Positions 1-43,813 of a DNA stretch of 43,813 bases are shown one piece after another. The stretch spans positions 1 to 43,813 of the forward strand of contig VFFB01000007.1 in the NCBI GenBank assembly GCA_018882585.1, written 5' to 3'. This stretch comes from Candidatus Kapaibacterium sp. GTDB lineage: Bacteria; Bacteroidota; Ignavibacteria; Kapaibacteriales; Kapaibacteriaceae. The notes under the pieces are model-generated. The model had not been told where the DNA came from. It saw only the letters and a list, made by a program, of their open reading frames with translations, and did no database searches. Numbering within the stretch: position 1 is the first letter of the stretch; every line of letters starts with the position of its first letter. The position numbers and the translations under genes were made by a program.

Positions 1-935
1 GCCTTGGCCTGCTGGCCAGCCTGGACTGGTACATCCCCTCCGGCGCCGGCTCCCACGCCCTGAAGTTCGGCGTGGACCTGGACCGGGCCCGGGACAAGGA
101 GGAGATGCACTACCCCGGCGGCATCTCCCTGAACGCCCTGAGCGATGGCGACGTGGTCTACCCCGACTTCGTGCAGGTGGGCGGCGGCTACAACTTCGAC
201 TCCCGCATCGAGCGGTATACCTACATCCTGAACGAAGGCACGAACGTACAGTGTGCTTCCGACAAAGGATGGTTCGCCGGCCTATATGGATCGGTGGTAC
301 ATACCTACCATACATCGGACTACGCGTGGACAGGGCCCCTGGCTTCGGCAGGATCCGGGACGTCGCAAGGCACTGGTGGTTGGGGCGGAGCACTTATCGG
401 GCGTCGCTTCTCACATGGTCTGTCGGTGACGGCTCGCCTTGGACTCTCTACCATGGCCGGCAGTATCGTCGCTCCCGACAGTGTGGTGCGGACGGTGTTT
501 GACACGGCATCGAAGACATATCTTCCGTATCAACTCGGTACCGAGGTGCGTCGCACGTCGCAGTATCTCGACCTTGGTATCATCGCCGAATGGTTCCCCG
601 AACGCAGCGTGTATCTGCTTGGTGGTCTGCAGGCATCCATCGGCCTTGGTAGTACCGCCCAGGTGCAGCGCCGCGTCCTCCGTCCGGGCCCCAACTATCG
701 TCTTGGCCCGGGTCTCGACGATCGGCAGGACATTGACCCTTCCACCATCCCGGAATTCATGTCACTGCGACTGGGATTGGTAGGGGGCATTGGCGCGACG
801 TATCCGATAAACTTTTCTACATCGGTCTTTGCCGAGACCGCCTACACGTACATGCTGACGTCCGTGCTGGCTCGTGAGGGAGCCTGGACGGCGGAGAACC
901 TGCGTGCCAACCTCGGCCTGCGCTATCGCTGGTGA
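1..935 (+). CDS. Outer-membrane beta-barrel protein, 5' end missing
   Basis: The reading frame is open from base 3 to the TGA at 933-935, so the gene begins outside the window. The right-hand two thirds (about base 245 on) alternates short hydrophobic and aromatic strands with Gly/Ser/Asp turns and ends in LGLRYRW, a terminal strand with a final aromatic residue typical of outer-membrane barrels folded by BamA. No ligand or enzyme can be named. The first ~72 codons (bases 3-218) are almost all G/C-ending (TCC, CCC, GGC, CTG, CGG), whereas the rest of the gene and window uses TCG, CCG, CGT and A/T-ending codons freely. The encoded N-terminal stretch (LKFGVDLDRARD, HYPGG) reads more like part of a TonB-dependent receptor than like the barrel that follows. 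The N-terminal part may therefore be a chimeric join. The stop overlaps the next start by one base (TGATG). Confidence 0.6.
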   Translation, partial: LGLLASLDWYIPSGAGSHALKFGVDLDRARDKEEMHYPGGISLNALSDGDVVYPDFVQVGGGYNFDSRIERYTYILNEGTNVQCASDKGWFAGLYGSVVHTYHTSDYAWTGPLASAGSGTSQGTGGWGGALIGRRFSHGLSVTARLGLSTMAGSIVAPDSVVRTVFDTASKTYLPYQLGTEVRRTSQYLDLGIIAEWFPERSVYLLGGLQASIGLGSTAQVQRRVLRPGPNYRLGPGLDDRQDIDPSTIPEFMSLRLGLVGGIGATYPINFSTSVFAETAYTYMLTSVLAREGAWTAENLRANLGLRYRW

Positions 936-1633
936 TGTCCATGCAGGACGTCTCACCGCTGCGCTCCTCGTTTACCCGGCTCTATGCCGTCATCGAAAAG
1001 GACATTCGTAGTGAAGTGCGGACCCGCTTCGGCATCACCGCACTGCTGCTGTTCGTTGTCACGTCGGTTGTACTGGTGGTGTTCAGCGTAACGGACGAGC
1101 CGCTGCCCAAACCACTGATGGCGGCATTGCTGTGGGTGCTGATGTTCTTCACGGCCATGACAGGACTTGGCCGCGGCTTTGTGCGCGAAGAGGAACGGGG
1201 CACAACGCTGCTGCTTCGTCTAAGTGCTACAAGTACGACCATTCTGGTTGGAAAACTCCTTGTGAACGTTGTGTTGGCCCTGGTGGCCAATCTGCTGACG
1301 GTCGTTCTCTTCCTGTTCTTTCTGCCTCGTCTGTCCGTCGGCAATATGTCATCCCTCCTTGCCGTCGTAAGCGTCGGCAGTGCCGGTTTTGCAGCCACGC
1401 TCACCGTGGTATCGGCCATCGTCGCTAAGGCTGGTTCGACACAGGCGCTTCTGCCGGTACTGTCATTCCCCGTGCTGCTCCCCCTGGTGATGCCCGGTAC
1501 GAATGCCATGCTCATGGCGCTTGCCGGGTTCAGCATTGCCGAGTGTGCAGGCGATCTGACCATTATGGCCGGTTACACGGCTGTTGTATGCATCGTTGCG
1601 TGGATGGTATTCGACCTTATCTGGCACGACTGA
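935..1633 (+). CDS. ccmB: CcmB-like heme exporter / ABC-2-type membrane protein
   Basis: A 232-residue inner-membrane protein with about six hydrophobic helices after a short charged N-terminus (KDIRSEVRTRF). The RSEVRTRF and GLGRGFVREEERGT segments and the overall length fit the CcmB family, the membrane subunit of the CcmAB ABC transporter needed for cytochrome c maturation. No CcmA, CcmC or CcmE gene is adjacent, so the partner ATPase must be elsewhere or just upstream of the window. The ATG at 935 overlaps the preceding stop as TGATG, which implies translational coupling. An in-frame ATG at 941 is an alternative start. The family call rests on motif recall and topology; another ABC-2 permease is possible. 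Confidence 0.7.
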   Translation: MSMQDVSPLRSSFTRLYAVIEKDIRSEVRTRFGITALLLFVVTSVVLVVFSVTDEPLPKPLMAALLWVLMFFTAMTGLGRGFVREEERGTTLLLRLSATSTTILVGKLLVNVVLALVANLLTVVLFLFFLPRLSVGNMSSLLAVVSVGSAGFAATLTVVSAIVAKAGSTQALLPVLSFPVLLPLVMPGTNAMLMALAGFSIAECAGDLTIMAGYTAVVCIVAWMVFDLIWHD

Positions 1634-2670
1634 CGGTTGTGCTCGTCGCCATTGTTGCGACGTGCGCTGTTCACGCCCAACCCCTTGCCGAGACATTGCC
1701 ATCTGTACGCATCGCCGTGGTTGGCGACATGCAACGTACGGGCACCATCGAGTTCTGGCGCGAGCGCAACGTCGATGCTTCAGAACGCATCCTTGCACAC
1801 GTTGCTGCCGAACAACCGGCGGCCTTGTTCCTGCTTGGCGACATGGTGTGGTGGGGCAGCAGCGATGTCGAATGGGACCGATTCGATTCCGTGATGCGTC
1901 CGGTATCTGCAGCCAATATCCCCGTCCATCCCATTCTGGGCAATCACGAATACCTTGGCGATACTGCACGAGGCATGCGCAATGTGCGTATGCGATTTCC
2001 GGAGATGCGGCACGATGCCGACGTGCATGTGATCGACTCGATCGCCTTCGTGCTGATCAATACCAACGTGAGCGCCATGACGGATTCTGCGGACCGACGT
2101 CTGCGTCAATGGTTCGCCTACACGCTGCGACGTCTCGACGCCGATCCTTCCGTGTTGTTCGTGGTGGTGTGCGGACATCATCCGCCCTTCACCAACAGCC
2201 GTATCACGCGGCCCAACAAGAAGGTTCAGGATCGCTATCTGTGGCATGTTCAACATGCCGCCAAGACGGCGTTCTGGTTTGCAGGACATGCCCACTCGTA
2301 CGAGCGATTCGAGGTCGACGGCAAACAATACATCGTTGCAGGGGGCGGTGGTGCACCACGGCAGAACGTGCGCTTGGCCCGAGAGGGCGCCCGGTTCGTT
2401 GACCAATACGATGGCCCTGCACGACGACCGCTGCACTACCTGATGCTTGAACGCCATGGCCGCGAGCTGACGTGTACGATGCATCCACTTCGCAGTGCAG
2501 TTGCCGATTATGCGCCCGATACAGCGACGGTTTCCGCGGCCAGCCGCGCGGATCGTCAGTCTACTGACGCCATCGCAAACTCGGCAGCCAGCATGCGCGA
2601 GACGATCTTTCCGCTGCTCATCACGCCCGGAAGTCCGGCGCCGGGATGCGTGCCGGCTCCGGTGAAGTAA
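1588..2670 (+). CDS. Secreted calcineurin-like metallophosphoesterase
   Basis: A 360-residue protein with the full set of calcineurin-type phosphoesterase metal-binding motifs: GDMQ near residue 46, GDMVWWG near 84, GNHEY at 118-122, then GHHPPF and GHAHSYERF. This matches the purple-acid-phosphatase-like subgroup, which binds two metal ions and hydrolyses phosphomonoesters. The ATG at 1588 gives a convincing signal peptide (a positive start, then LTVVLVAIVATCAVHAQ), so the protein is probably periplasmic or exported. It starts 46 bp inside the end of the CcmB-like gene. Its last ~38 codons run antisense through the conserved 3' end of the convergent desaturase gene, and this Ala/Ser-rich tail (after about residue 322) may be non-functional. 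The substrate is unknown. It is the first of two secreted phosphoesterases in the window. Confidence 0.85.
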   Translation: MHRCVDGIRPYLARLTVVLVAIVATCAVHAQPLAETLPSVRIAVVGDMQRTGTIEFWRERNVDASERILAHVAAEQPAALFLLGDMVWWGSSDVEWDRFDSVMRPVSAANIPVHPILGNHEYLGDTARGMRNVRMRFPEMRHDADVHVIDSIAFVLINTNVSAMTDSADRRLRQWFAYTLRRLDADPSVLFVVVCGHHPPFTNSRITRPNKKVQDRYLWHVQHAAKTAFWFAGHAHSYERFEVDGKQYIVAGGGGAPRQNVRLAREGARFVDQYDGPARRPLHYLMLERHGRELTCTMHPLRSAVADYAPDTATVSAASRADRQSTDAIANSAASMRETIFPLLITPGSPAPGCVPAPVK

Positions 2671-4043
2671 AGCCCCGCAACGTCTTCGCTCTTGTTGTGT
2701 GGACGCAGCCATGCGCTTTGGAACAGCGTCGGCTCGACGCCAAAGGCGCTACCAAGGTGACTATTCAGCGTATGCCGGAAATGCAATGGGTCGATGTAGG
2801 ATTCGGCCACGATGTGCTTTCGTAAACCAGGCATGTATCGCTCTTCAAGGTACTGCATGATGGCATCACGATACTTGGGTGCCGTCACGGTCCAGTCCAC
2901 GTTGGCGCCAAGGTGTGGCACGGGCGACAGTACGTACCACGAGTCGCAGCCTTCGGGCGCAAGCGACGGGTCGGTGGCCGTAGGCCGATGCAGGTACAAC
3001 GAGAAATCGTCGGCCAGAACCTTGCGGGTGAAGATGTCTTCGACCAGCTCCTTGTAGCGCGGCCCCATCAGGATCTCGTGATGGGCCAGGTTCTCGTACT
3101 TGCGGTTCGTGCCAAAGTAGATCACGAAGAGTGACATCGAATGGTCCATCTTCGTGATGTGCCTGTCGGTGTTCACCTTGCGGTACTTCGACGGGATGAG
3201 CGACAGATAGGCCTGCGAGATATCGCCGTTGCACACAACAGCATCGGCCTGCATGGTGGAGCCGTCGGCAAGGGCCACGCCACATGCCGCGCCGGCATCG
3301 TTCACCATGATCTGCGACACTTCGGTCGAATACCGTATCGTACCGCCAATGTCCGTGAACAGGCGTACGAGTGCCTTCACCAGTGCCCCCGTGCCCCCCA
3401 TCGCAAACCAGACGCCCCACTCCTGTTCGAGTTTGTGGATCAGCGCATAGATGCTGGTGGTGCGGAAGGGATTGCCACCAATGAGCAGCGGGTGGAAGGA
3501 GAAGACCTGTCGCAGGCGATGGTCCTTGATATGGCGGTTCACAAGCGTGGCTACCGAATCGTTGGCGCGCAGACGGACCAGTTCGGGCAGCACGCGGATC
3601 ATGTCGCTGAGGTACGTAAACGGCTGGTCGATCAAGTCGAAGCCCGCCTTGAAAATGTCGTGCGTCTTCCCGAAGAACTTCTCGTAGCCCTTGACGTCGG
3701 CAGGGTTGAACTTTGAGATCTCGCGGACGACATCGTCATGATTGCCGTTGTAGTGGAAGACCGTGCCATCTTCGAAGCGGACGTTATAGTAAGGGTCCAG
3801 CTTCACCATCTTCACGTAGTCTTCGGTTCGCTTTCCGGCAAGTTCGAACAGCTCGTGTATCAGCCACGGGGCAGTGATGATCGTAGGGCCGCCGTCAAAC
3901 ACGAAGCCGTCCTGCTCATACACGTAGGCACGGCCGCCGGGTTTGTCGCGCTTTTCGACGATCTCGACGTCGTATCCCTTCGCCCGTAGTCTGATGGCTG
4001 CTGTCAGGCCGCCAAAGCCGCTGCCGATAACGATGACCTTCAA
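2556..4043 (-). CDS. crtI: Phytoene desaturase family FAD oxidoreductase (CrtI-type)
   Basis: The 495-residue product starts with the dinucleotide-binding fold KVIVIGSGFGGLTAAIRL, then VEKRDKPGGRAYV, and ends with the CrtI signature GLYFTGAGTHPGAGLPGVMSSGK. These are hallmarks of CrtI-type carotenoid desaturases, which insert double bases into phytoene-type polyenes (double bonds) using FAD. Length fits the family (about 490-500). The start chosen is TTG at 4043-4041: it begins exactly at the FAD motif, has GGAG 7 nt upstream, and lies downstream of a candidate -7 element at 4076-4083. An ATG at 4139 would add 32 residues with no family resemblance and would lie upstream of that promoter. No phytoene synthase gene is present in the window, so the exact substrate (phytoene or a related polyene) is unproven. 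Confidence 0.88.
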   Translation of the reverse strand: MKVIVIGSGFGGLTAAIRLRAKGYDVEIVEKRDKPGGRAYVYEQDGFVFDGGPTIITAPWLIHELFELAGKRTEDYVKMVKLDPYYNVRFEDGTVFHYNGNHDDVVREISKFNPADVKGYEKFFGKTHDIFKAGFDLIDQPFTYLSDMIRVLPELVRLRANDSVATLVNRHIKDHRLRQVFSFHPLLIGGNPFRTTSIYALIHKLEQEWGVWFAMGGTGALVKALVRLFTDIGGTIRYSTEVSQIMVNDAGAACGVALADGSTMQADAVVCNGDISQAYLSLIPSKYRKVNTDRHITKMDHSMSLFVIYFGTNRKYENLAHHEILMGPRYKELVEDIFTRKVLADDFSLYLHRPTATDPSLAPEGCDSWYVLSPVPHLGANVDWTVTAPKYRDAIMQYLEERYMPGLRKHIVAESYIDPLHFRHTLNSHLGSAFGVEPTLFQSAWLRPHNKSEDVAGLYFTGAGTHPGAGLPGVMSSGKIVSRMLAAEFAMASVD

Positions 4044-4075
4044 CGTAATGCTCCGTGGTGGTTGGAATCGCCGTA

Positions 4076-4083
4076 CAAACATA
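4076..4083 (-). promoter_or_regulatory. Candidate -7 element upstream of the CrtI-type gene
   Basis: The minus strand reads TATGTTTG, an exact match to the Bacteroidota -7 consensus TAnnTTTG. It sits 32 nt from the TTG start of the desaturase, which would give a leader of about 25 nt. I see no clear TTTG or TTG at the expected -33 distance, so support is partial. Confidence 0.35.
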
Positions 4084-4124
4084 TACCGTCGGCGTCGTGT
4101 TCCGCGGCTGAGGTAATTTCGCAT

Positions 4125-5306
4125 GTGACACATGACCAATCAACGCCGCGGCCGACGAACGTGTCGATAGGACGTGACCGTCTCTACGCGCTGGACCTGG
4201 CGCGTTTTGCCGCGATGCTCTTCATGATGCAGGGCCATGTGCTGGATGCGCTGGTGCGCACGTCGGAGCTTGATATCACGAAGTTTCCGTGGGATTGGTG
4301 GTTCGTGATCCGCGGCATCACAGCACCGGTCTTCCTTATGGTTTCGGGCGCCGTTCATGCCTTCGCGAATAAGCGTGGCGACGACGGGCGAATTCTTGAA
4401 CACGTCCTGGAAAAGCGCATTCGCTGGGCCATCACCATCATCGGTATTGGCTATCTCATGGTGTTTCCGGCAAACAGAGTGTGGGATCTGCCCTTCGTAC
4501 CCAAGGAAGGGTGGCGGGTCTTTCACGCGGTCAATATTCTGCAGCTGACCGGCATCACCATGTTGCTCTTCGTTGTGCTGGTACAGCGTACGCGCAGTGT
4601 TCGCAGCATGGGGCGGGTTGGACTTGTCACGGCCCTGATCATCATTGGCTTATCGCCTGTGGTCGCATCCACAGACTGGACAGGCATCGTGCCGGGTATT
4701 GTTGAAGGCTACTTGACGGTACGCCAGGGCACGCTGTTTCCGATCTTCGTCTTCAGTGCATACCTGTTCGTCGGACTCTATGTTGGGTCGCTGCTGTATG
4801 GCATGACGTCGGAACACCGCATGGCCGTTCTGCGATACAGGATATGGATCTACGGCTTGGTCATTGCCGTTGCCGCGTATGGGTTGCACGCCTACCTGCT
4901 TGCGCAGGGTATGTCCATGGCTGAACTCGAGTCGGCCAGCAGTCCGCTGCTGGCCATCCGACGCATTGGCATCGTCCTTGTCATCTTTGGTGCATCTGCC
5001 TGGATCGTTACCTACACGTGGCGACTGCGGGAGTGGTATGGACTGTTCGGCCGAAAGTCCCTGCACATCTACGTCATCCACCTTGTTCTGCTGTGGGGCA
5101 CGCCCTGGTTCGACGGATTGGCCCGACATTATGGGCGACAACTCTCGCTGGGCACAGGCCTGGGTGTCGTGGCCGGTATCATGATCACGACGCTTGCCAT
5201 TGCCTATGCGTTCGACCGATACGAACGGGCCCACCTGTCTACGCAGGTACGTCAACGCGTGCGCCGCGTCGTACTCGCATTGATGTGCTACCTGCTGCTG
5301 GTCTAG
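4125..5306 (+). CDS. Integral membrane acyltransferase (DUF1624 / acyltransferase-3-like)
   Basis: A polytopic membrane protein of 393 residues with about ten hydrophobic helices. The N-terminal RLYALDLARFAAMLFMMQGH and the later LMVSGAVHAFANKR match the layout of membrane acyltransferases of the DUF1624 (heparan-glucosaminide N-acetyltransferase-like) and acyltransferase-3 families, in which a first-helix Arg and His act in acyl transfer. GRKSLHIYVIHL near the C-terminus is also family-like. Such enzymes acylate sugars or lipids at the cytoplasmic membrane; the acceptor here is unknown. The gene is divergent from crtI, and carotenoid glycoside acylation is only a speculation from position. 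Start is uncertain: GTG 4125 (GAGG 11 nt upstream) or GTG 4161, which would give MSIGRDRL and is closer to the family start. Confidence 0.72.
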   Translation: MTHDQSTPRPTNVSIGRDRLYALDLARFAAMLFMMQGHVLDALVRTSELDITKFPWDWWFVIRGITAPVFLMVSGAVHAFANKRGDDGRILEHVLEKRIRWAITIIGIGYLMVFPANRVWDLPFVPKEGWRVFHAVNILQLTGITMLLFVVLVQRTRSVRSMGRVGLVTALIIIGLSPVVASTDWTGIVPGIVEGYLTVRQGTLFPIFVFSAYLFVGLYVGSLLYGMTSEHRMAVLRYRIWIYGLVIAVAAYGLHAYLLAQGMSMAELESASSPLLAIRRIGIVLVIFGASAWIVTYTWRLREWYGLFGRKSLHIYVIHLVLLWGTPWFDGLARHYGRQLSLGTGLGVVAGIMITTLAIAYAFDRYERAHLSTQVRQRVRRVVLALMCYLLLV

Positions 5307-5312
5307 GCACTT

Positions 5313-5324
5313 GCGGCATGCCGC
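5313..5324. other. 12-bp perfect palindrome between convergent genes
   Basis: GCGGCATGCCGC is self-complementary and lies in the 27-bp gap between the acyltransferase stop (5306) and the TetR stop (5334). It could be part of a bidirectional terminator hairpin, but there is no T-tract next to it, so function is unproven. Confidence 0.3.
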
Positions 5325-5333
5325 TGCAGCGCC

Positions 5334-5990
5334 TTAGAATCCGCGCTTGAGTTTCGACGTCAGTTTTTCTTCGACGACGGACCTGCCTTGGGCAGAGAGC
5401 AGGCCAAGGCCGATGACGCTTTGGCGGAACGTGAAGGCCTTCGCCAGTGGAAAGTCACGTCCGCGCATCAGCCAAGCCAGGAAGATCCCATCGGAAATGC
5501 CTGTTTCGAGTTCGGCAAAAGCCGTGGCATCGATATCGTGGAACCAGCCGGCCGCCGTCAGTTCTCGGGTGAGGGATGCACCAAGATCACGCAGGTATGT
5601 ACGCATGCGTCGCACGCGCTCCAGAAACGCCGGGTTGTCCGTCCGAAGAGCGTGTGCCCAGAACTCAAGCAGCAGTGGTGCCTGTTCGGCGCGTGATTCG
5701 TAGAACTCCACGGCGCTTTCGCGGATGGCGTCGACCTTGGACATGGCATCGGCAGCTGCGGCAACCCGGTTGCTGATCGTTTGTTCGAACTCGCCCATCC
5801 ATGCATCGTAGATGGCCAGGAAGAGTTCTTCTTTCGTTCGGAAGTATTCGTAGATCGTGCCTTTGCCAATGTCTGCCTTGGAGGCGATGTCCTGCATCTT
5901 CGTTGCATGGTAGCCGTGGCGGGCGAATACGTCCGCGGCGTGCCGAACGATGTCGGCGCGTTTGGCGATGCGGTCAACGATGGCGGGCAT
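5334..5990 (-). CDS. TetR/AcrR family transcriptional regulator
   Basis: The 218-residue protein has the typical TetR N-terminal helix-turn-helix: RHAADVFARHGYHATKMQDIASKADIGKGTIYEYF at about residues 16-49 in outline (A-VFARHGY, IA-KADIGKGTIY-YF), followed by FRTKEELF and a helical ligand-binding C-terminal domain. It would bind an operator as a dimer and release it on ligand binding. The ATG at 5990 is one base after the TAA (5992-5994) of the thioredoxin-fold gene, so it is very likely co-transcribed as the last gene of the transaldolase operon. Its target and ligand are not visible; autoregulation of that operon is possible. Confidence 0.92.
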   Translation of the reverse strand: MPAIVDRIAKRADIVRHAADVFARHGYHATKMQDIASKADIGKGTIYEYFRTKEELFLAIYDAWMGEFEQTISNRVAAAADAMSKVDAIRESAVEFYESRAEQAPLLLEFWAHALRTDNPAFLERVRRMRTYLRDLGASLTRELTAAGWFHDIDATAFAELETGISDGIFLAWLMRGRDFPLAKAFTFRQSVIGLGLLSAQGRSVVEEKLTSKLKRGF

Positions 5991-5991
5991 G

Positions 5992-6513
5992 TTACGGCTG
6001 CAGATGACGTTGAACGTGGTTGATAAACTGCATTACTGATGGACCGGAACCGTCGCCCCAGGTATGCAGACGTACGATGCCGTTGCCATCGACGAAGAGG
6101 ACGTTCGGCACATCAGGTTTCGCCGCGTAATGTTCCATCACCACTCCGTCCCAGTCCATCAGGATCGACGTTGAGAAGGCCTCGCGGAACTTGCCTCGGA
6201 TGAAGCCTTTCAGGAAGCCCGGTACGGTCGACACATCGGCGAACGACGCGAAGCGCACCTTGGTGCGGAAGGTATCTACCAATGGCTTGATCCAGTTCTG
6301 CAGATAGTCCTTGCCCTTGCGGTCCGTCATCATGATGATCGTCGGTTTGCCACGCCAGTGGTCGTCCCACGACCACTCCTTTTCGTACTGGTCCTCGAGC
6401 GTGAAGCCAAGGGCCCGCTTCCCGATGGCCGTGTTAGGGTCGGCGGCGAAGCTTGTGTTGACGGCCAGGATGGTGCAGAGGGCAAGACAAAGAACAGCAA
6501 GTGTCCGCGTCAT
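5992..6513 (-). CDS. Secreted thioredoxin-fold protein without a CxxC motif
   Basis: A 173-residue product with a signal peptide (MTRTLAVLCLALCTILAVNTSFAA) followed by a thioredoxin/peroxiredoxin-like core: IGKRALGFTLEDQ, WRGKPTIIMMTDRKG, then NVLFVDGNGIVRLHTWGD. The cis-Pro-like and C-terminal strand motifs fit the TlpA/AhpC-TSA superfamily, but the usual CxxC is absent (TDRKG stands at that position), so it is unlikely to be an ordinary thiol oxidoreductase. The ATG at 6513 overlaps the transaldolase stop by four bases (ATGA), implying translational coupling. Earlier in-frame starts up to 6645 would read back into the transaldolase gene and are rejected. Role unknown. Confidence 0.72.
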   Translation of the reverse strand: MTRTLAVLCLALCTILAVNTSFAADPNTAIGKRALGFTLEDQYEKEWSWDDHWRGKPTIIMMTDRKGKDYLQNWIKPLVDTFRTKVRFASFADVSTVPGFLKGFIRGKFREAFSTSILMDWDGVVMEHYAAKPDVPNVLFVDGNGIVRLHTWGDGSGPSVMQFINHVQRHLQP

Positions 6514-7169
6514 GACTTCTTGGCCATCATTGCTTCGTGATCTTTCAGGAAGGCGGCCAATCCGGCGTCGGTGAGCGGATGCTTGATCGACTGCATCAGC
6601 ACCTTGTACGGTGTTGTAGCGATGTGGGCGCCAGCCTTGGCACATTCCAGCAGGTGGATCGGATGACGGATCGAAGCGGCAATGATCTGTGATTCAAGGC
6701 CATGGACGTCCCATATCTCGGCCGTATCGCGGACAGCCTGAACGCCGTCGGTCGAGATATCGTCGAGACGTCCAAGGAAGACGCTCACGTAGGTCGCGCC
6801 GGCATTAGCGGCGATCAGCGCCTGATTGGCCGTGAAGAGCAGCGTCACGTTTGTAGGAATGCCGCGATTGGCAAGGTTGCGCACTGCGGCAAGACCGGCC
6901 GGAATGAACGGAATCTTGATCGTCGCCTCGGGGAACCACGTCAGGATCTCGTCGGCCTCGCGGAGCATGCCGTCGGTATCCGTGCTTACCACCTCGACAC
7001 TCGTGTGGCCACCCACGCTGGCGTGGATGTCAAGCAGCAGCGACTTGATGTCGAGCGAGGGATCTTCTTTGGCAAGGAGCGATGGATTCGTGGTCACGCC
7101 GCTGATGAAGCCCATGGCGGCGGCATGACGGATCTCGGTCAGGTTGGCACTGTCAACGTAGAGTTGCAT
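6510..7169 (-). CDS. tal: Transaldolase, short (TalC/fructose-6-phosphate aldolase-like) subfamily
   Basis: The 219-residue protein matches the short transaldolase/FSA family along its length: MQLYVDSANLTEI, GVTTNPSLLAKE, then TIKIPF with the Schiff-base Lys at residue 85, and later TLLFTANQA, FLGRLDD and ATTPYKVL. It would transfer a dihydroxyacetone unit between sedoheptulose 7-phosphate and glyceraldehyde 3-phosphate in the non-oxidative pentose phosphate pathway; some members are fructose-6-phosphate aldolases and sequence reading alone cannot separate the two. It is the first gene of a three-gene operon with the thioredoxin-fold protein and TetR, driven by the candidate promoter at 7207-7234. 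Confidence 0.92.
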   Translation of the reverse strand: MQLYVDSANLTEIRHAAAMGFISGVTTNPSLLAKEDPSLDIKSLLLDIHASVGGHTSVEVVSTDTDGMLREADEILTWFPEATIKIPFIPAGLAAVRNLANRGIPTNVTLLFTANQALIAANAGATYVSVFLGRLDDISTDGVQAVRDTAEIWDVHGLESQIIAASIRHPIHLLECAKAGAHIATTPYKVLMQSIKHPLTDAGLAAFLKDHEAMMAKKS

Positions 7170-7206
7170 GGTTGATGATCCTGATAGTCGGTGAATGGGG
7201 GGAAGG

Positions 7207-7234
7207 CAAAGATAAAACTGTCAATCACGGCCAA
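7207..7234 (-). promoter_or_regulatory. Candidate Bacteroidota-type promoter of the transaldolase operon
   Basis: On the minus strand TTG (7234-7232) is followed after 17 bp by TATCTTTG (7214-7207), an exact TAnnTTTG -7 element. Spacing fits the known -33/-7 layout of Bacteroidota sigma-ABfr promoters. The predicted start of transcription is near 7200, about 30 nt before the ATG at 7169. The -33 box lies within the 3' end of the MqnA-like gene. Confidence 0.5.
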
Positions 7235-7961
7235 GGAGTTTTACGGCAGGGATTTCGCGAAGCACCTGACGGAAAAACAGCATATCGAGTGCAGCGGCAA
7301 GCGCTTCTTCGCTGTCGTCGTTCCAGCGGTAGGTGATGCGGCCCTCGCGTGGGAAATGGTCGCCATTGGGAGGCACCATTTCACGTACCGGACGTTCTGC
7401 CGTTGCGTCGGCCATGGCATCCACAGCCTGGGCCATTACCTCAAGGTCGGCCTCGATGCGGCATGCCCACAGTGCGGCCGGCAGGGGGGCATCGGTAAGG
7501 TCAAACCATTCCTCGCTGATATCGAGGGCGAAGTCCGTTCCGGGCGTGGCCAGGTTGATCAGACAGTCAGCATCAACGGACGGCGACGTGTTGAGCGTCA
7601 GCGTTGCGTCGAGTTTCTCGCCAAGGATCAGGGCACCGATCTGCACCAGGAACTCCTCCGGCGTGCTCGAGGCAGCCGTTTGCAGCGTGGACACGTGCGG
7701 AGCAAAGGTGATGCCGGCAGCGTTCGTGTACTCGTACAGCATCAGGGCCGGACCCGGAACAAGACGATAGTCTACGCGGCCCACGCCACGGCCATAGCCA
7801 AGGGGTGACACCAAGGCGGCGTCGACGCTGTGCGTCAGCAGCAGGGTGCCGCACGTTTCAATGGGGGCACGTACCAACTGCCAGCCACGACGGTCGCATT
7901 CGGCTTGTGCATTGGCAACCAGCGGTGCGTAGAGTGCGGCATCGGGAATGGCGATCTTCAT
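7221..7961 (-). CDS. MqnA-like (DUF178) periplasmic-binding-fold protein
   Basis: A 246-residue protein without a signal peptide. The central part contains DCLINLATPGTDF and DISEEWFDLTDAPLPAALWACR in outline, which parallels the MqnA pattern (D-A-L-IGD-A, then DLGEEW...TGLPFVFALW). MqnA is chorismate dehydratase, the first enzyme of the futalosine route to menaquinone. The N-terminus (MKIAIPDAALYAPLV) differs from canonical MqnA, which starts with a YLN-type motif, and two family Phe positions are replaced (LPAALW), so it may be a divergent paralogue with another small-molecule ligand. The ATG at 7961 overlaps the stop of the upstream methyltransferase gene as ATGA. The ORF can extend upstream but that part is antisense-quality sequence within the neighbour. 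Confidence 0.5.
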   Translation of the reverse strand: MKIAIPDAALYAPLVANAQAECDRRGWQLVRAPIETCGTLLLTHSVDAALVSPLGYGRGVGRVDYRLVPGPALMLYEYTNAAGITFAPHVSTLQTAASSTPEEFLVQIGALILGEKLDATLTLNTSPSVDADCLINLATPGTDFALDISEEWFDLTDAPLPAALWACRIEADLEVMAQAVDAMADATAERPVREMVPPNGDHFPREGRITYRWNDDSEEALAAALDMLFFRQVLREIPAVKLLGRD

Positions 7962-8518
7962 GTGGTCTCCGTAGTTGACGTGTTGGCGAACGTGGCGCAG
8001 CGTGCAGCTGCATACATCATGATGCCGGCGGCAACGGCAACGTTGAGTGAATGTTTCACGCCGTACATGGGGATCTCGAAGGCTCCGTCGCACAGCGCCA
8101 GCACATCGTCTGTCACGCCGGCGATCTCGTTACCAAGGACAAGCGCCATAGGCATATCGCCAAGGTTCATCGTCGATACATCGCGGGAATCATCCGTCAG
8201 CTCCACGGCAAAGACCTTATAGCCTTCGTCGCGAAGGGCCGTGACGGCTTCGGCGGCCGAGGCGACGTGCTTCCACGGAACGGTCCGGTCGGCTCCGAGC
8301 GCCGTCTTCGATATGGCATCATTGGGCGGCGTGGGTGTGTATCCCGTAAGCACCAGCTGACGGATGGCCATTGCATCGGCAGTACGGAAGATCGAGCCTA
8401 CGTTGTACAGGCTGCGGATATTCTGCAGGACGACGACGACGGGGATGCGCGGTGCCGTCGCCGCGTCGGCCTCGGTACGTCTGCGGCTGACCAGATCGGC
8501 ATGCAGGAGTTTTTTCAC
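7958..8518 (-). CDS. SpoU/TrmH-family RNA 2'-O-ribose methyltransferase
   Basis: The 186-residue product has the SPOUT motifs of the TrmH family: NIRSLYNVGSIFRTAD (motif 1, with the conserved Asn and Arg), LVLGNEIAGV (motif 2) and IPMYGVKHSLNVAVAAGI in outline (motif 3). These form the knotted SAM-binding site of enzymes that 2'-O-methylate tRNA or rRNA. It lacks the N-terminal L30e-like domain of rRNA enzymes such as RlmB, so it is a minimal single-domain member; the target nucleotide is not predictable. Start: GTG at 8518, giving MKKLLHADLVSRRR; the longer frame to 8653 would overlap the divergent phosphatase gene. Confidence 0.87.
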   Translation of the reverse strand: MKKLLHADLVSRRRTEADAATAPRIPVVVVLQNIRSLYNVGSIFRTADAMAIRQLVLTGYTPTPPNDAISKTALGADRTVPWKHVASAAEAVTALRDEGYKVFAVELTDDSRDVSTMNLGDMPMALVLGNEIAGVTDDVLALCDGAFEIPMYGVKHSLNVAVAAGIMMYAAARCATFANTSTTETT

Positions 8519-8553
8519 GTTGCGAATATCGGGATGTTGATTAGGTTTCGACG

Positions 8554-9462
8554 ATGATGAACCGACGTCACCTCCTTCGCACCCTTGCCCTTGCCGGCAT
8601 CGGCAGCGTTCTGCCTCGCCCTTTATCTGCACGTGCATTTGGCGAAGGGGCATTGCGGTTCATGGTGCTGGGCGACTGGGGAACGGGTGGCACGCTGCAG
8701 AAGCAGGTGGCTGCAGGCATGGCTGCCGTTGCCGACAAGGCCCGCCCGACGGCCATGTTGAGCGTTGGCGATAACATCTACAATGCCGGTGTCGAATCGG
8801 TCGATGATCCGCAGTGGCAGACGAAGTTCGAGCGTGTGTACGCCGCACCATCGCTTGCCGTGCCGTGGTGGGCCATCCTTGGCAATCACGACTATCGCGG
8901 AAATGTGCGGGCACAGATAGACTACCACCAGCGTAATCCGCGGTGGAACATGCCCTCTACGTACTGGAAGACCAGCTTCACGGCCGACGATGCTGTAACG
9001 AAGGTTGACGTTCTTGGTCTTGATACCCAACAACTCACGAACAAGGCGTCCGGCTGGAAGGATCAGCTCGCCTGGCTCGAAAAGACCATGGGAACTTCCA
9101 CAGCCACGTGGCGTTTGGTACTTGGGCATCATCCCATCCGTTCGTACGGACATTACGGAGACACGCCGTTGCTTGTACGGGAACTGCGACCTTTACTTGA
9201 CCAGGGAATGGCGGACATCTACTTCTGCGGTCACGAACACGACCTTCAGGTGATCCAGCACGCCGATGACAGCTTTCTTTGCGCCATTTCGGGTGCGGGC
9301 GGGGGAACCCGTACAACGAAGCAAGGAACATATTCGAAGTTTGCCGCATCACACGGCGGATTCATGTCCGTGGAGGTCTCGGCACGCCGCCTTGACCTTG
9401 TCGTACACAATACGTCCGGCAGCGGCGTCTATGCCTGCCAGCGCGAGCGCCGAAGCAAATGA
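8554..9462 (+). CDS. Purple acid phosphatase (tartrate-resistant type), Tat-exported
   Basis: A 302-residue protein. It starts with a twin-arginine-like signal (NRRHLLRTLALAG, cleavage after ARA), then carries the purple acid phosphatase motifs GDWGTGG, GDNIY, GNHDY, GHHP and GHEHDLQ that hold the Fe/metal pair. The single-domain length matches animal type-5 (tartrate-resistant) acid phosphatases and their bacterial relatives. It should hydrolyse phosphate esters outside the cytoplasm, consistent with folding before Tat export because of its metal centre. Two in-frame ATGs (8554, 8557) are possible starts. The stop overlaps the start of the next gene (ATGA, 9459-9462), coupling it to a T9SS cargo protein. 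Confidence 0.9.
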   Translation: MMNRRHLLRTLALAGIGSVLPRPLSARAFGEGALRFMVLGDWGTGGTLQKQVAAGMAAVADKARPTAMLSVGDNIYNAGVESVDDPQWQTKFERVYAAPSLAVPWWAILGNHDYRGNVRAQIDYHQRNPRWNMPSTYWKTSFTADDAVTKVDVLGLDTQQLTNKASGWKDQLAWLEKTMGTSTATWRLVLGHHPIRSYGHYGDTPLLVRELRPLLDQGMADIYFCGHEHDLQVIQHADDSFLCAISGAGGGTRTTKQGTYSKFAASHGGFMSVEVSARRLDLVVHNTSGSGVYACQRERRSK

Positions 9463-12400
9463 CACAACGTTCATCCCTCTACCTAATCCTATCCATCCTC
9501 CTGCTATTGTTTGGGGCAGGGCAGTTGCGTGCGCAGGACTATCCCGACAGCCGAGGCAAGGATTTCTGGTTTACGTGGATGCCGAACTTCCATAACAGAG
9601 CCGACTCGCTGCCGTTCTTTCCGGAGCAGGCTCGTGAGCATCGGCTGTACGTTTTCATCGGTGCCAATGAACCGGCGACGGGCGAAATCGTTGCCATGAC
9701 GCAGTCGGGGGTACTTCGGCGGTTCCCGTTCACCATCGCCGATCCCACGAAGCTCCACGTTTGGTCTGATTTCTACGCACCCTACGAACTGCTCGGCTTT
9801 CAGCAGGGGTCGGATGTCGACTTCAACAACAACCAATGTGAACAGCCGGTCGAACTGTACATGCACATCACGTCGGACGTCGATGTGTCGGTCTATGCCT
9901 TGAATCAGGCCCAATTCACCAGTGATGCCTTCATGGTACTGCCGACGGATGCTCTCGGTACCGACTACGTCGTCATGTCCTATCCGTCCAGCGGCTCGGT
10001 GGAACAGAATACCACGACGCCGTCGCAATTCGTTGTCATGGCAACCGAGGATGGAACGAACGTCACCATTGATCCGCGCGTGCCGACGCTGCGCAATGGC
10101 ATTGCGCAGCAGCAGGTCATGCTCAACCGCGGTCAGTCCTACCTTGTGCAGGCCGACACGCGTGTGCGTCAGCGCGGTGATCTGACGGGAACGATGATCA
10201 TCGCCGACAAGCCCATTGCCGTCTTTGGAGGGCATCAGCGTACCGTGGTTCCGATCCAGAACTCGAGTCTGAGCTCGCGGGACTGCTTGGTCGAACAGCT
10301 CAATCCGGTGACCACGTGGGGCCGAAGGTCCTTCATTGCCCCTTTTCCGCGAAGCAGTGACGAAGAGTTCGCGGGGAATGACGTGTATCGCGTTCTGGCA
10401 CGGTTCGACTCGACCGTCGTGATGGTGAATGATGCCGAGGTTGCCGTTATCGATGCGGGCGAGTTTTACGAGGCACCGTTGTTGACGGCTGTTGACGTTC
10501 GCACATCGCGTCCGGTCCTTGTTGCCCAGTACAAGAAAACATCGTCCACAACATCGTCGGGTTCCACCAGCAACGTTGGCGACCCGCTGATGATGCTGGT
10601 GCCTCCGAACGAAGAGTTCATGAATGCCTACACATTCACCAACGTGCAGTCGATGCGACGGGTGCAGAATCAGCTTGGCATTTTCATCGAAGACGAGGTC
10701 TACAAGGAGCAGTATATCACCGTTGTGATGCCGGCTCCAACGGGTGCGGGGACATCGTCTGCAGACTACTACAACCTGCAGCTGGATGGTGTGCCGATCA
10801 CGCCGGCCGTTCAGTCGATAGGACAGTCGCGCTACGTATACTTCACGCAGCGCATGGCGGATGGCGTGCACCGTATTGCCTGCGATACGTCGATCGGACT
10901 GTACGTATTTGGGTACGGACAGGCCGTCTCCTACGGCTACATCGGCGGCATGTCCTTCCGTCCGCTCGATGTCTATCCTCCTTCCGTCGACGATACCGTG
11001 TTCTGTCAGCAGGGGCGCATTACCGTATCGGACACGCTGCTGGGCGACAAGGGCGTATTCACCATCACTGTGGATGCGCAGGAGAATGTGACGATTGGTC
11101 CATACAACGTCATGCCCGGAACGCGGAATGCCGTCGACATTCCCTTGCAGCTGACGGACCCCACGAAGGATGGATTCGTGGCGATAACGGCCAAGGACGT
11201 GCTGGACCAGGTCTTGCGACGTCGCGTCGACCTGCCCGGACGCACGGTCGCACCGGTTGGACACGATCCGTCGACAGGGCCGCAGCAACGACAATGGGAG
11301 ATCGCCATCAAGCAACGGCGATGCGATACCATCAGGTTGGCCAATTACGGACGTTTCGCGCAGACCATCACGACGCTCGCCTTTACATCTGGTACACCGG
11401 TGAATATCACGACTCCGTACGTGCTGAAGCCCGGCGACACCGTCGATGTCATCACCTGCAGGAGATACGATACGGCCGGTGTGCGCAGCGACAAACTTGT
11501 CTTGGCGCTTGCCTCGGACAACCGGGCCTGTGCCACCGACGGCGTCGATTACACCATCAAGGCAAAGACCGACGAGCAGTTCCCGCGTGTCACCCGCAGC
11601 CAGGACTCCTGCGCGCGCGACGTGCAGATCCTTGTGCGCGACGATGATGCGGCTGACTTCGGACTTGAATACGTCCGCGTGGTCGACTCGCTGACGAAGA
11701 ACTGCAACGTCAACGTCGTTGATAACATGCCGCTCTCGCGGCAGATCACGTTCAGCATCATCGATCCGTACGACGATGCCATGTACTACGTCGAAGCGAG
11801 CGACTCCGCCGGTAACCGCCAGGTCATCGCCGATACGATCTACGGATTCACGTTGGAGATGGCAGGCGTGCGGGGTCCGACGCGTGACAGCCTTGCCTTG
11901 TCCAAGGGTATTGGCGGACTGGACTGTCACGTGGTACCGGTGCGGAACTATGGCATCGGGACGATCACGCTTGATCGCATCTTCATGGCGCAGAACAGGC
12001 GCTTTTCGATGCCGCCCGGACAGTTCCCGATCGTGCTTCGACCGGGCGACAGCGCAGACCTTGTGATCTGCTACGAGCCGACGGAACTTGCCGATGCGGC
12101 CGACCGGGATAGTCTGGTGCTTACGCGCAACTGTCTGCCAATTCGATTGGACGTCTATGGCCAAGCCGTGCCGGCAGCGATCGAGGGAGTTTCCCGTTGT
12201 GACGTCCCGATCGAGATCACGATCCTGCGGTCGTCAGTAGCGCTACCAATGCCGGCATCGTCGGATGTGACGTTCGCGTTGTCGGTTCCCATCACGGGCG
12301 GACAGGTCCGCCTGATCAATGTTGCCGGTATCGAGGTTGCCCGGCACGACATACCGTTCGGTACACCGACCAGGGCCCTAAGGATGGACGTGTCGGACAT

Positions 12401-12476
12401 ACCCGACGGAGTGTATTCGGCCGTGATCGCCGCACCGGGAACCACGATAACGGCCCGCGTTGTCGTGCGGCACTGA
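9459..12476 (+). CDS. Large secreted protein: IgGFc-binding-like domain and T9SS sorting domain
   Basis: The 1005-residue product has a signal peptide ending LRAQ. The N-terminal ~500 residues (start DSRGKDFWFTWMPN; DVSVYALN; FVVMATEDGTNVTI; LTGTMIIADKPIAVFGGH) match the IgGFc-binding-protein N-terminal-like domain found in bacterial surface proteins. Immunoglobulin-like segments follow with paired cysteines (CRRYDTAG, LVICYEP), resembling choice-of-anchor D repeats. The last ~75 residues (QVRLINVAGIEVAR, DIPDGVYSAVIA, ARVVVRH) form a T9SS type A-like C-terminal domain, so the protein is expected to cross the outer membrane and be displayed or released. It is coupled by a 4-bp overlap to the purple acid phosphatase. 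Ligand and function are unknown; adhesion is a guess. Confidence 0.82.
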   Translation: MTQRSSLYLILSILLLLFGAGQLRAQDYPDSRGKDFWFTWMPNFHNRADSLPFFPEQAREHRLYVFIGANEPATGEIVAMTQSGVLRRFPFTIADPTKLHVWSDFYAPYELLGFQQGSDVDFNNNQCEQPVELYMHITSDVDVSVYALNQAQFTSDAFMVLPTDALGTDYVVMSYPSSGSVEQNTTTPSQFVVMATEDGTNVTIDPRVPTLRNGIAQQQVMLNRGQSYLVQADTRVRQRGDLTGTMIIADKPIAVFGGHQRTVVPIQNSSLSSRDCLVEQLNPVTTWGRRSFIAPFPRSSDEEFAGNDVYRVLARFDSTVVMVNDAEVAVIDAGEFYEAPLLTAVDVRTSRPVLVAQYKKTSSTTSSGSTSNVGDPLMMLVPPNEEFMNAYTFTNVQSMRRVQNQLGIFIEDEVYKEQYITVVMPAPTGAGTSSADYYNLQLDGVPITPAVQSIGQSRYVYFTQRMADGVHRIACDTSIGLYVFGYGQAVSYGYIGGMSFRPLDVYPPSVDDTVFCQQGRITVSDTLLGDKGVFTITVDAQENVTIGPYNVMPGTRNAVDIPLQLTDPTKDGFVAITAKDVLDQVLRRRVDLPGRTVAPVGHDPSTGPQQRQWEIAIKQRRCDTIRLANYGRFAQTITTLAFTSGTPVNITTPYVLKPGDTVDVITCRRYDTAGVRSDKLVLALASDNRACATDGVDYTIKAKTDEQFPRVTRSQDSCARDVQILVRDDDAADFGLEYVRVVDSLTKNCNVNVVDNMPLSRQITFSIIDPYDDAMYYVEASDSAGNRQVIADTIYGFTLEMAGVRGPTRDSLALSKGIGGLDCHVVPVRNYGIGTITLDRIFMAQNRRFSMPPGQFPIVLRPGDSADLVICYEPTELADAADRDSLVLTRNCLPIRLDVYGQAVPAAIEGVSRCDVPIEITILRSSVALPMPASSDVTFALSVPITGGQVRLINVAGIEVARHDIPFGTPTRALRMDVSDIPDGVYSAVIAAPGTTITARVVVRH

Positions 12477-12554
12477 CCTCGTTCACGATCTGACGCTCAT
12501 CCCGTAAAACACGGATTGGCCGCCGCATCCGTCTCAACGCGTCATCTCGCGTCG

Positions 12555-12562
12555 TAGTTTTG
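12555..12562 (+). promoter_or_regulatory. Candidate -7 element upstream of ctpA
   Basis: TAGTTTTG matches the TAnnTTTG -7 consensus, 38 bp before the ATG at 12601. No TTG stands at the usual -33 spacing. The 124-bp gap (12477-12600) holds nothing else I can name. Confidence 0.3.
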
Positions 12563-12600
12563 CGACTTCCGTTTCAATCCCAACACTTCCCGCTCCCCGC

Positions 12601-14223
12601 ATGAAGGCAAGTCCCCGCTCACTCATCATCATCGCCGCCGCAGCCGTGCTGGTCGGTATCGGCTTGGGTGTAGCCGTTCAGCCCGTTGTCTCCGGTGACA
12701 ACGTGTACGAGCAGGTCCGCAAGTTCAGCGAAGTGCTGAACATGGCCACTCGCAACTACGTCGATGAGGTCGATACGCAGAAGCTCACGGAGGCTGCGAT
12801 CCGTGGAATGCTCGAAGAACTTGATCCGCACTCCGTGTACATCACGGCCAAGGACATGGTCAAGGTCGAAGAGGATTTCAAAGGCTCATTCGAAGGCATC
12901 GGTGTCGAGTTCGACATTGTGAGTGACACGATCACCATTGTATCGCCCATTGTTGGCGGACCAAGTGAAGCCCTCGGTATTGCCGCAGGTGACAAGATCG
13001 TTCGCATCAACGATACCTCTGCAGTTGGAATGACGCGCGAGACTGTTCCGAAGAAGCTTCGGGGCCAGAAGGGTACCGTGGTCAAGATTCACATCCGTCG
13101 CACCGGCGAAAAAGAATTGCTGGTCTTCGACATCACGCGAGACAAGATTCCGCTCAATAGCGTTGATGCATACTTCATGATCGACGGTACTGACATCGGC
13201 TATGTTACGGCGAACAGGTTCAGTGCGACGACGTACGACGAGATCATGCGTGCCACGCGCGAGCTGCGTGGAAAGGGAATGAAGAAGCTCCTGCTGGATC
13301 TGCGCAATAACCCGGGCGGCTACCTTGATCAGGCGTTTCGCATCGCCGACGAATTCATCCCCGAGGGACAGAAGCTCGTGTATACCAAGGGTCGACGTCC
13401 GGAGTTTGACGAGGACTTCATGAGCACGGAAGGCGGCTCGCTCGAGGATATCCCGCTGGTCGTCATGATCAACGGCGGTTCGGCCTCGGCCAGCGAGATC
13501 GTCTCCGGCGCCATCCAGGATCTTGACCGTGGTCTGGTCGTTGGCGAAACATCATTCGGCAAGGGACTCGTTCAGCGCCAGTACCCGCTTGGTGACGGTT
13601 CGGCCTATCGTCTGACCATTTCCAAGTACTACACGCCCTCGGGGCGGCTGATCCAGCGCCCCTATAAAGACAAGACCAAGTACTACGAGGGCGAAGGAAG
13701 GGTCGAGGGTGACGAGGGAGAGAACATCACACACGAAGCAGATGTGAAGGACACGAATCTGAAGGATCGTCCCAAGTTCAAAACGCTGAGTGGTCGGACG
13801 GTCTATGGCGGTGGCGGCATCATGCCTGATTACATCGTAAAGCCCGACACGATCGCCATGCTTGCACGGAAGCTACGTTCGAAGAATCTCTTCTGGACCA
13901 CGGCCGACGACATCATGCGCGTCCGTGGAAAGGACCTTCGGCAGAAGTATGGACAGGACATGTCGGCCTTCCTGCGGACGTTCACTATCGGTGAAGCCGA
14001 TGTCAAGCGCCTGCAGGAATTGGCCAAGGACAAAGAGGTTGAGTGGAATGCCGACGAGTATGCAAAGGATCAATCCTATATCCAGAGCATCATCAAGGCC
14101 TACATCGGTCGCATGCTCTTCAACAACGCCGGTTTCACTGCTACGCTGCTGTCGATCGATAGTCAGGCAGCCAAGGCGATGACGCTGTTCAGCGAAGCGG
14201 CACGTATTTCGAAACGTCGATGA
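12601..14223 (+). CDS. ctpA: C-terminal processing protease (S41 family, CtpA)
   Basis: A 540-residue protease anchored by one N-terminal membrane helix (LIIIAAAAVLVGIGLGVAV). A PDZ domain spans about residues 94-165 (GSFEGIGVEF, AAGDKIVRIN) and regulates substrate access; the S41 catalytic core follows. The Ser-Lys-Gln set is intact at Ser296 (GGSASASE), Lys321 (FGKG) and Gln325, with the family spacing of 25 and 4. LRNNPGGYLDQA and YYTPSGRLIQ are further S41 motifs. The C-terminal ~150 residues are a family-specific extension. It would cleave exported proteins at their C-termini in the periplasm. The stop overlaps the DUF3108 start by four bases. The gene opens a three-gene unit through 15943. 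Confidence 0.95.
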   Translation: MKASPRSLIIIAAAAVLVGIGLGVAVQPVVSGDNVYEQVRKFSEVLNMATRNYVDEVDTQKLTEAAIRGMLEELDPHSVYITAKDMVKVEEDFKGSFEGIGVEFDIVSDTITIVSPIVGGPSEALGIAAGDKIVRINDTSAVGMTRETVPKKLRGQKGTVVKIHIRRTGEKELLVFDITRDKIPLNSVDAYFMIDGTDIGYVTANRFSATTYDEIMRATRELRGKGMKKLLLDLRNNPGGYLDQAFRIADEFIPEGQKLVYTKGRRPEFDEDFMSTEGGSLEDIPLVVMINGGSASASEIVSGAIQDLDRGLVVGETSFGKGLVQRQYPLGDGSAYRLTISKYYTPSGRLIQRPYKDKTKYYEGEGRVEGDEGENITHEADVKDTNLKDRPKFKTLSGRTVYGGGGIMPDYIVKPDTIAMLARKLRSKNLFWTTADDIMRVRGKDLRQKYGQDMSAFLRTFTIGEADVKRLQELAKDKEVEWNADEYAKDQSYIQSIIKAYIGRMLFNNAGFTATLLSIDSQAAKAMTLFSEAARISKRR

Positions 14224-15032
14224 GATCCATGATTTCAATGCATCTGCGCCGGGCGATATATCTGCTGACGGCAGTGCTTGGCATTGCCACGTGTATGCCA
14301 TCGTCAATGGTCGCCGAGGATATGATCTATCCAGGCGAGGATCTGACGTACTCCGTGACGTATCTGGGCATTCCGCTTGGTACGGTGCGAACAGTCACCG
14401 AAGGGTGGACGACGCTGGGCGACCAGAAGGTTGCGAAGGTGAAGATCTATATCGACTCTCACCCGAACATTCCCTTCGTATCGCTGCATTCGATCTACGA
14501 GAGCTACATGGATCCATCGATCACCTTTGCCTACCGTTTCGAAGCCAATACGCAGGTCGAGGACAACAAGTGGGAGTTCGATCAATACGTCTTCGACTAC
14601 CCGTCGAAGAAGCTCACCATCGAGACGTTTCGAGGAAAGCAGAAGATCCGCGGCTCGTCATACCCTCTGTTGAAGAAGTACAACGACGGATCATCCATTC
14701 TGTTCGCGGCGCGCAGACTGCTGTACGCAAAGAAGACCTATCGTCTGCCAACGGCCGTCATGGGTGACACCGTGAACACCGTCATCAACTTCCAAGGCAC
14801 GATCGGTGAGCAGCAGATCGACGCTGTCAACTATCCGATCAGAACGGTCTATTTGAATGCCGATGCCAATTGGACTGGTATCTACGGTCTGTCGGGACGT
14901 GCCGAAGGCTGGTTTTCTGACGACGATGCCCGTATTCCGATCGTCGCAAAGATGAATGTCTACGTCGGCAGTGTCCGACTCGAACTGGTCAAGTGGAAGC
15001 GCGGCTCATGGCAGCCGCCCAAGGCACAATGA
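14220..15032 (+). CDS. Exported DUF3108-family protein
   Basis: A 270-residue protein with an N-terminal signal sequence (LRRAIYLLTAVLGIATCMPSS). The mature part begins YPGEDLTYSVTYLGIPLGTV, the usual opening of DUF3108 proteins, and continues with HSIYESYMD, KLTIETFRGK and GRAEGWFSDDDARIPIVAKM in outline, which match the family's beta-rich fold. DUF3108 proteins are exported and of unknown function, often assigned to the envelope. Starts at ATG 14220 (overlapping the ctpA stop), with an in-frame ATG at 14229 and 14238 as alternatives. Its stop overlaps the next gene's start (ATGA at 15029-15032), so all three genes are probably translated from one mRNA. Confidence 0.8.
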   Translation: MRSMISMHLRRAIYLLTAVLGIATCMPSSMVAEDMIYPGEDLTYSVTYLGIPLGTVRTVTEGWTTLGDQKVAKVKIYIDSHPNIPFVSLHSIYESYMDPSITFAYRFEANTQVEDNKWEFDQYVFDYPSKKLTIETFRGKQKIRGSSYPLLKKYNDGSSILFAARRLLYAKKTYRLPTAVMGDTVNTVINFQGTIGEQQIDAVNYPIRTVYLNADANWTGIYGLSGRAEGWFSDDDARIPIVAKMNVYVGSVRLELVKWKRGSWQPPKAQ

Positions 15033-15943
15033 GTAAGTTGCGAATGATCATTGACGGCGGTGGAACATCCACCGCCGTTGCTGTTTTTGACGGTACCGCC
15101 GAACGCGCTCGGGTGGCACTGCCACCGTACAGGCCTGTTGGTGGTGCGCTGCAAACCGAGGCATTGTGTCATCATTTGGCGACGTGGTGTGCGGCCACGG
15201 CCATTCCGACGGACCATGTGGACAGCCTTGTGGTTGGCATGGCCGGAGTATGGACGGGTGAGGAAAAACGCGCCTACGCCGAGGCGTTCCGACGTGACTG
15301 GGAAGACGAAACAGGTAGCCGGTCTCCACGTGTGACGGTTCTGGCCGACATTGAACTTTTGCAGCTTGCCGCGCTGCGAGGCCGCTCTGGCATCGTCCTG
15401 ATCGCTGGCACGGGCTCGATGGCACTCGGAGTCACAACCTCTGGCGCGATCGAACGATGCGGCGGCTGGGGGCCACGCATCGATGATGCCGGTGGTGGCT
15501 TCTGGATCGGACGAGAGGCCGTGCGGGCAGTGGCGCACATGATCGACGGTACGGGGCCGACCACCGACCTTGTGCGACCCGTCGCGGCATGGTTACGCGT
15601 CGATGCTCAGGACCATGCTGCCGTTGCCAACCGTCTGCGTAGTACCTCGATCGACGGAGTGGCACGCCTGGCTCCGGCCGTCTTTGCGTATGCCGACGAA
15701 GGCGATGCCGTTGCGGAGCGAATTGCCCGGCAGGCCTCCGAGGAACTCGCTAAGCTTGTCGCAACGATTGCCAACCGTCGCACCGACATTGCCCCTATCG
15801 TGGTGCGGTATGGTTCGTTGTGGCATGCGGTGCTGCTGGCCGATACCGTCGAGAGCCTGATTCAGGCCAATGTCGCGAACGCTGTCATGGAATCGATCGA
15901 TGATGTGCTTGCATCAGCGAATGCCGTGCTCTCGGCATCGTAG
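15029..15943 (+). CDS. BadF/BadG/BcrA/BcrD-family ATPase, N-acetylglucosamine-kinase-like
   Basis: The 304-residue product has the actin-fold ATPase motifs IDGGGTSTAVAVFDG (phosphate 1), VVGMAGVW, VLADIELLQLAA (catalytic Asp region), LIAGTGSMALGV (phosphate 2) and GWGPRIDDAGGGFWIGREAV in outline. The latter is characteristic of the N-acetylglucosamine kinase branch rather than of benzoyl-CoA reductase subunits. A role in recycling amino sugars from the cell wall would fit the nearby LD-carboxypeptidase and CtpA, but this is inferred from family and position. ATG 15029 was chosen because it starts just before the nucleotide-binding motif and overlaps the preceding stop as ATGA. Confidence 0.82.
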   Translation: MSKLRMIIDGGGTSTAVAVFDGTAERARVALPPYRPVGGALQTEALCHHLATWCAATAIPTDHVDSLVVGMAGVWTGEEKRAYAEAFRRDWEDETGSRSPRVTVLADIELLQLAALRGRSGIVLIAGTGSMALGVTTSGAIERCGGWGPRIDDAGGGFWIGREAVRAVAHMIDGTGPTTDLVRPVAAWLRVDAQDHAAVANRLRSTSIDGVARLAPAVFAYADEGDAVAERIARQASEELAKLVATIANRRTDIAPIVVRYGSLWHAVLLADTVESLIQANVANAVMESIDDVLASANAVLSAS

Positions 15944-15955
15944 CACGGCGATCGA

Positions 15956-16888
15956 TCAACAGACGGCGGCATCCATGAGCTGCATGCCATGCAGACGATA
16001 CGAGATACGTGTCCGAACGCCTACGGGCAGCGTCAGCTTTTTGGCCTGATGTCCATACATCACGTTCGAGATCACGGGACCGCTCGCAGATGCGGCAAAC
16101 TCCGACAGCACTTCCTCGACCGGCCGATGCGGCGTTGACGTCGTGCGCTGTTCCGACTGTGTGAAGCTACCGAAACCTACCGCAGCGGCATCGCGCAGTG
16201 CGCCCGCCAGACGCAGCTGCGTCAGCATTCGATCGATACGGTACGTATCCTCGCCCACATCCTCCAGAACAAGCACTGCCCCCTTCACCATGGGCATGTA
16301 GGGCGTGCCAAGCAGGTGCGAGATCATCGTCAGGTTACCAGGAAGCAATGGTCCGACGGCATCGCCGGACCGGAGCCGGTGTATCGGTTGCGATTGGCGG
16401 ATTGTACCCAGTGGACGCGTGCTTGTAAGTACCCGCCAAAACCACGCTTCACTCTCGGCATCCACCGTGTCGGCGAAATCGACACTCGGCAGCATGCCAC
16501 TGAACGTCACCAACTTAAGTCGCTTCCACAAGGCCAGCTGTAAGGCCGTAACATCACTGAATCCGACAATGATCTTCGGATGTCGACGGAACAGACTGTA
16601 GTCCAACCCATCAAGCATTCTGGGCGTACCATATCCACCCCGGGCGCAGAAGATTGCATCGATCCGGGGATCTCGTATCATGGCATGAAGGTCGTCGAGA
16701 CGTTCCTGGTCGGTGCCTGCAAGGTAGGCTCCGTGCACCTTGGACGCATTGACGCCCACCTCGACACGGTATCCGATCGATTCCAGATAGGCAATACCAC
16801 GTTCCAGACGGGCGAAATCGCGCTGTGGCGACGACGGTGAAACGATGCCGATCGTGCCACCCTTAGGAAGGGCCCTTGGTACGTACAT
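15956..16888 (-). CDS. ldcA: Muramoyltetrapeptide (LD-) carboxypeptidase, S66 family
   Basis: A 310-residue cytoplasmic-type protein with the S66 triad in place: Ser111 in VGFSDVTAL, Glu209 in LVLEDVGED and His280 in MYGHQAKK. The N-terminal ALPKGGTIGIVSPSS and the CARGGYGTPRML segment are also family signatures. LdcA removes the terminal D-Ala from murein tetrapeptides after import of wall fragments, preventing their re-use in wrong form. The ATG at 16888 (MYVPRALPKGG) was chosen over 16945, which adds residues encoded within the palindromic intergenic region. It faces the convergent BadF-type kinase gene with a 12-bp gap and diverges from the glycine-rich cargo gene. Confidence 0.92.
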   Translation of the reverse strand: MYVPRALPKGGTIGIVSPSSPQRDFARLERGIAYLESIGYRVEVGVNASKVHGAYLAGTDQERLDDLHAMIRDPRIDAIFCARGGYGTPRMLDGLDYSLFRRHPKIIVGFSDVTALQLALWKRLKLVTFSGMLPSVDFADTVDAESEAWFWRVLTSTRPLGTIRQSQPIHRLRSGDAVGPLLPGNLTMISHLLGTPYMPMVKGAVLVLEDVGEDTYRIDRMLTQLRLAGALRDAAAVGFGSFTQSEQRTTSTPHRPVEEVLSEFAASASGPVISNVMYGHQAKKLTLPVGVRTRISYRLHGMQLMDAAVC

Positions 16889-16911
16889 ATTCGGAAAATG
16901 TGTTAGGTTCG

Positions 16912-16960
16912 TGTGGAAAACTCTTGACAAAGAGTCGATAAACATATCGGTTTTTCCACA
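16912..16960. promoter_or_regulatory. Nested palindrome with DnaA-box-like arms
   Basis: Outer arms TGTGGAAAA (16912-16920) and TTTTCCACA (16952-16960) are exact inverted copies. Between them lie two small hairpins: CTCTT/AAGAG around GACA (16921-16934) and CGATA/TATCG around AACA (16936-16949). Together they could fold into a three-way junction on either strand. Each outer arm matches the relaxed DnaA box TTWTNCACA. TTGACA at 16924-16929 is also present. The element lies in the 138-bp AT-richer gap between divergent ldcA and the glycine-rich gene. Regulation of one or both genes is likely; the binding factor is unknown. Confidence 0.45.
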
Positions 16961-17010
16961 AAAACCCGAAATGGCACAATTCTTGAATACGTCAATGGCT
17001 CTTCAAGGAA

Positions 17011-17022
17011 TGTTCCGGAACA
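17011..17022. promoter_or_regulatory. 12-bp palindrome just before a start codon
   Basis: TGTTCCGGAACA is a perfect palindrome ending 4 bp before the ATG at 17027. It could be an operator or could fold over the translation start. No family of binder can be named. Confidence 0.35.
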
Positions 17023-17026
17023 CCAT

Positions 17027-19555
17027 ATGATGCTACGTGCTACTCGCTTTCATGCGGCTTTGGTCATGGTTGCCTTGGCAACCATTGGAACCAGTGCGCA
17101 ATCAACGATAGGGGGCATCGTAAACGACTATGCAGTTGTCCTCGAGATGCGGTCCTGTGATTCCAGCGTCGTGGTGGATCAGCCGGGACCGTTCCGAGCT
17201 GGCGACAAGGTGATGATCATCCAGATGAAGGGGGCGACGGCTCGTGCGGTGAATGATTCGGCGACAACCGGATTGTTGATCGATATTGGGAATGCCGGCA
17301 CGATGGAGTTCCGGAATGTGGAACGCGTGGAAGGTTCGAAGATCACGTTCACGACGAACCTTGTGAACAGCTACGAAACCGAGAATCTCGTTCAGCTTGT
17401 ACGTGTTCCAACCTATGCAGCCGCCGTTGTCACGTCCACACTGAAAGCAAAACCATGGGACGGAAAGACCGGAGGAGTGCTTAGCATCTGGGTAGACGGT
17501 ATCCTTGGCATGCGTTCCGACATCGACGGGTCGGCATCGGGATACAGAGGAGGCATGCGCTCCGGATTCGCGAGCGAATGCGATAGAACCGAGGTCTTTA
17601 CCGTTGGTGCTGATCGCGCAGGCGGTTACAAAGGCGAAACGGTCGTTCTGGACATGAACGTTGGCTCACGTGGTCCGTGGGTCAGCGGTGGTGGCGGAGG
17701 TAACGCATTAAACGCCGGCGGTGGCGGCGGTGGCAACGGTGGTGTGGGCGGACGCGGCGGTGACGCCAGTACGTACTGCATCAAGCGGCCAGACGTTGGT
17801 GGGTGGGGTGGATACGCCGTGGCCGACCAGTATGGTGACCATCGATTCCTCATGGGCGGCGGCGGTGGCGGCGGCCACGAGAACCGCGGCAACATGGAGG
17901 CTACCGATGGCGGTGCCGGCGGTGGTTTTGTATTCATCCACGCCGGGGCGCTCCAGAGTCTTGGAGGCTCCATCCTCTCGCGCGGCGGAACCCCGTCGCG
18001 TGCCTCGGGCTGGGATGGTGCAGGCGGTGGTGGCGCCGGTGGAACGATCGTCATCGAAAGTGATACCATCCTGGGTTCCGTGACAGCCGATGTTCAAGGC
18101 GGCAAGGGTGGCGACGTGGGATACTCTCCCGAACAGGGTACGGTCTACGTTGCTCACGGCCCGGGCGGCGGCGGAGGCGGAGGAGTGGTGATCTTGAATA
18201 GGCCGCATTCCGGCATCACACCGGTACTGCTCGGAGGACAGCCCGGTACGCACATCGAGCCGCTCAACGAGGCCTACATGAAGAGTCGCAACGCAACGGC
18301 CGGCATGGCCGGAGCCGTGCGGTACGGGTTCTCCTGGCGTACGCCCAAGCGCTTCGACTTCTATGTGAACGGCAATGGACTGATCTGCGAAGGCGATACG
18401 GCCGTGTTCACCGCCGCACCCGGCTTTGTGAGCTACCTGTGGAGCAACGGCGACACCACGCGGTCGGGCCGCTTCACGGCAGCAGGTGAAACGACCATCA
18501 CGACGATCGACAGCATCGGCTGCGTGCGGGTGAATAATGGTCCGACCGTTGAGTTCAATACGCCCAAGTTCACGACAAATCCGACACTTGACTTTGGCCC
18601 GTGCGACATGCTTCGCACCTATCAGCGTAAACACACGATTCGTAACACCGACGACGAAGTTGTGACGATCAGCAATCTGACGGTTCCCGCCGGATTCACC
18701 CTTGTTGATCCCACGGTGTTCCCCCTGTCCATCGCTCCGGGCGGATCGTATGACATCACCCTGAGTTTTACCCCGAGCGAAGACAAAGAGTACGTCGGTA
18801 TGATGCATATCGATGTCGATCGGCCTTGCCGCGGCGAAGCCGACGTTGAGCTCAAGGGGTCCGTCACGCCGATCTTCGTGACCTTCCTCGTACCCGACAC
18901 GACAGGGAAGATCGGCGATGAAGGGTTTGGCATTCCGATCCGCGTAAAGCTTGAGCCCGATTCGGCGACCATGATGAACATCACCTTCGGCATCGACGTT
19001 ACTGTCGACAGCCGCATGTTCAAACTTGATAGTGTCTCGAACGGAACACTGATCGGTGACATCATCGACAACATGACGAACCTGCGGACGATAACGCTGC
19101 AGTTCGACAGCGTGAGCTTCGCTCCGGGATGGAATGACCTTACCCGGCTCTTCGGCCGTATCATGTCGGCACCGGTGCTGACATCTCCGATCAACATCCC
19201 GGTACAGCGCTGGATCCGCCAGATACAGCGTCCGATCACGACGGTAGACCCCGGTACCCTCTCTGCCGATTCCAGCTGTTACAAGGAAGGCCGCCCAATC
19301 AAACTGTCGGCCATGCCGGTGCTGAACATCATTGCCAATCCCTCGCGCGAGCCGGTCGTCGAAGTCATAACGTCCATCAACGGAGCTTACTCCGTAGACA
19401 TTCTCGACGTTGCCGGACGCAAACTGCAGACCATTCCGGTTGAACCTTCCAACCAGATCGTGACGATTCCTCTGCGCGGTCTGCCTTCAGGGTCATACGT
19501 TGTTCGTTATTCCACGCCGGTGAACGTGCTATCGGCTCGTGCTATAGTGGAATGA
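17027..19555 (+). CDS. Glycine-rich secreted protein with T9SS sorting domain
   Basis: The 842-residue protein has a signal peptide (LVMVALATIGTSAQ). Residues ~35-215 are a beta-rich domain (DKVMIIQMKGA). Residues ~218-390 are glycine-rich with runs of 5-7 Gly alternating with HxG/NxG-type linkers (GGRGGDAS, GGGGAGGT), punctuated by hydrophobic strands. Then come an immunoglobulin-like 'SYLWSNGDTT' domain (~450-500), a choice-of-anchor D-like segment (LDFGPC... to ELKGSV, ~520-610), a cohesin-like beta-sandwich (~615-730) and a T9SS type A sorting domain (YSVDILDVAGRKLQ, GLPSGSYVVRY). It is expected on the cell surface. The Gly-rich part could form polyglycine-II helices as in some adhesins, but this is inference. 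Alternative ATG at 17030. Confidence 0.82.
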   Translation: MMLRATRFHAALVMVALATIGTSAQSTIGGIVNDYAVVLEMRSCDSSVVVDQPGPFRAGDKVMIIQMKGATARAVNDSATTGLLIDIGNAGTMEFRNVERVEGSKITFTTNLVNSYETENLVQLVRVPTYAAAVVTSTLKAKPWDGKTGGVLSIWVDGILGMRSDIDGSASGYRGGMRSGFASECDRTEVFTVGADRAGGYKGETVVLDMNVGSRGPWVSGGGGGNALNAGGGGGGNGGVGGRGGDASTYCIKRPDVGGWGGYAVADQYGDHRFLMGGGGGGGHENRGNMEATDGGAGGGFVFIHAGALQSLGGSILSRGGTPSRASGWDGAGGGGAGGTIVIESDTILGSVTADVQGGKGGDVGYSPEQGTVYVAHGPGGGGGGGVVILNRPHSGITPVLLGGQPGTHIEPLNEAYMKSRNATAGMAGAVRYGFSWRTPKRFDFYVNGNGLICEGDTAVFTAAPGFVSYLWSNGDTTRSGRFTAAGETTITTIDSIGCVRVNNGPTVEFNTPKFTTNPTLDFGPCDMLRTYQRKHTIRNTDDEVVTISNLTVPAGFTLVDPTVFPLSIAPGGSYDITLSFTPSEDKEYVGMMHIDVDRPCRGEADVELKGSVTPIFVTFLVPDTTGKIGDEGFGIPIRVKLEPDSATMMNITFGIDVTVDSRMFKLDSVSNGTLIGDIIDNMTNLRTITLQFDSVSFAPGWNDLTRLFGRIMSAPVLTSPINIPVQRWIRQIQRPITTVDPGTLSADSSCYKEGRPIKLSAMPVLNIIANPSREPVVEVITSINGAYSVDILDVAGRKLQTIPVEPSNQIVTIPLRGLPSGSYVVRYSTPVNVLSARAIVE
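17680..18190 (+). repeat. Glycine-codon-rich low-complexity tract
   Basis: Imperfect GGTGGCGGC-type tracts (about 17688-17765, 17858-17930, 18018-18045, 18160-18186) encode poly-Gly runs within the secreted protein. Between them the protein is ordinary, so these are coding repeats, not an intergenic array. Confidence 0.7.
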
Positions 19556-19600
19556 CGAAGGGACAGTGTGACGAGTCACGCTACACGTAACACAAATGAA

Positions 19601-19632
19601 AAGGCGAACCAGCGGTATGACCGGTTCGCCTT
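19601..19632. terminator. Bidirectional intrinsic terminator
   Basis: AAGGCGAACC (19601-19610) and GGTTCGCCTT (19623-19632) form a 10-bp perfect stem around a 12-nt loop. On the minus strand it is followed by TTTTCATTTG, suiting the end of the nine-gene run that finishes with kynurenine monooxygenase; on the plus strand it follows the glycine-rich gene with a weaker T-tract. Confidence 0.75.
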
Positions 19633-19652
19633 GTTACATTCATGTCGAGCCG

Positions 19653-21032
19653 TTACGCAGGCATGCCTGAGGCGAAAGCCACGGGTTGGCGTCGCTGCAT
19701 GATGGCATCGATGTGACGCTTCCCGGCATCGGTGTTCCACGATGTTGCCACGTCGGGCATTGCCATGATCTCGGCAAGCAGGGCATCGGCTTCAAGGCCG
19801 GAGCGTAGCGCTTCGCTGTAGGCAACATCGGGCGAGAACGTCACCAGCGTGTACAGGGGCACGAACTTGTCGGGATACGTGGCGTGCAGGTATCCTTCGA
19901 TGCTCTTTCGGAGCAGGAATACGGGGTCGGCGACCTTGTCACGCATCTCGATGAAGTTATCAAGCGCCAGCTGAGCGATGGCATCACCGTTCGGCTTGCG
20001 AAGGTCCTGATACAACGCAAGGGCCGATGTCCAGTCTTCGTTGCAATGGTCCAGGCAGGCCATCAGGATGCGACAGTCTTCGAAGCCACAGTTCATGCCC
20101 TGACCGTAGAATGGCACGATGGCATGGGCGGCGTCGCCAATGAGGGCCACCTTATTGTTTGCCACCCATGGGTAGCAGCGAACGGTGACGAGCGATGACT
20201 CGGGATTGGTATGGTAGTCGTCGATGAGCGTTGGCATCAGGGCGACGGCGTCAGGAAACTGCTCGTTGAAGAATCGCTCAACGTCTTCTCTGGTCTTGAG
20301 CTCGTCGAACGACGGCGAACCCTTGTGTGCAAAGAACAGTGTACAGGTGAATGATCCATCAAGATTTGGCAGCGCGATCATCATGTAGGAGTGCCGTGGC
20401 CAGATGTGCAGTGCATGCTTTTCCAGCTGAAAACCGCCGTCTGCCGATGGCGGAATATGCAGTTCCTTGTAACTGTGTGGCAGATAGGTCTGCGAGTAGT
20501 CGAAGCGGTCGGTCATCGTCATGCGCTGGCGTACGGCCGAGTAAGCTCCGTCGGCACCGAACAGCACGTCCGCTTCGAAGGTCTCGTGCTCGCCGGTCTC
20601 GCCGTGCTCGAACGTAGCTGACGCCGTTGCAAGGTCGACGTCGGCACAGCGGCGCGAAAACAGGATCTCGACACCGTGGCGCTCGGCAACCGTGAGCAGT
20701 ACCTTATTCAATTCACCACGCGAAACGCTGTTGATGGCTTGCGTACCAACGCCGTAGGGTTGATAGGTTTGGTTTCCTGCCACGTCATGCATCACTCGAC
20801 CATACATGGGAATGGCGACTTGTAGGATGTCTTGGTCGATGCCGGCAAGTTCAAGTGTCTTCAGACCTCGGTCCGACATGGCAAGGTTGATCGAGCGTCC
20901 TGCACTGATGGACGCGGTGCGCATGTCGGGACGTCGCTCGATGATGCGGACGCGGTGTCCACGTTTTGCAAGCATGACGCCAAGAACGCTGCCAACAAGG
21001 CCAGCTCCAACAATGGTGATGCGCTGAGACAT
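19653..21032 (-). CDS. kmo: Kynurenine 3-monooxygenase
   Basis: A 459-residue FAD-dependent aromatic hydroxylase. It has the Rossmann motif IVGAGLVGSVLGVMLAKRG, the GRSINLAMSDRG segment characteristic of kynurenine monooxygenases, the DG motif GADGAYSAVR and the GD motif ALIGDAAHAIVPFYGQGMN in outline. Length is typical. The enzyme hydroxylates L-kynurenine to 3-hydroxykynurenine with NADPH and O2, a step of tryptophan breakdown and of de novo NAD synthesis from tryptophan in some Bacteroidota. No tryptophan dioxygenase, kynureninase or 3-hydroxyanthranilate dioxygenase is in the window. It is the last gene of the minus-strand run, 18 bp after a lipoprotein gene and just before the terminator at 19601-19632. 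It implies an aerobic or microaerobic host. Confidence 0.93.
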   Translation of the reverse strand: MSQRITIVGAGLVGSVLGVMLAKRGHRVRIIERRPDMRTASISAGRSINLAMSDRGLKTLELAGIDQDILQVAIPMYGRVMHDVAGNQTYQPYGVGTQAINSVSRGELNKVLLTVAERHGVEILFSRRCADVDLATASATFEHGETGEHETFEADVLFGADGAYSAVRQRMTMTDRFDYSQTYLPHSYKELHIPPSADGGFQLEKHALHIWPRHSYMMIALPNLDGSFTCTLFFAHKGSPSFDELKTREDVERFFNEQFPDAVALMPTLIDDYHTNPESSLVTVRCYPWVANNKVALIGDAAHAIVPFYGQGMNCGFEDCRILMACLDHCNEDWTSALALYQDLRKPNGDAIAQLALDNFIEMRDKVADPVFLLRKSIEGYLHATYPDKFVPLYTLVTFSPDVAYSEALRSGLEADALLAEIMAMPDVATSWNTDAGKRHIDAIMQRRQPVAFASGMPA

Positions 21033-21050
21033 AGTCAGAGACAGTAGTGG

Positions 21051-21632
21051 TTAGTATGGGGGAATGAAGAGCGGATCAATGCAGCGTACGCTACCACTCG
21101 ACGATGGCTCAAGGATGACCCATTCCGTCGAGGGGCGATAGGTAACAAATCTACCCAGGTGTGTGCAGCCAACGGTGACGTCGAGATACCGTCCGTCGTT
21201 GATGATCGAGATGGGTGTGGGGCGCTGTCTGTCAAGCATGATCTGATACGGAATCACACGCCCATCGTCCAGTGTCAGCTTCGTCGCAACAGCCGATATC
21301 TCGAGCGAGATTCCACCGTTACCCGGTGTTGGACGCTCGTGCATCGTCGAGCGCACATACATCGTCACGGAACCGCTGTCAGGTATCTCGATCTCGGTGG
21401 TGAATACACCATCCGTGAGGTTTGCAACGCGCAGGCCCACGCGTGCACCACCGCCGATCAGCAGCTCGTTCTGTGCGGGTTGCTCCACGGCTTGGAACGA
21501 CCCCGCGATGCGTCCGGCAACATTCCCATACGGTGTATGGTGCATCACCACGCCATAGGGATCGCCGATCGTGCATGACGTGAGCAACGCGCACGATAGC
21601 ACGACGAGGCAACAACATCTAGTCACGTGCAT
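21051..21632 (-). CDS. Small lipoprotein of unknown function
   Basis: A 193-residue product with a lipoprotein signal (CLVVLSCALLTSC; lipobox LTSC near residue 20). The mature part is beta-rich with no recognised domain (NLTDGVFTTEIEIPDSG, DVTVGCTHLGRF) and may be an immunoglobulin- or DUF4382-like sandwich; I cannot name it. The ATG at 21632 overlaps the end of the preceding gene by 14 bp and directly precedes the lipobox; the longer frame to 21680 would displace the signal peptide. Likely anchored to the inner leaflet of the outer membrane. Confidence 0.65.
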   Translation of the reverse strand: MHVTRCCCLVVLSCALLTSCTIGDPYGVVMHHTPYGNVAGRIAGSFQAVEQPAQNELLIGGGARVGLRVANLTDGVFTTEIEIPDSGSVTMYVRSTMHERPTPGNGGISLEISAVATKLTLDDGRVIPYQIMLDRQRPTPISIINDGRYLDVTVGCTHLGRFVTYRPSTEWVILEPSSSGSVRCIDPLFIPPY

Positions 21633-23022
21633 ACCGCAGCTCGTCACGTCCGAAGAAACGGTCAAGAAAGCCAGCGCCAATGCCGATGTAGAATCCGTCG
21701 AAGGCCGTCACGTTCACGTCTTGTCCCGAGGCATCCAAACCACGCAGACTTCCGGTCGAGCCACTGACATAGCCAAGCTGCACATGCAGCGATGCCTGAT
21801 CACTGATCGGCACCGCCCCCCTAAGTCCAATATGCGCGAAGGTGGAAGGGGCATAGCTGGCCTCGATGAACGGCTCAACCTGCAGAGGCATGTCGAACGG
21901 ATGCATGACGTAGCTGACGCGAATCGGAAGGACGGCCAAACCGAAGGCCGTGCCGCCAAGGGCCAGGAACGACACGCCGGCAGTACCAATGGCAAGACGA
22001 TAGTCAAGAGCGGGCAGGGCGATCGTGACCGGAGCCAGACGGGCGATCAATCCGGTCAACGTCGGCTTGTCTGCACCTGTAAGCGACATATCAAAGATGG
22101 ATGACTCGACGTCACTTCCAAGAAGGGTGAGTTCGGCAAGGCCTATGAACCACGACGAATGCTCCATGTCACGCCACTCTCGTTCGAGCTCGCTGTCGCG
22201 ATTCAGAAAGTCCAGCACGCTGGCACCGATGCCAACGTACGGCACGTTGATGAACGAGGCAACGTCCTGTCCGGCGCGCATGCCGAATGCATAACCGGCG
22301 TATGCCCGCAAGTTCAAGCCGCCGATGCTTCCTAGGTCGGCCGACGTGGTCAGATGCACATACTGCGACGGGAAGGCCGCAAAGCCTGCCGACACGCGAA
22401 GGGCGCCATACGGGATGGATTCTTTCAGATAAAACCGCTTCGACACGGTAAGTACGCCGGCACCAGTAAGCCAGTTGTCATTGTCATCGTCTGCACGGAA
22501 CAGCTCCAGTCCGGTAATACCCCAAGACCATCCCGGAGCATCGTTGAACCATCGTAGACGCCACTCGCCGATGCCAAAACGGTGAACGCTACCGTCGAAT
22601 ATGTTGTCGAGCGTATCTGCAAGGCGACGTTTGTCGGCGATCGCACGGATGAATCGGTCGACGTCCCAGTACATGCCGAATGGACCAAGATTCACGCTGG
22701 CGCCACCCTGGCCTGAGCCGATCATGCCGATACCCTCGAACAACCCCAAGCGAATGAAGTCCGGATACTCCCGTACAACAACACTATCCATCTGTACCAT
22801 CTGGCGCCGCGTCTCGATCATCCGACTGGACGGATAAATGATGCCATTGTCACGCTCGCCCGGAGCGTTTCGTACGCGCTCCGTCTGTGTCGTATCCACG
22901 CGCGTCAGCGTGTACACGTCGCGCTCCACTCGCGTCACCCCGCTACAGCCGGTCATGAGCACGGCGAGCAAGGCTGCAAGCAGCATGGCGTGAAGGCGGT
23001 TAGACCTGGTGGCTGACATCAT
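21619..23022 (-). CDS. Lipoprotein with a probable outer-membrane beta-barrel domain
   Basis: A 467-residue product. A lipobox is clear (LLAVLMTGC, Cys near residue 26), followed by a charged linker of ~60 residues (VERDVYTLTRVDTTQ). From about residue 90 the sequence alternates aromatic and hydrophobic strands with glycine turns (GLFEGIGMIGSG, LNLRAYAGYAFG, YIGIGAGFLDRFFG), typical of an outer-membrane barrel. A lipid anchor fused to a barrel is uncommon but known. The C-terminal residues YARD are not a classical barrel end, so the barrel reading is moderate. Gap of 6 bp to the preceding small lipoprotein gene and 14-bp overlap with the next, so all three are probably one unit. Function unknown. 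Confidence 0.6.
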   Translation of the reverse strand: MMSATRSNRLHAMLLAALLAVLMTGCSGVTRVERDVYTLTRVDTTQTERVRNAPGERDNGIIYPSSRMIETRRQMVQMDSVVVREYPDFIRLGLFEGIGMIGSGQGGASVNLGPFGMYWDVDRFIRAIADKRRLADTLDNIFDGSVHRFGIGEWRLRWFNDAPGWSWGITGLELFRADDDNDNWLTGAGVLTVSKRFYLKESIPYGALRVSAGFAAFPSQYVHLTTSADLGSIGGLNLRAYAGYAFGMRAGQDVASFINVPYVGIGASVLDFLNRDSELEREWRDMEHSSWFIGLAELTLLGSDVESSIFDMSLTGADKPTLTGLIARLAPVTIALPALDYRLAIGTAGVSFLALGGTAFGLAVLPIRVSYVMHPFDMPLQVEPFIEASYAPSTFAHIGLRGAVPISDQASLHVQLGYVSGSTGSLRGLDASGQDVNVTAFDGFYIGIGAGFLDRFFGRDELRYARD

Positions 23023-23028
23023 CGGTCC

Positions 23029-23337
23029 TTACATGTAGGTGATCACGTGGGCTGGCGTCCCCACCGGGCAAGGCCCTTTTGCAGCAGAATCGACACGGAT
23101 GCGGAGCTTGACACTCTTGCCCGCGATCGTTGACAGACGCTCGGGCGTATCAAGCAGCTGGTAGAATGCCTTCTCGCTGACCTTCTTGCCTACTTCGATC
23201 AGGTAGCAATCTGTTGTGCCGGCCAGCTGCTGCACCGTTCCTTCGACAACGATCGTACCGGTGGTATCCACGCTGGTGGTGCCACAGCCAATCAACATTG
23301 TTACGAAGAGTACTAGAGTAGCAATGCGAGTGTTCAT
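23029..23337 (-). CDS. Short lipoprotein, unknown function
   Basis: A 102-residue product with a lipoprotein signal (ATLVLFVTMLIGC; lipobox LIGC). The mature part (VVEGTVQQLAGTTDCYLIEV, KSVKLRIRVD, CPVGTPAHVITYM) looks like a small beta-barrel or OB-like domain with two cysteines that could pair. No family recognised. The start overlaps the FAH gene's stop by four bases (ATGA), so translation is likely coupled. Confidence 0.6.
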   Translation of the reverse strand: MNTRIATLVLFVTMLIGCGTTSVDTTGTIVVEGTVQQLAGTTDCYLIEVGKKVSEKAFYQLLDTPERLSTIAGKSVKLRIRVDSAAKGPCPVGTPAHVITYM

Positions 23338-23963
23338 GCGAACTGTACCGTAAGAGTGATAACATCGTCCAATCGTGCAGTGGCCACATCACCCGCCATG
23401 ACGCGGGCGACACCTTCAGGAGTGCCCGTAAAAATACAATCGCCTTCCTGCAGGGTGAAGATGCTGTCGAGATAATCAACCAGGATAGCAACAGAGCGTT
23501 CCATCAGCCCCGTCGATCCATGCTGCCGCTGCTCGCCATTCACTTCAAGCGAAAGGGTAAAGGGGCCATGGCCGATCTGCGATGCAGGAACGACGTGCGA
23601 GACCGGAGCCGACCGGGCCCACGACTTTGCCGTTGCCCAGGGCTCGCCACGCTGTTTAGCGGCTGCTTGCAGGTCGCGCGCCGTCAGATCGAGCCCAACG
23701 GCATAACCGGCGATGGTTCGGTCCGGGCCCATCACAACGACGAGCTCCACTTCGTGGTGAACATTCGTAGAGAACGACGGAAGCGTGATCACGCTATCGG
23801 TAGCAGCGTACGCCGATGGTGGCTTCAGAAACACGATGGGATCCGTGGGAACGGCAGCACCCATCTCGGCGGCATGTGCTGCATAGTTACGGCCGATGCA
23901 GTACATCGTACCAACGGGCATCGTTGTGCCGTCCGTGAACATCCAGTGTGGTCGATCCGTCAT
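23334..23963 (-). CDS. Fumarylacetoacetate hydrolase (FAH)-family protein
   Basis: A 209-residue single-domain FAH-fold protein. Motifs include YCIGRNYAAHAAEMG, PIVFLKPPSA, HHEVELVVVMG (metal-binding Glu), YAVGLDLTARDLQ and CIFTGTPEGVARVMAGD in outline, all typical of the FAHD1/YcgM-like branch. Known members decarboxylate oxaloacetate or hydrolyse acylpyruvates and related beta-diketo acids using Mg2+. The substrate here is not predictable. It shares an operon with kynurenine monooxygenase, but three lipoprotein genes lie between them. Its ATG overlaps the PBP1A stop by one base (TGATG). Confidence 0.85.
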   Translation of the reverse strand: MTDRPHWMFTDGTTMPVGTMYCIGRNYAAHAAEMGAAVPTDPIVFLKPPSAYAATDSVITLPSFSTNVHHEVELVVVMGPDRTIAGYAVGLDLTARDLQAAAKQRGEPWATAKSWARSAPVSHVVPASQIGHGPFTLSLEVNGEQRQHGSTGLMERSVAILVDYLDSIFTLQEGDCIFTGTPEGVARVMAGDVATARLDDVITLTVQFA

Positions 23964-26158
23964 CAGTCTTCTCTCCGTTTCGTAGCCTTGGCCGGTGTGG
24001 GAGGTTCTGTGGGGGGCGCCGTGCCGGAAGCCGGCGGCGCGTCCGAGATCTCTTCGGAAGGTGGGTTCAACAACTGATCGACCGAAACGGTATCCGTTGA
24101 ATCCCGATACACGGCAAACGTCGTCTGCCGATACCGGTTCGACGGATCGGCATACACCTTGCCCATCAGACGTCCCCAGATGGGGGCCGCTGCGCGACCG
24201 CCCTGACCGTAGTCGCCCGTGAATTGGATACGTCGATCATCGAAGCCAACCCAAACGCCACAGGCAAGCTGCGGCGTGATACCAACGAACCATGCATCGG
24301 CAAAGTCGTTCGTTGTGCCTGTCTTTCCGGCTGCGTCATGCTTGTAGAAGCGACGGATGTTCGAGGCTGTGCCGCCGTCGACGACGCCGCGCATCAGCGA
24401 GATCATCGTTGACGCAACATGCGGGTCGATTGCATCACTCACGGTCTTGGGAAGGCGCGCCTCGTACAGGATGTTGCCCATGCGGTCTTCGATGCGGGTG
24501 ATGGCAGCCGATGGAACAGAGACGCCTTGGTTACCAAAGGCGGCGTAGGCCGACGTCATTTCCAGCGGAGAAACTTCGCCTGCACCCAGCGCCAGCGCCG
24601 GTACCGGGATAAGACTTGACGTGATGCCAAGGCGTTGACAAAGGTTGACGACCTTCGACGGTGATGTGTGCTCGGTGATCAGGCGCGCAGCCACGCTGTT
24701 CGTCGAGAACTTGAGTGCCGTCCGAAGCGAGATCGGTCCACCGTTCTTGGACGTACCCTGCGGAGCCCATACTTCGCCGGTCTCGGGATTGGTGTAGCTG
24801 AAGGGACCGCTCTCGATCATCGTTTCGGCGGTCAGACCATTCTCGAGTGCCGAGGCATAGACAAAGGGTTTGAACGACGAGCCGGGCTGTCGCTTGATCT
24901 GCGTGACGTGGTTGAGCGAATAGCGGGAACCTGTGGCACGCATGCTGCGCGGAGAGCCACCTACCATGGCAAGGATGGCTCCTGTGTGCGGGTCAAGCAC
25001 AACAAGGCCCACCTGAATCGTTGTGGCATCCTTGCGGACACTATCAACGAAGTCCTTGTCTTGCCGTAGGCGTTGGACGATGCGTTTGCGTTCTTCGGCC
25101 GAGGCATTGATATACTCGGGGCGTCGCGAAGCCGCCTTCGTTATCAGGGACATCAGCAGGTCGTTCCGGCCGCGCCACGACCATGTCCGATCGAACATCT
25201 CCTGATACTCGGCAAGGTGTTCCGCTACCGCTTCGTTGGCGTATCGCTGTATCTGCGAATTGATCGTTGTGTGAATGATCAAGCCATCGCGATACAGGTC
25301 GTAATCCTTGATGCGGTCACTCGTTTCGCCATCGCGACTGAGCTGACGTCGAACCATTTCGACGAAGTGCGGGGCGATGCCGCGACGTACTTCGCGGGGC
25401 GACGGCTTCGTGAGCGGCTCGGCAACGGCACGCGTCCATGCCGCGTCATCCAAGTAGTCTTCGTCGTGCATCATTCCAAGGATCAGGTTGCGTCGCTCGA
25501 CACCTTGCTCGTCATCCGAAGCATACTTGTACGGATTCTTGAACAGACCCACCAGGTAGGCACATTCTGCTGCCGTCAGATCCATGGGCTGTTTGTTGAA
25601 GTAGACCTGTGCTGCCACCCGAATACCGTATGCACCGCGACCATAGTAAACCGTATTAGCATACAGTTCAAGGATCTCGTTCTTGGTATACGTCCGCTCG
25701 ATCTGAATTGCCGTCCACGCCTCGCGGATCTTGCGCGCCAGCGTCTGCTCCTGCGTGAAGAACAGGTTGCGTGCCAGCTGTTGCGTGATCGTGGATGCTC
25801 CCTCGCGGGTACGCATGGCAAAAACGTTCTTGACGGCAGCCTTCAGGATGCGCATCGTGTGAACGCCCCAATGGTCACGGAATGCCCTGTCTTCGGTAGC
25901 GACAAGTGCATGGATGAAGTGCTGCGGGATCGAGTCGTACGGAGCGTATGTGCGCCGGGTGATGGCAAAGTGCTCCAGCAGCACGCCGTCGGCACTGAAG
26001 ACCTGCGTGGCAAGTTCCTGTGGGGGATTCTCGAGCTGTTCCAGCGTTGGCATGTTATCGTCGTTGATCACGACCACGACGTAGAGAAAGACGACGGCCA
26101 GCAGCCCAAGAAAGCCGATGATCAGCCAACGCATGTATGGGGGGAGCTGATTGATCAT
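23963..26158 (-). CDS. Class A penicillin-binding protein (PBP1A-type)
   Basis: The 731-residue protein has an N-terminal membrane anchor (WLIIGFLGLLAVVFLYVVVV), a GT51 glycosyltransferase domain with the catalytic Glu90 in TEDRAFRDHWG and the motifs GASTITQQLARN and ELYANTVYYGRGAYGI, and a transpeptidase domain with S427xxK430 (GSSFKP), S485TN and K612TGTT. It therefore polymerises lipid II and cross-links peptidoglycan on the outer face of the inner membrane. The C-terminal ~50 residues are a Pro/Ala/Thr-rich tail ending in KATKRRED. It overlaps the OmpA-family gene by four bases and the FAH gene by one. Confidence 0.95.
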   Translation of the reverse strand: MINQLPPYMRWLIIGFLGLLAVVFLYVVVVINDDNMPTLEQLENPPQELATQVFSADGVLLEHFAITRRTYAPYDSIPQHFIHALVATEDRAFRDHWGVHTMRILKAAVKNVFAMRTREGASTITQQLARNLFFTQEQTLARKIREAWTAIQIERTYTKNEILELYANTVYYGRGAYGIRVAAQVYFNKQPMDLTAAECAYLVGLFKNPYKYASDDEQGVERRNLILGMMHDEDYLDDAAWTRAVAEPLTKPSPREVRRGIAPHFVEMVRRQLSRDGETSDRIKDYDLYRDGLIIHTTINSQIQRYANEAVAEHLAEYQEMFDRTWSWRGRNDLLMSLITKAASRRPEYINASAEERKRIVQRLRQDKDFVDSVRKDATTIQVGLVVLDPHTGAILAMVGGSPRSMRATGSRYSLNHVTQIKRQPGSSFKPFVYASALENGLTAETMIESGPFSYTNPETGEVWAPQGTSKNGGPISLRTALKFSTNSVAARLITEHTSPSKVVNLCQRLGITSSLIPVPALALGAGEVSPLEMTSAYAAFGNQGVSVPSAAITRIEDRMGNILYEARLPKTVSDAIDPHVASTMISLMRGVVDGGTASNIRRFYKHDAAGKTGTTNDFADAWFVGITPQLACGVWVGFDDRRIQFTGDYGQGGRAAAPIWGRLMGKVYADPSNRYRQTTFAVYRDSTDTVSVDQLLNPPSEEISDAPPASGTAPPTEPPTPAKATKRRED

Positions 26159-27750
26159 TCCTGCATCACCTTCACAAGTTCGACGCGCCGAGCGCGTTTT
26201 CGCCAGAGGTCGGTCGATTCGGTTGGTCGCCGCTCGGGCAGTTCACGTTCACCTGCAGAGCGTCCCTCCAGCAGGGTGCGTTGCACGCCGCGCTGTACCA
26301 ACTGGTCGATCACGAAGTCGACGCGTTGACGTCCTAGCACCATGTTCTTCGCGTCGGTATCAACGTCGTCCGTATGTCCCGTCAGGATAAGCCGCCGCAG
26401 CCGCATACCGCTTGCCAGCACGTTTGCCGCAAGCAGGTCGATGTCTGTTGTCCACTGCTGCGACGTTTCATTGCCGTTCGAGTCGAGGGTCATGTCGTAC
26501 GGGGCATCAAAAACAGACGTTGGAAAGTTCACGCGCAGAACGAACACGGTTGGCAGGCGGAGAGGCTGATCAAGGTTTACCGTCATTCCCGCGCTCGAGC
26601 CTGGCATTGTAGTATCGAAACTGTCGTAAAACAGATCCTTGGCCTGCGATGTCACCGTCAGCGGCGTTTCGACTGGAACAACGAGACTGTACCGCCCGGC
26701 AGTGTCGGTTCGGGACGTGGCCACCACGGTCTTGGTCTGGCTATTGGTGGCGCGCACGTCGGCATCAACGACGGGTGTGCTGGTCTGATCGTTCAGGACG
26801 GTTCCCATCAGCACGGTCGTGCGCTCCGTTGCGGGCTCGAACGTACGAACCGGTTCGGTTGGGACGTTGGGCTGCAGATCTGTCTCGACCGCATGTTCAG
26901 TGCTGTGGTGGACGGCGATATCGGACGTGTACGACACGTACACATCCATGTCGGTTCTATCACGCCGGTTCGACGTGATGTAGACGCTATCACCGATGAT
27001 CACCGGAAACAGGTCGTCGGCAGCTGAATTGATGGGGCGTCCAAGATTCGTTGGTGCTTCGACGACCACCGAATCGATTCCGTCGGCCGATGCAACCACC
27101 CGAAGCGCAGTGCGCATGGCGTCGTACCCGCCAAGTGTGGCATGTCCGGCTGATGCGAAGTACAGCATCGACGTGGTGGCATCGTAGAACGGCGACAGTT
27201 CGTCGCAGGCCGTATTCACAGCCGTCAGCGGCCGTGGCGACGTCCACTGCCCCCTTGTCTGCACAACATACCATAGATCTGTGCCACCAACCGAGCCCGG
27301 ACGTTCGGATGCGTACACCATGAGCGTCGGTGTCACGAGCGTGGGATGTCCGTCCCAATACGGCGCCATCGAAAACGGCAATCGCAGCGGGCCACTGTTA
27401 GAGAACGTCACCACATCGGCATCGCCGATAACACTGCCGGGAAGGACCGCTGTTCCGTATGCCGTGCGTGACGACTGTTGCGTGATTCCTGCAAACGTAT
27501 TGCCACGCAACGTGTCGCCCGAAAACAGATCTTCGACACCGGGTTTCGAGAGCGATCGTACCGGCACCATGGACCACGTTGCCGACAGCATGCCCGGACC
27601 CGTGTACGGCATTGATCGGCATTCCGGCGGCGGTGGTGGTAGGGGGCAAGGAGCCGCCGAACGTTGGATCGGTAAGGGTATGCATGACGGTAGCACGCCT
27701 GCGGCGAGTACGCATGCGATCCGAAGCATCGTCGAAACGGCAGAAGTCAT
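26155..27750 (-). CDS. OmpA-family lipoprotein with PD40-like and regulatory-like domains
   Basis: A 531-residue exported protein. The signal sequence MLRIACVLAAGVLPSC ends in a probable lipobox. Residues ~80-300 contain WD40-like/PD40 propeller segments (VYASERPGSVGGTDLW, LYFASAGHATLGGYDAM, VYITSNRRDRTDMDVY). Residues ~320-400 form a carboxypeptidase-regulatory-like domain (MGTVLNDQTSTPVVDADV). The C-terminus is an OmpA domain with the peptidoglycan-binding signature TGHTDDVDTDAKNMVLGRQRV in outline (Asp and Arg that bind meso-diaminopimelate). The PD40/CRD/OmpA order resembles PorE of the T9SS but lacks its N-terminal TPR. An in-frame ATG eight codons later is an alternative start. It overlaps PBP1A by four bases. 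Confidence 0.82.
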   Translation of the reverse strand: MTSAVSTMLRIACVLAAGVLPSCIPLPIQRSAAPCPLPPPPPECRSMPYTGPGMLSATWSMVPVRSLSKPGVEDLFSGDTLRGNTFAGITQQSSRTAYGTAVLPGSVIGDADVVTFSNSGPLRLPFSMAPYWDGHPTLVTPTLMVYASERPGSVGGTDLWYVVQTRGQWTSPRPLTAVNTACDELSPFYDATTSMLYFASAGHATLGGYDAMRTALRVVASADGIDSVVVEAPTNLGRPINSAADDLFPVIIGDSVYITSNRRDRTDMDVYVSYTSDIAVHHSTEHAVETDLQPNVPTEPVRTFEPATERTTVLMGTVLNDQTSTPVVDADVRATNSQTKTVVATSRTDTAGRYSLVVPVETPLTVTSQAKDLFYDSFDTTMPGSSAGMTVNLDQPLRLPTVFVLRVNFPTSVFDAPYDMTLDSNGNETSQQWTTDIDLLAANVLASGMRLRRLILTGHTDDVDTDAKNMVLGRQRVDFVIDQLVQRGVQRTLLEGRSAGERELPERRPTESTDLWRKRARRVELVKVMQE

Positions 27751-28362
27751 CTACCCGGTCAGGTCGGAGCGAAATGGAACGTCATGATCGACGGCATCTG
27801 CCAGCAGGATCTGATACACGGCATCGCTGACCTCGATTGCGCCGAGCGAGGCCGTAAACGGATTGATGTATTGTGTATCAAGCAGACGGAAGCCGTTTGC
27901 ACGCAATATGGCGACCAGATGCGCAAAGGCCACCTTCGACGCGTCGGATTCGACCGAAAACATTGATTCGCCGAAGAAGGCCGCGCCGATATGAACGCCA
28001 TACAGACCGCCAACAAGCTTACCGTTGCGCCAGGTCTCGATGCTATGGGCTATGCCAAGTTCGTGCAGGCCGATGTAGGCATCTACGATCTCAGGGCTGA
28101 TCCAGGTATCGTCGCGTTGTGCGCAGGCGTGGATCACGTCGCTGAAGGCCGTATCGATGGTGACGGAAAAGACATGACGTTGGATCACCTTCCGGAGCGA
28201 CTTCGAGATCGTTACGCCATCAAGCGGAATGATCGCGCGCGGATCTGGCCGATGCCACAGCACTTCGTGCGTGTCGGCGTCGGCCATGGGGAAGAAGCCA
28301 TGGCGATAGCCGATGATCAGCATATCGGGAACAATGACGCTGTCGGAACGGGAGTCGTCCAT
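27751..28362 (-). CDS. aat: Leucyl/phenylalanyl-tRNA-protein transferase
   Basis: The 203-residue product is a full-length Aat. Motifs are GYRHGFFPM, VLWHRPDPRAIIPL, SIETWRNGKLVGGLYGV in outline, GAAFFGESMFS and RLLDTQYINPF. Aat adds Leu or Phe from charged tRNA to proteins with N-terminal Arg or Lys, marking them for ClpAP/ClpS degradation. The stop (TAG) is directly followed by the ATG of the OmpA-family gene with no gap, and the trmB stop lies 3 bp upstream, so the gene sits inside the minus-strand run. Confidence 0.95.
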   Translation of the reverse strand: MDDSRSDSVIVPDMLIIGYRHGFFPMADADTHEVLWHRPDPRAIIPLDGVTISKSLRKVIQRHVFSVTIDTAFSDVIHACAQRDDTWISPEIVDAYIGLHELGIAHSIETWRNGKLVGGLYGVHIGAAFFGESMFSVESDASKVAFAHLVAILRANGFRLLDTQYINPFTASLGAIEVSDAVYQILLADAVDHDVPFRSDLTG

Positions 28363-28365
28363 ACC

Positions 28366-29004
28366 TCAGGTTGCCACGGCCATGTACTGCACGTAGGGGA
28401 TCGCCTTCCGATCGCAGAACATCTGCTGGTCGGTCCGGAAGGGAAATGGCCACGCCTCTCTGTCGACGATCCTGAAGCCGGCGTGCGCAGACAGCACCTC
28501 ACGTTGATACGCATCCACGTCGGGACGGTCCGTGGCCAGATACAGGCATCCGCCCGGGATCAATACGCGGCGCACCTCGTCCAGAAACGCCGACGTGAAT
28601 GCCCGGCGCTTGGCATGGCGTTTTTTCGGCCAAGGGTCGGGGAAGAGATACGTGGCATACCGGATAGACCCTTCGGCGATCCATGGCAGACCGTTTGCCA
28701 TTGTATACCACAGGGCAAAGGCATTGGCAATACCTTCGCCCCTTATCACCTCGTTGGTATACGTGGTGAGCATGCGGCGGACCTCGATGCCCAGAATATT
28801 GATGTTGGGGAACGTAAGTGCATGATGCAGCAAGAACGTACCACGTCCGCTCCCGATGTCCAGCACCTCGGCCGCGCGTCCATTTCCGAACCACGACGTC
28901 CAGTCGGCCTGCTCCACCACAGGCGGATACCACGACGGAGTGATCACCTGGCGGCTGGCCGGCATGTATAGCTGAGGGCTCACATGATGCCGGACGCGCG
29001 GCAT
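28366..29004 (-). CDS. trmB: tRNA (guanine-N7-)-methyltransferase
   Basis: A 212-residue SAM-dependent methyltransferase of the TrmB family. The SAM site is VLDIGSGRGTFLLHHA, followed by NILGIEVRRM, and the family signature YLFPDPWPKKRHAKRR in outline, which binds the target guanine, is intact. It makes m7G46 in the variable loop of tRNAs. The ATG at 29004 (MPRVRHHV) is preferred over 29028 because a -7-like element at 29032-29039 would place transcription start near 29026. It is the first gene of the nine-gene minus-strand run. Confidence 0.93.
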   Translation of the reverse strand: MPRVRHHVSPQLYMPASRQVITPSWYPPVVEQADWTSWFGNGRAAEVLDIGSGRGTFLLHHALTFPNINILGIEVRRMLTTYTNEVIRGEGIANAFALWYTMANGLPWIAEGSIRYATYLFPDPWPKKRHAKRRAFTSAFLDEVRRVLIPGGCLYLATDRPDVDAYQREVLSAHAGFRIVDREAWPFPFRTDQQMFCDRKAIPYVQYMAVAT

Positions 29005-29031
29005 CGGATACTTTCGCGAATCGATCATCTA

Positions 29032-29039
29032 CAAAACTA
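29032..29039 (-). promoter_or_regulatory. Candidate -7 element for trmB and the minus-strand run
   Basis: The minus strand reads TAGTTTTG, an exact TAnnTTTG match, 28 nt before the ATG at 29004. No clear TTG stands at the -33 distance. Confidence 0.35.
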
Positions 29040-29102
29040 TATCGAGAGCTGGTTCAGGTCGACTTTGTATATTCGCGGTTCTTATGTCCTGCCGTTTGGT
29101 TT

Positions 29103-29107
29103 GGAGG
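29103..29107 (+). promoter_or_regulatory. Ribosome binding site deciding the TTG start of secD
   Basis: GGAGG is a full Shine-Dalgarno core spaced five bases from TTG 29113, which makes this non-ATG start credible and rules out the ORF's earlier GTG/ATG-type starts. Confidence 0.75.
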
Positions 29108-29112
29108 AATTC

Positions 29113-31158
29113 TTGAAGAAAAGAGTGCTGAGCAGAGACCTGCTCATAATCCTGCCCTTGTTGGCTGCCGGCTACCTCATGTGGCCGACCTATCGCTATT
29201 ACCAGCTCGACAAGGAGCGTACCGCCATCATGGGGGACTCCGTTGCGCTGGAGAACTGGGACCGTGCCAATGGCGAGGCCTTTGATGTTGCCCGAAACGG
29301 CCGTATCAAGCTGGGCCTTGACCTCCGTGGGGGCATGTACGTAACGCTCGAAGTGGACGTTCTGAAGCTGATCGAAGAATCGGCCGACGAGCAGAGTACC
29401 ATGGGCGACGACGTGTTCCAACGCGTGGTAGACAAGACACGGAAGGAGACGGACAACACCGATCTTGACGTGCTGGAGGTCTTCCTGAAGAACTTCCGCG
29501 CCGAGAATCGCTCGTTGCTGCAGTACTTCACGGTCGCCGACGCCACGGATGTGACCGAAGAGGCCGTCGAGAAGAAGCTGCGTCGTAACGTCGACGAAGC
29601 CATCGACCAGGCCTTGGAGGTCATCAAGCAGCGTATCAACAAGTTCCAAGTCTCCGAAGCCCAGATCAACAAGCAGGGTGCGCGTCGTATCGTGCTGGAA
29701 CTGCCTGACGTGAAGGACGAGAAGGAGATCCGCAACCTGTTGCAGACCACAGCTCGTCTGGAGTTCAACCGCGTGATCATGGGCAAGGATCTTGTTCGTG
29801 CCTTCATGGGGGTCGATCAGGTGCTGCGTGGCGGAGCGGTCGTTGCCGATACTGCTGCGGCCGACACGACGGCGATGGATTCGACGGCTGCTGTCAAGGA
29901 CAGCACCGCCGTTGCTTCTGCCGACAGCGCCAAGGTTGATACGGCGAAGAAAGCCTCGGACTCCTCGGCGAAGAATCCCTACGCCGGCCTGAGCGATGAC
30001 GAAGTGCGTCGCCGCTACCGCAAGGATCACCCCTTCACGTCGATGCTGGCATCCTTTGTGATCGCCAATGAGCGTCTGCAACCGTTCGACTTTGTGGGCA
30101 AGACGCTGAACGATTTCCCGGATGCAGAGTACCGCTTCCTTGTCGACGACAAGAACGTCGACCGTCTGGCCCGCATGCTGGAGCGTCCCGAAGTGCGTCG
30201 CGCCATGCCGATCGACATGCAGGTGCTGATCGGTGCCAAGCCCGACGAGTTCTATGCCAAGCAGCAGGTCACGCTCTTCGACGTCTATGGCGTTTCGCGC
30301 GAGCCTCTGCTGACGGGTGACGTGATCGAAGAGGCGTATCCGAGTTTCGACCCTGCGTCGACGCTGCCCGTTGTGAACATGAGCATGAATGCTGACGGTG
30401 CAGAGCGTTGGGCAGCCATCACGGGTGCCAACATCGGCAAGCGTATCGCCATCGTGCTTGACGGACGTGTCTACTCGGCACCGGTCGTCCAAGGCCGTAT
30501 CCCGAATGGTAACTCGCAGATCTCCGGCATGTCCGGTGCTGAAGAAGCAAACGTGCTGGCCGTCGTCCTGAAGGCAGGCGCCCTCAAGGCACCGGTCAAG
30601 ATCATCGAAGAGCGGATCGTGGGTCCGTCCCTTGGTGAAGACTCCATTCGCCGCGGTGTGACGTCGAGTCTTATCTCGTTCGTCCTGATCGTGCTGTTCA
30701 TGCTGGTGTATTACGCCCTTGGTGGCGGTATCGCCGACATTGCACTGCTCATGAACGTGATGCTGATGATCGCCATTCTTGCCGGCTTCGGCGGAACGCT
30801 GACGCTTCCCGGTATCGCCGGTATCATTCTGTCGGTGGCCATGGCCGTCGACGCCAACATCCTTGTGTTCGAGCGTATTCGCGAGGAGCTGGCCATGGGC
30901 AAGACCCTGCGGCAGTCCATCGACCAAGGATTTGGTAAGGCCATGAGCGCCATCATCGACTCCAACTTGACCAACGTTCTCTCGGGTATCGTGCTCTACT
31001 TCCTGGGTACCGGACCGGTCAAAGGCTTTGCCGTCACGCTGATCATCGGTGTGCTGACAACGATGTTCACGGCTGTGCTTGTTTCCCGCGCCATGTTCGA
31101 GCTTATCGCTGCAGGCGGCGCAACCACGTTCAACTTCGGCCAACGCAAGACGGCTTGA
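29113..31158 (+). CDS. secD: Protein translocase subunit SecD
   Basis: The 681-residue product has an N-terminal membrane helix, then GRIKLGLDLRGGMYVTLEV in outline (the conserved SecD motif), a large periplasmic region and five C-terminal helices with VYSAPVVQGRI, MAVDANILVFERIREE and FGKAMSAIIDSNLTN. With SecF it uses the proton-motive force to pull exported proteins from SecYEG. The start is TTG at 29113 with a strong GGAGG (29103-29107) five bases upstream; the frame also opens at 28984 but that part overlaps the divergent trmB promoter. Residues ~242-288 form an Ala/Asp/Ser/Thr-rich low-complexity insert in the first periplasmic domain. secF follows after 23 bp. Confidence 0.95.
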   Translation: MKKRVLSRDLLIILPLLAAGYLMWPTYRYYQLDKERTAIMGDSVALENWDRANGEAFDVARNGRIKLGLDLRGGMYVTLEVDVLKLIEESADEQSTMGDDVFQRVVDKTRKETDNTDLDVLEVFLKNFRAENRSLLQYFTVADATDVTEEAVEKKLRRNVDEAIDQALEVIKQRINKFQVSEAQINKQGARRIVLELPDVKDEKEIRNLLQTTARLEFNRVIMGKDLVRAFMGVDQVLRGGAVVADTAAADTTAMDSTAAVKDSTAVASADSAKVDTAKKASDSSAKNPYAGLSDDEVRRRYRKDHPFTSMLASFVIANERLQPFDFVGKTLNDFPDAEYRFLVDDKNVDRLARMLERPEVRRAMPIDMQVLIGAKPDEFYAKQQVTLFDVYGVSREPLLTGDVIEEAYPSFDPASTLPVVNMSMNADGAERWAAITGANIGKRIAIVLDGRVYSAPVVQGRIPNGNSQISGMSGAEEANVLAVVLKAGALKAPVKIIEERIVGPSLGEDSIRRGVTSSLISFVLIVLFMLVYYALGGGIADIALLMNVMLMIAILAGFGGTLTLPGIAGIILSVAMAVDANILVFERIREELAMGKTLRQSIDQGFGKAMSAIIDSNLTNVLSGIVLYFLGTGPVKGFAVTLIIGVLTTMFTAVLVSRAMFELIAAGGATTFNFGQRKTA

Positions 31159-31181
31159 TCACCTAGAGGAACTGAAGCACC

Positions 31182-32123
31182 ATGGATCTGATCAAAAAAA
31201 CCAACATCGACTTTGTATCGAAGCGCTCTGTCTTCTTTCGCGCATCGATCATCATCAACGTCGTGGGCCTTGTGTTGGTCGCCATCTTCGGCGTCAAGCT
31301 TGGTATCGACTTTACGGGTGGTACCGAAGTCGCTGTCGCGATCAAGGGCGGAAACGTGACCACCGATGATGTCCGCGCTTCAATGGCGGCCATTGGCTAC
31401 GGCGGCGGCGAGATCAAGAGCTTTGGCCAGGAAGGCCAGTATCTGATCCGCGTGGGCGAGTCCGGTCAGGGTACGACCGTTTCTGCCAAGATCATGACCC
31501 AGCTCGGTACGTCGTTTGCCGGTAAAGAGGTAGTGCTGCTGCAGTCGCAGAAGATCGATGCAAAGATCTCCAGCGAGCTTGCATTGCAGTCGACGATCGC
31601 TCTGATCGTCGCCTTCGTCATCATGCTGCTGTACGTCGCATTCCGTTTCGAATTCGTCTACGGACTTGGCGCCATCATTGGTCTGCTGCACGACGTGCTG
31701 ATGGCATTTGTGATCTCGGCATTGTTCGACAAGCTTGGCATTGTGAACCTGGAGTTCAACATCAACTCGGTTGCCGCATATCTGACCATCCTTGGTTACT
31801 CCATCAACGATGCCGTTGTGGTGTTCGACCGTATCCGCGAGAATCGCGACAAGCACAAGGGTCTCGCGCTGTCCGACCTGATCAACCACTCGCTGAACGA
31901 GACGCTCAGCCGTACGATCATTACGGGTGTGTCGGTGCTGGCGGCATTGCTCGTGCTCGTGTTCTTTGGCGGCGACGTGCTGGAAGGTTTTGCCTTTACG
32001 ATGTTTGTCGGCATCGTGGTTGGCACGTATTCGTCGATCTACATCTCTTCGTCCTTCGTGATCTGGTATACCGACCGTGTCAAGCACAAGATTGTCGGTA
32101 CCGTCCACACCGAGAAGGCATAA
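31182..32123 (+). CDS. secF: Protein translocase subunit SecF
   Basis: A 313-residue membrane protein. It has an N-terminal helix, GIDFTGGTEVAVAI (conserved SecF motif), a small periplasmic domain and five helices with GYSINDAVVVFDRIREN and LNETLSRTIITG, both SecF signatures. It forms SecDF with the preceding SecD. AGAGGA lies about 12 bases before the ATG. The TAA stop is immediately followed by the start region of the STAS gene, so the four genes to 33733 are probably one operon. Confidence 0.95.
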   Translation: MDLIKKTNIDFVSKRSVFFRASIIINVVGLVLVAIFGVKLGIDFTGGTEVAVAIKGGNVTTDDVRASMAAIGYGGGEIKSFGQEGQYLIRVGESGQGTTVSAKIMTQLGTSFAGKEVVLLQSQKIDAKISSELALQSTIALIVAFVIMLLYVAFRFEFVYGLGAIIGLLHDVLMAFVISALFDKLGIVNLEFNINSVAAYLTILGYSINDAVVVFDRIRENRDKHKGLALSDLINHSLNETLSRTIITGVSVLAALLVLVFFGGDVLEGFAFTMFVGIVVGTYSSIYISSSFVIWYTDRVKHKIVGTVHTEKA

Positions 32124-32126
32124 GGA

Positions 32127-33733
<1,607 letters not shown>

Positions 33734-33752
33734 TCCCTGGCCCCTGAACCGC

Positions 33753-33766
33753 GGAGTTGCAACTCC
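33753..33766. other. 14-bp perfect palindrome downstream of purA
   Basis: GGAGTTGCAACTCC is self-complementary (5-bp stem with a TGCA loop if folded) and is followed by CAAGTCTTTTC. It may be a weak terminator for the secDF-STAS-purA operon or an operator for the next gene, whose ATG is 27 bp further. Confidence 0.4.
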
Positions 33767-33792
33767 CAAGTCTTTTCGTATGTTCAGGCGAC

Positions 33793-36700
33793 ATGGTCGC
33801 CTTGCGTATCATCTTGGTCGTCCTGACCATGCTGACGTGGACGGGTACCGCCTCAAGTCAGTACTGGAAAAAGGTCAATCTCCCTGCCCCCTACAGTAAC
33901 GGGTACTGGCTGGACATCTTCTTCCTGCCATCGAATCCGAACTATGGCTGGGCCGTGGATCAGATGGGCGGTTACATCATCCGCACTACGGACGGCGGTA
34001 CCACCTGGCAGGGCACCAATGTTGGCGCAGGTAGACACCTCGAATACGTCCAGTTTCTCGACACCCAGAACGGCTACGTCACAGGTCCGGGAGGGGCATG
34101 GAAGTCCACCGATGGTGGAGTAACGTGGACGAACATGCTGCCAGCCGGCGCCACGGTGTGGGGCGGATGGTTCCGCGATGTGAATAACGGATGGATGACG
34201 GGTGGCAGTTGCGGGAACAACATGTTCTACCGCACGCAGAACGGTGGGCAGACGTGGACGTCGTTCACGAATACGACACGCACGCAGTCCAAGATGTCGG
34301 ACCCGCTTTGGACATCCGACATGCCCGCAAACCATGTCTACGCCGTGGGCAATCAGACGTTATGGCGCAGTACCGACGACGGCGCAACGTGGAACGTGTT
34401 TGCTACGATCGGCAATACCAATCCCTGGATGGAAGAGCTTGCCAAGTTCGGCAACTCCTGGCTCGTGCCAATGTCACCCGACGGATGTCCGCCGGGCACC
34501 AACAACGCCGGCATGCGCTTCAGCGATGACAATGGTTCGACCTGGAGAGAGTTCCTTACCGGAAAGCAGATGTTCGGATCATTCCTGCTGTCGGCGCAGG
34601 CAGGCTGGGCCTCGGGGTATAACAAAGGCGTCTACTACACCGGCGACGGCGGCAGAACCTGGCAGGAACGCACCTGCGGCATCGACGATGGGGATGCACT
34701 CGATGACATCTTCTTCATCGATGCCGACAAGGGATGGGTGGTCGGTGACAACATCTACCGTCTTGCACCGCCCGTTGCCGAGTTCACGCGGGAGCGTATG
34801 GCCTTCGGTACGTCGTGTCCCGACGTCGACAAGTACGATACTGTCTGGATCACAAATAAAAACTTCTTCGCTGCCGGCCTGAGCGCGGCGATCGGTGGTA
34901 CCGATGCCGATCTGTTCTCCATCGTTGGGACGGTTCCTGCCACGGTAAGCTCATGTCAGCGCGTTGGTATCATCGTCAAGTATCGCCCCACCAGGAACGG
35001 TGCACATACGGCGAACCTGACAGTCACGATGACAACGACGGACACAACGCACATCATTCCGTTGTCGGGCGACCGCCGCGACCGTGCTGCAACGCCGGCG
35101 GATACGGTCGTCACGATGCGTGTGCGCGTTGGCACCGTCAGTACGGCTACACTTCGTTGGCGGTCGGTCTCGGTTCCTCTCGAAGACATCACCAACGTTA
35201 CGCGTATCTCCGGCGACACGTCCATCGCCTTGTTCGGATCGTCGTATCCCGTGACCATTTTTGCCGACGGAGCACTGCTCTACGTCACGGCCAATCCAAA
35301 GGATACCGGCTGGACCGAAGCACGATTCCGTGTCCGCCTTGGCCCATGCGTCCGCGACACCATCATCACGGTTCGCGTCTATGGCCTTTCACCGATCATC
35401 AGAAGCATCAAGACGCTTGAGACCAACTCGACGTGCTCGGTCCGCGATACGTTCTACATCCCTGTAGGCAACACAGGCAATTACGAGCTGACAGTCAACG
35501 GCATGCGCATGCTGGGTACCTATGCCGGTGCGTTCCGCATCCTTGGCTGGACCAGCGGTCGGAACACGCCGCCGCGCGTGATACCACCGCTGCAGGCCGA
35601 TACAGTGATCGTCGTGGGAACTCCCATCACCGGTGACGATCGAGCAACGCTCGAGATCGATCACGACGACAACACCAAGACGCGTGGTAACGTCGACCCG
35701 TGGAACGTGGAACTGCGCATGCGCTCGTCCCGGGCTAATGTCACCTCCCGAACATCCACCATCGACGTTGGCACGGTCTGCGTGGGCGAGTCCATCCAGA
35801 AGACCATAGACCTGCTGAACGACGGTGTCGCCGGCGCTACCGTCGAGCTCCTACGCGCGCCATCGTATGTGGTTGGTGTGCCCCCTCAGCCGTTCAATCT
35901 TGCAGTTGGCACATCACGCCCCATCAACGTCACCATCACACCCGCAAAGCGCGGAGCGTTTGCCGATACGATACAGTTCCTTGTGATGCCCTGCAATGAC
36001 ACGGTTCGCATCGTTGTGCGTGGCGCGGCATCTGTCATGACCCTGCGGATCGATCCACGGGCCATCATCGACAGCGTGCGCCGCGGCAGCAGTATCACGC
36101 GGCAGGCGACCATCAACGTTGATTCCATCGATCGGGCACAGGTCACGCAGGTCTATCTCGAGCCCACACATCCGAATCTGAAGCTTACCACGCCGCCCCT
36201 TCCCGCCACTGTGACACAGAACGTACCGATGCCGGTATCGTTGACGTGGACGGGCGTGGGCACCGAAATGTATCGCGGCGTTCTGATCGCCACGGCCACC
36301 GGCGTTTGTGATGATGCCGACACGATACCTGTCGAGTTTACGACCTATCTTACCGACGTCATCTTATCGAAGCGGTTGATGCAGTATGGGGCATTGTGTG
36401 AACCGACGGCGTCGCGTGACACCATCCTTGTATCGACCGTTGCTACGACACCGCAGACATTGCAGGTGCCGACGATTGCGCCGGCCGACGGACGCTTTGT
36501 CGTGATCGAGCCGACGGCACCGGTGGAGTTTACGAATGCGACGCCTGCACGGATCATCGTCGAGTACCGACCGCAGTCCCCAGGCCGTTCGCAAGCCGTC
36601 ATGACCGTACCGATGCAACCTGACGATCGACAGGTAACGGTTGACCTTGACGGACGGTTTGACATTGCGGTAACGACGGTATCGGATACGCTGATCGACT

Positions 36701-37998
36701 TTGGCGTCGTGGATGCCTGTCAGCCAAAGATGGAGCGAATGATCACCGTCCGTAATGACGGAACCGTCGTCGACACGGTCGATCTGCAACTTGTTGATGA
36801 TGTCACGGGACTTTCGTTCGCAACGCAGATGCTTATCGTCGGTCCGGGACAGCAGGTCCAGGTCCGTGCCGAGTGTGAACCAAGTCTGCTGCCGTCGGGC
36901 GTCACGGTATCGGAGCGCATCATCCTCAACAGCCGTGTCTGCCCAGTTACCTACACCGTGCGGTCGACAGCTCAAGGAGTGGGCGGACAGCTTGCCGTTA
37001 CGCCGCGGCAGGTAGTCATGACAGCGACGATGATCGGCACCTCAAAGCGTGCAACAATCACGGTTACCAATTCCGGCTCGGCACAGCGCCGGATAACGGC
37101 AGTCACGGTAAGCCCTGTTGGACCGTGGTCGGCAGAGGGCATTTCCATTCCGCAGACGCTGCAAGCTGGTGACACTGTGACGTTCGACGTCGTCTATGCA
37201 CCGTCGGCCGTCGGCAAGCACCTGGCCACGGTCACACTCATCGACAGCGGCACATGCGAGGTGCGGCATACGGTTGACCTTGTTGGCGAAGCCACGGACA
37301 AGGTTGTGACTCCCGAGCTCATCACCGTCAGGATCGACGACTACAGGCAGATGCCGGGTGATCGCATCACGGTGCCGGTGCATTGGACGCGCGACGCCTC
37401 GGCGGCGCAGATCGACAGGGTCGAGATCACTATCAAGTACAATCCGCTGCTGTTCGAAGTCGACAGTATCGTTGCCGGAACGTGGCCGGGTGTTACGGGG
37501 CAGTTTGCTCCCGGCGTTGTGAAACTCACGGCGCAGGGTCAGGGGCCCGTGCTTGGTCGCCAGGGCGTTGTGGCCGCAATGCGTGGCCTTGCCAAGTCGG
37601 CTCTGCCGGATTCAACGCCGTTCACCTTTGCGACGGTTGCGCTCTGGGCTGTCGAACCAACGACGGTCAACGCCGACGACGGCTCGCTGGTGGTTGACGC
37701 CTGCGGTCCGCGATTCATGATCAAGGTCGGTCCGATCAGGTCCATCCGCGCGTTACCGCCGCATCCGTTCCGCGACGTGATGCGCTTCAACGTCGAGACG
37801 TCGGCCGACGCCGTGATCGACGTCGAAGTGCTTGATGCCGTGGGCAACATTGTACATGCTTCAAGCGGACTTCGGATCATGCCTCCCGATGCCACGGTCG
37901 CCGTCCCCGTGCATGAACTTGCCTCGGGCTATTACATCGTGCGTTTCCGCACGGAACAGGGCATCATCGCCACCCATCAGGGTCTGATCGTCAGGTAG
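33793..37998 (+). CDS. Giant secreted protein: Asp-box propeller, Ig-like repeats, cohesin-like and T9SS domains
   Basis: A 1401-residue protein with a signal peptide (LRIILVVLTMLTWTGTASS). Residues ~35-325 hold six Asp-box repeats (TTDGGTTW 65-72, STDGGVTW 105-112, TQNGGQTW 148-155, STDDGATW 193-200, SDDNGSTW 244-251, TGDGGRTW 283-290), as in Ycf48/BNR-type propellers. Residues ~330-1170 are repeated immunoglobulin-like choice-of-anchor D segments (LDFG-type DFGVVDACQP, IDVGTVCVGES). Residues ~1175-1320 resemble a cohesin-like sandwich (ITIKYNPLLFEVDSI). The last ~80 residues are a T9SS type A sorting domain (IDVEVLDAVGNIV, ELASGYYIVRF). The protein should be displayed or released at the surface; ligand unknown. 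ATG 33793 was chosen over 33757 for the signal peptide. Confidence 0.85.
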   Translation: MVALRIILVVLTMLTWTGTASSQYWKKVNLPAPYSNGYWLDIFFLPSNPNYGWAVDQMGGYIIRTTDGGTTWQGTNVGAGRHLEYVQFLDTQNGYVTGPGGAWKSTDGGVTWTNMLPAGATVWGGWFRDVNNGWMTGGSCGNNMFYRTQNGGQTWTSFTNTTRTQSKMSDPLWTSDMPANHVYAVGNQTLWRSTDDGATWNVFATIGNTNPWMEELAKFGNSWLVPMSPDGCPPGTNNAGMRFSDDNGSTWREFLTGKQMFGSFLLSAQAGWASGYNKGVYYTGDGGRTWQERTCGIDDGDALDDIFFIDADKGWVVGDNIYRLAPPVAEFTRERMAFGTSCPDVDKYDTVWITNKNFFAAGLSAAIGGTDADLFSIVGTVPATVSSCQRVGIIVKYRPTRNGAHTANLTVTMTTTDTTHIIPLSGDRRDRAATPADTVVTMRVRVGTVSTATLRWRSVSVPLEDITNVTRISGDTSIALFGSSYPVTIFADGALLYVTANPKDTGWTEARFRVRLGPCVRDTIITVRVYGLSPIIRSIKTLETNSTCSVRDTFYIPVGNTGNYELTVNGMRMLGTYAGAFRILGWTSGRNTPPRVIPPLQADTVIVVGTPITGDDRATLEIDHDDNTKTRGNVDPWNVELRMRSSRANVTSRTSTIDVGTVCVGESIQKTIDLLNDGVAGATVELLRAPSYVVGVPPQPFNLAVGTSRPINVTITPAKRGAFADTIQFLVMPCNDTVRIVVRGAASVMTLRIDPRAIIDSVRRGSSITRQATINVDSIDRAQVTQVYLEPTHPNLKLTTPPLPATVTQNVPMPVSLTWTGVGTEMYRGVLIATATGVCDDADTIPVEFTTYLTDVILSKRLMQYGALCEPTASRDTILVSTVATTPQTLQVPTIAPADGRFVVIEPTAPVEFTNATPARIIVEYRPQSPGRSQAVMTVPMQPDDRQVTVDLDGRFDIAVTTVSDTLIDFGVVDACQPKMERMITVRNDGTVVDTVDLQLVDDVTGLSFATQMLIVGPGQQVQVRAECEPSLLPSGVTVSERIILNSRVCPVTYTVRSTAQGVGGQLAVTPRQVVMTATMIGTSKRATITVTNSGSAQRRITAVTVSPVGPWSAEGISIPQTLQAGDTVTFDVVYAPSAVGKHLATVTLIDSGTCEVRHTVDLVGEATDKVVTPELITVRIDDYRQMPGDRITVPVHWTRDASAAQIDRVEITIKYNPLLFEVDSIVAGTWPGVTGQFAPGVVKLTAQGQGPVLGRQGVVAAMRGLAKSALPDSTPFTFATVALWAVEPTTVNADDGSLVVDACGPRFMIKVGPIRSIRALPPHPFRDVMRFNVETSADAVIDVEVLDAVGNIVHASSGLRIMPPDATVAVPVHELASGYYIVRFRTEQGIIATHQGLIVR

Positions 37999-38003
37999 AG
38001 ACG

Positions 38004-39008
38004 TTACCGATCAGCTTCGGCAAGGAGCTCCGTTAGCGCATCCTGGACGGCCTCGCGGACGGCGAGTTTTGTATCGGCAGACACAAGACGCTCGATGCTG
38101 CGGATCTGCGAATAGCGTTCATCCGGCTTGATGGCATTCAACGACAGCGTCAGCACTGCCCCCTTCTCTGTTCGCTGCACCGTACCCGTGACAAGATGGG
38201 TTACGTCGAACCGGGATAGTTGCTGCAGCTCGATGGCCGACACCTGGTTATAGTTCTCGGTCAGATGCAGGCCAAGCATGGCATACATGGTATCGCGCGT
38301 TTCGATGTCGACGACGGTGTATCGGTCGGCATCGGCAAGACCGTGGGCGATCATCTGTGCGATGTCGTACGACACGGCAACCTTCTGCTTGAAGATCTCC
38401 CATGGCTGGAGCGCGGGATCGTTGGTAAACGTGATTCCGCCTACGGCCGTAAGGTGCGTCGGACGCACGTAAAACGCACTATCGACCGAATCTTGCAGGT
38501 ACATGAGGGAATCCTGCATGGCAACAGCAAAGGCACGCTGCGTTGCCTCGAGCATGGCCGGATCGGCAAGGACGGACTCGTCGGCATGATGCAGTCGCAG
38601 TGTCGCATAGCCAACGCCTCGACGCTGTTCGCTCGGTAATGCAGCGTCGATCAGGATCACCTCGGATCGCACCAGATGGTGCAGACGTCGAACATTCAAG
38701 AAGGCCACAATCCTGGCGCCGACCACGGACGCAGCACCCAGGACCGTGCGATCCTCAGGGCGGTTGCTTGCAGCGAGTAAGATCGAATCGCGTGCGGCTG
38801 TTGCGATGAACGATGCCTTTCCGGACAGACCAACGGCAAGAGCAAGGGCTGCCTCGGCCTTGCCGACGCTGATGGCCTTGTCGGACGTATCAACGCTGCA
38901 CTGGGCAAGCATGATCTTCGGAAGCGTCTGTGCAGTGCCGTAGCCTGCGTCAACGACAAGAACGGCTGCAGCGCACAGGGCGATGTAACGCAATGGTAAT
39001 CCTGTCAT
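38004..39008 (-). CDS. Exported CsgG/LpoB-like protein of unknown role
   Basis: A 334-residue product with a signal peptide (LPLRYIALCAAAVLVVDAGYGTAQ). The C-terminal half has the pattern of the CsgG/FlgO/LpoB-type alpha-beta fold: DADRYTVVDIETRDTMYAML, QQLSRFDVTHLVTGTVQRTEKG in outline, then a basic helix. Members act in outer-membrane secretion or as activators of cell-wall synthases, but this call is a fold-level resemblance. The N-terminal half (AEAALALAVGLSG, ARIVAFLNVRRLHHL) may be another such domain. It is convergent with the giant secreted protein (5-bp gap) and divergent from the TonB receptor. GTG 39017 is an alternative start. Confidence 0.5.
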   Translation of the reverse strand: MTGLPLRYIALCAAAVLVVDAGYGTAQTLPKIMLAQCSVDTSDKAISVGKAEAALALAVGLSGKASFIATAARDSILLAASNRPEDRTVLGAASVVGARIVAFLNVRRLHHLVRSEVILIDAALPSEQRRGVGYATLRLHHADESVLADPAMLEATQRAFAVAMQDSLMYLQDSVDSAFYVRPTHLTAVGGITFTNDPALQPWEIFKQKVAVSYDIAQMIAHGLADADRYTVVDIETRDTMYAMLGLHLTENYNQVSAIELQQLSRFDVTHLVTGTVQRTEKGAVLTLSLNAIKPDERYSQIRSIERLVSADTKLAVREAVQDALTELLAEADR

Positions 39009-39032
39009 AACATCCACCTAACAGTGCACGGA

Positions 39033-39066
39033 TAGTTTCGAATTGCCTTGTCAGAGAACCAAGGCA
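39033..39066 (+). promoter_or_regulatory. Possible promoter element and leader hairpin of the TonB receptor gene
   Basis: TAGTTTCG (39033-39040) is one base off the TAnnTTTG -7 consensus. Just after it TGCCTTG (39044-39050) and CAAGGCA (39060-39066) form a 7-bp stem with a 9-nt loop, about 35 nt before the GTG start. If transcribed, it would fold in the 5' leader; function unproven. Confidence 0.25.
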
Positions 39067-39101
39067 CAACCGTTGTTCTTGTTCTCACTGCAGAGGTTAC
39101 C

Positions 39102-41954
39102 GTGTGCACAGTTCGATCTACAGCAAGTTTACTGACGATGCTGCTGCTGACGGCGGCATCAACAATGGCCCAGGGAATCCTGACGGGCAAAGTTACGGAC
39201 GGAGAAACTGGCGAGCCGCTACGGGGTGCAACAGCCTCACTGTTGGGCACAACGAAGGGCGCCTATACCGACACCAAGGGGGTGTATCGCATCGAGAGCA
39301 TTCCGGTGGGTACATATGCCGTGAGGTTCACCTACGTTGGTTACGATGCAAAGACCATCGAAGGCGTCGTGATCACGTCCGAAGGAACGGTAACGGTCAA
39401 CACCGTGCTCGAGCTGACGAAGTCAGCCATGAAGGACGTCGTTGTCCAGGCTGAGCGGCGCGATGACAATGCCGCTGCGCTGCTGGCGCAGCGAAAGAAC
39501 GCTGCGCAGGTAAGCGATGGCATCGGCCGCGAGGAGATATCGAAGCTGCCGGACGCTGATGCAGGTCAGGCCCTGAAGCGCGTGTCCGGTGTCACCCTCG
39601 TCGATGGCAAGTACGTCTACGTTCGCGGCGTCAGCGATCGCTACAGCAACACAACCCTCAACGGTGCAGCACTCACATCCACCGAGCCGGACAAGAAGTC
39701 ATTTGCCTTCGACATGTTTCCGAGCGAGTTGCTGGAGAATGCCAACGTCGTGAAGTCCTTCACGCCCGACCTGCCCGGAAATTTCGCCGGTGGTCTTGTA
39801 CAGCTCAATACGATCGACTTTCCCTCGGGTCGGAGCTTCAAGGTTTCCGGATCGCAGGGTTTCAACGACTATGTGACATTCAAGAACAACGGCTTCCTGC
39901 AGGTTGCCGGCGGCCCGGGAGACTGGCTTGGAATGGACAACGGTGGCCGCGCGATGCCGACAGACCTGCCGTCGGATCGACTTGGCATGAACCAGCTGCT
40001 ACGTGACGTACGTGCCGGCAATTCCGATGCCATTGCTCGGCTCGACAACATCGGGCGTTCGTTCAACAACGGCAACTGGCGGACGAGTCGGACGACGGCG
40101 ACGCCGAATGGCAACATGTCGATGACGTTCACGGACATCATCAACGTGAGCGAGGACGACCAGATCGGCATCGTTGCCTCGGCCAATTACGGCACCTCCT
40201 TCCAAAGCAATAGCATGGTTCGTGGTGGTGTGCTTGCCAATCCCAACGACTACCTGTTCCGGTTCGGTGGCTTTCAGAGCAGCCGCAGCGTAAGCTGGGG
40301 TGGCCTGGCCAACGTGGCCTATCGTCTGGGGCAGTCCACGACAATCTCGTTCAAAAACGCCTTCAACAGGTCGGCCGACTTCGACAATGTCTACCTCTCC
40401 GGCGAAAACTTCGCGCAAGGCGTCGAGCAGCGACTGTTCAGCTTTCAGTATGTCGAAAAGCAGCTCTACACGGGCACGCTTGCCGGTGAACACAACATTG
40501 GCGCATGGAACAACATGCTTGTGGATTGGCGCGCCGGATACTCGACGTCATCGCGCTACGAGCCGGACTTCCGACGTCTGCAGTTCTTGCGCAATGCCTC
40601 AGACAGCGGTCAGCCGCTGTTTGCTGCCTTCGACATGACGCAGCAGGGTGCTGGCTCGAGGGCAGGCCGGTTCTTTTCGGACCTTCAAGACGAGGCGATG
40701 AGTGCCGCGCTGAACGTGACGATCCCCGTTACGTCGGCCATCAAGCTCAAGGTAGGCGGTCTTGCCGAAGACCGTTCGCGCGCCTTTCGTGCACGTTCGC
40801 TTACGATCGTCCAGGGTGTCGAGAATGACGTCTCCGATCAGTTCACCATTCCCGACAGCGACACGATACCGGACCTGAGTCCGATGTTCGCCGACTCGAA
40901 CTACAGCGTCGGCAAGGGGCGTCTAAGCTATGCCGAGGATTCAAAGCTCAGCGACACCTACGATGCCGTCGAGCAGTTGGTTGCCGCCTACGTCATGTCC
41001 GACATGCCCTTTACAATCGGTGGTGTGGACATGCGCATCATCACGGGAGCCCGCATTGAGCATAGTCTGCAGCGCCTGAACAGCTTCTCTGTTACGGATG
41101 ATCCGGTCGTCGTGAATCAGGATCTGTTGGACGTACTGCCGACGCTCAATCTGGTCGTCAAGCCTTCCGAGCAGACAAACATTCGTCTGTCGGCCTCGCA
41201 AACGCTTGCTCGTCCGTCGCTGCGGGAGTTCGCGCCCTTCCAGTTCTTCGATTTTCAGCAGCAGGCCACGATCGCCGGCAATCCCAACCTGCGCCGCACG
41301 CTCATCCAGAACTTCGACGTGCGTTACGAGTACTTCCCGGCCGCGGGCGAAGTACTCTCGGCCAGCGTGTTCTACAAACGCTTCGGCAATGCCATCGAAG
41401 AGACGCTCTTTCCGCAGCAGTCCGAGGTCGTACGGTCGTTTGCCAATGCGTCAGGTGCCGCCCACAACTATGGTGTCGAGATCGAGATCCGCAAGTCTCT
41501 CGGCGTGATCGCCAAGCCCCTTTCAAACTTCATTGTCTCCTTCAATGGAGCATTGATAAACTCTGAGATCACCGTTCAGCAGGCTGGTGTTGCCGACGTA
41601 CGCTCCATGTGGGGCCAGTCGCGGTACACCGTCAACATGTCGTTGTTCTATGCGAATCCCGAAACGCAAACGGCTTTGACGTTGGGCTACAACACCTACG
41701 GACGTCGGATCATCCAGGTAAACCAGGTGGGTACGTTCCAAGGCAACCCGCATGTGTATGAGCTGCCGCGTAATGTCGTCGACCTGTCTGTGATTCAGCC
41801 TATTGGCAAGAGCCTTGAGCTCAAGCTGGTGGTCCGCGACCTTCTGAATCAGCCGTTGCGCTGGGAGCAGGAGGGAGCCTTGATTCAATCGAACATCCGA
41901 GGTATGGGCGTATCGCTCGGTTTCGGATACAGAATGCAACCGCAAGATCAATAA
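39102..41954 (+). CDS. TonB-dependent receptor with carboxypeptidase-regulatory-like domain
   Basis: The 950-residue outer-membrane receptor has a signal peptide (SLLTMLLLTAASTMAQG), then a CarboxypepD_reg-like domain (residues ~27-105: GKVTDGETGEPLRGATASLL in outline), a plug domain (EEISKLPDADAGQALKRVSG, YVRGVSDRYSNTTLNG, SFTPDLPGNFAGG) and a long C-terminal barrel ending GVSLGFGYRM. It would import a scarce ligand using TonB-ExbBD. The GTG at 39102 has AGAGG (39092-39096) five bases upstream and is preferred over the ATG-type start at 39048. The next gene follows after 34 bp, a receptor plus exported-partner arrangement. The ligand is not predictable. Confidence 0.93.
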   Translation: MCTVRSTASLLTMLLLTAASTMAQGILTGKVTDGETGEPLRGATASLLGTTKGAYTDTKGVYRIESIPVGTYAVRFTYVGYDAKTIEGVVITSEGTVTVNTVLELTKSAMKDVVVQAERRDDNAAALLAQRKNAAQVSDGIGREEISKLPDADAGQALKRVSGVTLVDGKYVYVRGVSDRYSNTTLNGAALTSTEPDKKSFAFDMFPSELLENANVVKSFTPDLPGNFAGGLVQLNTIDFPSGRSFKVSGSQGFNDYVTFKNNGFLQVAGGPGDWLGMDNGGRAMPTDLPSDRLGMNQLLRDVRAGNSDAIARLDNIGRSFNNGNWRTSRTTATPNGNMSMTFTDIINVSEDDQIGIVASANYGTSFQSNSMVRGGVLANPNDYLFRFGGFQSSRSVSWGGLANVAYRLGQSTTISFKNAFNRSADFDNVYLSGENFAQGVEQRLFSFQYVEKQLYTGTLAGEHNIGAWNNMLVDWRAGYSTSSRYEPDFRRLQFLRNASDSGQPLFAAFDMTQQGAGSRAGRFFSDLQDEAMSAALNVTIPVTSAIKLKVGGLAEDRSRAFRARSLTIVQGVENDVSDQFTIPDSDTIPDLSPMFADSNYSVGKGRLSYAEDSKLSDTYDAVEQLVAAYVMSDMPFTIGGVDMRIITGARIEHSLQRLNSFSVTDDPVVVNQDLLDVLPTLNLVVKPSEQTNIRLSASQTLARPSLREFAPFQFFDFQQQATIAGNPNLRRTLIQNFDVRYEYFPAAGEVLSASVFYKRFGNAIEETLFPQQSEVVRSFANASGAAHNYGVEIEIRKSLGVIAKPLSNFIVSFNGALINSEITVQQAGVADVRSMWGQSRYTVNMSLFYANPETQTALTLGYNTYGRRIIQVNQVGTFQGNPHVYELPRNVVDLSVIQPIGKSLELKLVVRDLLNQPLRWEQEGALIQSNIRGMGVSLGFGYRMQPQDQ

Positions 41955-41988
41955 CTCCCACCACCATCAATCTGGAATGGTAACGTAC

Positions 41989-43813
41989 ATGCGTCGATTC
42001 CTTCTTCTATGCGTCATCTCAGCTGTGACGACGTGGTTCGTTCACGCGCAAAACCCAAGTTCGGTGCGGTTGATCTCGCCAAATGGCGGCGAGACGTTCC
42101 GCCCAGGCACATCACAGGATCTCCGGTGGGACACGACAGGCACATTCCGTGCACGTTGGCGGTTTCTGTTCGGTCCGTCGCCAGTAGGTCCGTGGACGGA
42201 GGTCGTTGGCGCCAACAACGTCGTTGATTCAGCGGCGCGACGCGGCATATTCGCCGGTGGCTTTCGAGTGCCGTCCACGCAAACGTCTACCGGATATGTT
42301 CGTATGGAGCTCATCAGTGACCCAACGGTCAGTGATGTCTCGGACGGCCCATTCATCGTAGAAGTTCCGCAAACGATCGTGCCGGACTCAATACTGAAAG
42401 GCGAGATCACCGGCCGGGTGCGACTGCATGCAAACAAGATCTATGGTCTGCAAGGCTATGTCTACGTCAATGACGGAGGCGTCCTTGATGTTGAACCGGG
42501 TACGATCGTCGTTGGTGATATCCCTGGATCGAACTCTGCCATCGTCGTCAACCGCGGTGGTCGCATTGTTGCGGACGGTACCAAGGAGCGCCCGATCGTG
42601 TTCACAAGTCGTGCCGCGCCCGGACAGCGTGCACGCGGCGACTGGGGAGGTATCCTGATCTGCGGTAAGGCCCGTACGAATCACCCTGCAGGACAAGCTG
42701 CTCTTGAAGGTGGCGTTGCCGATGCAACCGCAGGAGGCAAGGGCTGGTTTGGCGGAACTGACGACGAGGACTCAAGCGGTGTGCTCCGGTTCGTGCGCAT
42801 CGAGTTTGCCGGTATCGCAACGCAGCCGAACTCGGAGCTCAACTCGCTTACGATGGGCGGAGTTGGACGTCGCACCGTGCTCGAGTATATCCAGGTGTCC
42901 TACGGTAACGACGACGGCTTTGAGTGGTTCGGAGGTACGGTAAATGCGCGCTACCTGGTCTCGTACGGCATTCTTGACGACGATTTCGACTGCGACAACG
43001 GCTTCAGCGGCAAGGTACAGTTTGGTCTGGCCAAGCGCTTCCGCACAGTTGCCGACGTATCGACCTCACAGGCCTTCGAAATCGACAACGACGCTACGGC
43101 AACGTACAATAACCCCAAAACATCCTGTGTGTTCTCGAACTTCACAGCCATCGGTCCGCTGCAGGACACGTCGTGGACGCCGGGCTCAGGTGCCAATCAG
43201 TACAGTTCGCGCTACGGTGCAGGCGCGCAGATACGTCGGAATGCTCGTGCTAGCATCGTGAACAGCGTCTTCGTCGGTTGGCCTCGCGGACTCGAGATAG
43301 CACAAGCACCTACCATGCTGGCGGCAAACGCCGACTCCTTGTTTGTTCGTAACAACGCATGGTACGGTGTGAAGGGAGCTGCGCTTACCTTGGCCGGTGG
43401 CACGCCTCCGGCGGGCATGGATGCGAGCTGGCTTTCAAAGGCCAACTTCAATAATGTCATCGAACGTGGTAATCCGAACGTGGCATTTCTGCGAAGCCCG
43501 TGGCCGACTGATGCATCGTTTAATGCTTCGCCGCTGCCCATTGCCGAATATCTGACGTCGGCCGGATTCCAGGGATCCTTCAATACGGGCAGCAGCACCA
43601 ATGACCTGAGCGATCCGTTCTTTATGAAGGTTGCGTACCGAGGTGCATTCCCGGCCGACGGTAGTCGTTGGGACGCAGGGTGGGCCGAATACGATCCGGT
43701 GAACAAGGACTATCGCGCAACGCCGCTGGTGAAGATCACGTCGCCGGGTAGCAACTCCGGTGAATCCTACCTGCAGGGTGCTAAGGTCACCATCACCTGG
43801 GACACCTCGAATG
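41989..43813 (+). CDS. Secreted beta-helix-like protein with Kre9/KNH-like domains, 3' end missing
   Basis: The frame is open for 608 codons to the window edge, so the gene is truncated. It has a signal peptide (RRFLLLCVISAVTTWFVHAQ), then a Kre9/KNH-like Ser-Thr-rich domain (ISPNGGETFRPGTSQDLRWD in outline). From about residue 130 comes a parallel beta-helix-like region (VNDGGVLDVEPGTIVVGD, RPIVFTSRAAPG, DWGGILICGKA, YGNDDGFEWFGGTVNARY, FDCDNGFSGKVQFGL) as in bacterial proteins that accompany TonB receptors. A second KNH-like domain begins near the edge (KITSPGSNSG, VTITWDTSN). A C-terminal sorting domain is expected beyond the window. ATG 41977 is an in-frame alternative start. It lies 34 bp after the receptor gene and is probably co-transcribed. 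Confidence 0.8.
   Translation, partial: MRRFLLLCVISAVTTWFVHAQNPSSVRLISPNGGETFRPGTSQDLRWDTTGTFRARWRFLFGPSPVGPWTEVVGANNVVDSAARRGIFAGGFRVPSTQTSTGYVRMELISDPTVSDVSDGPFIVEVPQTIVPDSILKGEITGRVRLHANKIYGLQGYVYVNDGGVLDVEPGTIVVGDIPGSNSAIVVNRGGRIVADGTKERPIVFTSRAAPGQRARGDWGGILICGKARTNHPAGQAALEGGVADATAGGKGWFGGTDDEDSSGVLRFVRIEFAGIATQPNSELNSLTMGGVGRRTVLEYIQVSYGNDDGFEWFGGTVNARYLVSYGILDDDFDCDNGFSGKVQFGLAKRFRTVADVSTSQAFEIDNDATATYNNPKTSCVFSNFTAIGPLQDTSWTPGSGANQYSSRYGAGAQIRRNARASIVNSVFVGWPRGLEIAQAPTMLAANADSLFVRNNAWYGVKGAALTLAGGTPPAGMDASWLSKANFNNVIERGNPNVAFLRSPWPTDASFNASPLPIAEYLTSAGFQGSFNTGSSTNDLSDPFFMKVAYRGAFPADGSRWDAGWAEYDPVNKDYRATPLVKITSPGSNSGESYLQGAKVTITWDTSN

Follow-up and report, generated by a model that had tools for sequence, protein, structure and literature searches.

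Inverted DnaA-box-like words as a candidate operator in a divergent promoter region of a Kapaibacteriaceae genome

Introduction

A 49-bp palindrome between two divergent genes of "Candidatus Kapaibacterium sp." raises the question of whether it serves as a structure, as a protein-binding site, or not at all. It lies in a stretch of 43,813 nucleotides (contig VFFB01000007.1), analyzed as a whole and referred to here as the window. A preliminary description made from the letters alone had offered three roles for the palindrome: a DnaA-controlled operator, a structured leader RNA, or a minor replication-related site. Here, these roles are weighed by comparing the gap with its counterparts in related genomes, following the box word genome-wide, and examining DnaA, the probable origin, a neighboring promoter-like element, and the fold itself. 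The reading that we favor, at a probability of roughly 0.55 on sequence evidence, is that the palindrome serves as an operator of the DnaA type, with two boxes, in the S66/AgmC-like divergent promoter region.

Architecture of the palindrome and its gap

The stretch at positions 16912 to 16960 reads TGTGGAAAACTCTTGACAAAGAGTCGATAAACATATCGGTTTTTCCACA (49 bp). Its 9-bp outer inverted repeat, with arms TGTGGAAAA and TTTTCCACA, encloses two hairpins (Table 1), the first with a 6-bp stem that shortens to 5 bp when the outer arm is extended. Both arms are exact copies of TTTTCCACA, in agreement with the DnaA-box-like pattern TTWTNCACA, and are inverted relative to each other, with 31 bp between the boxes and 40 bp from center to center. 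They are the only two copies of TTWTCCACA in the window. Folding of 66 nt returned a three-way junction both as RNA (−22.6 kcal/mol; z, −4.5) and as DNA (−15.4; z, −4.7). The nested, junction-forming palindrome and the inverted box-like arms of the preliminary description are thus borne out, as is its AT-richer divergent gap: GC content is 39% versus ∼58%, and the flanking genes face opposite ways from the S66 start codon (∼16888, minus strand) and the ATG of the secreted-protein gene (17027, plus strand).

This divergent arrangement is kept in most family genomes. The secreted protein has an AgmC-like match that is under that family's curated cutoff and a weak match to the T9SS type A sorting tail, a tail that would point to a lineage of the Bacteroidota type. 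Scans found no sigma-70 promoter within the palindrome and no intrinsic terminator. A 17-bp identity, TTTTCCACACGAACCTA, links positions 16904 to 16920 of the window (minus strand) with positions 5663 to 5679 of contig C76 of the same genome, both of them promoter regions, and a degenerate form of it occurs at two further sites.

TABLE 1 Coordinates of the palindrome, its neighbors in the window, and related candidate sites
Feature	Position	Strand	Remarks
S66 LD-carboxypeptidase (muramoyltetrapeptide carboxypeptidase-like) gene	15956..16888	−	True start likely 16888, not the 16945 of the ORF
Left arm, DnaA-box-like 9-mer TTTTCCACA	16912..16920	−	Exact TTWTCCACA match; 23 bp upstream of the S66 start codon
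Inner hairpin 1, ACTCTT-GACA-AAGAGT	16920..16935	+	First A common to the left arm; not conserved
Inner hairpin 2, CGATA-AACA-TATCG	16936..16949	+	5-bp stem; not conserved
Right arm, DnaA-box-like 9-mer TTTTCCACA	16952..16960	+	∼12 to 13 bp before the TGGCAC element
Sigma-54-like promoter element TGGCACAATTCTTGAA (TGGCAC-N5-TTG)	16973..16988	+	Form present in 17 of the 22 gaps compared
Secreted glycine-rich protein gene	17027..19555	+	AgmC-like N-terminal region, choice-of-anchor D region, weak T9SS type A sorting-tail match
Triple box near ftsA-ftsZ	L157 5676-5880 (G000:C116); L158 6205-6407 (G003); L159 7144-7347 (G005)		Candidate DnaA-type regulatory site
Probable family oriC, AT-rich gap on the downstream side of serS, close to mnmG/mnmE	G005:C1:1473352-1473789 (L141); G000:C30 ∼23830-24330 (L204, last 1500 bases)		TCCACA-core boxes

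Recurrence of the box in homologous gaps

The S66/secreted-protein gap was compared in 22 family genomes. All relatives compared belong to genera other than that of the window's own genome (G000), and a scan of genome contigs for a congeneric relative returned distant S66 homologues only. The 22 homologous gaps contain nine exact TTWTCCACA boxes, against 0.16 expected from shuffles, and 31 boxes when one mismatch is allowed, against 2.3 expected; the totals take in the window's own gap, which supplies two of the nine exact words, and the counts are not independent across gaps because the genomes are related. Exact boxes occur in the gaps of three genera (g1, g2, and g6) and one-mismatch boxes in those of two more (g4 and g3). 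Seven gaps lack boxes: those of a subclade made up of five genus g3 genomes and those of two other genomes.

Conservation of the arms, on which the preliminary description had staked its proposal, divides between them. In a multiple alignment, the S66-proximal box, corresponding to the left arm, aligns as TGTGGAAAAC in G000 and in four other genomes (G005, G009, G013, and G017). Nothing in the relatives aligns with the right arm; the inverted pair is therefore specific to G000 among the genomes compared, and what is conserved is the single box.

The box word across the genome

TTWTCCACA occurs 36 times in G000, versus 4 times for its reversed control, and the corresponding counts are 63 versus 37 in G005 and 48 versus 24 in G003. 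Of the 32 other sites in G000, a crude ORF call places at least 22 between genes, and several of the remainder overlap doubtful ORFs only. Many sites lie 20 to 150 bp upstream of genes that resemble smc, dnaB, gatB, the gene for ribosomal protein S1, and lipoprotein or outer-membrane genes, and pyrB-type genes are also preceded by the word (gene names were assigned by sequence inspection, not by a database scan). Three TTWTCCACA words cluster at the beginning of the gene that precedes ftsA-ftsZ, and this triple cluster recurs in G000, G003, and G005, which represent three genera (Table 1).

Across all 34 sites, there is no extended consensus beyond the 9-mer; a longer word, TTTTCCACAcgAACC, is common to a few of them. 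Inverted TGTGG...CCACA pairs at the spacing of the palindrome are not overrepresented in G000 (39 versus 57 in the control), and a genome-wide inverted-pair design was rejected on that count. At a separate locus, off the origin, G005 carries a dense DnaA-box-like cluster of three exact and two near boxes beside lipB-like and lpd-like genes (G005:C1:436073-436352; L100).

DnaA and the replication origin

The DnaA box is TTATCCACA, and DnaA acts also as a transcription factor (PMC8203912, PMC4447404), including at division genes (PMC8203912). DnaA was found in all 30 genomes searched, and that of G000 has the canonical recognition-helix motif GGRDHTT. Both arms of the palindrome fall within the DnaA-box definition (TTATNCACA/TTWTCCACA) and within a promoter region.

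A replication origin at the gap was at first an attractive reading because dnaA lies 8 to 9 kb from it in G005. In this one-contig relative, GC skew changes from negative to positive at ∼1.465 to 1.49 Mb; the homologous gap is at 1.333 Mb, ∼140 kb from this minimum of the cumulative GC skew, and is therefore not the origin. Within the window, there is no GC-skew switch at the gap. In the skew-minimum region of G005, a Dps-like gene and serS-mnmG border an AT-rich gap of 438 bp that contains DnaA-box-like words, and this serS-adjacent gap is the probable family oriC (Table 1). The skew minimum and the oriC-like serS/mnmG region of G005 together led us to reject an origin at the palindrome, and the replication-related site first suggested is, as an origin, abandoned with it.

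The words at the probable oriC bear on the reader of the arms. In most family genomes, TCCACA-core words are found downstream of serS (GTTTCCACA, CTATCCACA, and TTGTCCACA). The same region of G000 has the words TGTGGATTGCGTGGATAA and TGTGGACAG, together with TGTGGATT/TGTGGACA words, and no box within the one-mismatch set searched. Boxes at the probable oriC and the arm word thus have the TCCACA core in common, the first three positions vary, and TTWTCCACA is matched imperfectly. Given this common core, DnaA is the foremost candidate for reading the arms; because the first three positions of the oriC boxes vary, we infer this role for DnaA.

It is possible, if rather improbable, that TTWTCCACA is instead the site of another sequence-specific regulator, or an upstream promoter element. 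Such a site would fit the many unrelated genes that the word precedes (among them those for outer-membrane proteins, lipoproteins, and ribosomal protein S1 and pyrB-type genes), the better match to TTWTCCACA at promoter sites than at the probable oriC, and the longer word that a few sites have in common. However, the word is the canonical DnaA box, the recognition helix of the G000 DnaA is canonical, the oriC boxes have the TCCACA core, and no extended consensus runs through all 34 sites. We therefore retain DnaA as the preferred reader.

A sigma-54-like element beside the right arm

Upstream of the secreted-protein gene, a TGGCAY-N5-TTG element is conserved in position in 17 of the 22 homologous gaps, and the G004 gap has a perfect sigma-54 consensus, TGGCACGATGCTTGCT (the consensus form used was TGGCAC-N5-TTGCT [PMC12316311]). 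The gene rpoN is present in all 10 genomes tested, G000 included. At the −12 GC, the C has mostly given way to G or A, and genome-wide the pattern shows no enrichment; for these two reasons, use of the TGGCAC-N5-TTG element by sigma-54 is put no higher than plausible.

TGGCAY-N5-TTG is rare in the genomes outside the homologous gaps (L002-L026). In several genomes (L003, L014, and L018), a short G-rich/C-rich inverted repeat (e.g., GGAGGGTTACCCTTCC) follows immediately 3′ of TGGCAC-N5-TTG, and the window has TTCTTGAA...TTCAAGGAA at positions 16980 to 17009.

An unlikely alternative attaches to this element: the inverted repeat could be an enhancer for a sigma-54 activator (bEBP) of the secreted-protein promoter, the resemblance to DnaA boxes being coincidental. 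The conservation of the element, its perfect form in G004, and the presence of rpoN in every genome tested agree with such an enhancer, as do TGT-N10-ACA palindromes in three relatives (e.g., TGTGGGTAATTCCACA). Nevertheless, the center of the palindrome would fall at about −62, closer than a usual enhancer, and several genomes keep the sigma-54-like element without boxes or without the inverted layout. Conversely, the box word stands at many promoters that lack such an element, and the lack of a genome-wide excess of the element pattern also counts against the enhancer.

Significance of the fold

As a structure, the palindrome is not exceptional, and the fold alone is weak evidence. The window contains 11 perfect inverted repeats (arms of ≥9 bp and loops of ≤45), and ∼13 other 60-nt segments of it have a larger GC-adjusted folding anomaly. 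Shuffling the short gap never produced the full nested architecture (0 of 20,000), and dinucleotide shuffling of the whole window produced it 7 times in 400; the latter rate translates into roughly one occurrence by chance in a 2.8-Mb genome, for an architecture that was chosen after the fact. The 49-mer is present as a single copy in the genome, and a dispersed repeat was rejected on this basis. The palindrome has no Rfam match at the gathering threshold.

The covariation check that the preliminary description had put forward went against a structure conserved across genera: the inner stems and a comparable fold are absent from every relative (all of other genera), and the homologous gaps have no consistent folding excess. 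With the stems absent, no folding excess, and no Rfam match, a three-way-junction RNA or cruciform was rejected as a conserved feature, and the structured leader RNA originally suggested finds no backing in the stems or in Rfam. A structured RNA leader or a cruciform with a functional three-way junction is, in all, very unlikely; the good RNA and DNA folding (z, ∼−4.5) and the absence of the architecture from the gap shuffles speak for it, whereas the loss of the stems in all relatives, the lack of a folding excess and of an Rfam match, the single genomic copy, and the more anomalous segments elsewhere in the window speak against it. The inverted boxes and the AT-rich gap probably give rise to the three-way junction as a side effect, and the palindrome is of little importance as a structure. 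Least probable of all is a functionless chance palindrome of two unrelated box-like words in an AT-rich gap, for which the 11 inverted repeats and the 7 of 400 shuffled windows leave room, but box-type words in homologous gaps across genera far exceed shuffles, and within the 43.8 kb TTWTCCACA occurs nowhere but in the two arms.

Discussion

Of the roles first proposed, the DnaA-controlled operator fares best, with a promoter-associated and overrepresented word, recurrence in related genera, and a core common to the oriC boxes in its favor; the part of it that names DnaA goes beyond these observations. Counting against it are the 31-bp separation of the boxes, the lack of a genome-wide excess of inverted pairs at this spacing, the gaps without boxes, and the imperfect matches at the probable oriC; a different regulator could also have this motif as its site. 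We propose that the two inverted TTTTCCACA boxes would form an operator between the divergent promoters of the S66 gene and the secreted-protein gene and that their likeliest reader would be DnaA in its role as a transcription regulator. The S66 gene has the left box in its 5′ region, and the probable effect of DnaA there would be to repress or modulate expression, the direction being our supposition. The right box lies just upstream of the putative sigma-54-like promoter of the secreted protein, which sigma-54 may use.

If DnaA reads the boxes, the gap would belong to a set of a few dozen promoter sites through which, in a poorly studied lineage, the state of replication would be coupled to division, wall, and surface genes. 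Confirmation would add a further case to the already known role of DnaA as a transcription factor (PMC8203912). A wider scheme is speculative and is advanced with low confidence: in this T9SS-bearing lineage, DnaA might run a broad program through TTWTCCACA boxes (smc, dnaB, ftsA-ftsZ, S66, and surface proteins), linking replication initiation to cell wall recycling and the expression of surface proteins, here together with a sigma-54-type promoter.

Three kinds of known systems invite comparison. With bacterial oriC DnaA-box clusters, the locus shares the core word common to the arms and the serS-downstream boxes; it differs in that the window has two boxes only and the homologous gap of G005 is far (∼140 kb) from the skew minimum. 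Sigma-54 promoters with activator palindromes (PMC12316311) are similar in the position-conserved TGGCAC-N5-TTG, rpoN, and an upstream palindromic box, but here the −12 C is mostly G or A and the palindrome is nearer than the usual enhancer. The third comparison is with known DnaA-box sites outside oriC, such as those of E. coli dnaA and purH, Caulobacter gcrA and ftsZ, and B. subtilis promoters (PMC8203912, PMC11317965, PMC4447404). Like these, the system described here has exact TTWTCCACA words in promoter regions, clusters of related boxes, and boxes at cell division genes. E. coli DnaA prefers box pairs 2 to 3 bp apart (PMC11317965); the arm boxes, in contrast, are inverted and 31 bp apart, although this preference is no defining rule in other phyla. 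Unlike the known sites, the present one is predicted from sequence alone, and its targets would be a cell wall carboxypeptidase and a secreted protein.
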